64,000 bases of DNA. Source: Paenibacillus swuensis. Its GTDB lineage: Bacteria > Bacillota > Bacilli > Paenibacillales > DY6. The position numbers were made by a program, and so were the translations under genes. This document shows, piece by piece, positions 1-64,000 of the stretch. Position 1 is the first letter of the stretch. Each line of letters opens with the position of its first letter. Under the pieces are notes generated by a model, which did no database searches, was not told where the DNA came from, and saw only the letters and a program-made list of their open reading frames with translations. Location: NCBI RefSeq assembly GCF_001644605.1, contig NZ_CP011388.1, forward strand, positions 2,632,501 to 2,696,500. The letters run 5' to 3'.

Positions 1-11
1 GGGTACATTAC

Positions 12-87
12 GGGGCCATAGCTCAGCTGGGAGAGCGCCTGCCTTGCAAGCAGGAGGTCAGCGGTTCGATCCCGCTTGGCTCCACCA
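12..87 (+). tRNA. tRNA-Ala (TGC anticodon)
   Basis: Cloverleaf with acceptor GGGGCCA, D arm with AGCTCAGCTGGGAGAGC, anticodon loop CTTGCAAG (TGC), T loop GTTCGATCC and an encoded CCA. It lies just upstream of the 23S gene, the usual place for a spacer tRNA between 16S and 23S. This suggests the 16S gene lies just left of the window. Confidence 0.95.
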
Positions 88-178
88 AACAAACTCCTAG
101 ATTTTACAAGTTGAAATCGAAGAGCGTATATGGTAAGATGTTTTAGCTGTCGTTTCTGACAGTATATAACGTTTTGTT

Positions 179-207
179 CCTTGAAAACTGGATAGTGAAT
201 GAGTGAG
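179..207 (+). other. 5' arm of 23S rRNA processing stem
   Basis: Two blocks here (179-190 and 195-207) are complementary to 3315-3326 and 3299-3311, on the far side of the 23S gene. Together they give about 25 pairs with few G-U and a short internal loop. Such stems are the RNase III or Mini-III type substrate that frees pre-23S. The preceding TTCCTTGAAAACTGGATA resembles the conserved Bacillota 16S-23S spacer. Confidence 0.75.
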
Positions 208-305
208 TCTGATTCGTTGATTGAAGCTCTGCTTCAGGAAACATTCAGACATACAACGCAAGGATCGCAAGATCCGCTAGTAACATCTCTAATTTTTATT
301 AGCTT

Positions 306-3233
<2,928 letters not shown>

Positions 3234-3298
3234 AATGACCTGAATTAACAGGTTAACGCGTTGAGCATGCTTACGAAGCTAGCTTTGCAAGCAAAGCT

Positions 3299-3326
3299 CT
3301 CATTCATTCACATTCAGTTTTCAGGG
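3299..3326 (+). other. 3' arm of 23S rRNA processing stem
   Basis: 3299-3311 pairs with 195-207 (12 Watson-Crick pairs and one G-U), and 3315-3326 pairs with 179-190 (11 Watson-Crick pairs and one G-U). The stem closes only about 65 bp after the mature 23S end. The interval between them has no 5S-like sequence. Confidence 0.75.
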
Positions 3327-3358
3327 AATAATTAATCACTGAGTGAGCTTTAACACGG

Positions 3359-3447
3359 GGAGATACCCAAGTGGCTCAAGGGGACCCTCTGCTAAGGGGT
3401 TAGACTGCGCAAGCGGTGCGAGGGTTCGAATCCCTCTCTCTCCGCCA
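3359..3447 (+). tRNA. tRNA-Ser (GCT anticodon)
   Basis: Class II tRNA with a long variable arm, anticodon loop CTGCTAAG (GCT), T arm GAGGGTTCGAATCCCTC and an encoded CCA. First of eight tandem tRNAs behind the rRNA operon. The acceptor stem has one apparent mismatch at its sixth pair. Confidence 0.93.
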
Positions 3448-3478
3448 GATGATTTCTTGCCTGAATGAATTTCAATGT

Positions 3479-3555
3479 GGCGGTGTAGCTCAGCTGGCTA
3501 GAGCGTACGGTTCATACCCGTAAGGTCGGGGGTTCGATCCCCTTCGCCGCTACCA
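3479..3555 (+). tRNA. tRNA-Met (CAT), elongator
   Basis: Anticodon loop TTCATAC (CAT). The acceptor begins GGCGGTG and pairs throughout, including a terminal G-U, so it lacks the unpaired 1-72 position of initiator tRNA. CCA is encoded. It closely resembles the Bacillus elongator tRNA-Met. Confidence 0.93.
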
Positions 3556-3603
3556 TTTCTACTTTTGATCTATGAATGATATCAATTATTGCTAGTTTCA
3601 TAT

Positions 3604-3676
3604 GGAGGCTTAGCTCAGCTGGGAGAGCATCTGCCTTACAAGCAGAGGGTCGGGGGTTCGATCCCCTCAGCCTCCA
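3604..3676 (+). tRNA. tRNA-Val (TAC anticodon)
   Basis: Acceptor GGAGGCT with AGCCTCC, anticodon loop CTTACAA (TAC), T arm CGGGGGTTCGATCCCCTC. The 3' CCA is not encoded (the discriminator A is followed by TTC), so it must be added by the CCA-adding enzyme, unlike most of its neighbours. Confidence 0.93.
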
Positions 3677-3686
3677 TTCATACCTT

Positions 3687-3762
<76 letters not shown>

Positions 3763-3790
3763 CTTAAATTTATATGAAGAAGAATGTCAT

Positions 3791-3867
3791 GGAGCCGTGG
3801 TGTAGAGGCCTAACATGCCTGCCTGTCACGCAGGAGACCGCGGGTTCGAATCCCGTCGGCTCCGCCA
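3791..3867 (+). tRNA. tRNA-Asp (GTC anticodon)
   Basis: Acceptor GGAGCCG with CGGCTCC, anticodon loop CTGTCAC (GTC), T arm CGGGTTCGAATCCCG, CCA encoded. Confidence 0.94.
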
Positions 3868-3889
3868 TTCCTTCATCGAAACATTATAT

Positions 3890-3962
<73 letters not shown>

Positions 3963-3977
3963 CCTTTAATTCAATAT

Positions 3978-4063
3978 GGAGGATTAGTGAAGTGGCTAAA
4001 CACGGCAGACTGTAAATCTGCTCTCTGACGAGTTCGGTGGTTCGAATCCATCATCCTCCACCA
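3978..4063 (+). tRNA. tRNA-Tyr (GTA anticodon)
   Basis: Class II tRNA with a long variable arm, acceptor GGAGGAT with ATCCTCC, anticodon loop CTGTAAA (GTA), CCA encoded. Confidence 0.94.
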
Positions 4064-4083
4064 TAGTTCATATTTCATTGCAA

Positions 4084-4159
4084 GAGCCATTAGCTCAGCT
4101 GGTAGAGCACCTGACTTTTAATCAGGGTGTCGTAGGTTCGAATCCTACATGGCTCACCA
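4084..4159 (+). tRNA. tRNA-Lys (TTT anticodon)
   Basis: Acceptor GAGCCAT with ATGGCTC, anticodon loop CTTTTAA (TTT), CCA encoded. Last tRNA of the cluster. Confidence 0.94.
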
Positions 4160-4219
4160 TTTTTACCTACACTATGTGTGTTAAGTAAGAATGTATAATA
4201 TCATTACATAACCTATTAA

Positions 4220-4257
4220 CCTTTGGTGTCGTACCCACGATGCCGAGGGTTTTTTTA
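4220..4257 (+). terminator. rRNA-tRNA operon terminator
   Basis: An imperfect 12-pair hairpin (CCTTTGGTGTCGT, loop ACCC, ACGATGCCGAGG, with some G-U pairs) is followed by seven T. It sits right after tRNA-Lys and before tagO. Confidence 0.75.
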
Positions 4258-4345
4258 ATGTCATTTTTCGGACCGATCCACCGTATGCCCATTCTCCTTT
4301 TAGGTAACGATATGAACAGGCCTTGAAAGGAGGAATCCCCATTAC

Positions 4346-5278
4346 ATGTCTTATGTCATTCCCTTAATATGCAGTATCATTCTGGTCAGCGCCTTCGTGC
4401 CGGTCATGAGAAAACTGGCCATACGCTTCAACTTCGTAGACCGCCCGAACCAACGTAAAATTCATGCCGTTCCCATCCCTTTGCTTGGGGGAGCTGCCGT
4501 GTTTATCGCCATTATTTTGTGTATGTTTATTTTTGACGGATGGACGGATCGTACAGGCACTTTGTTGGTCGGAGGGATCATGCTGGTTTCCATTGGTTTA
4601 CTGGACGACTGGTACAAGACGAGAGGAAAAGATTTTGCCGTCTGGCCGCGATTAATTGTTTATACGATTGTATCTTCGGTTCCGCTGTGGTTTGGAATTG
4701 AAATTGTAGGCGTGACCAATTGGGCAACGAAGAGCATGTTCTTTTTGCCGGGATGGTTGGTGATTGTAGCTACGATGTTGTGGGTCTTTTCCCTGACCAA
4801 TATGATAAATTTCATTGACGGTGTAGACGGTTTAGCCACAGGAATCGCGTTAATCGCTTCTGTAACCTTATTCGCATTGGCACTATATAAAGGGCAAGAG
4901 GGAACGGCTCTGATGGCAGCAGTGGTGGCTGGGGCTTGCATGGCGTTCTTATTCTTTAACTTTCATCCGGCCAAAATATTTCTGGGCGACGCAGGCGCCA
5001 CGTTCCTCGGATTTACGCTCGCGGTTACCGCGGTAGACGGCGCTTTCAAGACCTGGCTGGTACCCATTCTGGCCTTAGGTGTGCCTATTTTGGACACGAC
5101 GATTGTATTCACGCGCAGGTTTCTGGAGAATAAAGGTCTGCACAAAGCCGATAAACTGCATACGCATCATTCCCTAATGAAATGGGGATTATCACAAACG
5201 CAGACGGTGTCATTTTTGTACCTCGTAGGTGTGTTGTTCGCATTATTATCCGTTTTGACCCTGGTATTGCTGAATTAA
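4346..5278 (+). CDS. tagO: Undecaprenyl-phosphate GlcNAc-1-phosphate transferase
   Basis: A 310-residue polytopic membrane enzyme of the MraY/WecA family. It attaches GlcNAc-1-phosphate to undecaprenyl phosphate, the first step of wall teichoic acid or related cell-wall glycopolymer synthesis, at the cytoplasmic face of the membrane. Family marks include an Asp-Asp pair at 87-88 (GLLDDWY), NFIDGVDGLA at 155-164, GDAG at 214-217 and the cytoplasmic HTHH motif at 272-275, all among about ten hydrophobic helices. The length is close to Bacillus TagO and WecA. The ATG start has AAAGGAGG about 12 bp upstream. It is a single gene after the tRNA operon. MraY itself is excluded by the TagO/WecA-type HTHH loop and by the absence of cell-division neighbours. 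Confidence 0.88.
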   Translation: MSYVIPLICSIILVSAFVPVMRKLAIRFNFVDRPNQRKIHAVPIPLLGGAAVFIAIILCMFIFDGWTDRTGTLLVGGIMLVSIGLLDDWYKTRGKDFAVWPRLIVYTIVSSVPLWFGIEIVGVTNWATKSMFFLPGWLVIVATMLWVFSLTNMINFIDGVDGLATGIALIASVTLFALALYKGQEGTALMAAVVAGACMAFLFFNFHPAKIFLGDAGATFLGFTLAVTAVDGAFKTWLVPILALGVPILDTTIVFTRRFLENKGLHKADKLHTHHSLMKWGLSQTQTVSFLYLVGVLFALLSVLTLVLLN

Positions 5279-5394
5279 TTATACTTTGAATCGATACGGA
5301 ACCTTGCATGCCCCTCGGTTTTTGCTGAAGGGCTCTTTATCGTGTGTTACAATAGTGGCAAAGAGAAACTAGATAAATGAGGTCGGGAGAAATC

Positions 5395-6477
5395 ATGGAC
5401 TGGGAACGTATTCGCAAGAAATTAGAGGGCATTCTGAACGCTCCGATTCAATTGACGTACATTCAAGAAGTGGCAGCACCTGAGGATCTCCATAAGAGTT
5501 TCGTGTCTGAGCATATTGTATGGTTTCCGTTGTATCCGTTGAAAGATGGCAGCATTGCCGCATTCACCGTTGACGAGGGCATGATTACCGTATCCGAAAG
5601 ATCCTTAACGGAGTTAACTATTCGCGCCTTTAAGGAACATGTGGCCGTGACGGAAATTACGGATGAAGAAACGAAAGCCGGACACCTGGGTCAATGGATC
5701 GTTGAACATCTGCACAGCAACCAGCTCCAAACGGATCTGCCGGATGCCTTGGCAGCCATGAATACGCTATATGTATCCAAAATTCCGCTGCTGCTCTATG
5801 CCGACGATACTGAACAACGTCCTGATGCCTACGGGGAGTTAAAACGTTTGTTGGAAGCTTTTTTTGATGATGAGTTGATTCTTATCCCTCTATTGGATAA
5901 AGAGTGGCTGATTCTGGCTTCTGAAACGCTTCTGCAGAACGGAACGGAGGAAACGAAGGAAGAGGGTCCGGAAGAGACGCTCGAGGAAGCTTTGACTTCG
6001 CTGGCTTCAGGTCTTTACGAAATGGTCGCAAGCGAGTGGGTGCCCGAATGTCATCTATCGGTGCATTATCCGATGATCCCGGCAAAGTCCTTGCTCGCTA
6101 CAGTAGCGGATTTGAGAGAAACCGTTGTGTTGGGGCGCAAATATAATGTGGGGAATACGATTCATCTGGCATGGATGCTCCGATTGGAGAGGCTGTTGAA
6201 CGGTCTTACGGAGAACAACAAAACGCAATTCATGGAACAAGTGCTTAAAGGAATCGATAAAGTGCTGGACGCGGAAACGTTAGCGACGCTGGAAACTTTC
6301 TTTCTGTTAGATTGCAATGTCAGTGAAACGGCCAAGAAGCTCTACATACACCGCAATACGCTCTTATACCGTTTGGATAAGTTCAAAGGGGAAACGGGTC
6401 TGGACGTTCGGAACTTCTCCCAAGCTGTATTAGTCAAGATCTCCTTGTTATTGTACAAAGTAACGAAAAGGAAGTAA
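5395..6477 (+). CDS. PucR/CdaR-type transcriptional regulator
   Basis: A 360-residue protein. Its C-terminal 50 or so residues form the helix-turn-helix of the PucR/CdaR (sugar-diacid regulator-like) family: NVSETAKKLYIHRNTLLYRL followed by a Gly-Leu-Asp-Val-Arg-Phe-type segment. The N-terminal 250 residues match no domain I can name and probably hold the signal-sensing part. The start was moved from an upstream in-frame ATG (5377) to 5395, because GAGGTCGGGAG lies 4-15 bp before this one. It precedes msmX in the same direction, with its own promoter region between them. A role in carbohydrate-uptake control is only suggested by that neighbour. AT-rich, T-rich sequence follows the stop. Confidence 0.75.
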   Translation: MDWERIRKKLEGILNAPIQLTYIQEVAAPEDLHKSFVSEHIVWFPLYPLKDGSIAAFTVDEGMITVSERSLTELTIRAFKEHVAVTEITDEETKAGHLGQWIVEHLHSNQLQTDLPDALAAMNTLYVSKIPLLLYADDTEQRPDAYGELKRLLEAFFDDELILIPLLDKEWLILASETLLQNGTEETKEEGPEETLEEALTSLASGLYEMVASEWVPECHLSVHYPMIPAKSLLATVADLRETVVLGRKYNVGNTIHLAWMLRLERLLNGLTENNKTQFMEQVLKGIDKVLDAETLATLETFFLLDCNVSETAKKLYIHRNTLLYRLDKFKGETGLDVRNFSQAVLVKISLLLYKVTKRK

Positions 6478-6498
6478 TTTTTTTGTAGGGATTGTGCA

Positions 6499-6527
6499 TA
6501 GTCAAAATGTAAGCGCTAAGGTAAGAT
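6499..6527 (+). promoter_or_regulatory. msmX promoter with overlapping cre-like site
   Basis: A possible -35 TAGTCA (6499-6504) and -10 TAAGAT (6522-6527) are 17 bp apart. The spacer holds TGTAAGCGCTAAG (6508-6520), close to the CcpA site consensus WTGNAANCGNWNNCW but lacking the final CA. CcpA repression of the sugar ATPase would fit, as inference. Confidence 0.4.
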
Positions 6528-6583
6528 AAAGGTACAGTAAATGTTCATCCAATAAATCAATCTTGTTTAGGGGGATCTCACTC

Positions 6584-7696
6584 ATGGCAGGCGTACGCTT
6601 AGAACATATTTTCAAGAAATATCCCGGTAGCGATCTCGTAACGGTTAAAGACTTCGACTTAGATATCAAAGATAAGGAATTCTTGGTACTGGTTGGTCCT
6701 TCCGGTTGCGGTAAGTCCACAACGCTTCGTATGATCGCAGGTCTTGAGGAAATTTCCGAAGGTAATCTGTACATCGGCGACCGTCTTGTGAATGACGTTG
6801 CACCTAAAGATCGCGATATCGCGATGGTATTCCAATCCTACGCTCTTTACCCGCATATGAACGTATACCAGAACATGGCGTTCGGCTTGAAGCTTCGTAA
6901 GTTCAAGAAAGCCGATATCGACAAGCGTGTACGCGAAGCGGCTAAGATTCTAGATATCGAACATTTGTTAGACCGTAAGCCTAAAGCTCTGTCCGGTGGT
7001 CAGCGTCAACGTGTCGCGCTTGGTCGTGCGATCGTTCGTGAACCGCAAGTCTTCTTGATGGATGAGCCGCTTTCCAACTTGGATGCTAAACTTCGCGGCC
7101 AGATGCGCGCGGAAATCATCAAATTGGCTAAGCGTTTGGAAACAACCGTTATCTACGTAACGCATGACCAAGTAGAAGCAATGACAATGGGTGATCGGAT
7201 CGTTGTTATGAAAGACGGTATCATTCAACAAGCAGCTACACCTACTGAACTGTACAACAGCCCTGTAAACATCTTCGTTGCAGGATTTATCGGATCCCCG
7301 TCGATGAACTTCATCAACGGTCTGTTGTCCGAGTCGAACGGCGAACTTCGCTTCAAGACGACTGGTATCGATGTAGCTATTCCTGAAGGTAAAGCGAAAT
7401 CCCTTCGTGAGAAAGGTCTATCCGGTAAAGAAGTGATTCTGGGCATTCGTCCTGAAGATCTTCATGAAGAAGCAATCTTCCTGGAAGCATCGCCGAACAG
7501 CATTGTAAATGCTCATATCGAAGTTGCTGAGAACTTGGGTCACGAAATGCTCCTTTCCCTGGAAGGCATCGGTACAGGCACTACAACGGCTCGTGTAGAT
7601 GGACGTTCCGGTTTGAAAGAAGGCAACAACGTGAAGCTTGCCATTGATATGAACAAAATTCATATCTTCGATAAAGAGTCCGAACTCGCGATCTAA
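6584..7696 (+). CDS. msmX: Multi-sugar ABC transporter ATPase MsmX/UgpC type
   Basis: A 370-residue ABC ATPase of the MalK/UgpC/MsmX family. It energises several separately encoded carbohydrate importers from the cytoplasmic side. Walker [10 protein letters not shown] is at 38-46, the Q-loop [10 protein letters not shown] follows, then signature [14 protein letters not shown], Walker [14 protein letters not shown] and H-loop YVTHDQVEA. The C-terminal third is the regulatory OB-fold region ([12 protein letters not shown]). The ATG at 6584 was chosen over an upstream in-frame ATG because TTAGGGGGATC sits just before it and the protein then begins [15 protein letters not shown], as in MsmX. No permease or binding-protein genes adjoin it. 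This is typical for MsmX, which is shared among transporters in Bacillus. Confidence 0.93.
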
Positions 7697-7709
7697 TCGC
7701 ATTCTATGG

Positions 7710-7752
7710 AAAGACCGGGGGATACTTTAAGTATCTGTCCCGGTCTTTTTGG
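7710..7752 (+). terminator. Terminator after msmX
   Basis: AAAGACCGGG and CCCGGTCTTT pair perfectly around a loop that itself holds a small palindrome, followed by a T run. Confidence 0.9.
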
Positions 7753-7759
7753 GTTTCAG

Positions 7760-7788
7760 TTGAAAATCAAATTCAATTCCATTACGAT
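7760..7788 (+). promoter_or_regulatory. Probable sigma-A promoter of hprK operon
   Basis: TTGAAA (7760-7765), a 17 bp spacer, TACGAT (7783-7788), located between the msmX terminator and hprK. Confidence 0.6.
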
Positions 7789-7826
7789 GTTAACAATAGG
7801 TGTTTCAAGAAACGGAGAGAGAAGAC

Positions 7827-8765
7827 ATGGCGAAGCGAGTCAAAGTCACCGAATTAATACAACGGTTTCAACTGGAGATCATTGCGGGCGAGCAGGGGTT
7901 AAAGCGGAATATTACCGTTGCGGACTTATATCGTCCGGGTCTTGAGATGGCCGGCTACTTTACATATCATCCAAGCGAACGGGTTCAGATTCTGGGTAAG
8001 ACGGAACTTACGTTCTTTGATACATTATCACAGGCGGATCGAATTGATCGGATTCAACGTCTCTGTGCAGAAGATACACCCTGCATCTGTGTTACCCGTG
8101 GCATGGACATTCCACCTGAGATTATAGAAGCTACGAATCATGCCGGTGTGCCATTACTTCGCAGCAGCGCACCTACAACGGTTCTCTCGAGCCGAATTAC
8201 CGACTTTCTGGAGAACCGGCTTGCGCCTTCTACGACGATTCACGGAGTTCTGGTGGATGTCTACGGGGTAGGGATGTTGATTACGGGGAGCAGCGGAATC
8301 GGGAAGAGTGAAACCGCGTTGGAACTGGTGAAGCGCGGACATCGCCTGATAGCAGATGATGCGGTCGAGATCCGCCAGACAGCGGATAATGTACTTCATG
8401 GAAATGCCCCGGAGCTTATTAAACATCTGCTCGAAATTCGCGGCGTCGGCATTATTAACGTGATGACGTTGTTCGGCGCAGGGGCGATCCGGAACGTCAA
8501 GAGCATCAGTGTTGTCGTTAAGCTTGAAACCTGGCAGCAGGATAAGCAATATGATCGGTTGGGATTGGATGAAGAGACCACGAAGATCATTGATTCGAAT
8601 GTGCCGCTGGTTACAATCCCGGTAAGACCTGGTCGTAACTTAGCGGTCATTATCGAGGTGGCCGCGATGAATTTCCGCCTGAAGCGAATGGGCTATAACG
8701 CGGCATTGCAGTTTACTAACAAACTGACGGAAACCATTGCGGAAGAAATGGACGATATGGATTAA
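7827..8765 (+). CDS. hprK: HPr kinase/phosphorylase
   Basis: A 312-residue bifunctional enzyme that phosphorylates HPr (and Crh) on Ser46 using ATP or pyrophosphate and reverses the reaction with phosphate. It is the key sensor for CcpA-dependent catabolite control. The N-terminal domain (about 1-130) is followed by the catalytic domain with P-loop GSSGIGKS at 154-161 and the HprK signature [18 protein letters not shown]. The start is the ATG at 7827, preceded by GGAGAGAGAAG; an upstream in-frame ATG at 7800 has no ribosome site. It heads the operon hprK-lgt-ppaX-yvoF, the same order as in Bacillus subtilis. Its substrate, the HPr-like protein at 31487-31756, has Ser46. Confidence 0.96.
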
Positions 8766-8790
8766 TTGAAGAAGGACGTGAACGGAAGCG

Positions 8791-9780
8791 ATGGTTGAAC
8801 CGTTAAATAAGATTGCATTTTCATTAGGACCGTTAAGTGTTCATTGGTACGGAATCATACTGGGAACAGCAGCTTTGGTTGGCTTGTTCCTGGCCATTCA
8901 GGAAGGGAAAAGGTTTAACATCATCCCGGATTTCTTTATGGATTTGCTGCTGGTTGGGGTTCCGTCCGCTATTATAGGTGCCCGGCTGTATTTTGTCGCG
9001 TTTAAGTGGGATTACTATAGTCAGCATCCCGGAGAAATTATCCGGGTATGGGAAGGCGGCATAGCGATCTATGGCGCGCTGATTGGAGCGATCATCGGAA
9101 CGAGTATTTATATTCGGCGCAAAGGCTACAACTTCTGGAGAATTGCGGATATTGCGGCACCTTCGCTGCTTGCCGGACAGGCTATCGGCCGTTGGGGCAA
9201 TTTCGTCAATCAGGAAGCGCACGGCGGACCCGTGGAGGAGTCTTTCCTGCGAAATACATTGCACCTGCCTGATTTCATCGTGAATCAGATGTGGATCGAA
9301 GGGCAATTTTATCATCCTACGTTTTTATACGAGTCCTTATGGAATTTGCTTGGGATCGGGGTATTGTTCTTGTTGAGAAGACAACGCTTCGTTCGTTCGG
9401 GTGAATTGTTCCTGGGTTATTTCATCTGGTACTCCATCGGTCGCTTCTTCATTGAAGGTTTGCGTACAGACAGCTTGGCCGTTGACGCGCCGGGATGGGT
9501 CGAAGGGCTAATGAACGCGCTGTGGTCTCCGATGAACGGGGTTTTTGAACCGGGAACGATGGACTACGGCAATGTGCGGATTTCTCAATTATTAGCTATT
9601 TTATTTATTATTGTGGCTGTGGTGCTGATCGTTGTGCGCAGAAAGACCGGGGCGGCCCAAGAACGCTATTCAGATCCTATCGTCTCAACAAAAGAGATGA
9701 TTACCATCGTGGAAGCTCCGGCAGCCGGGACGGTCAAGCCCGTACAAACGCCAGAGAAACCTGAGGCTCCCAAAGACTAG
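8791..9780 (+). CDS. lgt: Prolipoprotein diacylglyceryl transferase
   Basis: A 329-residue integral membrane enzyme. It transfers diacylglycerol from phosphatidylglycerol to the lipobox cysteine of prolipoproteins, the first step in lipoprotein maturation. The Lgt signature [14 protein letters not shown] is at 133-146, HWYG is at 18-21 near the N terminus, and seven hydrophobic segments can be followed. The charged, Pro-rich C-terminal tail after about residue 290 is longer than in many homologues. The ATG start follows AAGAAGGACGTGAACGG. The gene sits 25 bp after hprK and 32 bp before ppaX, so it is co-transcribed. A client is visible in this window: the sugar-binding lipoprotein at 61467. 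Confidence 0.96.
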
Positions 9781-9812
9781 CGGATCCACGCTTGAAGAGA
9801 GGAAAGCTTGCT

Positions 9813-10475
9813 GTGATAACTACGATTCTGTTTGATTTAGACGGTACCATCATCGATACGAATGAACTGATTATCGCTTCTTTTCTGCATGCGCTGGAAG
9901 GGATTGTACCGCCGGACTTCACCCGGGAGCATATTATTCCGGAGATGGGAAAGCCGCTGACGGAGCAAATGCAACGGTTTGCGGGCCGTGATGCGGTAGA
10001 GGATTTAGTGGTGACTTACAGAGCCTACATGCTGGATCGGCATGATGAAATGATGGCTGAATTTCCGGCGGTGAAAGAGGTGCTCGAAGGTTTGCGTGAC
10101 CGTGGCATTCGTATGGGCGTTGTGACAACGAAGGCTCGGTTGACGACGGAGAAGGCATTGCATTTCTTAGGTCTGTATGAATATATGGAAGTCATTGTGA
10201 CAATTGATGATGTAACCCATCCCAAGCCTCACCCTGAGCCTGTGGAGAAGGCGTTGCTGGCGCTAGGGGCTGATCCGGCAAGAACAGCCATGGTGGGCGA
10301 CAGCATGGCCGACATCTTGTCCGCGCAGCGTGCGGGTGTAACGGCAATCGGGGTGGCTTGGTCCATGAAAGGCGCGGATTATCTGCGCTCCTTTAATCCG
10401 GATCATATCATTCATGAGATGGCGGATCTGTTGGAGCTTGTAGCTGATATAGCTAAGGAAGAAGAACATGAGTAG
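9813..10475 (+). CDS. ppaX: Pyrophosphatase PpaX (HAD family)
   Basis: A haloacid-dehalogenase-type hydrolase of about 220 residues. In Bacillus PpaX hydrolyses the pyrophosphate formed when HprK dephosphorylates Ser46-P HPr. Motif I FDLDGT is near the N terminus, motif II is the VVTTKAR region, and motif III/IV is HPKPHPEP followed by MVGDSMADILSA. The cap region between is helical. I prefer the GTG at 9813, because GAGAGGAAAG lies 6-16 bp before it and the protein then starts VITTILFDLDGT; a TTG at 9792 is the alternative. It overlaps the next gene by 8 bp, which indicates translational coupling. Confidence 0.9.
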   Translation: MITTILFDLDGTIIDTNELIIASFLHALEGIVPPDFTREHIIPEMGKPLTEQMQRFAGRDAVEDLVVTYRAYMLDRHDEMMAEFPAVKEVLEGLRDRGIRMGVVTTKARLTTEKALHFLGLYEYMEVIVTIDDVTHPKPHPEPVEKALLALGADPARTAMVGDSMADILSAQRAGVTAIGVAWSMKGADYLRSFNPDHIIHEMADLLELVADIAKEEEHE

Positions 10476-10947
10476 GAACACGGAACGTTATCCGGTCGAG
10501 GGTCCGAATGCCTTGTGGCAGGTATATCATACGGTCAGCCGGATGAAGGCGGTCAAAAATTTTATTTTCATCCAGATTACCCGTTATACTCCGTCCCTGC
10601 GGATGAAAAACTGGATTTATCGGCATGTGTTGGGCATGCAGGTAGGGAAGGAAAGCGCCTTTGCGTTGATGGTCATGGTGGACGTGTTCTTCCCCGAACG
10701 GATTCGAGTGGGCGATAATTCGATTATCGGGTACAACACCACGATTCTCACCCATGAATACCTTATTAAAGAATATCGGCTCGGCGATGTCCGAATTGGA
10801 TCGAACGTGATGATCGGGGCAAACTGTACAATTTTGCCCGGCATCACGATCGGCGACGGCGCGGTAGTCGCCGCCGGTTCGCTGGTTCACCGCGACGTGG
10901 AGGCGGGCGCCTTCGTCGGCGGCAACCCGCTGCGGAGCTTAAGCTGA
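10468..10947 (+). CDS. yvoF: Hexapeptide-repeat O-acetyltransferase YvoF
   Basis: A 159-residue acyltransferase of the left-handed beta-helix (LbH, maltose/galactoside acetyltransferase-like) type. The C-terminal half carries the hexapeptide repeats (IRVGDNSIIGYNT, VRIGSNVMIGANC, ITIGDGAVVAAGS) and ends with the usual VGGNPLRSL. It is the last gene of the hprK operon, in the same order as in Bacillus subtilis, where the homologue is called yvoF. The acceptor substrate is unknown. A strong bidirectional terminator follows. Confidence 0.85.
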   Translation: MSRNTERYPVEGPNALWQVYHTVSRMKAVKNFIFIQITRYTPSLRMKNWIYRHVLGMQVGKESAFALMVMVDVFFPERIRVGDNSIIGYNTTILTHEYLIKEYRLGDVRIGSNVMIGANCTILPGITIGDGAVVAAGSLVHRDVEAGAFVGGNPLRSLS

Positions 10948-10951
10948 AGAA

Positions 10952-11003
10952 GAAAGCCCCCGGCTGCTGAACAGGAATCTGTTCTCGCAGCCCGGGGGCT
11001 TTG
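10952..11003. terminator. Bidirectional terminator between yvoF and ald
   Basis: AAAGCCCCCGG and CCGGGGGCTTT arms enclose an inner CTGC...GCAG and ACAG...CTGT stem. The genes on each side converge on it. Confidence 0.85.
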
Positions 11004-11025
11004 TGTTGTGACGTGAGAGCGTGCG

Positions 11026-12141
11026 CTAATGCAACACGTGCTCCACAGGCACATAGGTGTAGCCCAAATCGCGGGCGACCGCCTCGTACGTCACCGCGCC
11101 GCCGGCGGTGTTCACGCCGAGCGCGAGCGCTGTGGAGGCGCGAATCGCCTCCACGACGCCTTTGCCTGCGATCTGTAACGCGAAAGGCAGCGTTACGTTC
11201 GTCAGGGCGATCGTGGATGTGCGCGGCACCGCGCCGGGCATGTTGGCCACGGCATAGTGCAGCACGCCGTGCTTGGTGTAGGTAGGGTTATCGTGTGTGG
11301 TAATGTGATCGACGGTTTCGAAGATACCGCCCTGATCAATCGCCACATCCACGATGACGGAGCCAGGCTGCATCGCCTGCACCATCGCCTCGCTGACCAA
11401 GCGAGGGGCTTTGGCGCCGGGAATAAGGACGGCGCCGATGACGAGATCCGATTCGGCTACCGCTTCTGCAATGTTAAAGGGATTAGACATTAACGTTGTT
11501 AAGGATGGTCCGAATATATCGTTCAACTGACGCAAACGTTCCGGGTTTAAGTCAATCAACGACACATCGGCGCCCAGGCCGATGGCGATCTTGGCCGCGT
11601 TCGTGCCCACGACGCCGCCTCCAATGATCGTGACTTTACCCGGTCTCACGCCTGGGACACCTCCGAGCAGAACGCCTTTACCGCCCTTGGATTTCTCCAA
11701 AAATTGCGCGCCGATCTGTGCGGCCATCCGTCCGGCTACTTCACTCATTGGTGTAAGTAGCGGCAGTGTACCGCCGACGGAAACTGTTTCATAAGCAATA
11801 GCGGTCACTTTGCTATCCGTCAGAGCTTTGGCAAGCGCCGGCTCCGCGGCAAGATGCAAGTAGGTGAACAGGATCAAGCCTTCGCGGAAATAACCATATT
11901 CCGCAGCGAGAGGCTCCTTCACCTTCATAATCATGTCCGCTCCGGCCCAAATGTCTTCAGCCCGTTCTATTATCAGTGCTCCCGCACGTTCATAATCTTC
12001 ATTGCTGAAACCGCTGCCGGTTCCGGCCCCGTTCTCGATCCGCACTTCATGACCCGCTTTCACAAATGCAAGCACACCCGCAGGCGTCATCGCGACACGG
12101 TTTTCATTGTTCTTAATTTCTTTCGGTACGCCAATAATCAT
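11026..12141 (-). CDS. ald: Alanine dehydrogenase
   Basis: A 371-residue NAD-dependent enzyme interconverting L-alanine and pyruvate plus ammonia. It lets cells use alanine as carbon and nitrogen source and is important in sporulating Bacillus. N-terminal [20 protein letters not shown] is the family hallmark. The NAD fold has [20 protein letters not shown], and KVKEPL supplies the pyruvate-binding lysine region. The ATG at 12141 is preferred over a TTG at 12150, since the AAGGGGG ribosome site abuts the TTG but lies 9 bp from the ATG. The gene is downstream of, and in the same direction as, the PucR-type regulator that probably activates it. The 3' end is locally GC-rich. Confidence 0.95.
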
Positions 12142-12174
12142 CTGATGCAACCCCCTTAAGCTTGTTCTACATTC

Positions 12175-12180
12175 AGTATA
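12175..12180 (-). promoter_or_regulatory. Probable -10 box of ald promoter
   Basis: On the minus strand TATACT lies 33 bp before the ald start. No good -35 is found 16-18 bp further upstream, which would suit an activator-dependent promoter. Activation by AdeR is inference. Confidence 0.4.
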
Positions 12181-12254
12181 AGAAGTTTACGGCGAATCGG
12201 CATTGTTCAAAAATGAAAATACACCATCTTTCGCTTGTGTAAAAATACGAATGC

Positions 12255-13478
12255 TTACAGATGTAACGTGTCCGCTTTCAGGTCTAAATATAAGGTTACT
12301 TTCTGATTCATATGTTCAAGATCAATCGAGCCGACTTCGGAGATTCGTTTAAGGCGGTAGTTCAGCGAATTCGTATGAATGTGAAGGGCCTCGGCGGCGC
12401 GCTTCGCGTGGCTGTCGCACTCCAGATAAGTTTGCAATGTGAGCAGCAAGGCGCTGTTATGTTCTTGATCGTAGGCTTTGAGCTTAAGTAATGAAGGGTT
12501 AGTATAGCCTGAAGCTTGGTTATGTTCGGCGATGACAGGCAGGTACCGATAGAACCCAAGATCGGCATGCACCACGCACAATGCGCCTTCCTGCGGATGT
12601 CTTTGCCGGAATCTCAGCACATCCAACGCTTCTTTGTACTTAGCAACCGTGTGGCCATAGTGATCAGACGGGTTACTGAAACCGAAGGAGCGTAATGCGA
12701 TACCGAAACGGTCGGATAGGGTTTTGTCCAAAAAGGTATAGAACTTTCTTGCCGCGTCCGATGTTGGTAACGCCTGAGTCATTACAATGAAATGCGGTCC
12801 GTCCGCAGTCATAAACGGAATGGAGTAGGCGCCGGCTGTGGAAATCACATAATGCAACTGCCCCAGTTGCTGCTCGGTGACATTATGTTCCGTTTGCAGT
12901 ACCGCAATCTGGTAAAGCTTCGGCAAGTTGAGACCCCATGCGGAAGCTTTACTTTCAATATATGCATGAGAAATCATATGGCCCGTCAGCATCTGCCAAA
13001 AAAAGTCCTGATGACTTTCTTGATTTCGTTTGGCATGGTTTAGCAACTGAAGCAGTTTCGGCACAGCAGCTGCGGCGGCTTCGCTCAGTACCGAGTTGTA
13101 ATCGGCTTCCGGACGAAGCGGATCTTCGGCAAGCCAGAGGTAACCGAGCACATCCTTATGATGACGGATGGCCACGGCAACGCGACTGCCCAAGCCGATC
13201 TCCGGGATGGCCGGTATTCGCAGAGGCTCGCTCGAGGCGAGAAGCCTGGGCAGAAAGCCGTCGCGCCAAAGACCCGCGATTACGGCTTCGGGCACGCGTC
13301 TTCCAACAATGGTGGCAATTCGGGCTGAATCCGTATGGGGACTATGTGAACTATAGGCCAGCAATCGATGATTGGCATCTTCTATGGTTACAGGGCATTG
13401 CAACGTTTCCCCGATCCAGTCGGCCAAGTGCTCCAAACTGTTAAAGCTTCGCGGGGGGAACGGGGTAGCGTTAGGCAT
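12255..13478 (-). CDS. adeR: PucR-type regulator, probable alanine dehydrogenase activator AdeR
   Basis: A 407-residue regulator of the PucR/CdaR family. The N-terminal half is a GAF-like sensing region (SRVAVAIRHHKDVLGYLWLAED). The C terminus is the PucR helix-turn-helix CDSHAKRAAEALHIHTNSLN continuing YRLKRISEVGSIDLEHM. In Bacillus subtilis the adjacent, similarly built AdeR activates ald, and position and architecture match here. The ATG at 13478 is used because AGAGGAG lies 7 bp upstream of it; an ATG-like start 21 bp earlier lacks such a site. Only 113 bp separate its stop from ald, and that gap holds a promoter with a weak -35. Confidence 0.82.
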   Translation of the reverse strand: MPNATPFPPRSFNSLEHLADWIGETLQCPVTIEDANHRLLAYSSHSPHTDSARIATIVGRRVPEAVIAGLWRDGFLPRLLASSEPLRIPAIPEIGLGSRVAVAIRHHKDVLGYLWLAEDPLRPEADYNSVLSEAAAAAVPKLLQLLNHAKRNQESHQDFFWQMLTGHMISHAYIESKASAWGLNLPKLYQIAVLQTEHNVTEQQLGQLHYVISTAGAYSIPFMTADGPHFIVMTQALPTSDAARKFYTFLDKTLSDRFGIALRSFGFSNPSDHYGHTVAKYKEALDVLRFRQRHPQEGALCVVHADLGFYRYLPVIAEHNQASGYTNPSLLKLKAYDQEHNSALLLTLQTYLECDSHAKRAAEALHIHTNSLNYRLKRISEVGSIDLEHMNQKVTLYLDLKADTLHL

Positions 13479-13614
13479 AATGAAACTCCTCTGACACATG
13501 AGTAGTGGTACTGCTTTTATTGTAAAGAATTTTTCGATGATAAGCTATATAGAACCCCGTTACGGAAACGCGGATAGACCGTGGGAAAAAGTGGTATAAT
13601 CATGGGACTGCGGA

Positions 13615-13643
13615 TTGACGGAGACAACATTACGTGATAAAAT
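13615..13643 (+). promoter_or_regulatory. Probable histidine operon promoter
   Basis: TTGACG (13615-13620), a 17 bp spacer, TAAAAT (13638-13643). A second TATAAT at 13595-13600 lacks a convincing -35. The leader to hisZ is about 120 bases and shows no T-box or terminator that I can identify. Confidence 0.6.
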
Positions 13644-13770
13644 TCGTTTAACTTTACTTTGGTAGTATGGTAGCGCACTAAAGCGTTCTGGGAATATAGA
13701 TTAATGAAGTGATATGTTTTTGATGCAAAAAAGGGAATTAAAATTATAGATAGGAACAGAGGTGGATCGC

Positions 13771-14982
13771 GTGTCAAAACCGAAAGTATTTGAGAAACCG
13801 ACCGGTGTGAAGGATTATTTACCCGATGCCGTCGGCAAGCTTCGCGCCATTGAGCGCAGTGTGCTGGATTGTATGGAAGGTTGGGGGTATCGGCAGATTA
13901 TGACCCCGTCCATGGAGTATTACGATACGGTTGGCGTGGCCAGTTCAACTTCCGATAAGAAGTTGTTCAAGTTACTCAACAATCGCGGCACGACACTGGT
14001 GCTTCGTTCAGATATGACGGCGCCCATCGCGCGCGTAGTTTCCTCAATGCTGAAGGAGGAGACCTTCCCCATTCGATTATCCTATCACTCCAACGTATTT
14101 AGGGCTTTCGAAGAGGAAGCGGGTCGGGAAGCTGAATTTTATCAAACCGGCGTGGAGCTGGTAGGTGACGCGAGTCCCGAGGCTGACGCGGAAGTCGTGG
14201 CCTTATCCATTGCCTCTTTGAAAGCGGCGGGTGTGGATTCTTTCAAAATCGCGATGGGCCATGTCGGTTTCTTGAACGGTCTGTTCGAAGAAACGCTGGA
14301 CGGCCGTCCGGAGGATCAGCTTGCCTTGAAAGGCTACTTGCTAAACCGCGATTATGTCGGTTACCGGTTGTTGATTTCTGAATTGGATCTAACCGACGCG
14401 GTGCGTAAAGAGCTGGAGGGAATATTGCGGTTGCGCGGGGGACTTGAAGTTTGCGAGCAGGCGTTAAACCTAAGTCCGAATCCGCAAGCGGAGGCTTCTA
14501 TCCGCCATCTGTGCCAGGTCTGGGAAGTACTTCAGGATTACGGAGTATGCGACGATGTTTCCATCGATTTAACGATGATTGGCGACTTCTCTTACTATAC
14601 AGGCATGACATTCGAAGGCTATGCCGCGGATCTGGGATTTCCGGTAGTTAGCGGAGGCCGCTATGATAACTTGCTTCAACAATTCGGACGTCCCGCTCCG
14701 GCCACCGGTTTTGCCTTGAAGACGACTCGAATCCTTGAAGTTTCAACCCGGGGCGGGGAACAGGAGAAGCGCGCTCGCGTTCTGGTATTGTATCGAACCG
14801 AAGAGCGAAGGGAAGCGTTGGAGTTTGCCGCGTATGCCCGCGAGAAAGTGAATGTGATGGTCGAGACGAGGCGTATTGTGGGCGATGACGCCGCATGCGA
14901 ACAGGAGAAGGCGCGTTATACAGCCGAAGGCGGCTATCAGGAAGTCGTGCTGATCGGCGCGTTGAAAGGGGAGCGGGTGTGA
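13771..14982 (+). CDS. hisZ: ATP phosphoribosyltransferase regulatory subunit
   Basis: A 403-residue histidyl-tRNA-synthetase-like protein that lacks the synthetase anticodon domain. It partners the short HisG to form the active, histidine-inhibited first enzyme of histidine synthesis. Class II synthetase-like motifs are visible: [12 protein letters not shown] near the start, [12 protein letters not shown] (motif 2-like region) and [11 protein letters not shown] near residue 270. The GTG at 13771 follows AGAGGTGG by 5 bp; an in-frame GTG at 13762 lies inside that ribosome site. It is the first gene of a complete his operon and its TGA overlaps the ATG of hisG. Confidence 0.94.
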
Positions 14983-15620
14983 TGCAAGAGCTGTTAAAGG
15001 TCGCGATGCCCAAGGGGCGTATCTATAAACAAGCTTGTAACTTATTGCGCGAAGCCGGGTTGCCCATTCCGGATGATTTCGACGAGTCGCGTAAGCTGAT
15101 TATTCCGGTGCCGGAGGCGGGCATGCAATTTATTATGGCGAAACCGGTGGACGTGCCGACTTATGTGGAATATGGTGTGGCGGATATTGGCATCGTCGGC
15201 AAAGATGTGCTGATGGAAGAAAACAAGGATGTCTATGAGCTTCTGGATTTAGGAATCGCGCGTTGTCGGATGTCTGTCATCGGACTGCCGGACTGGAAAC
15301 CTGTCATTCACCCGCGCGTAGCGACGAAGTACCCGAGCGTGGCTTCCCAATATTTCCGGGAACGCGGACAGCAGGTCGATGTGATTAAGCTGAACGGCTC
15401 CATTGAGTTGGCTCCCTTAATCGGATTGGCCGATCGGATCGTGGATATGGTGGAAACCGGGGCTACGCTCAGGGAGAACGGCTTGGTTGAAATGGAAGAG
15501 ATCTTCACCATTACAAGCCGCCTGATTGCGAACCGGGTAAGCTACCGGATGAAGAATGAAGCGATTCAACAGCTGTGTGATTTGCTGCAGCCTATCATCG
15601 CGCCTGTAGGGAAGCGGTAA
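14982..15620 (+). CDS. hisG: ATP phosphoribosyltransferase, short form
   Basis: A 212-residue catalytic subunit that condenses ATP and PRPP to phosphoribosyl-ATP, the first step of histidine synthesis. The short length without the C-terminal ACT-like regulatory domain is the form that needs HisZ, encoded directly upstream. Recognisable parts are [12 protein letters not shown] at the start, the [17 protein letters not shown] segment and the PRPP-binding [18 protein letters not shown]. The ATG shares its A with the hisZ stop codon, so translation is coupled. PRPP is made by prs just downstream of the operon. Confidence 0.95.
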
Positions 15621-15661
15621 GGCCGGCAAGATATTAGGACAGATCGGGGGACCAACAGAAC

Positions 15662-16948
15662 ATGCGCATCATGAGAGCAAGCGAGTTTCAAATACAGAGA
15701 GACGCCGAACAAGGCACACAGGAGCAAAATGAGGCCGTACGGGACATTATCAGCGAGGTGAAGCGGGACGGCGATGACGCGCTCAGACGGCTGTCGGCGA
15801 AGTTCGACGGCGTAAGCGTGGATCAGTTCCTTGTAACGGATGCGGAGGTGGAGGCGGCATACGCGAAGGTCGATGAAGCGTTCCTGAGCGCGTTGCGCGA
15901 AGCCGCTGTTAATATTCGCCTGTTTCACGAGAAACAGCGGCGAACGTCCTGGATGGACCTGCAGCCGGACGGCACGCTGCTGGGTCAGATCATGCGGCCC
16001 CTAAAGCGCGTAGGCGTTTACGTGCCCGGCGGCAAAGCGGCTTACCCGTCGTCCGTGCTCATGAACGCGATCCCCGCCATCGTTGCCGGTGTGCCGGAGA
16101 TCGTCATGGTCACCCCGCCGGCTACGGGCGGCAAAGCGGGCATCGACCCGTACATCCTTGTAGCCGCCGCGGAAGCGGGCGTCAAGGAGATCTACCGGGT
16201 CGGCGGCGCGCAGGCGGTCGCTGCGCTGGCTTACGGCACGGCGTCAATTCCGCGCGTGGACAAGATCTTCGGCCCCGGCAACATCTACGTTGCCCTGGCC
16301 AAGAGGCACGTGTACGGCGTCGTCGACATCGACTCCTTCGCCGGCCCGAGCGAGATCGCGATCCTGGCCGACGAGTCGGCCGACCCGGCGTACGCCGCGG
16401 CCGACCTGCTGTCGCAGGCCGAACATGACGAGATGGCATCCGCCATCCTCGTCACGCCTTCGGCCGAGCTGGCTGAAGCTGTCGCGCTCGAGGTCGAGCG
16501 ACAGCTGGCATCGCTTCCGCGCCGCGACATCGCGCGCAAGTCGATCGACAGCTTCGGCGCGGTGCTGACGGTGGAATCGATGCCGGAGGGCATCGATGTC
16601 ATCAACCGTCTCGCGCCGGAGCATTTGGAGCTGATGGTGCGGGATCCGCTCGGCATGCTGGGCAAGATCGAGAATGCCGGCGCCATCTTCCTGGGCGACT
16701 ACAGTTCGGAGCCGGTCGGGGACTATTGGGCGGGACCGAATCATATTATCCCGACCAACGGGACGGCGCGATTTTCCTCGCCGGTTAATGTTGATGATTT
16801 CATGAAGAAGTCGTCCATGATCTATTACAGTAAAGAAGCGTTGCTTCAGAACGGCCATAAAATTATGACTTTAGCGCGGCACGAAGGCTTGGAGGCGCAT
16901 GCCCGGGCCATCGAGATCCGTTTGGAGAAAGAGGGGAAACAAGGATGA
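15662..16948 (+). CDS. hisD: Histidinol dehydrogenase
   Basis: A 428-residue zinc enzyme that oxidises L-histidinol to L-histidine in two NAD-dependent steps, the end of the pathway. Visible motifs are VPGGKAAYPSSVLMNAIPA, the signature IFGPGNIYVALAK...GVVDIDSFAGPSEI, LLSQAEHDEMASA with the metal-binding Gln-His, and the late AGPNHIIPTNG histidine. The start ATG lies 10 bp after GGGGGACC. The central part is strikingly GC-rich (70 percent over 16321-16380, against 50 percent over 17041-17100), although the reading frame and motifs are intact. The stop overlaps the hisB start (ATGA). Confidence 0.96.
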   Translation: MRIMRASEFQIQRDAEQGTQEQNEAVRDIISEVKRDGDDALRRLSAKFDGVSVDQFLVTDAEVEAAYAKVDEAFLSALREAAVNIRLFHEKQRRTSWMDLQPDGTLLGQIMRPLKRVGVYVPGGKAAYPSSVLMNAIPAIVAGVPEIVMVTPPATGGKAGIDPYILVAAAEAGVKEIYRVGGAQAVAALAYGTASIPRVDKIFGPGNIYVALAKRHVYGVVDIDSFAGPSEIAILADESADPAYAAADLLSQAEHDEMASAILVTPSAELAEAVALEVERQLASLPRRDIARKSIDSFGAVLTVESMPEGIDVINRLAPEHLELMVRDPLGMLGKIENAGAIFLGDYSSEPVGDYWAGPNHIIPTNGTARFSSPVNVDDFMKKSSMIYYSKEALLQNGHKIMTLARHEGLEAHARAIEIRLEKEGKQG

Positions 16949-17562
16949 CAGAACAGGAACAGCGCAACTACAGCGCGGGACGCGCATCAAGCATCACCCG
17001 GACAACGAATGAAACGGACATCACGCTGGCCTTTGGTGTGGACGGCACAGGGAAAGCGGAGATTGAAACGGATGTCCCTTTTCTGAATCACATGCTGGAT
17101 TTGTTTACGAAACATGGCCAATTCGACCTGAAGGTGGACGCCAAAGGCGATGTGGATATCGATGATCATCATACGGTTGAAGATATCGGCATTTGTCTGG
17201 GACAGACGTTGCGCGAGGCGCTTGGCGATAAGAAAGGAATTAAACGCTATGCTTCCGTTTTCGTTCCGATGGATGAGGCGTTGGCGCAGGTGGTTATAGA
17301 TATATCGAACCGCCCCCATTTTGAATACCGGGCACAATATCCCTCTTCGCAAGTAGGAAGCTTTTCCACCGAGCTGGTTCATGAGTTTCTGTGGAAGCTG
17401 GCGCTGGAAGCCCGCATTACGCTGCATGTCATCGTGCATTACGGACAGAACACGCATCATATGATTGAAGCGGTGTTTAAGGCGCTGGGCCGCGCACTGG
17501 ACGAAGCAACAACGATTGATCCGCGAGTGCAAGGAGTGCCTTCCACGAAAGGAGTGCTGTAA
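16945..17562 (+). CDS. hisB: Imidazoleglycerol-phosphate dehydratase
   Basis: A 205-residue monofunctional HisB that dehydrates imidazole-glycerol phosphate to imidazole-acetol phosphate. The manganese-binding motifs DIDDHHTVEDIGICLG and HHMIEAVFKALGRAL are both present, as is FLNHMLD. It lacks the phosphatase domain fused in enterobacteria; that step is served here by hisJ. Overlaps of 4 bp with hisD and 1 bp with hisH show tight operon packing. Confidence 0.96.
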   Translation: MTEQEQRNYSAGRASSITRTTNETDITLAFGVDGTGKAEIETDVPFLNHMLDLFTKHGQFDLKVDAKGDVDIDDHHTVEDIGICLGQTLREALGDKKGIKRYASVFVPMDEALAQVVIDISNRPHFEYRAQYPSSQVGSFSTELVHEFLWKLALEARITLHVIVHYGQNTHHMIEAVFKALGRALDEATTIDPRVQGVPSTKGVL

Positions 17563-18176
17563 TGATCGCGATTATCGATTACGGCATGGGCAATCTTCAT
17601 AGTGTCAGTAAAGCGGTTGAGCGGCTGGGTTTTGCGTACAAAGTGACAGCGGAGGAGTCGGAGCTGCTGGCGGCGGACGGTGTGATTTTGCCGGGGGTTG
17701 GAGCGTTTGGCGATGCCATGGTGAATTTGCGGGAAACCGGATTGGATGAATCGGTGCGCAAAGTGGCTGAAGCGGGAATTCCATTACTGGGCATCTGTCT
17801 GGGCATGCAGCTCTTGTTTGAGCGAAGCGAGGAGTACGGGGATCACGAGGGGTTGTCCCTGTTGCCTGGACGCGTAGTCCGGTTTCAAGGAGATTACAAG
17901 GTGCCGCATATGGGATGGAACCGTTTGGAAGCCCGTTCGGAGCATCCATTGCTAAGGGGCTTGGATCAGGGGCATGTCTACTTCGTGCATTCCTATCATG
18001 TGGTTGCGGACAAGGCGGCGGACGTTCTCGCAGTAACCGATTATTATCAAAAAGTAACCGCGGTTGTCGGCCGGGAGCAAGTATACGGCATGCAATTTCA
18101 TCCTGAAAAAAGCGGTGAAGTCGGCATGAAGCTGCTTGAGAATTTCCTTCGGCTGACGGTGCGGCAAGTTCAATAG
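17562..18176 (+). CDS. hisH: Imidazole glycerol phosphate synthase glutaminase subunit
   Basis: A 204-residue class I glutamine amidotransferase. It hydrolyses glutamine and channels ammonia to HisF. The nucleophile motif [15 protein letters not shown] holds the catalytic Cys near residue 80, and [13 protein letters not shown] supplies the His-Glu pair. The N terminus is [15 protein letters not shown], typical of HisH. The ATG overlaps the hisB stop. It acts as a heterodimer with the HisF encoded two genes downstream. Confidence 0.96.
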
Positions 18177-18216
18177 ATCTATGTATTCGATGCAAAATAT
18201 AGGGGGAGCGTCACTC

Positions 18217-18954
18217 ATGCCATCATCATTCATCATCTATCCGGCAATCGATATTCGCGGAGGCAAAGCCGTCCGTCTCGTGCAAGGCGATTACAATCAG
18301 GAAACCGTTTATAATGACGATCCCCGGGAAGCGGCTGCGGAGTGGGAAGCGGGCGGTGCTTCATGGATTCATCTGGTGGATCTCGACGGGGCCAAGGCGG
18401 GACATCCGGTAAACGACGCGTTGGTCGGCGAAATTGCCCGCAGTGTTAAAGTGCCTGTGCAGATCGGCGGCGGGCTGCGGACTCAAACGGATATTGAGCG
18501 TCTGTTGTCGCTGGGGGTGTCCCGGGTGATTCTGGGTACGGCTGCCATTGAAGACCGCGTTTTTGTGCAAAAAGTGCTCCAAGAATACGGCGACCGCATC
18601 GCCATCGGTCTGGATGCCCGTGACGGGTATGTGGCCACGCGCGGTTGGCTGGAAACGTCCCAGGTAAAAGCGGAAGATTTAGCGGTGGAGCTTGCGGAAC
18701 ACGGGGCGCGCACCTTTATCTTCACCGATATTTCCCGTGACGGCATGATGGGCGGGCCTAATGTGGAAGCGATTGTTTCCCTGGCCAAGGTATCCGGACA
18801 AACCGTCATCGCTTCAGGCGGCGTAAGCCAATTCTCCGATTTGGAACGTTTGGCGGAGCATGCGGGTCAAGGCATCGGCGGCGCCATTGTCGGCAAGGCG
18901 CTGTACACGGGCAGCATTGATTTGGCCCAAGCGGTACGCGAGCTAGAGCGGTAG
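18217..18954 (+). CDS. hisA: ProFAR isomerase
   Basis: A 245-residue TIM barrel that converts N'-ProFAR to PRFAR by an Amadori rearrangement. The two catalytic aspartates lie in [18 protein letters not shown] and [13 protein letters not shown]. Phosphate-binding glycines are seen in QIGGGLRT and IASGGVS. The ATG at 18217 follows AGGGGGAGC by 7 bp; an in-frame ATG at 18181 lacks a ribosome site. HisA and HisF share the half-barrel pattern, as expected of paralogues. Confidence 0.96.
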
Positions 18955-18968
18955 GAGGGGGAAAGCGG

Positions 18969-19727
18969 ATGTTGGCGAAGCGAATTATCCCTTGTCTGGA
19001 TGTAAAAGACGGACGCGTAGTTAAGGGCGTTAACTTTGTGAATCTCAGAGACGCCGGAGATCCGGTGGAACTGGCTTCCCTGTATGATCAGGAAGGCGCG
19101 GATGAGCTGGTGTTTCTGGATATTTCCGCTTCGGTGGAAGGACGCGCGACGATGATTGAAGTGGTCAGGCGTACGGCAGGCGAAATCACCATTCCCTTTA
19201 CGGTGGGCGGCGGAATCGGTCACGTCGACGACATGAAACGGATTCTGCGCGCGGGCGCGGACAAAATCGGCATCAACACAGCGGCGCTCCGCAACCCCGA
19301 GCTGGTGAGTGAAGGCGCGCGTAAATTCGGCTCGCAGTGCATTGTGGTAGCCATTGACGCCAAGTTCAACGAAGCTTGGGGCGAATGGGAGGTCTACACG
19401 CACGGAGGACGCAACGCCACGGGCATCAAAGCTCTGGCTTGGGTGAAGCAAGCGGAGGAGCTTGGCGCGGGTGAGATTCTGCTGACTTCCATGGATGCGG
19501 ACGGCACGAAGGACGGGTTCGATGTGCGGTTGACCCGCGCGGTGTCCGATCTGGTTTCCATTCCGGTCATCGCTTCGGGCGGAGCGGGACGTGTGGAACA
19601 TTTTGACCAAATCTTTAAAGAGGGACTTGCGGATGCGGGGCTTGCGGCTACGATCTTTCACTATAAAGAGATGACGATTGGCGAAGTGAAGGCCGATTTG
19701 AGAAGTAAAGGAGTTGAAGTGCGATGA
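18969..19727 (+). CDS. hisF: Imidazole glycerol phosphate synthase cyclase subunit
   Basis: A 252-residue TIM barrel that uses ammonia from HisH to turn PRFAR into imidazole-glycerol phosphate plus AICAR, the latter feeding purine synthesis. The catalytic aspartates are in [15 protein letters not shown] and [15 protein letters not shown]. The phosphate site [15 protein letters not shown] and the late IASGGAG are present. AGGAGGGGG precedes the ATG. The stop overlaps the hisIE start by 4 bp (ATGA). Confidence 0.97.
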
Positions 19728-20449
19728 AGGTGGATGGAATGGGCTTGTCTGCGGAGTTGAAGTGGGATGCGCACGGACTAATGCCGGCGATTGTCCAGGA
19801 TGCGGCCAGCAAGGAAGTATTGATGCTTGCCTACATGAACGAAGAATCGCTAAAGCTCTCTGTGGAGAGCGGAGAAACCTGGTTTTGGAGCCGATCTCGC
19901 AAAGCATTGTGGCATAAAGGCGCAACGAGCGGGAATACACAGCATATACTGTCTATGAAATATGACTGTGATGCGGACACCCTTCTGGTGCTGGTGGAGC
20001 CTCAAGGTCCCGCTTGTCATACCGGAAAGTACACTTGCTTTAATGAAGAAGTGGCGTTGGCGGGTGCTGGAGAAGGACTGGATGCTCAGAAAACTTCCGG
20101 AATTGCTGATGGGGGTATGACTGCGTTATCAGGGCAGGGACGTTTTGAGATTCTTGGGGAGTTGGAGCGCCTTATTGCGGAACGGGAAGCGGAGCGTCCT
20201 GAAGGAGCTTATACGACTTATCTGTTCGACAAAGGTGTGGACAAGATTCTGAAAAAAGTTGGGGAAGAAGCGGCTGAAGTCATTATCGCGGCCAAAAATC
20301 GGGACAAAGACGAGCTCCGCTACGAGGCGAGTGATCTGATCTATCACTTATTGGTTTTGCTGCGCGAGCAGAAGCTGCCTTTGGACGATGTGCTCAGGGA
20401 ACTTGGTAACCGTCACAACAAAGTCAAACCGGAAAGCCAGGAGTCCTGA
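19724..20449 (+). CDS. hisIE: Bifunctional phosphoribosyl-AMP cyclohydrolase / phosphoribosyl-ATP pyrophosphatase
   Basis: A 241-residue fusion that performs steps 2 and 3 of histidine synthesis. The HisI half (about 1-110) has the zinc-binding pattern ...[20 protein letters not shown] then [11 protein letters not shown] linker of about 25 residues joins it to the HisE half (about 140-241), a helical pyrophosphatase with [18 protein letters not shown] and [14 protein letters not shown]. The order HisI-HisE is the usual one. It is the last gene of the classical hisZGDBHAFI order. Confidence 0.96.
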
Positions 20450-20450
20450 G

Positions 20451-21257
20451 ATGCTGATCGATTATCACACCCATCATGCGCGTTGCGGGCATGCGGTCGG
20501 AACCTTGGAGGAGTACGTGAAGCGCGGCATTGAGCTCGGTTTCAGCCAATTGGGGCTGTCCGACCACATGCCGCTGCTTCACGTTAACCCGGATACCTAT
20601 TATCCCGAGATGGCGATGGCTATGGACGAGCTTCCGCGGTATTTTGAAGAGTGTGTCGTGTTGAAGGAGAAGTATAAAGATCAGATTGATATCCGCATCG
20701 GTATGGAAGGCGATTATATCGAGGGGTATGAAGAGGAAATCTCCCGGTTGATTGAAGCTTATCCTTGGGATTATGTGATCGGTTCGGTGCATTTTCTTGG
20801 GGAATGGGATATTACAGATTTTCGGCAAACGTCAGGGTGGGACGGCAAGAATCATGACGCCGTTTACGAGCAATACTATGATGCGGTGATAAAAGCCGCC
20901 CGTACGGGATTTTACGATTTCATCGGTCATATTGATGTCATTAAGCGGTTTGGTTTCAAGCCGGACGGGGATGTTACTTCGCTGGAGAATGCGGCGTTGG
21001 ACGCCGTGAAAGCCTCAGGTATGGCGATTGAGCTTAATGCATCAGGACTGCGTACGCCTGCCGCGGAGATGTTTCCCGGCCGGCGGATGCTGCAATATGC
21101 GTATGATTCCGGGATTCCCGTCACCATTGGGTCCGATGCGCATCAGCCCGAGCGTCTTGGCCAATATTTGGATGATGCGCGTGCCCTCCTTAGAGAAATC
21201 GGTTATACACAACTGACAGGTTTTCGACAAAGACGAAAGTTTTGTGTCGATTTTTGA
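20451..21257 (+). CDS. hisJ: Histidinol-phosphatase, PHP family
   Basis: A 268-residue metallo-phosphoesterase of the PHP family. It removes phosphate from histidinol phosphate, completing the pathway that monofunctional HisB leaves open. Metal-binding motifs are MLIDYHTHHARCGHA at the start, GLSDHMPL, the IGSVHFL and FIGHIDVIKRF segments, and TIGSDAHQPERLG near the end. The ATG begins 1 bp after the hisIE stop. In Bacillus subtilis the homologue is unlinked to the main operon, so its position here completes the cluster. Confidence 0.92.
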   Translation: MLIDYHTHHARCGHAVGTLEEYVKRGIELGFSQLGLSDHMPLLHVNPDTYYPEMAMAMDELPRYFEECVVLKEKYKDQIDIRIGMEGDYIEGYEEEISRLIEAYPWDYVIGSVHFLGEWDITDFRQTSGWDGKNHDAVYEQYYDAVIKAARTGFYDFIGHIDVIKRFGFKPDGDVTSLENAALDAVKASGMAIELNASGLRTPAAEMFPGRRMLQYAYDSGIPVTIGSDAHQPERLGQYLDDARALLREIGYTQLTGFRQRRKFCVDF

Positions 21258-21281
21258 ATTATTGTAAAAACGATGTATAAT
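21254..21281 (+). promoter_or_regulatory. Probable prs promoter
   Basis: TTGAAT (21254-21259), a 16 bp spacer, TATAAT (21276-21281), overlapping the end of hisJ. Confidence 0.65.
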
Positions 21282-21313
21282 AGAATTACAATCTCTTTAG
21301 GAGGGTTTTTAAG

Positions 21314-22264
21314 TTGAACGACAAGATACGCATTTTTTCCGGTTCCTCAAACCCGGAGTTGGTCGACCGCATCTGTAAGGAGCTGGGCCAACCCGTCGGC
21401 AGAATCAAGCTTTCCCGGTTCAAGAGCGGAGAGATTTATGTCCACTACGAAGAATCCATTCGGAATTGCGACGTGTTCCTGGTGCAATCGTTCTCGCACC
21501 CCATTAATGAAGCTCTTGTAGAACTGATGGTTATGATTGATGCGGCTAAGCGGGCATCGGCAAGAACTGTAAATATTGTTGTTCCTTATTACGGATATGC
21601 CAGACAAGAGCGTAAAGCGGCTCCGCGTGAACCGATTTCCGCGAAGATGGTGGCGGATGTGCTGACAACGGTTGGCGCAACCCGTGTAATTACACTGGAT
21701 TTGCACGCTCCTGCTATTCAAGGATTCTTCAACATTCCGGTGGATCACCTGACGGCATTGGATCTGATCAGTGATTACCTGAAAGCGAAGAATATTCCTA
21801 ACCCGATCGTGGTATCTCCGGATGCGGGCCGCGCGGCTACGGCCGAGAAGCTGGCTAACTACCTGGATTCCCCGTTCGCGATTATGATCAAGAAACGCCC
21901 GGCGCATAACGAATCTACAATCACGCATGTTATCGGTGACGTAGAAGGCCAAACGCCGATTATTATCGAAGATTTAATTGATACGGGCACGACGATCGTT
22001 AACGTTGTGGAAGGCTTGAAAGAGCGCGGCGCTAATGATGTATATGTCTGTGCAACTCATCCGGTGTTCTCCGGCCCGGCGCTGCAACGTCTGGATCACC
22101 CGAGCATCAAGGAAGTGGTTGTGACGGATTCAATCGCGTTACCGCGGGACTGCTCCGATCGCTTCAAGGTTATCTCCATCGCTCATTTGTTAGCGGATGC
22201 GATTCAGATTATTTTGCAGGGCGGATCAATCTCCACATTGTTTAAGAACAACGGCGGTTTGTAA
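21314..22264 (+). CDS. prs: Ribose-phosphate pyrophosphokinase (PRPP synthetase)
   Basis: A 316-residue class I PRPP synthetase that makes phosphoribosyl pyrophosphate from ribose-5-phosphate and ATP for nucleotides, histidine, tryptophan and NAD. Visible are SGSSNPELVDRICKELGQ, the catalytic flexible loop YGYARQERKA, the VVSPDAGRAATAEKL region and the PRPP loop IIIEDLIDTGTTIVN at about 216-230. The start is TTG with AGGAGGG 7 bp upstream. In Bacillus prs follows glmU; here it follows the his operon, the largest local consumer of its product, with its own promoter. Confidence 0.94.
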   Translation: MNDKIRIFSGSSNPELVDRICKELGQPVGRIKLSRFKSGEIYVHYEESIRNCDVFLVQSFSHPINEALVELMVMIDAAKRASARTVNIVVPYYGYARQERKAAPREPISAKMVADVLTTVGATRVITLDLHAPAIQGFFNIPVDHLTALDLISDYLKAKNIPNPIVVSPDAGRAATAEKLANYLDSPFAIMIKKRPAHNESTITHVIGDVEGQTPIIIEDLIDTGTTIVNVVEGLKERGANDVYVCATHPVFSGPALQRLDHPSIKEVVVTDSIALPRDCSDRFKVISIAHLLADAIQIILQGGSISTLFKNNGGL

Positions 22265-22293
22265 GCTATCCACATATGAATTTAACAGGACAG

Positions 22294-22326
22294 GACAGGT
22301 ACCCTTGGGTGCCTGTTTTTTTGTTT
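22294..22326 (+). terminator. Terminator after prs
   Basis: ACAGGTACCC, loop TTG, GGTGCCTGT, then seven or more T. Confidence 0.9.
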
Positions 22327-22424
22327 CTTTGATGAGTGGGCAGCTTAGTTGGCAAAGTATAAGTTTCAAGAAACCAATTCTATATTAAATTCATTGATTT
22401 CTAATGCTAACGATGTTAACGAAG

Positions 22425-22611
22425 TTTAACGAATCATGGTATCACTATGGGGCCCAAATGAGCCGCTTTAGAGATGTAACGAATTCTCACAGCTTTAAAG
22501 CTGTCATCTGGTGTATTTACCGGAGGAATAGGAGTTGTAAAGTTATGAGGATTCGTTATAATGGCGCAGACCTCTAAAAAAAGGCAATTAGTGTTAAGAG
22601 GATTCGTTAGC
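22425..22611. repeat. Degenerate half-sites upstream of palindrome array 1
   Basis: Two TAACGAAT boxes lie 50 bp apart (22427 and 22477). Two GAGGATTCGTTA boxes lie 51 bp apart (22547 and 22598). They resemble decayed arms of the palindromic cores that follow and share the 50-51 bp spacing. No gene is evident in 22327-22649. Confidence 0.4.
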
Positions 22612-22649
22612 ACAGTTGGAATGTTGGAAATAATTCCAGCTGGCGAAAT

Positions 22650-23053
22650 GGTAGTGATAACGCGACAAATGATGCAGCTCCCTACTCGCAAAGACTCAAT
22701 AGCAGCGATAACGCTACAAATGCCGGTGCGCAATCCGCAAATCGACTGCCCCGCCGGTCATAGTAGCGAAATCGCTACAAATGGAGCCGTGCGCGGCTCC
22801 CACAGCCAGAATAGTAGCGATAACGCTACAAATGCCGGTGCGCAATCCGAAAATCGACTGCCCCGCCGGTCATAGTAGCGAAATCGCTACAAAAGGAGCA
22901 GGGCGCGGCTCCCACAGCCAGAATAGTAGCGATAACGCTACAAATGCCGGTGCGCATTCCGAAAATTGACTGCCCCGAAGGAGATAGTAGCGAAATCGCT
23001 ACAAATGGAGCCGTGCGCGGCTCCCAGAGCCAGAATAGTAGCGATAACGCTAC
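22650..23053. repeat. Tandem palindrome array 1 (8 cores, 112 bp period)
   Basis: Eight copies of a palindromic core, type AGTAGCGATAACGCTAC or AGTAGCGAAATCGCTAC, begin at 22650 (decayed), 22701, 22762, 22813, 22874, 22925, 22986 and 23037. Core-to-core distances are 51, 61, 51, 61, 51, 61, 51. The whole 112 bp unit repeats nearly exactly three times from 22699. The 51 bp interval carries its own inverted repeat GGAGCC...GGCTCC. Short open frames across it reflect the repeat and are not called as genes. Confidence 0.93.
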
Positions 23054-23220
23054 AAATGCCGGCACATGACACCCGCGCCAAGCACGGAACCGCTCAGCTG
23101 AAGCAACGGTTTATCTCCAGCACTGAAACCTTTCTACCTTTATCGACGTCAGAGGCATTGAACAAGGGTTGAGCGTCAAGAATCCTTGCCATACTAACTT
23201 AGACTCGAAGGGAGAAATCA

Positions 23221-24339
23221 ATGATGAATAAACAAAAATTATTAATTCTAGTAACAAGCGTAGGCTTGCTTAGCACAACGGCTGTGGTGGGTGCGAACGG
23301 GCTTTTGGAAAAGGTGAAAGGGATCGTAAGGAATGATATCGTCGTATCTATAGACGGAACAGACACTGCGCTCCATCCTGTATACATTAACGGCAAAGCT
23401 TATCTCCCGGCTCGCGACACAGCTGCGGCTTTAGGCTACGGCTTGAGCTACAACATCAAAGATAAAGAAATTCAGATTCAAGGCAACGGCGACGGCCAAG
23501 AGGAGGCGGCCTTGATGCAGACGCAAGGGGTAATCGCAAGCGTAACACCGATTGACCAATACGTGCGCATCGAGGTTCTCGGTCACGGACCGAACAGTTG
23601 GATCATGCTTAATGTGGACAAGGAGACGGTACTGACTTCTCGCAGCGGTCAAGCGGTTACAGCCAAGGACCTCAAAGCAGGTATGCATGTATACGCGAAA
23701 TACGGCCCTGTAATGGCCATGAGCTACCCGGGACAATCCCATGCCGTAAGTGTTGAGGTTATGGAAGAACGCCTGATTAAAGAGCAAGCAATCTTTACGG
23801 TGAAGAAAGGCGATGACGGTTGGCAAATTCAGTTCGGCGAACTCAAGGACGGGGTCGAAGTGCCTAGCCTGACGTTGAATGCGGGGAAAGAAACAATGCT
23901 CATCTCGGCGGAAGGGCAACCGGTCGAGTGGTCGCAGCTGAAGCCGGGCACGAAAGTCCGCGCCTACTACGGTCCGATCATGACTAAGAGCATTCCGCCG
24001 CAAAGCCCGGCACACGTCATTGTGGTGTTGGAAGAACAATTGGATGCCGCAAGCGTGAAAGAGTACAGAGACCTGGGATGGAAGCACGTGCCGGATGCGG
24101 AGAAGAAGCACCTGATTACCAAGAAAGAGGAAGCGCAAGTTAGCATCTTTCCTGCCAAAGGCGCTGGTATCATGACTTATACGGAACAGCAGAAGAAGCT
24201 TTTAGCTGAAATTGTGGCGAAGAACGGCAATCTGGTATCTGTAAATTACACAACGGATCAGGATGCTCTGCTCGGACCGTTAATGGTTGTGTTCGACGCC
24301 GAAACGAAGGAACATATCGGATTTTTCGTAAGAAAATAA
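23221..24339 (+). CDS. Secreted stalk-domain (copper amine oxidase N-terminal-like) protein
   Basis: A 372-residue protein with an N-terminal signal or anchor segment (LLILVTSVGLLSTTAVVGA). A copper-amine-oxidase N-terminal-like (stalk) domain follows at about 37-95 (PVYINGKAYLPARDTAAALG). Two internally similar halves follow, each with a VTAKDLKAGMHVYAKYGPVM or VEWSQLKPGTKVRAYYGPIM segment and a closing valine-rich strand, suggesting an internal duplication at about 100-185 and 185-275. The extreme C terminus is a separate small domain. Stalk domains are common in secreted Paenibacillus proteins and do not imply copper or oxidase activity. Two adjacent ATG codons share the AAGGGAG site. It is a lone gene between palindrome array 1 and a terminator; its function is unknown. 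Confidence 0.8.
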   Translation: MMNKQKLLILVTSVGLLSTTAVVGANGLLEKVKGIVRNDIVVSIDGTDTALHPVYINGKAYLPARDTAAALGYGLSYNIKDKEIQIQGNGDGQEEAALMQTQGVIASVTPIDQYVRIEVLGHGPNSWIMLNVDKETVLTSRSGQAVTAKDLKAGMHVYAKYGPVMAMSYPGQSHAVSVEVMEERLIKEQAIFTVKKGDDGWQIQFGELKDGVEVPSLTLNAGKETMLISAEGQPVEWSQLKPGTKVRAYYGPIMTKSIPPQSPAHVIVVLEEQLDAASVKEYRDLGWKHVPDAEKKHLITKKEEAQVSIFPAKGAGIMTYTEQQKKLLAEIVAKNGNLVSVNYTTDQDALLGPLMVVFDAETKEHIGFFVRK

Positions 24340-24371
24340 CCAACATAAACACGAGTAACATGTTTCGTCAA

Positions 24372-24419
24372 AAGCCAAGCTTGGTCCCTGGATTCGGGGT
24401 CAGGGCTTGGCTTTCTTTT
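24372..24419 (+). terminator. Terminator after stalk-domain gene
   Basis: AAAGCCAAGC pairs with GCTTGGCTTT around a loop with a further CCCTG/CAGGG stem, then TCTTTT. Confidence 0.85.
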
Positions 24420-24513
24420 GGGCGGAGAGGGTGAAGAAGAGTTTAGGTATTAGGTCGGAACTGTGGTATACTCTCCTTAATTACAACCTATAAGAATTTA
24501 CCGGAGGTGCCTT

Positions 24514-26259
24514 ATGATCAAAGAAACAAAGCTTATGGCCAAAGCTCCCAAGCCTAAAGTGATTTCCGTGCGGATGGATGCCGCGTTCTTCTTCGAGCGT
24601 GCCGTTCAGTCGATGGATCGGTTTCATTACGATAAGGCATTAAAGTATTTTCGGCGCGCAGCCGAGTATGAGCCGGACAATCCGGTGAATCACTGCAATA
24701 CTGCGGGAATTCTGTCGGAGCTGGGTAACTATGAGGAATCCAATCGCATCCTGAAGCAAGTGCTGGAAGAGATCGATCCGGAGATGACGGAATGTTATTT
24801 CTACATGGCCAACAATTACGCCAACATGGAGAATTTCGAATCGGCGGAGCGGGAACTAATTCGATATCTGGAACAAGATGCCGAAGGCCATTACCTGGAA
24901 GAAGCCGAAGAGATGATGGAATTTCTGAGCACTGAAATGGAAAGACCCGCTAAGCAGGTAACGATCAAGAGCAGAGAAGGACTGAATGAACACGATAAGG
25001 CGCGCTCCCTCCTGGAAGAAGGGAAGTTTGCCGAAGCGGTTCGTGTCCTGGAGCAATTGATCAGTAAGCATCCGGAATTTATGGCTGCCCGAAATAATCT
25101 GGCATTAGCCTATTACTATATGGGGTACTTCGACAAGTCTACGGAAACCATTCATCAGGTGCTGGAGATGGAACCCGGGAACCTGCATGCGTTATGCAAC
25201 ATGGCGATCTTCTATCAAAATTTGGAGAAGCACGAACCCCTGCAGGAATTAGTCGAGGTGTTGAAGAAAACCTACCCGTTTCATCAGGAACATGTGTTCA
25301 AGTTGGCTACCACGATGGGGATTCTGGGCGAGCATGAGACAGCTTACCGGCATTTCCGCCGTCTGTTGAAGGACTCGGAGGCTTTCGCCGATCCAAGCCT
25401 GCACCACTACACAGCGGTGGCCGCTTGCAATATCGGCCGTTTCGACGATGCCGCAAGGCATTGGATGCAAACGCAGAAGCTGGACTCGGGGTCTGAAATT
25501 CCGCGTTTTTTCATGAGCCAGTTGAACGAGATTCGCAAGGATCCTTCCAAGCGGCCATTGAACTATCACTATCATCTGCCTTTCGAAGAGCAGTTTCAGT
25601 TGCTTGAGAAATCTTCCAAAGACGGCATTCCGGATCACATGAAGCGGGACCCTCTTGTGCGATCTTCGTTTTTCTGGGCGCTCCGCCACGGTGATCACGA
25701 GACGAAGCTCCAGGTCATTCAGGCGCTTGGCATGCTGGCGGACAGCGAAGTGAAGGACGCGTTGCGCGCTTTTATTCTGGAACCGGACGAGGATGAATAT
25801 TTAAAAAAGGTGGCCATCTTTGTGTTGCGTACGATCGGACTGAAAGAGCCTATACACGCTCACCTTGAAGGCAAGCCGACCGTAGTTCACGCCATGACGT
25901 TCTCGCCTAATCTGCCGGTCTGGGAAGAGCAGTGGCAATCCGTTATGGAATTGGCGTTAACGAAGATGGACCGCCGTTATGACATGGTCCAACAGCACGA
26001 TCTGCAAACGCTGTGGGTGGAGTATCTGTCCCGCGTCTATCCGAACGCGCCCAAGATTGTGAAGATGGAGGGCTGGGCAGCCGCGCTGGAATACCTGACA
26101 GCGAAGATGCACCGCCGCACCATCTCTTATCATGAGGTGGCGAGTCTGTACGGCGCTTCCATCACTACCATCAGTAAATATGTGAAGCTAATCGACGAGG
26201 CTTGCGGTATTCGGGAGAAGATGGAGGCCATTTTTCACAAATTTAATGAAAAGCTTTGA
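24514..26259 (+). CDS. TPR-repeat protein with C-terminal helix-turn-helix
   Basis: A 581-residue cytoplasmic protein. Tetratricopeptide repeats fill roughly residues 20-130 and 160-320 (FHYDKALKYFRRAAEYEPDN, GKFAEAVRVLEQLISKHPEF, GYFDKSTETIHQVLEMEPGN, each pattern typical). A central helical HEAT-like part follows (ALGMLADSEVKDALRAFILE). The last 70 residues contain a plausible helix-turn-helix (HEVASLYGASITTISKYVKL). TPR proteins act as protein-binding scaffolds, and the HTH hints at a DNA or RNA contact. A TPR gene next to trxB is also known in Bacillus (yvcD), so the neighbourhood is conserved. CCGGAGGTG precedes the ATG by 4 bp. No enzymatic motif is visible. Confidence 0.85.
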   Translation: MIKETKLMAKAPKPKVISVRMDAAFFFERAVQSMDRFHYDKALKYFRRAAEYEPDNPVNHCNTAGILSELGNYEESNRILKQVLEEIDPEMTECYFYMANNYANMENFESAERELIRYLEQDAEGHYLEEAEEMMEFLSTEMERPAKQVTIKSREGLNEHDKARSLLEEGKFAEAVRVLEQLISKHPEFMAARNNLALAYYYMGYFDKSTETIHQVLEMEPGNLHALCNMAIFYQNLEKHEPLQELVEVLKKTYPFHQEHVFKLATTMGILGEHETAYRHFRRLLKDSEAFADPSLHHYTAVAACNIGRFDDAARHWMQTQKLDSGSEIPRFFMSQLNEIRKDPSKRPLNYHYHLPFEEQFQLLEKSSKDGIPDHMKRDPLVRSSFFWALRHGDHETKLQVIQALGMLADSEVKDALRAFILEPDEDEYLKKVAIFVLRTIGLKEPIHAHLEGKPTVVHAMTFSPNLPVWEEQWQSVMELALTKMDRRYDMVQQHDLQTLWVEYLSRVYPNAPKIVKMEGWAAALEYLTAKMHRRTISYHEVASLYGASITTISKYVKLIDEACGIREKMEAIFHKFNEKL

Positions 26260-26287
26260 TTGTTAGCATGCTATATTAAGGTAAAAT
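26260..26287 (+). promoter_or_regulatory. Possible trxB promoter
   Basis: TTGTTA (26260-26265), a 16 bp spacer, TAAAAT (26282-26287). Confidence 0.45.
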
Positions 26288-26345
26288 GATTTTAGTGAAA
26301 ATGAAGCCTTGCTTCTTTTAAATATTTGTAGGAGGTCAATTCTAT

Positions 26346-27302
26346 ATGTCTACTAAGTACAAAACCATCGTCATCGGTACCGGTCCTGCGGGGCTGACAG
26401 CCGCAATCTATCTGGCGCGCGCCAACCTCAATCCTCTCATCATTGAAGGTCCTGAGCCGGGCGGACAGTTAACGACAACAACGGATGTGGAAAATTTCCC
26501 AGGCTTTCCCGACGGTATTATGGGACCGGAGCTTATGGCCAACATGCGCAAGCAAGCGGAGCGCTTCGGAGCTGAGTTCAAGACGGGCTGGGTCAATAAA
26601 GCGAACTTGTCTCAACGTCCTTTCAAACTGCAAGTTGAAGGCATGGGCGAGCTTGAAGCGGAAACAGTCATTATCTCCACAGGCGCTTCCGCTAAATATT
26701 TGGGCATCACGAATGAACGCGAGAACGTGGGCCGAGGCGTGAGCACTTGCGCCACATGCGACGGTTTTTTCTTCCGCAACAAGAAGATTATCGTTGTCGG
26801 CGGCGGCGATTCCGCCATGGAGGAAGCCAACTTCCTGACTCGCTTTGCTTCGGAAGTTCGACTGGTTCACAGACGCGACGAACTTCGCGCCTCCAAGATC
26901 ATGCAAGACCGCGCTCGCGAGAACGAGAAGGTTGCATGGAGCCTGAACCGCACGCCGCTTGAGGTTGTTGCCGGGGAGCGCGGTGTTACAGCGCTGAAGG
27001 TAAAGAACAACGAGACCGGAGAAGAAGAGCTGTTTGAGACGGACGGCATTTTCGTAGCCATCGGCCATACGCCGAATACGAAATTTCTTGAAGGCCAGGT
27101 GACCACCGATGAGACGGGCTACATCTTGGTAAAGCCGGGCACAACAGAGACGAACATCCCGGGTGTTTTCGCTTGCGGCGATGTGCAGGATCAGAAGTAC
27201 CGCCAAGCGATTACAGCAGCGGGCAGCGGTTGTATGGCCGCCCTGGACTGCGAGAAGTTTCTGGAAGGAAACATCGTTCACGACTGGAGCGTTTCCCTAT
27301 AA
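26346..27302 (+). CDS. trxB: Thioredoxin-disulfide reductase
   Basis: A 318-residue low-molecular-weight flavoprotein that uses NADPH to reduce thioredoxin. The FAD fold IVIGTGPAGLTAAIYLARA is at the N terminus. The redox disulfide CATC is at 135-138 (STCATCDG). The NADP-binding GGGDSAMEEA with HRRDELRA follows, and the C-terminal FAD motif is VFACGDVQDQKYRQAITAAG. The ribosome site TAGGAGGTC is well placed. It is followed by its own terminator, so it is a monocistronic or TPR-trxB unit. It would be expected to be induced by disulfide stress, but I see no Spx-specific signal. Confidence 0.97.
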   Translation: MSTKYKTIVIGTGPAGLTAAIYLARANLNPLIIEGPEPGGQLTTTTDVENFPGFPDGIMGPELMANMRKQAERFGAEFKTGWVNKANLSQRPFKLQVEGMGELEAETVIISTGASAKYLGITNERENVGRGVSTCATCDGFFFRNKKIIVVGGGDSAMEEANFLTRFASEVRLVHRRDELRASKIMQDRARENEKVAWSLNRTPLEVVAGERGVTALKVKNNETGEEELFETDGIFVAIGHTPNTKFLEGQVTTDETGYILVKPGTTETNIPGVFACGDVQDQKYRQAITAAGSGCMAALDCEKFLEGNIVHDWSVSL

Positions 27303-27308
27303 TGAACA

Positions 27309-27339
27309 GGACGCCAGCCGCCTAGTCGGTTGGCGTTTT
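27309..27339 (+). terminator. Terminator after trxB
   Basis: ACGCCAGCCG and CGGTTGGCGT pair around CCTAGT, then TTTT. Confidence 0.8.
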
Positions 27340-27421
27340 CTATTCAGCTATAAGAAAGCATAAGTTTAGGCCGGGACACCGTTTCACCTTTGCGTAAGTG
27401 ATATGCCGGGGGCAGTTGTTC

Positions 27422-27450
27422 TTGACCTGTAACGGGGGTTAGCTTATAGT
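27422..27450 (+). promoter_or_regulatory. Probable glk promoter
   Basis: TTGACC (27422-27427), a 17 bp spacer, TATAGT (27445-27450): a near-consensus sigma-A promoter 49 bp before the gene. Confidence 0.7.
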
Positions 27451-27498
27451 GGGAACAGTGTTATTATTCTAAACCTAACTATAGAGGTGACTTAACGA

Positions 27499-28449
27499 AT
27501 GTCAGATCACATTTACATTGGCGCGGACATTGGCGGAACCGCCATTAAGGTAGGCATATGCGATGAGAACGGCACATTGCTGCACTCATATGAAGGGCCT
27601 ACAGGTACGGAGGACGGCCAGGACGCGATCCTTGAGAACATCGCGGCTTATGTCCGCAAAATTGTAGAAGATTCACCGTTCGCATGGGAACAGGTTGCGG
27701 GTGTAGGGATCGGAATCGCGGGTTTTATGGATATTCCGACCGGGTTCATGAAGACTTCACCGAACCTTCCGCTTCGGAACGTTCCCATTAAGCAGATTCT
27801 CGAAGAGAAGCTGGGCAAGCTCGTGAAGATTAACAATGACGCCAATGTGGCGGCTTTGGGCGAAGCTTGGAGCGGCGCGGGTGCTGGCATTCCGAATGTC
27901 GTATGCTATACGCTGGGAACAGGCGTAGGCGGAGGCATCATCATCCATGGTAAAATATATGAAGGCTTTAACGGCATGGGCGGCGAGCTTGGCCATATGT
28001 CCATCGTTCCTGATCTGGAAGCCATTCAATGCGGCTGCGGCAAGATGGGTTGCCTGGAGACGGTATCCTCCGCAACGGGTATTGTGAGAATGGCTAAAGA
28101 TGCTGTGGAGCGCGGCGACCGTACTTCGCTGTCCCACATTGACAATATCACCGCGAAGGATGTATTCGACGCGGCCAAGGCGGGCGATGAAGTCGCGAAT
28201 CGTATTATTTCCCGAGCGGCATTCTACCTGGGGAAATCGATGGCGGCCATTGCTGTTGTCGTAAATCCGCAACGTTTCATTATCGGAGGCGGTCTGTCCA
28301 AAGCAGGAGAATTCCTCTTCGAGCAGATCCGTGAGGTATTCCGTAAGTTCACACCGGAGACGGCGCAGGAAGGCGTGGAGATTCTTCCGGCCATTCTTGG
28401 GAACGACGCGGGTGTAGTCGGAGCCGCCGGCCTGATTACACGATCATAA
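27499..28449 (+). CDS. glk: ROK-family glucokinase
   Basis: A 316-residue cytoplasmic sugar kinase that phosphorylates glucose with ATP, feeding non-PTS glucose into glycolysis. The N-terminal phosphate loop GADIGGTAIKVGI, the sugar-binding NNDANVAALGE, the second phosphate loop LGTGVGGGIIIHG and the ROK zinc motif CGCGKMGCLE are all present. There is no N-terminal helix-turn-helix, so it is a kinase and not a ROK repressor. It leads a run of genes for carbon-flux control (rapZ, yvcK, whiA, HPr), although 77 bp separate it from rapZ. Confidence 0.94.
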   Translation: MSDHIYIGADIGGTAIKVGICDENGTLLHSYEGPTGTEDGQDAILENIAAYVRKIVEDSPFAWEQVAGVGIGIAGFMDIPTGFMKTSPNLPLRNVPIKQILEEKLGKLVKINNDANVAALGEAWSGAGAGIPNVVCYTLGTGVGGGIIIHGKIYEGFNGMGGELGHMSIVPDLEAIQCGCGKMGCLETVSSATGIVRMAKDAVERGDRTSLSHIDNITAKDVFDAAKAGDEVANRIISRAAFYLGKSMAAIAVVVNPQRFIIGGGLSKAGEFLFEQIREVFRKFTPETAQEGVEILPAILGNDAGVVGAAGLITRS

Positions 28450-28526
28450 TCGACTTACTGTAACGAGGAAAGTGGTAATACGATTCTCGTCAAACAACCG
28501 TAATAGATCATAAGGAGGGTATCCGC

Positions 28527-29414
28527 GTGGAAGATACCGTTTCATTAGGGAAACTGGTCATTATTACAGGCATGTCGGGAGCCGGCAAGACCATTGCGGT
28601 GCAAAGCATGGAAGACCTCGGTTATTTCTGCGTGGATAATCTTCCGCCCGTTCTGATCCCCAAGTTTGCCGAGTTAATCGAGCAATCCAAGGGTAAGATC
28701 GGCAAAGTGGCGTTGGTTATTGACTTACGCGGGCGTGAGTTCTTCACTGCATTGTCGGAGTCTCTGACGTTTATTCGGGAAAACTATACGCTAAGCTACG
28801 AAATTCTGTTTCTGGATGCAACGGATTCCGTCCTGGTTCAGCGTTACAAGGAAAGCAGGAGGTTGCATCCGCTTGCGGTCGGAGGACTTCCGCTGGAGGG
28901 CATACACGCCGAACGCCGCCTGTTGGAAGAACTCAAAGGCATGGCGACGCAGATCATTGACACGGGAAGTCTGAAGCCTGTCCAGTTGAAGGAGAAGATC
29001 GCGTCCAGATTTAAAGAATCCGATAAACGCGGAATCTCCGTTAACATTACTTCATTCGGTTTTAAGTACGGAGTCCCGATCGACGCGGATCTGATTTTTG
29101 ATGTTCGTTTCTTGCCCAACCCGCATTACATCGACACCTTGAGACCTCACACCGGCATGGATCAGGATGTTTACGATTATGTCATGAAATGGCCTGAAAC
29201 GAATGTATTCCTAACGAAATTGCTGGATATGCTGCACTTTCTTATCCCGCAATATGAGAAGGAAGGCAAGAGCCAAGTCGTCATCGGGATCGGCTGCACG
29301 GGCGGCAAGCACCGTTCTGTTGCCCTTGCCGAATTTCTGGGCAAGACGCTTGGGGCCAGCGAGACTGAAAATATCCGGGTCGGCCATAGAGATTATGAGC
29401 GGGATCGGCATTAA
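28527..29414 (+). CDS. rapZ: RNase adapter / nucleotide-binding protein RapZ (YvcJ)
   Basis: A 295-residue P-loop protein, with Walker A GMSGAGKT at 15-22, a DNLPP motif soon after and the C-terminal [14 protein letters not shown]. In enterobacteria RapZ steers small-RNA control of amino-sugar synthesis. In Bacillus YvcJ binds and hydrolyses GTP and affects competence. It begins at a GTG with AAGGAGGG 6 bp upstream. It is 12 bp before yvcK, and the block rapZ-yvcK-whiA-HPr is conserved in Bacillota. Confidence 0.95.
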
Positions 29415-29426
29415 GAAGGTGAAGGC

Positions 29427-30413
29427 ATGAGCGCGGAACCGTCCTTGAAGCGACGTCCCAAGATTGTGGTTATCGGCGGAGGTACCGGTCTTTCCGTAAT
29501 GCTCCGCGGCTTGAAGGAAATGCCGCTGGATATTACCGCCATCGTTACGGTAGCGGATGACGGCGGGAGCTCAGGCATTCTCCGGAGCGAAATGCAAATG
29601 CCGCCGCCCGGCGATATTCGCAGCGTGTTAACGGCGTTGGCGGACGTTGAACCGCTCTTGTCCGAGCTGCTGCAATACCGGTTCAGCAGCGGGACGGGAT
29701 TAGCCGGACATAGTTTGGGTAATTTAATCATTGCGGCGATGACGGACATCTCCGGCGACTTCGTTACAGGCGTTCGCGAGCTAAGCCAGGTGCTTGCCGT
29801 TCGCGGCAAAGTGTTGCCGGCTTCCGGTCAGGCGATCGTGCTGAAAGCCGAGATGGAAGACGGCACGATCGTGGAAGGCGAATCGCATATTCCCAAGGCG
29901 GGCAAGCGAATCCACAGGCTGTTTATTGAACCTGCGGATGTGCAGCCGCTCGATGAAGCGCTCCGCGCCATTGAGGAAGCTGACGCCATTCTTGCGGGTC
30001 CCGGAAGCCTGTACACGAGTATTCTTCCGAACCTGCTTGTACCCAAGATGGCCGATGCGATCCTCAAATCGGAAGCGGTCAAGATCTTTGTCTGCAATGT
30101 CATGACACAGCCCGGGGAAACCGACAACTATTCGGTCAGTGATCACTTGACCGCGGTCCATCAGCATGTCGGACACCATCTGTTTGACTATGTCATTGTG
30201 AATAACGGTGAAATCCCGGAACAGGTGCAGAGTAAATATGCCGAGCAAGGCGCCAAGGCGGTTCATCTGGATTTAGAAGAGGTGACCAAGCGCGGATATA
30301 AAGTGATTGCGGACCGATTGGTGTTGTTCAGAACTTATCTGCGCCATGACGCCGGGCGTTTAAGTCAACATATCTATCAGTTAGTGGACAGCTGGATGGT
30401 ACGGAAGAGGTGA
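29427..30413 (+). CDS. yvcK: Gluconeogenesis factor YvcK (CofD-like)
   Basis: A 328-residue CofD-like protein that binds UDP-sugars. It is needed for growth on gluconeogenic substrates and for correct peptidoglycan enzyme localisation in Bacillus. Motifs are [19 protein letters not shown], the [11 protein letters not shown] loop, [26 protein letters not shown] and the late [17 protein letters not shown]. It lies 12 bp after rapZ and 7 bp before whiA. Confidence 0.95.
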
Positions 30414-30420
30414 TCCCCTG

Positions 30421-31350
30421 ATGTCCTTTGCGGCACAAACCAAGAAAGAATTAACGATGGTTGAAGCGGAAGACTGCTGCGAGAAGGCGGAGCTTTCCGC
30501 TTTAATAAGGATGAACGGCTCGGTGCAATTATCGAATCAGAGAGTCATCCTCGATGTCTCTACGGAGAACGCGGCGATTGCCAGACGCATCTATTCCCTC
30601 ATCAAAAAAATATACGGTATGCATACCGAGCTGTTGGTGCGCAAAAAAATGCGTCTGAAGAAGAACAATGTATACATTGTTCGGATTCCGGCCCGGGTGC
30701 AAGAGCTTCTTGCCGATTTATACATCGTTTCCGAAGGTTTTCAGTTTACCGACGGGATCGATAAAGCGGTCGTCAAGAACAGCTGCTGTATCCGCGCTTA
30801 TTTGCGCGGGGCATTCCTGGCCGGAGGGTCCGTCAACAATCCGGAAGGCTCTTCCTACCACTTGGAGATTTCCTCCATGTATGAGGAGCATTGCAAGGAA
30901 CTGGTTCGTCTTGCGAATACGTTCGACCTTAACGCGAGATGTATTGAGCGGAAGAAGGGGTTTGTATTCTACCTGAAGGAAGGCGAGAAGATCATCGAGC
31001 TTCTCAATATCATCGGGGCGCACCAAGCTCTGTTTAAGTTCGAGGATGTGCGGATTATGCGGGACATGCGAAACTCGGTCAACCGGATCGTGAACTGTGA
31101 GACCGCGAATCTGAATAAGACAATCGGCGCAGCCGTTCGCCAGATTGACAATATCAAGCTGCTTCAAAGGGAGTTGGGACTGGAGAACTTGCCGGACAAG
31201 CTTCGGGAAGTGGCGGAGATTCGTATGATGAATCCGGATCTGAACTTAACGGAAGTCGGCGAGATGTTGAAAGGCAAAGTCAGCAAGTCGGGTGTCAACC
31301 ACAGACTCCGCAAAATTGATGAACTTGCCGAAAAAATCAGAAACGGCTAG
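30421..31350 (+). CDS. whiA: DNA-binding protein WhiA
   Basis: A 309-residue protein with a LAGLIDADG homing-endonuclease-like fold lacking nuclease residues (the [20 protein letters not shown] region) and a C-terminal helix-turn-helix ([20 protein letters not shown]). WhiA governs sporulation division in Streptomyces and influences cell division and chromosome segregation in Bacillus. [15 protein letters not shown] is the family's typical start. It lies 7 bp after yvcK, with GAGGTGATCC as ribosome site. Confidence 0.95.
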
Positions 31351-31366
31351 AATAGACTCTTAGACC

Positions 31367-31400
31367 TTACCAATCGTCTGTTAGACGTTTTCATTGGTAA
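31367..31400. promoter_or_regulatory. Nested inverted repeat before HPr-like gene
   Basis: TTACCAAT (31367-31374) and ATTGGTAA (31393-31400) enclose an inner CGTCT/AGACG stem. A TATAAT at 31405-31410 follows directly. It could be an operator at the promoter or a weak stop for whiA transcripts; the sequence does not decide. Confidence 0.5.
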
Positions 31401-31486
31401 ATGTTATAATAAGTATAAAATGCTTTTTTCGTCTGAATACGATGCGATAGCAGTTGTAAATTAGGTATATAGGGGGTTAGGGCTGA

Positions 31487-31756
31487 ATGACGAAGCACCC
31501 GGTAGTAGTAAAATTAAAGACAGGCTTACATGCGCGTCCCGCAGCACTGTTCGTCCAAGAGGCTAATAAGTTTTCCTCGGAGATTTTCGTGGAGAAGGAT
31601 GAGAAGAAGGTCAATGCCAAGAGTATTATGGGTATTATGAGCTTGGCGATCTCCTCTGGAACTGAAGTTTATATCAGCGCGGAAGGCCCGGATGCCGAAC
31701 AGGCTGTAAACGCTTTAGTCACACTGGTCAGCAAGGAAGAACTAGAGAACCAATAA
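31487..31756 (+). CDS. HPr-family phosphocarrier protein at the crh locus
   Basis: An 89-residue HPr-fold protein. His15 (TGLHARPAALF) and Ser46 (NAKSIMGIMSLA) are both present. In Bacillus subtilis the gene at this position, after whiA, is crh, whose product has Gln at 15 and works only as a CcpA co-regulator after HprK phosphorylates Ser46. The local sequence RPAALFVQEANKF is Crh-like, but the retained histidine means it could also carry PTS phosphate. Whether it is the organism's main HPr or a Crh is therefore open. No ptsI is next to it. AGGGGGTTAGGG precedes the ATG. Confidence 0.92.
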   Translation: MTKHPVVVKLKTGLHARPAALFVQEANKFSSEIFVEKDEKKVNAKSIMGIMSLAISSGTEVYISAEGPDAEQAVNALVTLVSKEELENQ

Positions 31757-31763
31757 GACATGC

Positions 31764-31798
31764 AAAGGGAAGCTTCATCGGAGGCTTTTCTTTTTTTT
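31764..31798 (+). terminator. Terminator after HPr-like gene
   Basis: GGAAGCTTC...GGAGGCTTTTC hairpin (imperfect) followed by eight T. Confidence 0.7.
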
Positions 31799-31904
31799 GG
31801 ACACATTTCTGTAGTGTAAGTAGTAAATTAGGGCTATTTTGTGCAACCTTTCCAAGTTTCTGGCGTCTAAGTAGGGGACTAATAAACGGAAGGGGTAATA
31901 AGTC

Positions 31905-32672
31905 ATGAACCAAAAGTCCAGCAAGTGGATTGTGCTAGGTGTGGTTGCAGGCGCGTTAACGATGTTCAGTTTCACAGGCGGAGGTGTTGCATCCTTGATC
32001 GGTAATGAACCCGTACATGCGGAAGCGTTGGCCCCGGCGGTAAAGAACACGATTACAGTTACAGGTAAAGGCGAACTAAAAGTGGAGCCGGATGTAGCTT
32101 ATATTTCGTTCGGTGTGGCAACAAAGGGCAAGACAGCGAATGAAGCGCAGAAAGCGAATGCAGCAGCGTATAACAAGCTTACCAAAGTGCTTTTTGAGCA
32201 ATATAAACTGGCGGCGGCCGATGTAAAGACAAGTTCTTTCCAAGTGCAACCGGAGTATAACTATTCCGAGAAGGAGCAGAAGCTCATCGGGTACACAGCC
32301 AATCATATGGTACAGGTCACTTTTCGCAAAATAGACGGTATCGGAGCGCTTCTGGACGCGGTTTCCGCTGTCGGAGCCAATCGGGTAGATCATATTCAGT
32401 TTGATACCGAGAAGAAAGACGAGTACGAATTACAGGCGTTGGAGAAAGCAATGGCTAATGCGGAAGGCAAAGCCGCGGTATTGGCGAAAGCCTCCAAGCG
32501 GGAGTTAAAAGGCGTGTCCAACATTATTCAGCAAGGCGCTCAAGCCGCGCCGGTTTATCTGCAAACCGAGATGTTACAAAAGAGCATGGTTGCGGACCAA
32601 GCCGGCGGAACTTCCATTCAAAGCGGACAAATAACAATAACTACAAATGTCAGTGTGCAGTTCGATTTCTAA
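31905..32672 (+). CDS. SIMPL-domain (DUF541) secreted protein
   Basis: A 255-residue protein with an N-terminal signal or anchor segment (WIVLGVVAGALTMFSFTGGG) and a SIMPL/DUF541 domain: TVTGKGELKVEPDVAYISFGV, then LIGYTANHMVQVTFRKI and the closing ITITTNVSVQFDF. Members are periplasmic or cell-surface proteins of uncertain role, some linked to oxidative stress or oligomeric ring assembly. GGAAGGGG precedes the ATG. It lies upstream of two secreted stalk-domain genes in the same direction, 60 bp from the first, so a surface-protein operon is plausible. Confidence 0.85.
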   Translation: MNQKSSKWIVLGVVAGALTMFSFTGGGVASLIGNEPVHAEALAPAVKNTITVTGKGELKVEPDVAYISFGVATKGKTANEAQKANAAAYNKLTKVLFEQYKLAAADVKTSSFQVQPEYNYSEKEQKLIGYTANHMVQVTFRKIDGIGALLDAVSAVGANRVDHIQFDTEKKDEYELQALEKAMANAEGKAAVLAKASKRELKGVSNIIQQGAQAAPVYLQTEMLQKSMVADQAGGTSIQSGQITITTNVSVQFDF

Positions 32673-32732
32673 AGCTTTATCCGGATAGCTTACCAAGCAG
32701 CACGCGTTAGACAGAGAGAAGGATAGGTATAC

Positions 32733-34457
32733 ATGTTGTTAAGACAAATATCGATACTGGCCGTAGTCGCTGCCTTGGGGATGTCGATCTTCGCCCCAGC
32801 CGCTTCGGCCGTATCTACTTCAAGCTCATTAATACTGCTTTATCTGAACAAAAAGCAAGCGATGGTGAACAACGATACGGTTACTCTGGATTCGCCCGCA
32901 ACGGTCGTGAACGGCAGGACCTTTGTGCCGCTTCGTTTCCTGCAGCAGTCTTTCGGATTCCAGATGTCCCTAGTGAACGGGAAGATTACAATCAGCACGA
33001 GTACGGCTACGCTGCTCATCGATATGAAGAAAAAGGCGGCTTACGCCAACGGAACCTATGTGCCATACAGCCAGGCGGTTGCGGTTCGAAACGGTAGAAC
33101 GCTGATTCAGTTGAAATGGGTTGCGGATTATATGGGCGCCCGTTATGTGTATCATCAAGATTTAGGGCGTATTGATATTTATTACGTGAAGACAGCGAAC
33201 GGTGTTTACGAATCCGACGGTTCCAAGCCGGTTGCCAAATTCACTTTCGGTAAATCCGCTTATCGCATCGGGGAACCGGTGAAGTATGTGGATTTGAGCT
33301 ATGATCCCGACGCGGAGGGCATCTACCATCGCAGTTGGGGAGGAAAGCAGGAAGCTTTCTTCAAACCCGGTGAATATACCGTGTCCTTGCGAGTAATTGA
33401 CTCGAAAGGCCGCGTGAGTGATACATATGAACGGACATTAACGATACTGAACGAGCCTTTCTTAACGGAGCAGGAATACCCGATCTTTACACAAGCGGTA
33501 GGCACGGAGATTGAAGGCGGCCGCAAATACTTGTCGGGCTTGCCCCAAATTGTGAAGTCAACCTTCGACAACACGAATCGGCCGCTGATCGTCAGCGACA
33601 GTCCTGAGCTTATTCTGGAGCCGGGTATTCTTTATCAGGACACGGTCAACGGTAAAGCCAGGCTCTACGCTAACCACCAGAACGGGATGGACCGTAAAGT
33701 TCAATTCGCTATCGCGGTGACGAACAAGTCGTCTGCGCCGGTGAATGTAACAACGACCAATAAAGGGGAAGTCTACCCATCAAAATACGCAAATTTGGCG
33801 GGGCATCAGGCTTCCGTTGATTTTCTCATGTATGATCCGTTGAACAGGAAAATGACCGTTCCGACAGGGGGAACGATGGTTTACGTTCTGATGCCGGATT
33901 TCTTCCCGGCGTCGGGAGTAAACGCGTTCTATGACGTGGAGACGGATGGTCCGGCGCAATTCTCTTTTGTCGCCATAGACTCAGGAACGCCGCCGGAACT
34001 GTTCTCATCCTTGATGCAGCTGGGCAGGGGCATTCATAACAGGGGTACCTTTAACTATTCCGAAACAACGTGGGATGTGGCTAAAGGCGCGATCTATCAG
34101 CCTTCGCGCATTATTATCGGAGACGGCGTAACGGATCCGTTCGGACAAGGCATCGATGCGATGAATGGGATCCCGAGCGTGAACAAAGGGAACTATGGAG
34201 TTGTAAAGAAGCTTCGCATCGACAGCCCTCCGAAGATGGCTGTTATGGTCATGGCGCGCGGCGGAACCTTCAAGGGACCGTTCAAGATTAACGGCGAATT
34301 CGTGATGGTTCGCGACAGCGGGGTGTTGTCTTACCTGGACGGACCGCTGATCATTGCGAAGACGACAGGTTATGAGCGTACGCTGGACATCGAATTTACG
34401 CCGCCCGCGGGATCGGCTTTCCCGATTGACATGATTTTTTATCCGCTCAACGACTAA
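32733..34457 (+). CDS. Secreted protein with stalk domains and PKD-like domain (copy 1)
   Basis: A 574-residue exported protein. A signal peptide at 1-26 ends in APAASA. Copper-amine-oxidase N-terminal-like stalk repeats follow at about 30-150 (VNGRTFVPLRFLQQSFGF; VRNGRTLIQLKWVADYMGA). Next comes a PKD/Ig-like strand region at about 170-245 (YSDP-type YVDLSYDPDAEG, GEYTVSLRVIDSKGRVSD). A large C-terminal module of about 320 residues begins near RPLIVSDSPELILEPGILYQD and matches no domain I know. The protein directly downstream has the same layout and clear identity throughout, so the two are tandem duplicates. Export and wall association are inferred; there is no LPXTG motif. Ribosome site AGAAGGAT. 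Confidence 0.82.
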   Translation: MLLRQISILAVVAALGMSIFAPAASAVSTSSSLILLYLNKKQAMVNNDTVTLDSPATVVNGRTFVPLRFLQQSFGFQMSLVNGKITISTSTATLLIDMKKKAAYANGTYVPYSQAVAVRNGRTLIQLKWVADYMGARYVYHQDLGRIDIYYVKTANGVYESDGSKPVAKFTFGKSAYRIGEPVKYVDLSYDPDAEGIYHRSWGGKQEAFFKPGEYTVSLRVIDSKGRVSDTYERTLTILNEPFLTEQEYPIFTQAVGTEIEGGRKYLSGLPQIVKSTFDNTNRPLIVSDSPELILEPGILYQDTVNGKARLYANHQNGMDRKVQFAIAVTNKSSAPVNVTTTNKGEVYPSKYANLAGHQASVDFLMYDPLNRKMTVPTGGTMVYVLMPDFFPASGVNAFYDVETDGPAQFSFVAIDSGTPPELFSSLMQLGRGIHNRGTFNYSETTWDVAKGAIYQPSRIIIGDGVTDPFGQGIDAMNGIPSVNKGNYGVVKKLRIDSPPKMAVMVMARGGTFKGPFKINGEFVMVRDSGVLSYLDGPLIIAKTTGYERTLDIEFTPPAGSAFPIDMIFYPLND

Positions 34458-34484
34458 CCAGATCCACTAAAGGAGAGAAGCGAA

Positions 34485-36248
34485 TTGAAACCTTGGCAAC
34501 GCCTGACGGCAATGACAGCCATCGCTTCCGTCCTGGTCAGCGGTTTACCGCTGTCCGCGGCGAATGCGGTGTCTTCGACATCAAAGTTGATTTATCTTTA
34601 TTTTGACAGTAAGGAAGCTTATGTAAATGGTGAAAAGGTCATGCTGGATACGCCGGCAACCGCGATCAAAGGAACGACCTACGTGCCCATTAAATTTCTC
34701 GGGGATCAACTGGGCTTCAACGTGACTTATAATGCGGCCAAGAAGATGACCGAGATTGTGGCGGGAACGACCGTCATTCAACTCGATTTCAAAAGAAAAG
34801 TAGCCTACGAGAACGGCATGCCCGTTCCGATTGATACGGTAGCAGCCATTGTAAATGAACGTACGATGCTCCGAGTAAAACAGATGGCGAGATACCTCAA
34901 GATCAAGGAACCGGCATATAACGCGGAACTGAAGCGGTTGGAGCTGTCTTTCGTGCCGTCGACGGAAAGTCTTTATGATCCGAATAAGAAAAACTCCCGT
35001 CCGGTAGCGAAATTCACCTTCAGCAAAACCTCCTACGCCAAGGGTGAGCCCATCGAGTACGTAGATTTGAGTTATGACTCCGACGGGGACCCGATTTCGT
35101 ATACGTCCTGGACAGGCAAGCAGGATGCATACTTCGAGGCAGGCACCTATCCGGTAACTCTGAAGGTAACCGACCGTACCGGCCTTGTCAGCAATGTGTA
35201 CACAAGAAATGTAACGATCACCGATGAGTCTTATATGACGCGGGAGCAGTTCGCTCTGCAGATGCAGAAGCCGGGCAGTTACATCTCCGATGAGGAGTTT
35301 CCGGAGCTGTTCGCCAACCTGAGAACCGCCACTTATGCGGACAAAACGGTGGAGAACGATCTGTCCAGACCGCTGTTATTCAGTGACAGCCCGGAAACCT
35401 ATAAGCAAAAAGGTATTCTCTATCAAGATCGAATCAACGGGGCGGCCCGTATTTATGCGCATCACATTAACGGTATGGCCGAGCCGACCAAGTTCGCCAT
35501 CTATCTGACGAACAATAGCGATCAGGAAGTGAAAATCCTGACGACGAATAAGGGTGAAGCCTATCCTTCATCGAATCCGGCGTTAGTCGGTCACGTGGCG
35601 TCCATGGACTTCTTGCTCCATGACCCGACCAACGACAACATGTCGGTAGCGCCGGGTGAAACCGTCGTCTATCGCGAGTTGCCTTCGTTCTACCCGATGA
35701 TGGGCATGAACTCGATCTACGATGTGGAAACCACCGGCGAACTGACGGTAACCTTCGCGGCGACGAGCCTTGACGCCGGCCCGGAAACGATCACGGACGG
35801 CACTTATCAACCGCTGGAGCGCAGCGTGCATATCCGCGGAACGTTCCCGTATGCGGATACCCATTGGTATGTGGACGGCAGCACCATGACCGAGCCTAAG
35901 CGAATCGCGATTGCCGACGGGACGACCGATCCGTTCGCGTCCGGAGTAGATGCTGTTACAGGCACCGAAACAACGAACAAGGGAAGCTTCGGTGTCGTGT
36001 ATAATCTGCATATTGAGAACCCGAAGAAGATGGCCATTCTGTTTATCGCAAGAGCAGGAGGTTACAAAGGACCGGTTCGCATCAACGGCAAAATTGTACA
36101 AGTTCCGAAGTCAGGCATCCTGACACCGCTGGACAAATATATGCTGCTAGACCGTACATCCGGAACTGAAGCCACGTTGGACATTGAGATTACGCCGCCG
36201 GCGGGTTCAAATCTGCCTGTGGATCTCGTCTTCTATCCGTTAGACTAA
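34485..36248 (+). CDS. Secreted protein with stalk domains and PKD-like domain (copy 2)
   Basis: A 587-residue tandem paralogue of the preceding gene, 27 bp away. The signal peptide ends SAANA. Stalk repeats cover about 30-150 (IKGTTYVPIKFLGDQLGF; VNERTMLRVKQMARYLKI). The PKD-like segment contains YVDLSYDSDGDP and GTYPVTLKVTDRTGLVSN. The C-terminal module shares landmarks with copy 1: LLFSDSPETYKQKGILYQD, TTNKGEAYPS, DGTTDPFASGVDAV, and the final TPPAGSNLPVDLVFYPLD. It starts at TTG with AAAGGAGAG upstream. A terminator follows, so the SIMPL gene and both copies may form one unit. Confidence 0.82.
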   Translation: MKPWQRLTAMTAIASVLVSGLPLSAANAVSSTSKLIYLYFDSKEAYVNGEKVMLDTPATAIKGTTYVPIKFLGDQLGFNVTYNAAKKMTEIVAGTTVIQLDFKRKVAYENGMPVPIDTVAAIVNERTMLRVKQMARYLKIKEPAYNAELKRLELSFVPSTESLYDPNKKNSRPVAKFTFSKTSYAKGEPIEYVDLSYDSDGDPISYTSWTGKQDAYFEAGTYPVTLKVTDRTGLVSNVYTRNVTITDESYMTREQFALQMQKPGSYISDEEFPELFANLRTATYADKTVENDLSRPLLFSDSPETYKQKGILYQDRINGAARIYAHHINGMAEPTKFAIYLTNNSDQEVKILTTNKGEAYPSSNPALVGHVASMDFLLHDPTNDNMSVAPGETVVYRELPSFYPMMGMNSIYDVETTGELTVTFAATSLDAGPETITDGTYQPLERSVHIRGTFPYADTHWYVDGSTMTEPKRIAIADGTTDPFASGVDAVTGTETTNKGSFGVVYNLHIENPKKMAILFIARAGGYKGPVRINGKIVQVPKSGILTPLDKYMLLDRTSGTEATLDIEITPPAGSNLPVDLVFYPLD

Positions 36249-36261
36249 TCTTGTCGAAATG

Positions 36262-36295
36262 AAGACCAAGGAAGAAATACCCTTGGTCTTTTTCT
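36262..36295 (+). terminator. Terminator after stalk-domain pair
   Basis: AAGACCAAGG and CCTTGGTCTT are perfect 10 bp arms, followed by TTTCTTT. Confidence 0.9.
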
Positions 36296-36374
36296 TTGCA
36301 TATGATTGATGTTCTAAACTATTAATAGTATATTTAGGTTTGTCTTAAATTCCTTAGGGAGGAGCTTGAACCCT

Positions 36375-37823
36375 TTGCTTTTCAATTCATATCCGTTCTT
36401 ATTTATGTTTTTGCCCCTAACTTTAATCGTGTATTTCTTATTGAATCGCTTTAATTACTATAATGCATCCCGGTTGTGGCTCGCTGTCGCTTCCTTGTTC
36501 TTCTACAGCTATTGGGATGTCCATTACCTTCCGTTAATGATGGGTTCGATTGTGTTTAATTTCCTCATCGGAAGCAGCCTGACGAAGACATCCGAAAAGC
36601 CGAACGCGCCGCGTAAAGGCATTCTGATCTTCGGGATCATAGCCAACGTCTCGCTGTTAATCTACTACAAATATGCGGATTTCTTTATAACGAACATCAA
36701 CAACGCCACAGGCTCGGAAATCGCGCTCCTGAAGTTGGTATTGCCGCTGGGTATCAGTTTCTTTACCTTTACGCAGATTGCCTACTTGGTCGATGCGTTC
36801 CGCAACCAGGTGAAAGAGTATAACTTTGTGAACTATGTGCTGTTTGTGACGTTCTTTCCTCATCTGATCGCGGGACCGATCTTGCATCACAAAGAAATGA
36901 TGCCGCAATTCGCGGATAAGGAAAACAAACGGTTCAACTATACGAATGTGGCCGCGGGTGTGTTTATTTTTGTACTGGGTCTGTTCAAAAAGGTCGTCAT
37001 CGCGGACAGCTTCGCGCCCATCGCAACCCAAGGGTTTAACGGAGCCGCATCCTTGGGCTTTATCGAGTCCTGGGTGACGTCTCTGTCGTATACGTTACAG
37101 CTTTATTTTGATTTTAGCGGATATTCGGATATGGCGATCGGTATTGCCTTGCTGTTCAACGTGGTATTGCCGATTAACTTTGACTCCCCTTACAAGGCGC
37201 TGAGCATCCAAGATTTCTGGCGCAGATGGCATATGACATTGAGCCGTTTTCTGCGGGATTATATCTACATTCCTCTCGGCGGTAACCGCAAAGGGGTATT
37301 CCGTACTTACTTCAATTTGGCCGCGACGTTCATTATCGGGGGGATATGGCACGGTGCCGGGTGGACATTCATCGTATGGGGCGTTATGCATGGCGTCGGG
37401 CAAGTGATTCACCGTCTGTGGGGTAAGCTCGGTTTGAAGATGCCGAAGTTTGTCGCATGGTTCATTACATTTAACTTCATTAACATTACGTGGGTGTTTT
37501 TCCGCGCGGAGAATATGACACAGGCATTCCATGTATTAAAAGGCATGTTCGGATTGCACGGGATGGATCTCCCGAGTTTCTTCGCCACCAGACTTAACCT
37601 GGGTTCCTTAAAGTCGTACGGAGTGGAATTCGTCGCAGTTTCACCGCTGAAGCTATTAGGGATTGCTGCGTTCTTGCTGGTGTGCTTCGCCCTGAAGAAT
37701 ACCAATGAGCTGCGTGCTGAGATGAAGCCGAGATGGGTGACCGCGATCATGCTGGCGGCCTTGTTCGTCTATTCCCTGTTGAACTTTAACCAGATCAGCG
37801 AATTCCTGTACTTCAACTTTTAA
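36375..37823 (+). CDS. MBOAT-family membrane O-acyltransferase
   Basis: A 482-residue polytopic membrane protein of the MBOAT family (DltB, AlgI and PatA relatives). Such proteins move acyl or acetyl groups across the membrane onto extracellular polymers. Family marks are FDFSGYSDMAIGIALLF, the NFDSPYKALSIQDFWRRWHM segment and the catalytic-histidine stretch IGGIWHGAGWTFIVWGVMHG. The TTG at 36375 gives the usual start MLFNSYPFLFMFLPL and lies 10 bp after AGGGAGGAG; a TTG at 36366 would touch the ribosome site. The next gene encodes a one-helix SGNH-like protein, the standard partner (as AlgX/AlgJ or DltD). The polymer modified is not evident; no dlt genes are near. Confidence 0.9.
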   Translation: MLFNSYPFLFMFLPLTLIVYFLLNRFNYYNASRLWLAVASLFFYSYWDVHYLPLMMGSIVFNFLIGSSLTKTSEKPNAPRKGILIFGIIANVSLLIYYKYADFFITNINNATGSEIALLKLVLPLGISFFTFTQIAYLVDAFRNQVKEYNFVNYVLFVTFFPHLIAGPILHHKEMMPQFADKENKRFNYTNVAAGVFIFVLGLFKKVVIADSFAPIATQGFNGAASLGFIESWVTSLSYTLQLYFDFSGYSDMAIGIALLFNVVLPINFDSPYKALSIQDFWRRWHMTLSRFLRDYIYIPLGGNRKGVFRTYFNLAATFIIGGIWHGAGWTFIVWGVMHGVGQVIHRLWGKLGLKMPKFVAWFITFNFINITWVFFRAENMTQAFHVLKGMFGLHGMDLPSFFATRLNLGSLKSYGVEFVAVSPLKLLGIAAFLLVCFALKNTNELRAEMKPRWVTAIMLAALFVYSLLNFNQISEFLYFNF

Positions 37824-37848
37824 ACTTTAGAATCCGAGGTAACCTGAC

Positions 37849-38937
37849 ATGAAATCCAGAACGTTCTTGCTAGGCTTCCTTGCGTTCTCTGTCTTGTTCG
37901 CAGGGTTGATCATGACATTTACATTCATCTTCGATCCGTTCCAATTCTATCGGAAAGCGACATGGTATGAACCGCTGTTTTCGATGGAGGAGCGATTCCA
38001 GAATCCGGGTCTGGCCCGAAACTATGACTATGACACGATAATTGTCGGCAGCTCCATGACGCAGAATTTCGTGCCGTCTTATGTGGATAAAGCGTTAGGC
38101 GGAAAGACGATGAAGCTTTCCATGGAAGGCTCCACCTCCAAAGAGCATAATCTGATCGCCAACGTGGCCATTCGCACCGGTAAAGTGGAGAAGGTCATCT
38201 GGGGATTGGATTATTTCTCTCTGCGGGGCGGGGCGGATAATGTGAGGGATGATCAAGGCGGCTTCCCGAGCTTTTTCTATGATGAGAATCCGTTTAATGA
38301 CGCTAAATACTTATTCAACCTGACTACCGTAAAGGAAATGATTAAGATTGGGAAGGGCATGGTGTCCGGGGATCGGAAAGCGAAAAATCTCGATATGCTG
38401 AACAATTGGCACGCTTATGCCAAGTATGATGCGGATCAAGTGTTGAAGAACTACGAAGCGGCCAAGGCGATGGAGGTCGGTTTCGGTAAGAACGAGGATG
38501 ATCTGGAAAGCGTCCGGAGCACGTTCGAGAAGAATATTCTGGAGCTGGTGCGCGCTCATCCGGAGATAGAGTTCTCGTTCTACTATCCGCCGTACTCCGT
38601 GCTTCGCCAAGAGGTGTGGTACAGCCTGAACAAGAAACGCTATGAAAATACCGATTATATGCGCAAATATATGGTGGAGAAGCTGACGGCGCTGCCGAAT
38701 GCGAAGGTGTATGATTTCCAGGCAGTGAAGTCGATTACGTTCGACCTGAATGTGTACAAGGACATTTCCCACCATTCCCAAAAGGTGAACGAGTTCATCA
38801 TCGATTCCATCGCGAACGATCAGCACCGCGCAACAGCGGAGAATATTGATGAGTTGAACACGGCCCTGACGGAGCAGGTTTCGAATCTGGACGCAACAGT
38901 GTTCGACAGCGAGGGAACGGAAGCTGTGAAGCAGTAA
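37849..38937 (+). CDS. SGNH-hydrolase-like partner of MBOAT acyltransferase
   Basis: A 362-residue protein with a single N-terminal membrane helix (LLGFLAFSVLFAGLIMTFTF) and an extracellular domain. IIVGSSMTQNF at about 66-76 matches the block I Ser of DltD/AlgJ-like SGNH enzymes (GSS rather than GDS). YKDISHHSQKVNEFI near the C terminus supplies an Asp-x-x-His pair. These proteins hand the acyl group from the MBOAT protein to the polymer. It is 25 bp downstream of the MBOAT gene and ends before a strong terminator. The polar C-terminal tail (about 30 residues) has no recognised motif. Confidence 0.82.
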   Translation: MKSRTFLLGFLAFSVLFAGLIMTFTFIFDPFQFYRKATWYEPLFSMEERFQNPGLARNYDYDTIIVGSSMTQNFVPSYVDKALGGKTMKLSMEGSTSKEHNLIANVAIRTGKVEKVIWGLDYFSLRGGADNVRDDQGGFPSFFYDENPFNDAKYLFNLTTVKEMIKIGKGMVSGDRKAKNLDMLNNWHAYAKYDADQVLKNYEAAKAMEVGFGKNEDDLESVRSTFEKNILELVRAHPEIEFSFYYPPYSVLRQEVWYSLNKKRYENTDYMRKYMVEKLTALPNAKVYDFQAVKSITFDLNVYKDISHHSQKVNEFIIDSIANDQHRATAENIDELNTALTEQVSNLDATVFDSEGTEAVKQ

Positions 38938-39002
38938 GTTTGACATATTTCCCGGGGAATCGACGCAGTATGTTGTTTCCTGTCAATTTCACCTGAGATG
39001 AA

Positions 39003-39036
39003 AAAAGCCCGACTCATCCGAAGATGAGTCGGGCTT
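39003..39036. terminator. Strong bidirectional terminator between SGNH gene and clpP
   Basis: A perfect 15 bp stem (AAAGCCCGACTCATC / GATGAGTCGGGCTTT) with loop CGAA. The six A on the left give a U run for clpP transcripts, the main direction. Confidence 0.95.
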
Positions 39037-39043
39037 TCAGCGT

Positions 39044-39625
39044 TTATACGCGCTCGATAACCTTGTCGATCAAACCGTAGTCAGCCGCTTCCGCAGCGGA
39101 CATGAAGTAGTCGCGATCAGTATCTTTCTCGATGCGCTCCAGCGGTTGGCCGGTACGCTCAGCAAGAATGTGATTCAGCTTATCGCGCATCTTCAGAATG
39201 CGTCTGGCGCGAATCTCGATGTCGCTGGCTTGACCTTCAGCTCCGCCAAGCGGTTGGTGAATCATCACTTCGCTGTTCGGAAGCGCCAAGCGCTTGCCTT
39301 TAGCACCTGCGTTCAGCAGGAATGCGCCCATGGACGCCGCCATACCCACACAGATTGTGGAAACATCGGGCTTGATGAATTGCATCGTATCGTAGATGGC
39401 CATACCGGCAGTAATGGATCCGCCAGGGCTGTTAATGTATAAGCTAATGTCTTTCTCCGGATCTTCCGCTGCAAGGAACAGCAGTTGGGCGATGATCGAA
39501 TTGGCTACAACGTCGTTTACGCCGGTGCCCAGGAAGATGATGCGATCTTTCAACAGACGGGAGTAGATATCATAAGCGCGTTCTCCCCGATTGCTTTGTT
39601 CGACGACCATAGGAATGAAACTCAT
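39044..39625 (-). CDS. clpP: ATP-dependent Clp protease proteolytic subunit
   Basis: A 193-residue serine peptidase that forms the double-ring chamber fed by ClpX and ClpC. The catalytic triad is visible at Ser98 (GMAASMGAF), His123 (VMIHQPLGG) and Asp172 (TDRDYF). The start [24 protein letters not shown] is the usual one; AGGAGGA lies 7 bp before this ATG, and a longer frame upstream has no such site. Monocistronic, with its own promoter and terminator. I found no clear pair of CtsR boxes (GGTCAAA repeats), although the -35 hexamer itself contains GACC. Confidence 0.97.
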
Positions 39626-39745
39626 GGACGATTCCTCCTGATAAATGAATTTGGTTATGCGATTAACTACCGAATGCAGACGAATCCACACCCCAGTATC
39701 GCAAGCTAATTAGTAAGTATATCCCAATCCCCTAATTATAACCCT

Positions 39746-39774
39746 ATCATACCTAAATCGAATCCGAAGGTCAA
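39746..39774 (-). promoter_or_regulatory. Probable clpP promoter
   Basis: On the minus strand TTGACC (39774-39769), a 17 bp spacer, TATGAT (39751-39746). This predicts a leader of about 115 bases. Confidence 0.65.
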
Positions 39775-39876
39775 GGAAAGTCAAACTAGGGTATAAAAAA
39801 AGCTTCCCTCGCAGAGAATGATGAAGTCTGCATAAGGAAGTTGTCGTTAGTTACTGTATGTGGTGTGAAAATATAA

Positions 39877-39951
39877 TGGCGCGCCCGCGAGGAATCGAAC
39901 CTCGATCTCAGCCTTCGGAGGGCTGCGTCATATCCATTGGACCACGGGCGC
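39877..39951 (-). tRNA. tRNA-Arg (CCG anticodon)
   Basis: Read on the minus strand: acceptor GCGCCCG with CGGGCGC, D arm TGGTCCAATGGATATGACG, anticodon loop CTCCGAA (CCG), T arm GAGGTTCGATTCCTC, CCA encoded. Confidence 0.93.
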
Positions 39952-40055
39952 ATCTGCACAGTAATGAAAATTATATAATACAGCCGATCAAAAAGCAAGC
40001 CATTATCTCTATGAAAATAATGGCTTAAATTACCGCCTATTTTTAGTTTGTCAAC

Positions 40056-40084
40056 TTGCATTAAAGCACCGAATTGAGTATGAT
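40056..40084 (+). promoter_or_regulatory. Probable cggR-gapA operon promoter
   Basis: TTGCAT (40056-40061), a 17 bp spacer, TATGAT (40079-40084). The CggR operator begins six bases downstream, as in Bacillus subtilis. Confidence 0.65.
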
Positions 40085-40089
40085 GAATG

Positions 40090-40125
40090 TGGGACTTAAA
40101 TTGATGATGTGGGACGTAATGAGTC
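40090..40125 (+). promoter_or_regulatory. CggR operator
   Basis: The sequence reads TGGGAC-N6-TGAT-N4-TGGGAC-N6-AGTC. The Bacillus subtilis operator is CGGGAC-N6-TGTC-N4-CGGGAC-N6-TGTC with the same 20 bp period, so geometry and core match. It lies in the untranslated leader, which supports the downstream TTG as the cggR start. Fructose-1,6-bisphosphate would relieve repression, by analogy. Confidence 0.75.
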
Positions 40126-40172
40126 CAACCCGTAATTGTAACGATGCGGGAGGCAGGAGTGACGAAGCCGAT

Positions 40173-41198
40173 TTGAGAACACTTTTAAATATTCAAAAAC
40201 AGCTTCTGCCCGACATGATCGAAGTCTTTCGCAAGAGGTATCGCATTCTTCACTACGTCATGCTGACAGGATCTGTTGGCAGAAGGACGCTCGCCAGCGC
40301 CTTGGGGATGACGGAACGTGTCCTGAGAGCTGAAGTGGATTTCCTTAACGAACAGGGACTCGTGGAAATTGATAAAGTGGGAATTCGTATAACGGATTCG
40401 GGTGAACAGTTGGTCCAAGAGATGGATTCCTTAGTCACCGAATTGTTCGGGCTAACGGACCTCGAAGAGCGTATTCGCCAGGCTTTCAACATTAAGCAAG
40501 TGATCATCGTGCCCGGTGACGCCGACGTTTCGCCGCATGTGAAGCGGCAGTTGGGGCAAGCGGTAGGGCAAATGCTTCGCAAGCATGTAAAGCCCAACGA
40601 TGTCATCGGCGTGACCGGCGGGTCCACCCTGGCGGAAGCGGCGAATCAACTGGGACAAACGTCCGGTTGGAAGGGAACCTGGTTTGTGCCCGCGCGCGGC
40701 GGACTGGGTGAGAGCATGGAGTTTCAAGCCAACACGATTGCTTCCATGATGGCGAAGAAGACTGGTGCAGGTTACCGACTCTTGCATGTACCCGATAATA
40801 TCAGCGAAGAAGCTTATCAATCCCTGATGCTTGAACCTAACATTCAAGACATCGTGCAACACATCCGCAAAGCCCGTATCGTAATTCACGGAATCGGGGA
40901 TGCTATGTCAATGGCCCGAAGGCGCCGTGTCGGCGCGGAAACGGTGCGAGAGTTGCAAGCGGAAGGCGCTTTGGCTGAGGCGTTCGGATACTATTTTGAC
41001 AGAGAAGGTAAGGTTGTACATAAGACGCGAATGCTTGGACTCAGGCTGGAAGACATTCAGAGCATGGAGCTCGTGATTGCCGTAGCCGGGGGGACCAGTA
41101 AAGCGGAGGCGATTCTTTCCGTTCTGCGTTTTGGTCATCAGGATGTGCTCATCACCGATGAGGGCGCCGCGTTAGCGATGGTTAAAGATTTGCCCTGA
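40173..41198 (+). CDS. cggR: Central glycolytic genes regulator
   Basis: A 341-residue SorC/DeoR-family repressor of the lower glycolytic operon. The N-terminal winged helix (RRTLASALGMTERVLRAEVD) is followed by the sugar-phosphate-binding domain, with VIGVTGGSTLAEAAN, PARGGLGES and the late IAVAGGTSKAEAILSVL. The TTG at 40173 aligns with the start of Bacillus CggR (QKQLLPDMIEV follows) and places the operator at 40090-40125 outside the coding region; in-frame ATGs at 40074 and 40119 would put the operator inside the gene. The start's ribosome site (AGGAG, 13 bp upstream) is weakly spaced. First gene of the operon with gapA, pgk, tpiA, gpmI and eno. Confidence 0.9.
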   Translation: MRTLLNIQKQLLPDMIEVFRKRYRILHYVMLTGSVGRRTLASALGMTERVLRAEVDFLNEQGLVEIDKVGIRITDSGEQLVQEMDSLVTELFGLTDLEERIRQAFNIKQVIIVPGDADVSPHVKRQLGQAVGQMLRKHVKPNDVIGVTGGSTLAEAANQLGQTSGWKGTWFVPARGGLGESMEFQANTIASMMAKKTGAGYRLLHVPDNISEEAYQSLMLEPNIQDIVQHIRKARIVIHGIGDAMSMARRRRVGAETVRELQAEGALAEAFGYYFDREGKVVHKTRMLGLRLEDIQSMELVIAVAGGTSKAEAILSVLRFGHQDVLITDEGAALAMVKDLP

Positions 41199-41221
41199 AG
41201 GGTACAGAGTTAGTTAATCAT

Positions 41222-41241
41222 GACGGGCTTTACCGCCTGTC
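41222..41241 (+). other. Hairpin in cggR-gapA intercistronic region
   Basis: GACGGGC and GCCTGTC form seven pairs (one G-U) around TTTACC, 41 bp before gapA. In Bacillus subtilis the cggR-gapA transcript is cut here and a stem-loop protects the gapA message; the same role is inferred. Confidence 0.5.
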
Positions 41242-41245
41242 TTGA

Positions 41246-42286
<1,041 letters not shown>

Positions 42287-42307
42287 TTTCATATCAGTTT
42301 CAACTAT

Positions 42308-42335
42308 GAAGAGGAGAATTCACGTTCTCCTCTTT
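42308..42335 (+). other. Hairpin between gapA and pgk
   Basis: GAAGAGGAGAA and TTCTCCTCTTT pair over 10-11 positions around TTCACG. The weak T run (TTTCCC) suggests an mRNA-stabilising or attenuating hairpin rather than a full terminator. Confidence 0.6.
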
Positions 42336-42382
42336 CCCTAGTTCATTCATACGGTTACGGATCTGAAGGAGGAAGCTAGATA

Positions 42383-43564
42383 ATGAATAAGAAGAGTGTT
42401 CGTGATGTAGAAGTTAACGGCAAAAAGGTGTTCGTTCGCGTGGATTTCAACGTTCCGATGGAGAATGGCCAGATTACGGATGACACGCGTATTCGTGAAA
42501 CATTGCCGACCATTAAGTTTCTGATTGAAGGCGGAGCCAAGGTTATTCTGGCGAGCCATATGGGACGCCCTAAAGGCGAAGTTGTTGAAGAGCTGCGCTT
42601 GAACAAAGCTGCGGAGCGTTTGTCCGAGCTATTGGGTAAGCCGGTAGCTAAGGCTGACGAAGCGGTTGGCGAAGCGGTAGAAGCCGCGGTGGCCAAGCTG
42701 GGTAACGGCGACGTGCTATTGCTGGAGAATGTACGTTTCTATGCGGGCGAAGAGAAGAATGATCCGGAATTGGCGAAGCAATTCGCGGCGCTTGCGGATC
42801 TGTTCGTAAACGACGCGTTCGGCGCGGCTCATCGTGCTCATGCTTCCACAGCAGGTATTGCCGAGTATATTCCGGCGGTTTCCGGATTGCTGATGGAGAA
42901 AGAGCTCGAAGTGTTGGGTAAAGCGTTGTCGAACCCGGATCGTCCGTTCACAGCCATCGTCGGCGGAGCTAAAGTGAAAGACAAAATCGCGGTAATTGAG
43001 AATTTGATCAATCTGGCGGACAACATCATCATCGGCGGCGGATTGTCTTATACCTTCCTGAAGGCGCAAGGCCATGAAATCGGAAAATCCCTGTTGGATA
43101 ACGAGAAACTGGATCTGGCGCTGAGCTTTATCGAGAAAGCGAAAGCCAAGGGCGTAAACTTCTTGTTGCCGACGGATATCGTCGTTACGGACGATTTCTC
43201 TCCAACAGCCAACACCCAAATCGTTGGCGTGGACGCGATTCCGGCGGACTGGGAAGGCATCGACATCGGGCCTGAGACTCGCGAGCGTTATGCTCAGGTA
43301 ATTAAGGAATCCAAGCTGGTCGTATGGAACGGACCGATGGGCGTGTTCGAAATCGAGCCGTTCTCCCACGGTACACGCGCGGTAGCTCTAGCTTGCGCGG
43401 AAACATCCGCTTACACCGTCATCGGCGGCGGAGACTCTGCGGCAGCAGCTGAGAAGTTCCACCTCGCTGACAAAATGGACCACATGTCCACAGGCGGCGG
43501 CGCTTCTCTGGAGTTCATGGAAGGCAAAGCCTTGCCGGGCGTTGTCGCTTTGAACGATAAGTAG
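42383..43564 (+). CDS. pgk: Phosphoglycerate kinase
   Basis: A 393-residue two-domain enzyme that transfers the acyl phosphate of 1,3-bisphosphoglycerate to ADP. The signature [20 protein letters not shown] is at the N terminus. [26 protein letters not shown] and the C-terminal nucleotide site [12 protein letters not shown] with [14 protein letters not shown] follow. GAAGGAGGAAG lies before the ATG. The operon is then interrupted by 977 bp without an obvious gene before tpiA. Confidence 0.97.
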
Positions 43565-43583
43565 GAGGGGCATGGTCCAGGGT

Positions 43584-44222
43584 GAATAGTAGCGATATCG
43601 CTACTATTCGTCTGGCTTCGCGGGAGTGAGTCACCATTTGCAGCGAATTCGCTACTAAATGGCGGATATTCACCGCAGAAGCCAACCAGACTTACCGATT
43701 AGTAGCGAATCCGCTACTAAACGAGCATGCTGTTGCTCCCTGAAACTCATTTGGTGCGATATCGCTACTATTGCTGAGGCGGTACCGGGGAAAGTAACCT
43801 TACTTGTGAGAATAAGTAGCGGTTTGCTACTTGTTCGAGCGAGGACGCGCGATTTGAGCACCTTAGGTAGTGTTTTGCTATTTAATTCAAGGTTGCACCG
43901 CGGAAAGTAACCAATCCGGCTCAAATTAGTAGCTATTTGCTACTTATTCGAGCGAGTACGCGCGATCTGATCACATTAGGTAGTGTTTCGCTATTAATTT
44001 CAAGGTGGCACCGGGGAAAGTAACCGATCCGGCTCTAATTAGTAGCGATTTGCTACTTATTCGAGCGAGTATGCGTGATCTGAGCACATTAGGTAGTGTT
44101 TCGCTATTTAATCCTAAGTAGCACCGGGGAAAGTAACCAATTTTGGCTTAAATAAGCAGCGATTTACTACTTATTCGAGCGAGTACTCGGGATATGGCCA
44201 CATTAAGTAGTGTTTCGCTACT
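43584..44222. repeat. Tandem palindrome array 2 (12 cores, about 113 bp period)
   Basis: Twelve palindromic cores start at 43588, 43639, 43701, 43752, 43815, 43866, 43928, 43979, 44041, 44092, 44155 and 44206. Distances are 51, 62, 51, 63, 51, 62, 51, 62, 51, 63, 51. The first core is part of a perfect 26 bp palindrome (43584-43609, centre AGTAGCGATATCGCTACT). Later ones drift to AGTAGCGATTTGCTACT and GGTAGTGTTTCGCTATT. Spacers share GGGGAAAGTAACC and TTCGAGCGAGTACGCG motifs. It lies inside the glycolytic operon. Confidence 0.95.
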
Positions 44223-44321
44223 TGCTCTTAGGTGGCAACGCTCAAACACACTATTCACTCAGGCAGCATGCATCAGGCTGCCGTCCACATTACCTGTGGA
44301 ACTTGCTTGAGAATCATTCTT

Positions 44322-44512
44322 TTTAAGGGTTTAAGGTTTTTCTTTGCGACCGTAGCTTTAGGTGTTGGTATCTGAGCGGAGAGTTTACGGACCGCCTTTA
44401 AGATCGTTTTCTCACCGCTTAAACCTAATAAAGAGAAAACGAGATTAACAGCGGTGGAGCCAGATACCAACACTGCGAGCGAAGCGGAGCAAAGAGGCCT
44501 TAGGCTCTTAAA
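44322..44512. repeat. Long imperfect inverted repeat upstream of tpiA
   Basis: Nested arms lie on both sides of a centre near 44420: TTTAAGGGTTTAAGG (44322-44336) with 44498-44512; CTTTGC (44342) with GCAAAG (44489); GTGTTGGTATCTG (44362-44374) with its exact complement at 44461-44473; TCGTTTTCTC (44404-44413) with GAGAAAACGA (44433-44442). It could fold as one long stem 30 bases before the tpiA start, or be a MITE-like element. A 66-codon minus-strand frame inside is not called. Confidence 0.7.
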
Positions 44513-44541
44513 GGGAAATAATGATAAAGGAAGTGTAACTA

Positions 44542-45294
44542 TTGCGTAAACCCATCATCGCAGGCAACTGGAAAATGTTCAAAACCATTGCCGAATCCGT
44601 TGCATTTGTTAACGAAGTTAAAGGCAAAGCTGAAGTCTCAGGCGTAGAAAGCGTGCTATGCGCGCCTTACACCAACCTGCCGGCCTTAGTGGAAGCTGTG
44701 AAAGGCACCGAGATCAAAGTCGGCGCACAAAACATGCACTGGGAAGAAAACGGCGCATTCACAGGCGAAATCAGCGGCGTTATGCTGAAAGATCTTGGCG
44801 TACATTACGTCATTCTGGGGCATTCCGAGCGCAGACAGTATTTTGCCGAGACGGATGAGACTGTGAACAAAAAGACCCTGGCCGCATTCAACTACGGCAT
44901 CACGCCGATCGTATGCGTTGGCGAGAAGCTGGAAGAACGCGAAGCAGGTCAAACCAAAGAAGTGTGCCGCGTTCAAACCGAAGGCGCATTGAAAGGCCTT
45001 TCCGCGGAGCAAGCGGCTCAAACCGTGATCGCTTACGAGCCGATCTGGGCAATTGGCACAGGCAAATCCTCCACAGCGGACGACGCGAACGAAGTCATCG
45101 CATACATCCGTGAAGTTGTGAAAAGCCTATACAACGAGCAAACGGCTGAAGCGCTTCGCATTCAATACGGCGGCAGCGTAAAACCGAACAACGTTAGCGA
45201 ATACATGCAACAAAGCGACATCGACGGTGCGCTTGTCGGCGGAGCCAGCCTAGAGCCGGCATCCTACATCGCACTCGTCGAGGGGGCGAAGTAA
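44542..45294 (+). CDS. tpiA: Triosephosphate isomerase
   Basis: A 250-residue TIM barrel interconverting dihydroxyacetone phosphate and glyceraldehyde-3-phosphate. Catalytic residues are visible: Asn-Lys at the N terminus (AGNWKMFK), His in [11 protein letters not shown], Glu in [15 protein letters not shown], and phosphate-site [11 protein letters not shown]. It starts at TTG with AAAGGAAGTG upstream. The stop is 1 bp before the gpmI ATG, so the two are coupled. Transcripts must cross palindrome array 2 and the inverted repeat, unless an unseen promoter lies there. Confidence 0.96.
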
Positions 45295-45295
45295 G

Positions 45296-48147
<2,852 letters not shown>

Positions 48148-48180
48148 TCTGCGTTCCAAAATCATAGCATGACTAAGCCA

Positions 48181-48215
48181 AGCAGTCCGGGGATTCCCCG
48201 GGCTGCTTTTTATTT
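48181..48215 (+). terminator. Terminator after eno
   Basis: AGCAGTCCGGGGA and TCCCCGGGCTGCT form a stem, followed by TTTTATTTT. Confidence 0.9.
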
Positions 48216-48367
48216 TGCGCGTGCAATCGGCAGGGTGGGCTAAATCGCATACATATACAACAAGATCGTTCATAGACAGAATTGGGTCATTTTTCTATAA
48301 TCAACAGTGAACTGAAGTATGAATGGGCTTACAAAATATAGATCCACATTTGAAGGAGATGCCAAAA

Positions 48368-49144
48368 ATGCCGAAAATTCCTGTTGGTTTGCAATTGTAT
48401 ACACTGCGTGATGCTACGGGTGAAGATTTCATCGGAACACTGAAAAAGATAGCGGCTATGGGTTATGAAGTGGTTGAGTTTGCGGGTTACGGCGACGTGC
48501 CGGCGAAAGAAATGGCTTCCGTGTTGGACGGGCTGGGTTTAAAGACTTCTTCCGCACACATCGGACTTCCTTTCGGAGAACCGGAAAAAATTGGCGACGA
48601 GCTGAAAAAACATCTGGAATACAATCATGAGCTGGGCACCAAATATATCATTTCTCCGTTTGCGCCGATCGAGCAGTTTACGCAACCTGAAGAATTCACC
48701 AACTTCTACGCTCAATTGCAACAAATCGGGGAAGAAGTGAAGAAAAACGGATTCCAATACGGCTATCATAACCATGCTTTTGAACTGGAAATTCTGCGCA
48801 ACGGCAAACCGATGCTGGACGAGCTGTTCGCATCCGTATCCGCTGACAACCTGATTGTGGAGCTTGACCTGTACTGGGTGCAGAAAGCCGGTTTGAATCC
48901 GGTGGAATACCTGCAGCAGTACAAAGGACGCACACCGCTTGTACATGTGAAGGATATGACAGGCGATGACCGTAAATACTTTGCGGAAGTGGGTCACGGC
49001 ATTATCGACTTCTCCTCAATCTTCAACATTGCAGAGGAAATCGGGATTGAGTACTACATTGTGGAGCAGGATTCCTGTGAGCGCGATCCGTTAGAAAGTG
49101 TCAAAATGAGCATCGATTACCTGAAGTCCATCGGAATTGCTTAA
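48368..49144 (+). CDS. Sugar phosphate isomerase/epimerase (xylose isomerase-like TIM barrel)
   Basis: A 258-residue protein of the AP-endonuclease-2/xylose-isomerase-like superfamily. Visible are VGLQLYTLRDATGEDFIGTL at the start, the metal-site segments YGYHNHAFELE and LIVELDLYWVQKAG, then PLVHVKDMTGD and YYIVEQDSCERDPLES. This pattern fits inosose isomerase or hydroxypyruvate isomerase relatives acting on a ketose or inositol derivative, but the substrate cannot be read from sequence. The ATG at 48368 is used because GAAGGAG lies 9 bp upstream; an in-frame ATG at 48323 has no ribosome site. Monocistronic, after the eno terminator. Confidence 0.85.
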   Translation: MPKIPVGLQLYTLRDATGEDFIGTLKKIAAMGYEVVEFAGYGDVPAKEMASVLDGLGLKTSSAHIGLPFGEPEKIGDELKKHLEYNHELGTKYIISPFAPIEQFTQPEEFTNFYAQLQQIGEEVKKNGFQYGYHNHAFELEILRNGKPMLDELFASVSADNLIVELDLYWVQKAGLNPVEYLQQYKGRTPLVHVKDMTGDDRKYFAEVGHGIIDFSSIFNIAEEIGIEYYIVEQDSCERDPLESVKMSIDYLKSIGIA

Positions 49145-49148
49145 TAGT

Positions 49149-49177
49149 TTGATTAATCAAGACCCCTATGGTAAAAT
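49149..49177 (+). promoter_or_regulatory. Probable secG promoter
   Basis: TTGATT (49149-49154), a 17 bp spacer, TAAAAT (49172-49177). Confidence 0.65.
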
Positions 49178-49229
49178 AGGAGTGCTGAATTCTCGGCCTA
49201 GGTCTTAGCTAACCAAATGAGGTGGAACG

Positions 49230-49463
49230 ATGGAAATCTTCTTGAAAGTACTATTAATCATCTTTTCTGTAGGTCTAATCGCAGCTGTATTGTTACAAAA
49301 AGGCAAGAGCGCAGGCTTGTCCGGAGCGATTTCCGGCGGTGCGGAGCACTTGTTCGGCAAGACGAAGGCCCGCGGGATGGAATTGTTCCTGAACCGCTTA
49401 ACGATGGGACTAGCGGCAGGATTTTTCATACTTACCATAATCGTGGCGTTCGTCACGAAGTAA
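49230..49463 (+). CDS. secG: Preprotein translocase subunit SecG
   Basis: A 77-residue membrane protein with two hydrophobic helices (about 3-20 and 53-74) joined by the conserved loop [20 protein letters not shown]. It assists the SecYE channel during protein export. The length is typical. ATGAGGTGG lies before the ATG. It heads the conserved block secG-yvaK-rnr-smpB-ssrA, with a terminator directly after it. Confidence 0.95.
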
Positions 49464-49469
49464 TGAAAC

Positions 49470-49508
49470 CGAAACGGCAGGGGATACTAATAATCCTCTG
49501 CTGTTTTT
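49470..49508 (+). terminator. Terminator after secG
   Basis: AACGGCAGGGGAT and ATCCTCTGCTGTT pair around ACTAATA, followed by a T-rich run. Confidence 0.8.
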
Positions 49509-49609
49509 ATTTTTATAATCCTGTTTCGGGAATTCGTTTAAAAAGCGTTCATCGTAGGTAATACATTGCACATGGGTTGTTTAACTCGGGCTAAAGGGGA
49601 AAAAGTGTG

Positions 49610-50392
49610 ATGATGGAGCGCGAATACAAGACGCCGGAGCCCTTCTTTCTGAACGGACACGGTATACGGAAGGACCATGGGGTTCTGCTGATTCACGGGT
49701 TTACAGGATCGCCTGCGGAGCACCGTAAATTGGGATATTACCTTAATGACACGGGATATACCGTGAATGCCGTTCAGTTGCCCGGTCATGGGAAGAGTCC
49801 GGCAGAAATGAGCCTTACAGGTTGGATGGACTGGTGGAATCATGTCAGGGATTCATTGAAAGATATGCAGACACAAGGTTTCGAATCCTTGTCCGTTGTG
49901 GGTTACTCCATGGGTGGATTGCTGGGCATGAAATTGGCAATGGAGAATCAAATTAACGGCATGGTGAGTTTATCCGCGCCCATTTATGTTAACAGCACAA
50001 GGATTATGTTAAATGCATGTTTACAACAAGTGATTCAACAATTCAGGTATCCGAAACAGGACAAGCCCGCAGAATACGATATAGAGCGGTCGTTCACTTA
50101 TACAACAACGCCTTTTCCTTGCGTGATGAGTTTGCGAAGCTTGATGGGACAAGTGAAAAGCTCATTGAAAAAAGTGAAAACACCGATTCTTATAGCGCAC
50201 GGCATGAAGGATAATATCGTTCACCCTCGGAGCGCGCATTATATTTATCAGAACGTATCCTCGGATCAGAAGAAATTGCTGTACTACCCTAAAGCTACAC
50301 ATGGCATTCTCCACGACCACGAACATGAGCATGTGTATAAGGATATTGACCGTTTTTTGCGCAGAGTGGCGTTAAAAGAGGATGCCCGTTGA
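49610..50392 (+). CDS. yvaK: Carboxylesterase (alpha/beta hydrolase, YvaK/Est type)
   Basis: An alpha/beta hydrolase of about 260 residues. Oxyanion motif LIHGFTGSP, nucleophile elbow VVGYSMGGLLG (Ser), acid in AHGMKDNIVHP (Asp) and base in ATHGILHD (His). Members hydrolyse short-chain or monoacylglycerol esters; the Bacillus homologue yvaK occupies the same place between secG and rnr. Three possible starts (GTG 49607, ATG 49610, ATG 49613) share the AAAGGGGA site, and 49610 is chosen for spacing. The physiological substrate is unknown. Confidence 0.9.
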   Translation: MMEREYKTPEPFFLNGHGIRKDHGVLLIHGFTGSPAEHRKLGYYLNDTGYTVNAVQLPGHGKSPAEMSLTGWMDWWNHVRDSLKDMQTQGFESLSVVGYSMGGLLGMKLAMENQINGMVSLSAPIYVNSTRIMLNACLQQVIQQFRYPKQDKPAEYDIERSFTYTTTPFPCVMSLRSLMGQVKSSLKKVKTPILIAHGMKDNIVHPRSAHYIYQNVSSDQKKLLYYPKATHGILHDHEHEHVYKDIDRFLRRVALKEDAR

Positions 50393-50496
50393 AATTTTCG
50401 TGTATACTATAGAGTATATATTTGCCATCCTTGCGATCATTCATGTATAGAAGTTCAGATGGCATGTGTTTTAGGAAACGGATGAGGTGAAGTTTA

Positions 50497-53214
50497 ATGG
50501 TAACAGTGGAACAGGTACTTGAACTTATGGTAGAGCCGGCATATAAGCCGATGACATATCAGGAGCTTGAGAAGGAATTTAAGATTGACGGGGCGCAGGA
50601 ATTTAAAGATTTTCTGCAGCTTTTGACGGGATTGGAGAATGACGGTCGGGTATTTCGAGGCAAAGGTGAACGTTACGGGCTTCCGGAACGGATGGATCTG
50701 GTACGAGGACGGCTGCAGGCGCACGCTAAAGGCTTTGGATTTCTAATTCCGGAAAATCGCGAACACGCTGACGTGTATATCGGCGCTAATGATATGAAGG
50801 GTGCCATGAACGGCGATATTTTGCTGGTAAAGGTAACCAAACGCGGGGCGGCCGGCGGCAAGCTGGAGGGCGAGATTGTTAAGATCGTTAAACGTTCTGT
50901 AGCCCGCGTCGTAGGTACATTCCAACATCACGAAACGTACGGATTTGTGTTGCCAGATGACAAGCGAATTAACCGGGATATTTTTATTCCCCAAAATGCG
51001 TTTATGGGCGCTGACGAAGGCCAAAAAGTCGTAGTTAATATCGTTAACTATCCGGAAGGAAAAGCGGCGGCAGAAGGTGAAATTATTGAAATTCTGGGTC
51101 ACAAAAATGATCCGGGTGTTGATATTCTCTCCATTATCCGAAAGCATGGTTTGCCGGAAGCCTTTCCTGATGAAGTGATGGCGGAAGCGGAGAAAGCGCC
51201 GGACTCCATTACAGAGGAAGAAATTGTTCAACAGGGACGCCGGGATTTACGCGGAGAACGAATCGTGACGATTGACGGCGCCGATGCCAAAGATTTGGAT
51301 GATGCCGTACAGGTTGTCCGGTTAGAGAATGGCAACTACAAGCTTGGCGTACATATCGCGGATGTGAGTTACTACGTTCGTGAAGGATCCAAGCTCGATC
51401 AGGAAGCTTATAACCGCGGATGCTCCGTGTATTTAGTGGACCGGGTTATTCCGATGCTGCCGCACCGGTTGTCGAACGGAATCTGTTCCTTGAATCCTCA
51501 AGTGGACCGTTTAACGATGTCCTGCGAAATGGAATTCGATGCCGAGACGATGAAGGTCGTGAAGCATGATATTTTTACGAGCGTAATTCGGACGACGGAG
51601 CGTATGACTTACACGAATGTTAAGTTAATTATCACCGGTGAGGCGGATGAGGAGCTTAAAGAGCGTTATGCGCATCTGTTGGACGATTTCAGTGTCATGG
51701 CAGAGCTTTCGGGAAAATTACGTAAGCGGAGAATGAACAGGGGCGCAATCGATTTTGATTTTAAAGAGTCGAAGGTGATTGTGGATGAAGAGGGTAAACC
51801 TGTTGATATTATCCAACGTGAACGCTCTGTTGCCGAGATGTTGATTGAAGAATTCATGTTGGCGGCGAACGAGACGGTGGCGGAACATTTTCACTGGTTG
51901 AAAGTGCCGTTCCTGTACCGAATCCATGAGGATCCCGATCAAGAAAAGCTGATGAACTTCGCGGAATTCGTCACCAACTTTGGACATGCTCTGCGCGGCG
52001 GACGCGGTTCGTCTGTGCATCCGAAGTCTTTGCAGGCCTTGCTGGAAGATATTAAGGGTACAAAGGAAGAGACTGTAATATCGACGGTGATGTTACGTTC
52101 CATGAAGCAGGCCAAATACGACGCGGAGAGTACAGGGCACTTTGGCTTGGCGGCGGAATTTTATTCCCACTTTACCTCCCCGATTCGTCGTTATCCCGAT
52201 TTGGTGATCCACCGTGTCATTCGTGAAATTCTGGAGGCCGAGGGTAGAGGGTTGAGTGATAAGCGCCATGAATACTTGGCAGGCCGGATGTCCGACATTG
52301 CTACGCAATCATCGGAACGTGAACGTGTCGCGGTTGATGCCGAGCGGGATACGGATCAACTGAAGAAGTGTGAGTTCATGCTGGACAAAGTCGGCGAAGA
52401 ATTCGTCGGCATGATTTCCAGTGTAACGGGCTTCGGTATGTTTATTGAGTTGCCAAACTCGGTGGAAGGATTAATTCGATTAAGCGATATGAATGATGAC
52501 TACTATAACTTCCATGAGAATCAGTTGGCGCTTATAGGCGAGCGTACATCAAAAATCTACCGCATCGGCGATGAGGTTAAGATTCGCGTGGCTCGTGTTA
52601 ACATGGACGATCATACGATTGATTTCGAGATGGCTGATGCGCCAAAGGGCGGCACGGGTACGCGGGATCGCATTGTTGAGCGGTTTACGGGCCGCGGAGC
52701 GCGGGGCGGCGAAGGCGGCTTTGGCGGCGGACGAGGCGGTAAAGGTCGGGGCAAGGGCGGCTTTGGTGAGGGTAGCAAAGCAGGCGGTGCGCCCGGAGGC
52801 GGAAGAGGTAAGAGAAGTGAAAGCGGTCCAGCAGGCGGTGTGTCCGGTGGTGGCCGCGGGAAACGCGGTAAAGGCGGTGCAGGCGGGAGTGTAGGTGTTA
52901 GCCCTGCGGGCGGCCAAGGTGAGGGTAGAAAAGCAGGAGCTAGCCCAGCGGGCGGCAGTTGGGGTGCCAGCGCCGGCATGGGCGGGCGCTGGGGCGGTTC
53001 TGCGAGCGACGGCGAGAAGAACGACGCGTATTACGCCGAGCGGCGGCGTGCGGCGAAAGCCGATAAGGCCGCCGGAGGCGATGCGCCCGCGGGCGGCGGC
53101 GGCAGCAACGGCATCGGCGGAAGCCGCGGTGGCGGTGGTGGCGGCAAAGCCGCAGGCGGGCGCGGGTTGAAGGCCGTCGCCAAGAAGGCCGGCGGCAAGC
53201 GCAAGCGGAAGTAA
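50497..53214 (+). CDS. rnr: Ribonuclease R with long Gly/Arg/Lys-rich tail
   Basis: A 905-residue 3'-5' exoribonuclease of the RNB family. An N-terminal helix-turn-helix (MTYQELEKEFKI) and cold-shock domains (KGFGFLIPEN; ETYGFVLPDD) precede the RNB domain, which has catalytic aspartates in TIDGADAKDLDDAVQV and substrate-path ASYYVREGS-type HIADVSYYVREGSKL and RFTSPIRRYPDLVIHR-type SHFTSPIRRYPDLV. An S1 domain ends near residue 715. From about 718 to 905 the protein becomes a low-complexity Gly/Arg/Lys/Ser/Ala tail (RGG-like, ending KKAGGKRKRK), much longer than the basic tail of Bacillus RNase R. RNase R partners SmpB and tmRNA in rescuing stalled ribosomes, and both are encoded next. Confidence 0.95.
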   Translation: MVTVEQVLELMVEPAYKPMTYQELEKEFKIDGAQEFKDFLQLLTGLENDGRVFRGKGERYGLPERMDLVRGRLQAHAKGFGFLIPENREHADVYIGANDMKGAMNGDILLVKVTKRGAAGGKLEGEIVKIVKRSVARVVGTFQHHETYGFVLPDDKRINRDIFIPQNAFMGADEGQKVVVNIVNYPEGKAAAEGEIIEILGHKNDPGVDILSIIRKHGLPEAFPDEVMAEAEKAPDSITEEEIVQQGRRDLRGERIVTIDGADAKDLDDAVQVVRLENGNYKLGVHIADVSYYVREGSKLDQEAYNRGCSVYLVDRVIPMLPHRLSNGICSLNPQVDRLTMSCEMEFDAETMKVVKHDIFTSVIRTTERMTYTNVKLIITGEADEELKERYAHLLDDFSVMAELSGKLRKRRMNRGAIDFDFKESKVIVDEEGKPVDIIQRERSVAEMLIEEFMLAANETVAEHFHWLKVPFLYRIHEDPDQEKLMNFAEFVTNFGHALRGGRGSSVHPKSLQALLEDIKGTKEETVISTVMLRSMKQAKYDAESTGHFGLAAEFYSHFTSPIRRYPDLVIHRVIREILEAEGRGLSDKRHEYLAGRMSDIATQSSERERVAVDAERDTDQLKKCEFMLDKVGEEFVGMISSVTGFGMFIELPNSVEGLIRLSDMNDDYYNFHENQLALIGERTSKIYRIGDEVKIRVARVNMDDHTIDFEMADAPKGGTGTRDRIVERFTGRGARGGEGGFGGGRGGKGRGKGGFGEGSKAGGAPGGGRGKRSESGPAGGVSGGGRGKRGKGGAGGSVGVSPAGGQGEGRKAGASPAGGSWGASAGMGGRWGGSASDGEKNDAYYAERRRAAKADKAAGGDAPAGGGGSNGIGGSRGGGGGGKAAGGRGLKAVAKKAGGKRKRK

Positions 53215-53296
53215 CGCGGGAGCGGGCGGAACGTGCACATACGGAGTATGGGCATGTTCTGTTCGCGCGGAGCGGTAACATATGTGTATAGGCGTT

Positions 53297-53321
53297 CTCC
53301 CCGCTTGATTTCCGCGGGGAG
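53297..53321 (+). terminator. Hairpin between rnr and smpB
   Basis: CTCCCCGC and GCGGGGAG pair perfectly, but only AGTTGTT follows, so it is a weak terminator or a stabilising stem. Confidence 0.5.
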
Positions 53322-53398
53322 AGTTGTTACAATTAGCTCCTGACCGGTTATATAATATAACGGTTGGGAGTATTTTTGATTCTAAGGGGAGCGAGATC

Positions 53399-53878
53399 AT
53401 GGCTAAGAAAAATGACGGCAAGCAACTTGCCCAGAATAAAAAGTCTTTCCATGACTACTTCATCGAGGATACGTTTGAAGCGGGCATGGTGCTGACAGGG
53501 ACGGAGATCAAGTCGTTACGCGGCGGTCGGGCGAATATTAGTGACGCTTTCGCCACCATTCGGAACGGTGAGATTTTCATTCATAACATGCATATCAGTC
53601 CTTTTGAACAAGGTAATATCCATAATCCTACGGATCCTACCCGGACACGGAAGCTTCTAATGAAGAAGTTGGAGATTTATAAGCTGTTGGGGTTGTCCAA
53701 GCAGGAAGGCTATACGATTGTGCCGCTTAAGGTTTATGTGCGCAACGGATACGCGAAGATGCTGATCGGCCTTGGCCGTGGTAAGAAGAACTACGACAAG
53801 CGCGAAACCGCTGCGAAGAAAGATGCACAACGTGATATTCAACGGGCGTTGCGCGAGAAGCAGAAGGTGGCTCGGTAA
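53399..53878 (+). CDS. smpB: SsrA-binding protein
   Basis: A 159-residue small basic protein that binds tmRNA and brings it to stalled ribosomes. OB-fold landmarks are [38 protein letters not shown], then [20 protein letters not shown]. The basic C-terminal tail ([20 protein letters not shown]) reads the empty mRNA channel. The ATG at 53399 follows AAGGGGAGCG by 6 bp; a longer frame upstream has no ribosome site. It is directly followed by ssrA. A TATAAT inside an ACCGGTTATATAATATAACGG palindrome at 53343-53363 may be its promoter. Confidence 0.97.
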
Positions 53879-53988
53879 TCTTTTGTACGTGAAATTGTTA
53901 ATATAGTTAATTATTTGGTTCGGTTATTCCGGTTCCCAGTGGAAGGGTTGTTTTCCATTAACATTTTGTAAAGAAATGCGGGTGCCTG

Positions 53989-53997
53989 TGATATAAT
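53989..53997 (+). promoter_or_regulatory. Probable ssrA promoter (extended -10)
   Basis: TGATATAAT is an extended -10. The nearest -35-like TTGTAA (53966-53971) is 20 bp away, so the extension may compensate. Confidence 0.5.
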
Positions 53998-54054
53998 GTT
54001 TATGTAGTACTTTTGTGTGTGAGATCGATTGTTGTGACTCATGCTCAACATCTC

Positions 54055-54413
54055 GGGGGCGTTCTTGGATTCGACGGGGATAGTTTGAGCATCGGTTGCG
54101 GGTAGTGGGGACGCGTCCGCTTCATCAACGCTAAAGCCTATTAAATGGCAACCAACGTACAACTTTAGCAGCAGCTTAATAACCTGACTGTTAAGCTTCT
54201 ACCAAGCATCGCCCATGTGCTAGGATAGGGGCTCACTTTAGTGGGATACGCTGTAAGGTCTCCGCCTGGGGTCTTGCAGAAGAAGACAATCAGGCTGACC
54301 CAACGAGTAGCGGGTTACAGCGCGACTCTCGGGTGACATCAAATCTGTGACTACACCCGTAGAAGCCGGTGTGGCGATATTTTCGGACAGGGGTTCGACT
54401 CCCCTCGCCTCCA
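54055..54413 (+). ncRNA. ssrA: Transfer-messenger RNA
   Basis: About 359 nt. The 5' tRNA half starts GGGGGCGTTCTTGGATTCGACGGGG. The 3' half is GACAGGGGTTCGACTCCCC then CGCCTCCA, whose acceptor pairs with GGGGGCG (one G-U). CCA is not encoded. The tag frame starts at GGC 54147 and reads Gly-Asn-Gln-Arg-Thr-Thr-Leu-Ala-Ala-Ala, then TAATAA, giving a tag of AGNQRTTLAAA after the charged Ala. It works with SmpB (upstream) and RNase R. Its 3' end is the source of the repeated sequence tags found downstream. Confidence 0.95.
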
Positions 54414-54417
54414 TACC

Positions 54418-54655
54418 GATTAAATGAAAGAGCACCCGAGAGGGTGCTTTTTTCATTTTCGGTATGGAGGCGAGCAGGGAGGCGAACCCCGGGGGTTTAG
54501 TCCGCGCGCAGGAAGTGGTTAAAGTTGGTGCTGTTGGCGCCAACTGTGAACGGACGAGCACGGCATTGATATCTACCGACAGATGTCGTCATCTTCGAGA
54601 AGGCTTCGTCAGCAAGTTAAATCAGGATTATCGATACTCCCCTCGCCTCCATACC
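54418..54655 (+). repeat. ssrA-tail module 1
   Basis: Begins with the ssrA terminator and the complement of the tmRNA end (GGTATGGAGGCGAG at 54461-54474). It continues with a body containing GTCCGCGCGCAGGAAGTGG, the palindrome TTGGCGCCAA and GAACGGACGAGCACGGCAT. It ends with CTCCCCTCGCCTCCATACC, identical to the last bases of tmRNA and its flank. No convincing gene. 238 bp separate this tag from the genuine one. Confidence 0.85.
54428..54453 (+). terminator. ssrA terminator
   Basis: AGCACCC, loop GAGA, GGGTGCT, then TTTTTT. The surrounding arms (CTCGCCTCCATACCGA and TCGGTATGGAGGCGAG) extend it to a palindrome of about 70 bp reaching into the tmRNA 3' end. Confidence 0.9.
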
Positions 54656-54883
54656 TAAACGAAGAGCACCCTTAGGGGTGCTTTTTTCGTTAGGTATGCG
54701 AGGGGAGGAGAACCCCGTGAGGGTTCAGTCCGCGCGCAGGAAGTGGTTCGAGTTGGCGCTATTGGCGCCAACTTTGAACGGACGAGCACTGCATCGATAT
54801 CTACCGCCAGATGTAGTCATCATCGGGTAAGCTTCGTGAGCAGGTTAGATCAGGATTATCGATACTCCCCTCGCCTCCATACC
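54656..54883 (+). repeat. ssrA-tail module 2
   Basis: Same plan as module 1. A terminator hairpin (GAGCACCC, TTAG, GGGTGCTTTTTT) sits near 54663-54690. The body has CGCGCGCAGGAAGTGG, GTTGGCGCTATTGGCGCCAAC and GAACGGACGAGCACTGCAT, and the module ends in the CTCCCCTCGCCTCCATACC tag (tag spacing 228 bp). Confidence 0.85.
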
Positions 54884-55090
54884 TTTTCAAAAAAGCATCG
54901 ATCCTCTGGATCGATGCTTTTTTGCGTGAATGGAGGCGATCAGGGAGGAGAACCCCAGGGTTCAGTCCCCGCGGACGAAGCGTAGCGAAGGAGCACGGCA
55001 TCGATATCAACCTTTAGGTGTTGTCATCATCGAATAGACTTCGTCAGCAGGTTAAATCAGGATTATCGATACTCCCCTCGCCTCCATAAC
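54884..55090 (+). repeat. ssrA-tail module 3
   Basis: Third copy with a different terminator stem (AAAAAAGCATCGATCC, TCT, GGATCGATGCTTTTTT). The TTGGCGCCAA part is deleted and replaced by GCGGACGAAGCGTAGCGAAG. It ends CTCCCCTCGCCTCCATAAC (tag spacing 207 bp). Confidence 0.8.
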
Positions 55091-55250
55091 AATGAAAAAG
55101 TACTCATTGGATACTTTTGTCATTGGTATGCGGAGGAGAATCCCTTGTGGTTCAGTACGCGCGCAGGAAGTGGATTGAGTTGCCACATTTCGCGTTAACT
55201 GTGAACGGACGAGCACACATCGATATCTACTGCCAGATATCTTAGAATAT
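55091..55250 (+). repeat. ssrA-tail module 4, truncated
   Basis: Starts with AATGAAAAAGTA...TACTTTTGTCATT, a terminator-like hairpin. The body has GTACGCGCGCAGGAAGTGG and GAACGGACGAGCACACATCG, but stops near 55250 without the closing tag. AT-rich sequence follows. Confidence 0.75.
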
Positions 55251-55331
55251 GCTTAGATGTATATTAATTTCTAAGAGTTTTAATTATGATAGTATATATG
55301 TAATAAGAAATAATATATCGGAGGTGGCGAA

Positions 55332-55589
55332 ATGCGGTGGCAAGAAGTTCAGGAACGGTTTCCGGAAAAATGGGTTGTTCTGGAGGCTACGAAGGCTTAT
55401 TCAGAAAAAGGACATCGTTACATTGAAGAAGTTGTTGTAATCGATGCGCTGATTGATTCAAGAGAAGCCCTTCGCCGTTACAGCGAACTGCATCGACAGG
55501 AACCTAACCGTGAATATTGCTTCTTTCACACTTCTCGACCGGAACTAGTAGCGAGGGAACGCTATGTCGGGATTCGAGGTCCAAGATGA
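55332..55589 (+). CDS. Small protein of unknown function upstream of retropepsin-like protease
   Basis: An 85-residue soluble protein (MRWQEVQERFPEKWVVLEAT...). I recognise no family. It is rich in charged residues, has no signal peptide or membrane helix, and holds a strand-rich N-terminal half followed by a helical Arg/Glu segment. TCGGAGGTGG lies 6 bp before the ATG. Its stop overlaps the ATG of the aspartic-protease-like gene (ATGA), so the two are co-translated and probably act together. It lies in an AT-rich stretch just beyond the ssrA-derived modules, suggesting acquired DNA. Confidence 0.75.
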   Translation: MRWQEVQERFPEKWVVLEATKAYSEKGHRYIEEVVVIDALIDSREALRRYSELHRQEPNREYCFFHTSRPELVARERYVGIRGPR

Positions 55590-55969
55590 ACTTAATTGAG
55601 TTTTACGGATTACCTTTTGTAAAGCTAACGATAGTATATAGAGGAAAAGAGCTTGAACTGAGCAGAGTGCTACTTGATACAGGTTCGGCAAGCACGCTTT
55701 TCAGTGCTGATGTGGTTGGAGATATCGGTATTGTCCCTGAAGAGAATGATGTCGTTGATATCATCCGTGGAGTAGGTGGAGTGGAGTACGTATACACTAA
55801 ATACATGGATGCCATCCATTTCGATGGTCAGTCATTCTCTCATTTTCAGGTCGAGATCGGCAGTATGGACTATGGTCTAGAGATTGACGGTATACTTGGA
55901 TTTGATTTCATGAAGGCAGCAGGTCTTATAATAGATACTAATATAATGAATGTCAGATCGCAGTTATAA
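55586..55969 (+). CDS. Retropepsin-like aspartyl protease
   Basis: A 127-residue protein with the single-lobe aspartic protease (retropepsin) pattern: LLDTGSAS with catalytic Asp at residue 31, a hydrophobic flap region in the middle (DIIRGVGGVEYVY), and IDGILGFDFMKAAGLIID, the second conserved Gly-containing block. Such proteins act as dimers. There is no signal peptide, so it would be cytoplasmic. The ATG at 55586 overlaps the stop of the small upstream gene; a longer upstream frame is out of context. Substrate unknown; the upstream small protein may be a substrate or partner. Confidence 0.8.
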   Translation: MNLIEFYGLPFVKLTIVYRGKELELSRVLLDTGSASTLFSADVVGDIGIVPEENDVVDIIRGVGGVEYVYTKYMDAIHFDGQSFSHFQVEIGSMDYGLEIDGILGFDFMKAAGLIIDTNIMNVRSQL

Positions 55970-56090
55970 TTTAATTGCTACATCAAGTCCGTGTAAGTAT
56001 AAACCCGTCACGAAGCGTTTATATATTTTTTCTACGCATTCCACTTTTGATATAATAAAAACAACATCTGAACGAAATGAGTGTCATACC

Positions 56091-56414
56091 ATGAACAACG
56101 AAGACAAACAGGCCGCCATTAAAGCGATTTCTAACGAGACGCGCTTTAAGATCCTATGCTGGCTCAGGGAACCGGAGACGAATTTCGGAGCTCAAGTGAT
56201 GCACGCCGAGTTTCCGAGTGGCGTATGCGTGGGCAGTATCCAGGAGAAGTCGGGTCTTACCCAGTCCGTGATCTCGTCCTACCTCACTTCCATGCAGAAG
56301 GCGGGACTGCTGGAATCTCGCCGATTCGGTCAATGGACTTATTACCGCCGCAATGAAAAGGGAATAGACTCGTTACTGAACGAATTGAACGCCAATCTGA
56401 AAGGGAAGGATTGA
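56091..56414 (+). CDS. ArsR-family transcriptional regulator
   Basis: A 107-residue winged-helix protein: AIKAISNETRFKILCWLREP at the N terminus, then recognition region EKSGLTQSVISSYLTSMQKA and wing LLESRRFGQWTYYRRNEK. ArsR proteins are small repressors released by metals, thiol oxidation or electrophiles. No classical CXC metal site is present; single Cys residues occur at about 24 and 47. It precedes an Old Yellow Enzyme gene in the same direction, with an inverted-repeat region between, so local autoregulation and control of that flavoenzyme is likely. TATAAT lies at 56051-56056. The ribosome site is weak. Confidence 0.88.
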   Translation: MNNEDKQAAIKAISNETRFKILCWLREPETNFGAQVMHAEFPSGVCVGSIQEKSGLTQSVISSYLTSMQKAGLLESRRFGQWTYYRRNEKGIDSLLNELNANLKGKD

Positions 56415-56418
56415 TAAG

Positions 56419-56487
56419 AGTTCGTTAATGGCTTGCATTTTAAAATAAATATCTATATATTTAGAAATCTAGATATATAAACGAACT
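56419..56487. promoter_or_regulatory. Nested inverted repeats, probable ArsR-type operator
   Basis: An outer perfect 8 bp repeat, AGTTCGTT (56419-56426) and AACGAACT (56480-56487), encloses an AT-rich inner pair TATCTA (56450-56455) and TAGATA (56470-56475). It lies between the regulator and the flavoenzyme gene. Operator function is inferred. Confidence 0.5.
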
Positions 56488-56511
56488 ACATAATTTTAGG
56501 AGGAGATTTAG

Positions 56512-57624
56512 ATGACCTTGTCCAAAACCGCAGATGCTTTATTCCAGCCGTTCAATGGAGGGAATCTTGAGCTTTCCAATCGCATAGTCATGGCCCCGAT
56601 GACCCGTACGTTCTCACCGAAAGGCGTTCCAGGCGCTGAAGTCGCCGCCTACTACCGTCGCAGAGCCGAGAACGCTGTCGGTCTCATTATTACGGAGGGC
56701 ACCGTCATCAACCATCCTGCGGCTGCATCCGACCACAACGTGCCTCATTTCTACGGAGAGGAAGCGCTGAAAGGCTGGGAGCACGTTGTGCGTGAGGTAC
56801 ATGCGGCGGGCGGAAAAATTGCTCCACAGATCTGGCATACGGGTACGGCCAGAACACGCGAGAAATTCCCGGAATCCGACGCGGCTCCAGTCGGGCCATC
56901 CGGCCTTAACCTTATGGGACAGCCGGTATCCGAGCCGCTGACCAAGGAAGAAATCCATGGCATCATACAGGCCTACGCCGACGCGGCATCCGATGCGAAA
57001 CGCATAGGCTTTGATGCGGTCGAGATTCACGGCGCACATGCCTACCTCATTGACCAATTCTTCTGGGGTGTCACCAATAAGCGTACGGACGAATACGGCG
57101 GCGACCTCGTGGGACGCACTCGGTTCGCCGTTGAAGTGATTGAAGCGGTTCGCAAGGCCGTCGGCCCCGAATTCCCAATCATCTTCCGCTTCTCTCAATG
57201 GAAGCCCGTGGACTATTCCGCCAAACTCGCGCATACACCGGAGGAGCTTAAGAACTTCCTCGAACCGTTGTCGGCGGCGGGCGTGGACATTTTCCATGCC
57301 TCCACACGACGCTTCTGGGAACCGGAGTTTGAGGGATCAGACCTTAACCTTGCGGGCTGGACACGCAAGCTAACAGGCAAGCCAACCATCACCGTAGGCT
57401 CTGTCGGGCTGGACTCAGACTTTATGAGTATGTTCACGGAAGGCAAAGGTAGTCAGACCGCCGGCATCGGCGAGATCATCGAGCGTCTGGAGCGCAACGA
57501 GTTCGACCTTGTGGCCGTGGGCCGCGCGTTGCTTGGCGATCCGGCGTGGGCCGCCAAGATTCGCGACGGACGTACCGAGGAATTGGAAGTGTTCACCCGC
57601 GAGGCGCTAGGCACGTTGAGCTGA
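56512..57624 (+). CDS. NADH:flavin oxidoreductase, Old Yellow Enzyme family
   Basis: A 370-residue FMN-dependent ene-reductase. FMN and substrate motifs: NRIVMAPMTRTFSPKGVPG at the N terminus, IITEGTVI, HTGTARTREKF, FDAVEIHGAHAYLIDQFFWG (conserved His-x-x-x-Tyr region) and the C-terminal phosphate site LVAVGRALLGDPAWAAKI. It resembles NemA/OYE enzymes that reduce electrophilic alkenes, nitro compounds or N-ethylmaleimide. Coupling to an ArsR-type sensor fits an electrophile response, as with NemR-nemA elsewhere. TTTTAGGAGGAG precedes the ATG. Confidence 0.93.
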   Translation: MTLSKTADALFQPFNGGNLELSNRIVMAPMTRTFSPKGVPGAEVAAYYRRRAENAVGLIITEGTVINHPAAASDHNVPHFYGEEALKGWEHVVREVHAAGGKIAPQIWHTGTARTREKFPESDAAPVGPSGLNLMGQPVSEPLTKEEIHGIIQAYADAASDAKRIGFDAVEIHGAHAYLIDQFFWGVTNKRTDEYGGDLVGRTRFAVEVIEAVRKAVGPEFPIIFRFSQWKPVDYSAKLAHTPEELKNFLEPLSAAGVDIFHASTRRFWEPEFEGSDLNLAGWTRKLTGKPTITVGSVGLDSDFMSMFTEGKGSQTAGIGEIIERLERNEFDLVAVGRALLGDPAWAAKIRDGRTEELEVFTREALGTLS

Positions 57625-57710
57625 CAAGGTTGTCCCAAAAGGTAAAGGAACAATTGACCTGAAGCGTGACTAACACTTGTGCATAATCTAATCAATCAGA
57701 GTTGCAATAG

Positions 57711-57767
57711 ATACCAAAGGCAAAAATGGGAGTCGTTTATTAGCCCTTTTTGTCTTTGGTATTTTTA
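57711..57767 (+). terminator. Terminator after flavoenzyme gene
   Basis: ATACCAAAGGCAAAAATGGG pairs with CCCTTTTTGTCTTTGGTAT, followed by TTTTTATT: a long, nearly perfect stem. Confidence 0.9.
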
Positions 57768-57850
57768 TTAGACTACAAAACTTAGAACTGCTCCTTTCGC
57801 CAACCGGATGGTACGATGGATGCAAGAGTTACAGAAGGAGTTGCATCAGC

Positions 57851-58618
57851 ATGTTGACGAAATTACCAAGGTCCCGTCTAGCCGCCTATGCGGCATCCAA
57901 GCTGGGCGCTGCAGGAGTTGTGTTCTTAGGTTTCCTAATGATTATGAGCCGGTTCCAATTATACGAAATGTGGGAGCTGACGCGGCAGTTGCGGCTGTGG
58001 CTGTTTATCTATGTTTATGCGATTTTGTTCTCGGTCGCGGTGGACGTGCTACTCCGGAAGCGGAAGGCAGGGTCTTCACGGACGGCACGAATCATAATGT
58101 TATATACCCTAGGGGGGTATATCCCCTTCTTGATCTGGTTTCGCGAAGAATGGATTTGGGGTCTGTATGCCGGCTTTTTCGGGGTATGTTGCTCGCTAAC
58201 CTTCCTCTGTGCGACAAGACTGTTCCGCGGGCGATGGCCTTACAGCGCAATTACTGCCATCCTCTTGCTTGCGGGTGCCGTATATGTCTCTGTCACTGAT
58301 TTCACCGTGACGAAAGAGTGGACGGATCGCCGAACGACAGACGGATATGAGGCTGAATTCGTTTACTTCCATGGACATAGAACCATTCCGGTCAAGCTCG
58401 AAGCGGGTCAAACGTTATCGTATAGGATTGATTGGCAAATTAAGCATGGCGGATATGGGACTCACCTGGATGCGGAAGGCGGAGCGTATACGAACGTGAA
58501 GCGGGACGGGGAAGGGTGGATTGCCTATTCGGTTAACGCACCAACCACCGTTAACATTGTTGTAACGGGTAAACGGGCGCAAGGCGCGTTGGATGTTAGG
58601 TGGAATATTACCGAGTAG
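57851..58618 (+). CDS. Membrane protein of unknown function
   Basis: A 255-residue protein. The N-terminal 155 residues hold about five hydrophobic segments (GAAGVVFLGFLMIM, LWLFIYVYAILFSVAV, IIMLYTLGGYIPFLIW, LYAGFFGVCCSLTFL, AITAILLLAGAVYVS). A soluble C-terminal domain of about 95 residues is probably extracellular and strand-rich (LEAGQTLSYRIDWQI, NAPTTVNIVVTGKRAQGALDV), reminiscent of a jelly-roll. I do not recognise the family. AGAAGGAG lies 10 bp before the ATG. It stands alone between two terminators. A competing frame over the same DNA (57808-58299) has no ribosome site and was rejected. Confidence 0.75.
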   Translation: MLTKLPRSRLAAYAASKLGAAGVVFLGFLMIMSRFQLYEMWELTRQLRLWLFIYVYAILFSVAVDVLLRKRKAGSSRTARIIMLYTLGGYIPFLIWFREEWIWGLYAGFFGVCCSLTFLCATRLFRGRWPYSAITAILLLAGAVYVSVTDFTVTKEWTDRRTTDGYEAEFVYFHGHRTIPVKLEAGQTLSYRIDWQIKHGGYGTHLDAEGGAYTNVKRDGEGWIAYSVNAPTTVNIVVTGKRAQGALDVRWNITE

Positions 58619-58643
58619 GTACAAATATGCAACTTCCGAAGAG

Positions 58644-58672
58644 CAGGCGGTGTTAGCCGTCCTGTATTTTTG
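58644..58672 (+). terminator. Terminator after membrane protein gene
   Basis: CAGGCGG and CCGTCCTG pair with one bulged base around TGTTAG, followed by TATTTTT. Confidence 0.65.
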
Positions 58673-58697
58673 GAGTAAGGATTGAGGTGTTTACGGG

Positions 58698-58726
58698 TTG
58701 TGAATTGGCTCTTTTTGGAATAAAAT
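58698..58726 (+). promoter_or_regulatory. Probable promoter of AraC-type regulator
   Basis: TTGTGA (58698-58703), a 17 bp spacer, TAAAAT (58721-58726). Confidence 0.55.
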
Positions 58727-58778
58727 ACTTTTGTAAGCATTTACATCTCGGAGCACAACCGCATCGCATGAGACCGGA

Positions 58779-59768
58779 ATGGAGGGGAGTTCCCTGCACA
58801 ATCTTGTTGATCTCATTCATGGCACCCCCACGCTCCTCGCTCTGGAACGTCTGCATGCCTGTGCCGATTTGCCCCATACAATGAACGTTGATGAAGGATA
58901 CGCTTTACTGTATATCTATAATGGGCAGTGTAGCATGACAAGGAACCTGCTCCCCTATGAGCTGATGACCGGTCATGCCCTGTTCCTTCGACCCCCGGAG
59001 ATCATTCGAATTGTAACGGGAACTTCGTCATTTCAAGGCATAATCCTCAGCTTCAATATTCAACTTCATGATTCTGTGAGAGTTAGCTTGGATCGCAATG
59101 TAACTTCAACGATTCAATTGTCGGAACCCGAGCGCCAACGTCTTGAATATGCTCTGGATGTCCTGCAACAAGAAGTTAAACACCCTCAATTAGGTTCAAA
59201 AGAAATGATCAGCAGCTATCTCCAAACCATTGTCATCATGTTACTACGCCAGATCCAGCAGACCGCACAATCAGCATATTCACCAGCATCGCATGCATCG
59301 GCATCACATCCAGTACCGCATTTATCCTCACCTCATACGTCATCCATACATAGTTCCTCACACGAGCCCAAGCCGATTATTTCCACGGACTACGCGCCGC
59401 CGTTATACGAATCTGCACATCCCCCTTGGCCAAATGTCGCCGCATCCTCCGAGCCAACGATCGGTCAACACATCCAAAAATACATTGAAGCCAACTTCGA
59501 GCGCGAGCTCTCCCTGGCGGATCTAGCGAGGCTGGTGCATGTCAGTCCGCATCACCTGGCGCACGTGTTCAAGGATGAGACGGGGATGGCCCCGATCCGT
59601 TACGTCATTCATTGCCGCATGGAGAAGGCGAAGAGCCTGCTGCTCGAAACGAACCTGAAAGTCTATGAAATCGCCGAGCGCATCGGCTATCCGAACCTGA
59701 CCCATTTTAATCAGATTTTCAAAAAGCTTTCAGGCGTCTCCCCCGGAGAATACCGCAAAAAGCGATGA
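58779..59768 (+). CDS. AraC-family transcriptional regulator
   Basis: A 329-residue regulator. The N-terminal cupin-like sensing domain (about 1-150) is followed by a low-complexity Ser/His/Pro linker (about 160-225: SPASHASASHPVPHLSS and similar). The C-terminal double helix-turn-helix is ELSLADLARLVHVSPHHLAH ... LKVYEIAERIGYPNLTHFNQ, ending FKKLSGVSPGEYRKKR. The long polar linker is unusual for the family. It lies just upstream of a sugar ABC system in the same direction and is its probable activator. The start is uncertain: the ATG at 58779 lacks a clear ribosome site, and a GGAGGGGAG motif immediately after it could serve a later non-ATG start. Confidence 0.85.
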   Translation: MEGSSLHNLVDLIHGTPTLLALERLHACADLPHTMNVDEGYALLYIYNGQCSMTRNLLPYELMTGHALFLRPPEIIRIVTGTSSFQGIILSFNIQLHDSVRVSLDRNVTSTIQLSEPERQRLEYALDVLQQEVKHPQLGSKEMISSYLQTIVIMLLRQIQQTAQSAYSPASHASASHPVPHLSSPHTSSIHSSSHEPKPIISTDYAPPLYESAHPPWPNVAASSEPTIGQHIQKYIEANFERELSLADLARLVHVSPHHLAHVFKDETGMAPIRYVIHCRMEKAKSLLLETNLKVYEIAERIGYPNLTHFNQIFKKLSGVSPGEYRKKR

Positions 59769-59775
59769 ATCGAAT

Positions 59776-59847
59776 CGCTAACCCGCTAACTTGTTGACTC
59801 GCTAACTTTCTAAATTACTAAGTCGCTAGCTTACCAATCGCTACATC
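59776..59847 (+). repeat. Degenerate octamer tandem repeat
   Basis: About nine imperfect units with consensus CGCTAACT in an 8 bp phase (CGCTAACC, CGCTAACT, TGTTGACT, CGCTAACT, TTCTAAAT, TACTAAGT, CGCTAGCT, TACCAATC). It fills the gap between the AraC gene and the ribosome site of the ABC ATPase gene. Confidence 0.65.
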
Positions 59848-59862
59848 GCGAAAGGAGTGCCC

Positions 59863-61338
59863 ATGCTCAAACTTAACGCAATCCGCAAACGCTTCCTCAA
59901 CGTTGTCGCACTCGACGGGGTCGATTTGGAACTCCGGCCGGGCGAGATTCACGCGCTGATCGGTCCGAACGGAGCCGGTAAATCGACGCTGATGCACATC
60001 CTGGCGGGACTGCTCCATCCTGATGAGGGCTCGATTGAGCTCGACGGAACGAATGTCCAATTCAAGTCCGTCCAGGACGCCGGCCGGCACGGCATCGCCA
60101 TGCTGCATCAAGATCCGGTGCTCGTGCCGGATTTGAGCGTGTGCGAGAACATCTTCCTGGGAGCGGAGCCGACGATCGCCGGGTTTATCCCCCGCATCGG
60201 TTACATGAAGGCGGAGTCCCGGCGGTTGCTAAAGCAGCTAGGCTATGCCGTCCATCCGGACACGCCGGTCCGCAGTCTGACCTACAGTCAGCAATCCATT
60301 GTGGCGATTGCCAAAGCGTTGGCGCGCAAATCCCGCATTCTTATCATGGATGAGCCCACCTCCTACCTGTCCGGTGTGGAAAGCGCGCGCCTGTTCGACA
60401 TCATGCGAAGACTGAGGGAGGAAGGCGTCACGATCGTATTCATCTCTCATCGGATGAAGGAAGTGATTGACATATGCGACCGGGTCACCGTCGTTCGGGA
60501 CGGCAAGCATGTCCTGACCTCCGAAGTGGGCGCCGTCACACAGGAACAACTCATTCGCCACATGCTCGGACACAGTCCTCAGCATTGGTTCCCGCCGATC
60601 CTGAATTCGCCGGGGCGGGCGTTGTTCGAAGTCCGGGGACTAACGCAGCATCCGGACTTTCGTGATATTCACCTCAAGCTTCATGAGGGTGAAATTCTCG
60701 GCATTGCCGGGCTGGTCGGCTCTGGTAAATCGGAGCTGGCCCGCGCTCTGTTCGCTCAAGCCCGAGGCAACGGCGGGAGTCTAGGGAGTCTAGGAAGTCT
60801 AGGGAACCTGCTGAAATCGCGTAACGTGCGTGTCGGTCTGGTCCATTCCAATCGCGTGGAAGAGGGGTTGTTTATGGAACTTGGGGTGAAGTCGAACCTG
60901 ACGATATCCTCCCTGGACGTCATGGAGCAGAGGCACTTGCTGAACGCGGAACGCGAGGTGGGCGCGGCTTTGGATACAGTAATGGATTTGGATATTAAAG
61001 TGGAACATTTAAATCAGGAGGTTCGCTTTTTAAGCGGAGGAAGTCAACAGAAGGTGGCACTGGGCAAATGGCTCGTGTCGAATTGCGATTTATTCCTGCT
61101 GGATGAGCCAACCCGGGGAATCGATCTCGGCAGCAAGGGTGAGATGTACGCGACAATGCATGAGTTGGTGGAACGGGGGAAGGGCATGATTGTGTTTTCC
61201 TCCGATGTATCGGAACTGCTGGGGCTGTGTACGCGAATCGCGGTCATGTACGAAGGAGCCATTGTGGCGGAGTTGCATCATTCGGAAGCGACTGAGGAGC
61301 GAATCTACGCGCTGGCGACAGGCTCGGAGATGGTGTAG
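59863..61338 (+). CDS. Sugar ABC transporter ATPase, RbsA/MglA type (first copy)
   Basis: A 491-residue double ABC ATPase of the RbsA/MglA/XylG class energising uptake of a monosaccharide. N-half: Walker A GPNGAGKST, signature-like LTYSQQSIVAIAKALA, Walker B ILIMDEPTSYL, H-loop FISHRMKEV. C-half: GLVGSGKSELA, a fuller Walker A than usual for this half, then LSGGSQQKVALGKWL and LFLLDEPTRGIDLGS. Around residue 305 a 9 bp DNA repeat (GGGAGTCTA-like, about three copies) encodes Ser-Leu-Gly repeats in a loop. The ATG at 59863 follows AAAGGAG; an in-frame GTG at 59857 lies inside that site. A second, separate ATPase of the same class lies after the binding-protein gene. Confidence 0.9.
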   Translation: MLKLNAIRKRFLNVVALDGVDLELRPGEIHALIGPNGAGKSTLMHILAGLLHPDEGSIELDGTNVQFKSVQDAGRHGIAMLHQDPVLVPDLSVCENIFLGAEPTIAGFIPRIGYMKAESRRLLKQLGYAVHPDTPVRSLTYSQQSIVAIAKALARKSRILIMDEPTSYLSGVESARLFDIMRRLREEGVTIVFISHRMKEVIDICDRVTVVRDGKHVLTSEVGAVTQEQLIRHMLGHSPQHWFPPILNSPGRALFEVRGLTQHPDFRDIHLKLHEGEILGIAGLVGSGKSELARALFAQARGNGGSLGSLGSLGNLLKSRNVRVGLVHSNRVEEGLFMELGVKSNLTISSLDVMEQRHLLNAEREVGAALDTVMDLDIKVEHLNQEVRFLSGGSQQKVALGKWLVSNCDLFLLDEPTRGIDLGSKGEMYATMHELVERGKGMIVFSSDVSELLGLCTRIAVMYEGAIVAELHHSEATEERIYALATGSEMV

Positions 61339-61422
61339 AGAGAAGTGAAATCGCAAGAAACCATAATATTTTGCACAAAATACCGGATAGTATCCTCGCC
61401 CCATTTCATGGAAAATAGTAAC

Positions 61423-61436
61423 TGTAAGCGCTTTAT
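61423..61436 (+). promoter_or_regulatory. cre site (CcpA operator)
   Basis: TGTAAGCGCTTTAT differs from the ideal TGAAAGCGCTTTCA at two positions. It lies 30 bp before the binding-protein gene. Catabolite repression through HprK-phosphorylated HPr is inferred. Confidence 0.7.
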
Positions 61437-61466
61437 ATCACTCAGAAACAATGGGGAGGGTGTTTA

Positions 61467-62429
61467 ATGAAAGCATGGAGAAGAGGTTTTACCGCTTGTT
61501 TGGCTGTTGTGATGGTACTGGTGTTGGCCGCATGCAACACGAACAACGGCGAGGGCGGATCGAATGACGGCAAGAAGGTAATCGGCATGTCATTTCCGGC
61601 GGCGGACCATGGCTGGTTGGGCGCGATTATCAGTAATGCGGAGGACGAGGCGAAAGCGCAAGGTGTGGAGTATGTCATTACGACGGCGGACGACCCAAAT
61701 AAGCAGACGAACGATATTGAGGATCTCATCTCCAAAAAAGTGGACGCCATCGTCATGCTGCCTATTGAAACCGACGCGATGACCCCGGTTGCCGCGAAGG
61801 TCAAGAAAGCGGATATTCCGCTTATTATCGTCGATCGGGAGATCAACAGCGACGACTTTACAGCCCTTATTAAAGGCGACAACAAGGGCATCGGACTCGG
61901 CGCCGGCGATTATCTGGCGGATGTGTTGGGCGGCAAAGGGAATATTGTCGAAATTATCGGTGTACCGGCCAGTGTAACGACTATGCGCAGCGAAGGTTTC
62001 AAGGAAGCGATTGGAAAGCATCCGGACATGAAGATCATCGCAAGCCAGGCGGGCGATTTCCAAAAGGAGAAATCGTTGACGGTCATGCAGAACATTCTGC
62101 AGGCGAATCCGCAGATTGACGCGGTCTACACGCATGACGACGAGATGGCGCTCGGCGTTCTGCAAGCCATCAAGGAAGCTAACCGCACGGATATTCAGGT
62201 GGTGACGGGCGCCGGCGGGAACAAGGAAGTGTATAAGTTAATCCAGGAGGGCAGCGGGTTGATGAAGGCGACGTTTGAATACTCCCCGCTGATGGTAAAG
62301 GCCGCGGTGAAGACGGCGGTAGACATTGTGAACGGCAAGGAACCTGCCGAGAAAGTGATTACATTGGACGCGAAGAGAGTGACGAAGGATAACGTAGGCG
62401 AGATGTATGATGAGAACGCCAATTATTAA
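61467..62429 (+). CDS. Sugar ABC transporter substrate-binding lipoprotein (RbsB-like)
   Basis: A 320-residue periplasmic-binding-protein type I. The lipoprotein signal peptide ends in LVLAAC, with the lipid-bearing Cys near residue 22, a substrate for Lgt (8791-9780). The mature part begins after an Asn/Gly-rich linker with VIGMSFPAADHGWLGAIISN. It carries KKVDAIVMLPIETDAMTP and VDAVYTHDDEMALGVLQA-type DAVYTHDDEMALGVL, typical of ribose or galactose-like sugar binders. GGGGAGGG precedes the ATG. It is flanked by two RbsA-type ATPase genes and preceded by a cre site. Ligand unknown. Confidence 0.92.
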   Translation: MKAWRRGFTACLAVVMVLVLAACNTNNGEGGSNDGKKVIGMSFPAADHGWLGAIISNAEDEAKAQGVEYVITTADDPNKQTNDIEDLISKKVDAIVMLPIETDAMTPVAAKVKKADIPLIIVDREINSDDFTALIKGDNKGIGLGAGDYLADVLGGKGNIVEIIGVPASVTTMRSEGFKEAIGKHPDMKIIASQAGDFQKEKSLTVMQNILQANPQIDAVYTHDDEMALGVLQAIKEANRTDIQVVTGAGGNKEVYKLIQEGSGLMKATFEYSPLMVKAAVKTAVDIVNGKEPAEKVITLDAKRVTKDNVGEMYDENANY

Positions 62430-62442
62430 GGAATGACAAGCT

Positions 62443-62477
62443 GCAAGCCGCGGAGGGGCGAAACCTTTGCGGCTTGC
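62443..62477 (+). other. Intercistronic hairpin after binding-protein gene
   Basis: GCAAGCCGC and GCGGCTTGC form nine perfect pairs without a T run. Such stems often protect the abundant binding-protein message from 3' decay. Confidence 0.65.
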
Positions 62478-62507
62478 CATTACAGGTATAGAAGCGGGGA
62501 GAAGGGT

Positions 62508-64000
62508 ATGGAGGGCTATGTGCTGCAAATGCAGGGAATCAACAAGGCGTTCAACCAGGTACCCGTGTTGAAGGGTGTGAATCTGCAAGTCCGTCCCGGC
62601 GAAATCCACGCACTGCTCGGGGAGAACGGAGCGGGTAAATCCACGCTGATGAATATCCTCGGCGGCGTCCATCGACCGGATGCGGGCGAGTTGACCGTAA
62701 TGGGCGAGAGCGTCCGCTTCGACAGTCCTCGCTCTTCGAAAGCGAAGGGCATCTCGTTCATCCATCAGGAACTGAATGTGGTTACGGATCTAACGGTGTA
62801 TGCGAATCTGTATCTTGGACGTGAAAAGACAAACCGATATGGTTTTTTGAATACGGCAATGATGTGTGAGGGAGCTTCGAACGTGTTGAACCGAATGGGC
62901 TTGGAACTTGACCCCCGGAGGTACGTCAGGGATCTTGGCCCTTCCTACAAGCAGATGGTGGAAATTGCCCGCGCCCTGATGGAGGACGCCAAAGTCATCA
63001 TTATGGATGAGCCGACAACTTCGTTATCCGAGCATGAAGTCGAGCGATTGATGAGTCTGATGCGCACCTTGAAGGAAAGCGGGGTCAGCATCATCTACAT
63101 CTCCCACAAGTTGAAGGAAGTGCTGCGGATCTGCGATCGGTACACCGTGCTTCGCGACGGTACGGTAGCGGGCAACGGGGAGGTGCGGGACACCGATGAA
63201 GAGCAATTGACGAAGCTGATGGTAGGCCGAAGTGTAAGCGGACTTTCCTATTATCGGACGAGACCGAAAGGCGATGAAGCGCTGGCGGTGAATTGCTTAA
63301 GCAGTGTGCCGTGGTTTCGCAATGTATCATTCTCCGTTCAGCGGGGGGAGATTGTGGGGTTCATCGGCTTAGCGGGCGACGGCAGAACCGAGCTGTTCGA
63401 GCACATCATCGGCTATCGCAAGGGCGCGAAGGGCGAGTTGAGAATTCACGGCATTCCAAAGCGCATCCGTGATACGAAGCAGGCGCTGGAAGAAGGGATC
63501 GGCTTCGTGCCGAAGGATCGGAAGGAGAACGGCATCTTCAGGGATATGAGCGTGCTGCAGAATATGAGCGTGTCTTCACTGGATTCTTTCACGCATCAGG
63601 GACTCCTTCGGAAGCGAAAGGAAGAGGCGAAATTCGCCGAGTATCGGGATCGGTTGAACATTAAAGCGCCCGATTCGAGCGTGCTAATTACCGCGCTCAG
63701 CGGAGGCAATCAACAGAAGGTCATTCTCGCCCGCTGGCTGGAGGTCGATCCGGACATTCTGGTGTTCGACAATCCGACGCAAGGCATTGATGTCGGGGCC
63801 AAGAGCGAAGTGTATCAATTGATTATGAATCTGGCGGAGCGGGGGAAGGCAATTATTCTCTTGTCCTCCGAGGTTTCCGAACTGCAGAAGCTATGCGACG
63901 AGGTGAACGTGATGTATCAAGGTGAGATTACGGCGCGGCTCGGCCGGGATGAGATTACAGAAGAAACCGTCATGTTGTACGCAACCGGCGCCAGAAGGGA
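62508..64000 (+). CDS. Sugar ABC transporter ATPase, RbsA type (second copy, 3' end outside window)
   Basis: At least 497 codons, open to the window edge. Being near the usual 500-residue length, only the extreme C terminus is missing. N-half: Walker A GENGAGKST, HQELN after the Q-loop, signature-like LGPSYKQMVEIARALM, Walker B VIIMDEPTTSLS, H-loop YISHKLKEV. C-half: degenerate GLAGDGRTELFEHI (Lys replaced by Arg, the normal RbsA state), LSGGNQQKVILARWL and ILVFDNPTQGIDVGA, where Asn replaces the usual Glu after the Walker B Asp. The ATG follows GGGGAGAAGGG. Permease genes are expected just downstream. Confidence 0.92.
   Translation, partial: MEGYVLQMQGINKAFNQVPVLKGVNLQVRPGEIHALLGENGAGKSTLMNILGGVHRPDAGELTVMGESVRFDSPRSSKAKGISFIHQELNVVTDLTVYANLYLGREKTNRYGFLNTAMMCEGASNVLNRMGLELDPRRYVRDLGPSYKQMVEIARALMEDAKVIIMDEPTTSLSEHEVERLMSLMRTLKESGVSIIYISHKLKEVLRICDRYTVLRDGTVAGNGEVRDTDEEQLTKLMVGRSVSGLSYYRTRPKGDEALAVNCLSSVPWFRNVSFSVQRGEIVGFIGLAGDGRTELFEHIIGYRKGAKGELRIHGIPKRIRDTKQALEEGIGFVPKDRKENGIFRDMSVLQNMSVSSLDSFTHQGLLRKRKEEAKFAEYRDRLNIKAPDSSVLITALSGGNQQKVILARWLEVDPDILVFDNPTQGIDVGAKSEVYQLIMNLAERGKAIILLSSEVSELQKLCDEVNVMYQGEITARLGRDEITEETVMLYATGARR

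What the first reader, a model, noticed from the sequence alone, without database searches (positions are those of the whole stretch)
43584..44222. Twelve-palindrome array with strict 51 / 62-63 bp alternation inside the glycolytic operon
Twelve copies of an AGTAGCGATATCGCTACT-type palindrome lie at distances 51, 62, 51, 63, 51, 62, 51, 62, 51, 63, 51 bp. Sequence between and within cores has drifted (cores change to GGTAGTGTTTCGCTATT), yet the 51 bp step never changes and the other varies by one base. Both steps are near whole helical turns (about 5 and 6), so sites would face a similar side of the DNA. This suggests ordered binding of a protein dimer, an architectural element, or regularly spaced RNA hairpins in the pgk-tpiA transcript. 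I know of no named element with this geometry.
Basis: seen in the sequence. Interest (0 to 1): 0.88.

Follow-up and report, generated by a model that had tools for sequence, protein, structure and literature searches.

The report
Helically phased palindrome arrays
The twelve evenly spaced mirror-image DNA motifs between two sugar-burning genes belong to a previously unnamed family of hundreds of arrays across one order of bacteria, and the whole DNA, spacers included, is patterned every helical turn, as if built to carry rows of an unknown protein on one face of a bent double helix.

Summary
It is not a one-off. The window holds a second array (22651-23053) and the genome ten in all, with unrelated spacers but the same half-site (TAGTAGCG, sometimes TAGGCGCG), a 4-bp centre, and steps of 51 or about 61 bp. 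Covariance models then found the same architecture in other families of the order, almost always at 50-52 or 61-62 bp, often over 100 sites per genome. Two spacing-free searches (own genome; G259, 188 sites, control 0) gave the same steps. Half-sites follow TARNNGSR; the variable bases agree within a genome and differ between genomes, as expected for one evolving dimeric DNA-binding protein per species. The spacers carry A/T peaks every ~10.2 bp in phase with the palindromes; the long step has one extra peak. This points to DNA bent or wrapped on one face. Arrays sit 3' of genes and rarely in divergent intergenic regions. Arm-pairing and strand-bias tests do not support RNA hairpins. A type II topoisomerase cleavage core is not matched, and no REP transposase is present. 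The binding protein is unidentified.

The parts
43584..44222 (.). the array: 12 palindromes in 6 pairs (51 bp inside a pair, 62-63 bp between pairs)
43589..43768 (.). first four palindromes (43589, 43640, 43702, 43753; 16 bp, GTAGCG-N4-CGCTAC and the variants GCAGCG, GGTGCG); unrelated spacers
43816..44221 (.). eight palindromes (43816, 43867, 43929, 43980, 44042, 44093, 44156, 44207; 15 bp) in four 113-bp tandem units
22651..23053 (.). second array of the same family in the window: eight palindromes (22651, 22702, 22763, 22814, 22875, 22926, 22987, 23038), steps 51/61, spacers unrelated to the first array
42383..43564 (+). pgk, phosphoglycerate kinase (PF00162), gene upstream of the array
44542..45294 (+). 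tpiA, triosephosphate isomerase (PF00121), gene downstream of the array
21314..22264 (+). ribose-phosphate pyrophosphokinase gene upstream of the second array
23221..24339 (+). gene downstream of the second array (weak DUF3221 and copper amine oxidase N-domain matches)

Best explanation
The array is a DNA-level binding platform. Each palindrome (TARNNGSR-N4-YSCNNYTA with A/T flanks) is the operator of a homodimeric sequence-specific DNA-binding protein, probably of helix-turn-helix type, reading two major grooves one turn apart across an A/T-rich centre. Operators recur every 5 or 6 helical turns, so dimers stack on one face. The DNA between them is also patterned, A/T every 10.2 bp and G/C between, so it bends towards the same face; together they form a wrapped or superhelical nucleoprotein fibre. 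The arrays lie at the 3' ends of genes and avoid divergent promoter regions, so the likely job is architectural: chromosome packaging, anchoring, or absorbing transcription-driven torsion. SHOWN: geometry, phasing, order-wide spread, genome-specific half-sites, location. INFERRED: the protein, its dimeric nature, wrapping, and the physiological role.
For: Ten arrays in the genome with mutual spacer identity at shuffle level (0.31 against 0.32) but the same half-sites and steps of 51 and 60-62. Spacing-free searches give only these steps (own genome; G259, gaps of 51n, 275 of 281 single steps below 60 bp exactly 51). Mixed 50/61-type arrays in other families (L166-L169, L176, L187). A/T ladder in spacers only: z 10.3 for 51-bp steps and 5.1 for 61-bp steps, with an extra rung in the long step; positive in 20 of 20 genomes; replicated in 76 of 78 newly fetched arrays. 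The variable half-site bases agree for 66% of array pairs within a genome and 13% between genomes, 0 of 2000 label shuffles. Half-sites also combine asymmetrically (GTAGCG with GGCGCG; TAGTGGCA with TAATCGCA), as half-site reading by a dimer allows. Context: 42 convergent, 64 codirectional, 6 divergent.
Against: No binding protein is identified; no gene family recurs beside the arrays. Some genomes hold two classes of half-site (G110, G026, G050). In other genomes spacers of different arrays are somewhat alike (0.4-0.6), so those arrays are not fully independent. Foreign loci were found with models containing a 51-bp step, which biases against other spacings. In the own genome alone the ladder in the 51-bp spacers is weak (p 0.03; three of ten arrays slightly below zero), though clear in the 61-bp spacers.
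Confidence: 0.6

Rival explanations
1. RNA element: the array is transcribed with pgk and forms a row of hairpins that stabilise or process the pgk-tpiA mRNA.
For: Palindromes fold; strong covariation of arms between species; arrays lie 3' of genes; the first set of codirectional arrays showed more G-U than A-C mismatches on the sense strand (36 against 18).
Against: No covariation inside the genome; whole arrays fix combinations that break the stem; the G-U excess vanished in new arrays (15 against 11 arrays, p 0.56); RNA does not explain steps of whole DNA turns or the 10.2-bp ladder in spacers; no Rfam match; covariation between species is equally expected of a homodimer changing specificity.
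Confidence: 0.12
2. Tandem strong DNA gyrase sites, a counterpart of E. coli BIME-2, absorbing positive supercoils at gene ends.
For: The gyrase motif has a ~10-bp phased G/C variation over 130 bp and gyrase acts downstream of transcribed units and in BIME-2 (PMC6379681); periodic G/C preferences of gyrases from three species (PMC12324340); array location.
Against: The published cleavage core (-4G/+8C, -2A/+6T, +1G/+4C) is not matched at the palindrome centre (1.75 against 1.54 expected of 6) nor elsewhere (maximum 2.54); -4G and -2A are stable across the enzymes compared, while these half-sites change from genome to genome; one gyrase covers about 130 bp, not 51.
Confidence: 0.12
3. Selfish or passive repeats: REP-like or MITE-like palindromes spread by a transposase and multiplied by tandem duplication, with no function of the spacing.
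For: Intergenic, tandem, recent duplications inside arrays, partly similar spacers between arrays of some genomes.
Against: No Y1 transposase (RAYT type) in the genome; spacers of the ten own arrays are unrelated, yet spacing, half-site and rung phase are kept, which drift would destroy; exact core not found in viral contigs or plasmids (the plasmid query was the target array only).
Confidence: 0.08

Closest known systems
REP / BIME elements (E. coli and others)
   Same: Intergenic palindromes in arrays at the 3' side of genes, with alternating spacings.
   Different: REP inter-palindrome motifs are conserved sequences (own knowledge); here spacers are unrelated and only their length and A/T phase are kept; no RAYT in the genome; species-specific half-sites.
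Strong DNA gyrase sites (Mu SGS, Topo-Seq motif)
   Same: Phased ~10-bp G/C variation that favours wrapping; location downstream of genes.
   Different: Cleavage core absent; strict palindromic operator every 51 bp.
Plasmid partition sites such as sopC (tandem ~43-bp repeats each with an inverted repeat; own knowledge)
   Same: Tandem array of palindromic sites for one protein.
   Different: Tens of dispersed chromosomal arrays; step quantised at 5 or 6 turns; binding protein unknown.
Lrp-type wrapped operators and nucleosome-positioning DNA (own knowledge)
   Same: Operators or A/T dinucleotides in helical phase, DNA bent around protein.
   Different: Strict palindrome every 5 turns; hundreds of sites in non-promoter regions.

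Membership tests
REP/BIME | Extragenic palindromes at high copy in the genome | tested here: met
   Ten intergenic arrays in the genome; far more sites in relatives
REP/BIME | Mobilising Y1 (RAYT) transposase in the genome | tested here: not met
   PF01797: 0 matches, while it rings in 5 control genomes
REP/BIME | Conserved inter-palindrome sequence motifs | tested here: not met
   Spacer identity between own arrays 0.31 against 0.32 shuffled
DNA gyrase strong site | ~10-bp phased A/T-G/C variation flanking the site | tested here: met
DNA gyrase strong site | Cleavage core -4G, -2A, +1G and mirror | tested here: not met
   preferences taken from PMC12324340
Structured RNA element | Match to a curated RNA family | tested here: not met
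Structured RNA element | Compensatory arm changes within the genome and G-U rather than A-C mismatches on the sense strand | tested here: not met
   no covariation; G-U excess not replicated (15 against 11)
CRISPR array | Identical repeats with unique spacers | tested here: not met
   Palindromes vary and spacers recur with the 111-113-bp unit
CRISPR array | cas genes nearby | not tested
   no cas search was run
Operator array of a dimeric DNA-binding protein | Symmetric half-sites with constant internal spacing, uniform within a genome | tested here: met
Operator array of a dimeric DNA-binding protein | A protein that binds it | not testable with these tools
   needs pull-down or ChIP
Partition or centromere array | ParB-type binding protein and segregation function | not tested
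   only position was noted: dnaA at 1.544 Mb, arrays 0.3-1.8 Mb from it on both arms

The most novel reading that the evidence does not exclude
A bacterial chromatin-like element: one order of bacteria has a dedicated, fast-evolving dimeric protein that wraps chromosomal DNA into regular fibres at gene ends, positioned by arrays whose operators (every 5 or 6 turns) and spacers (A/T every 10.2 bp) are co-designed, much as nucleosome-positioning DNA is.
Probability: 0.35. Interest if true: 0.92.

Novelty: new variant of a known kind. Interest (0 to 1): 0.8.

Why it matters
If right, bacteria of one order carry up to hundreds of sites of a hidden architectural system whose geometry is set by the helical repeat of DNA. 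It gives a sequence handle for finding a new nucleoid or supercoiling protein, a natural series of binding sites with changing specificity for studying how a protein and its genome-wide sites evolve together, and a bacterial case of DNA sequence tuned for wrapping over its whole length.

Tried and rejected
The core in exact form was sought in 395 genomes of the order, 84,980 GTDB species, viral contigs and plasmids: only the own genome, plus scattered chance-like pairs elsewhere; covariance models were needed to reach the diverged relatives. RNA hairpin reading: tested by covariation and by G-U against A-C mismatches; the first positive result (12 arrays against 1, recounted) did not replicate (15 against 11) and is not used. 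Gyrase cleavage core: scored at every offset, not matched. RAYT/REP: no Y1 transposase. Flanking genes of 86 proteins: no recurrent family, the most frequent being in 5 of 86. The hit at 424.6 kb of the genome is a terminator-like stem, not an array. The weak hit outside the order (G432, one match) was fetched as L293 but not inspected by eye. Literature: seven searches for this element or its geometry found no description; the library holds open-access papers only. The organism could not be named, because the own genome is left out of the named collections.

Full report
OBSERVATION. They lie between pgk and tpiA of a gap-pgk-tpiA-gpmI-eno cluster. Tandem Repeats Finder sees the last part as 3.6 copies of a 113-bp unit, so some of the regularity is duplication; the first four sites have unrelated spacers and the same steps.

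A GENOME-WIDE FAMILY. The same scan shows a second array in the window at 22651-23053 with period 112 and steps 51/61. A spacing-free search of the 5.01-Mb genome for the core finds nine arrays, at 0.260, 0.680, 0.784, 1.002, 2.538, 2.655, 2.676, 2.869 and 4.772 Mb; a covariance model adds a tenth at 1.208 Mb. Over the first nine arrays the short step is 51 in 32 of 35 cases and the long one 59-63, mostly 61. Spacers of different arrays are no more alike than shuffled sequence (0.31 against 0.32), while half-site identity is 0.91. Of these nine arrays, seven begin and end with a 51-bp pair; the 2.538-Mb array, and the 0.680-Mb array with its degenerate first site, are the exceptions. A second half-site, GGYGCG, replaces GTAGCG on one side of sites in five arrays, including the target.

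AN ORDER-WIDE CLASS. No relative in the same family is held. Model R1 found arrays in genome G034 of another family of the order: different palindromes (TAGCCGCA-N4-TGCGGCTA, TAGGCGCA-N4-TGCGGCTA and an outlier TAAGGGAC-N4-GTTCGTTA), all with 51-bp steps, two of them adjacent. Model R2 found 30 of 298 genomes of the order, 13 of 49 genera, six families. About 120 loci were fetched. Steps inside arrays: in one pass 49 (3), 50 (24), 51 (677), 52 (42), 53 (1), 60 (5), 61 (30), 62 (7), 63 (1) (which only allows 49-53 and 60-63). Without that restriction, strict sites in the second set of loci give 275 steps of 51, 5 of 50 or 52, one of 43, and multiples. In the complete genome G259 a plain pattern search gives 188 sites against 0 for the reversed pattern, and the listed gaps inside clusters are multiples of 51 within a base or two. 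Mixed 50/61-type arrays occur in other families.

THE OPERATOR. Averaged over 48 arrays the half-site reads, outward from the 4-bp centre, R-S-G-N-N-R-A-T, that is TARNNGSR. The two variable positions agree in 66% of array pairs within a genome and 13% between genomes; no label shuffle of 2000 reached that. Examples: AACTGCA in all eight arrays of G220, AACGGCA in the seven of G252 and most of G259, AAGCGCG in G024. Uniformity in a genome with change between genomes is what a trans-acting protein of drifting specificity would leave. Related species share half-sites, so the permutation does not correct for phylogeny.

THE LADDER. A/T content along the unit peaks at the centre and about every 10.2 bp: offsets 0, 10, 20, 30 and 41 in a 51-bp step; 0, 10, 20, 30, 40 and 51 in a 61-bp step, which therefore has one more rung. 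Using spacer positions only, the in-phase amplitude has z 10.3 (40 arrays) and 5.1 (17 arrays). By genome the contrast is positive in 20 of 20 (p 4e-8) for the short step and 7 of 7 for the long. It replicated in 76 of 78 arrays of the second set. In the own genome the long spacers are clear (8 of 8 arrays, p 2e-4), the short ones weak (p 0.03). Steps that are whole turns, and in-phase A/T between them, are properties of double-stranded DNA.

RNA OR DNA. Inside the own genome the arms do not covary. Across species they covary strongly, as both a stem and a homodimer site would. Half-sites that do not pair are fixed through whole arrays, for example TAGTGGCA with TAATCGCA in G167. A sense-strand excess of G-U over A-C mismatches appeared in the first codirectional arrays (36 against 18) but not in the second set (arrays 15 against 11, p 0.56; combined p 0.04). 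I count this as not supporting RNA.

CONTEXT. With ORF-based gene calls, 42 arrays are between convergent genes, 64 between codirectional and 6 between divergent ones; the median distance to a 3' end is 127 bp and to a 5' end 197 bp. Flanking genes share no family. The gene calls are rough, but the deficit of divergent sites is clear.

GYRASE. The phased G/C pattern and the location recall the E. coli gyrase motif and BIME-2 (PMC6379681), and periodic preferences were reported for gyrases of three species (PMC12324340). The cleavage core is not matched at any offset and the species-specific half-sites argue against a conserved enzyme. Gyrase could still use the bent spacers.

MECHANISM. I favour an operator array for a dedicated dimeric protein that stacks on one face and bends or wraps the DNA. 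The geometry is shown; the protein, wrapping and physiological role are inferred. Finding the protein is the missing step.

LIMITS. Foreign loci were found with models that contain a 51-bp step; the spacing-free checks and the free variation to 50, 52 and 61 speak against this being the cause of the regularity. Arrays of one genus are not fully independent (spacer identity 0.4-0.6). The literature search covers open-access papers only.

Noticed in passing
window 44346-44490: Between the array and tpiA lies a long stem-loop (13-bp perfect outer repeat GTGTTGGTATCTG/CAGATACCAACAC around a second repeat); RNA fold -59.8 kcal/mol, z -6.0 against shuffles; single copy in the genome, no Rfam match. 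Possibly a leader element of tpiA.
   Followed up: partly
window 54398-54884: A 228-bp unit repeated 2.1 times directly after the tmRNA gene (54055-54416), each unit with a terminator-like hairpin.
   Followed up: no
L114 1878-2664 (genome G034): Two adjacent 51-bp arrays with different palindromes; the first (TAAGGGAC-N4-GTTCGTTA) does not fit TARNNGSR and its right half resembles a LexA half-site (CGAAC).
   Followed up: partly
L168 1818-2291 (genome G167): Array in which two palindrome types (TAATCGCA and TAGTGGCA) alternate with the 51/61 steps, while array L167 of the same genome uses hybrids of the two half-sites.
   Followed up: partly
L176 1910-2947 (genome G218): Array of over 20 sites mixing steps of 49-50 and 61-62 in a roughly 210-bp higher-order repeat.
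   Followed up: partly
Genome-contig hits L073 and L080: Unrelated bacteria (a Verrucomicrobiales MAG and an unnamed MAG) hold tandem TAGCG-N4-CGCTA pairs about 96-105 bp apart, probably other repeat families.
   Followed up: no
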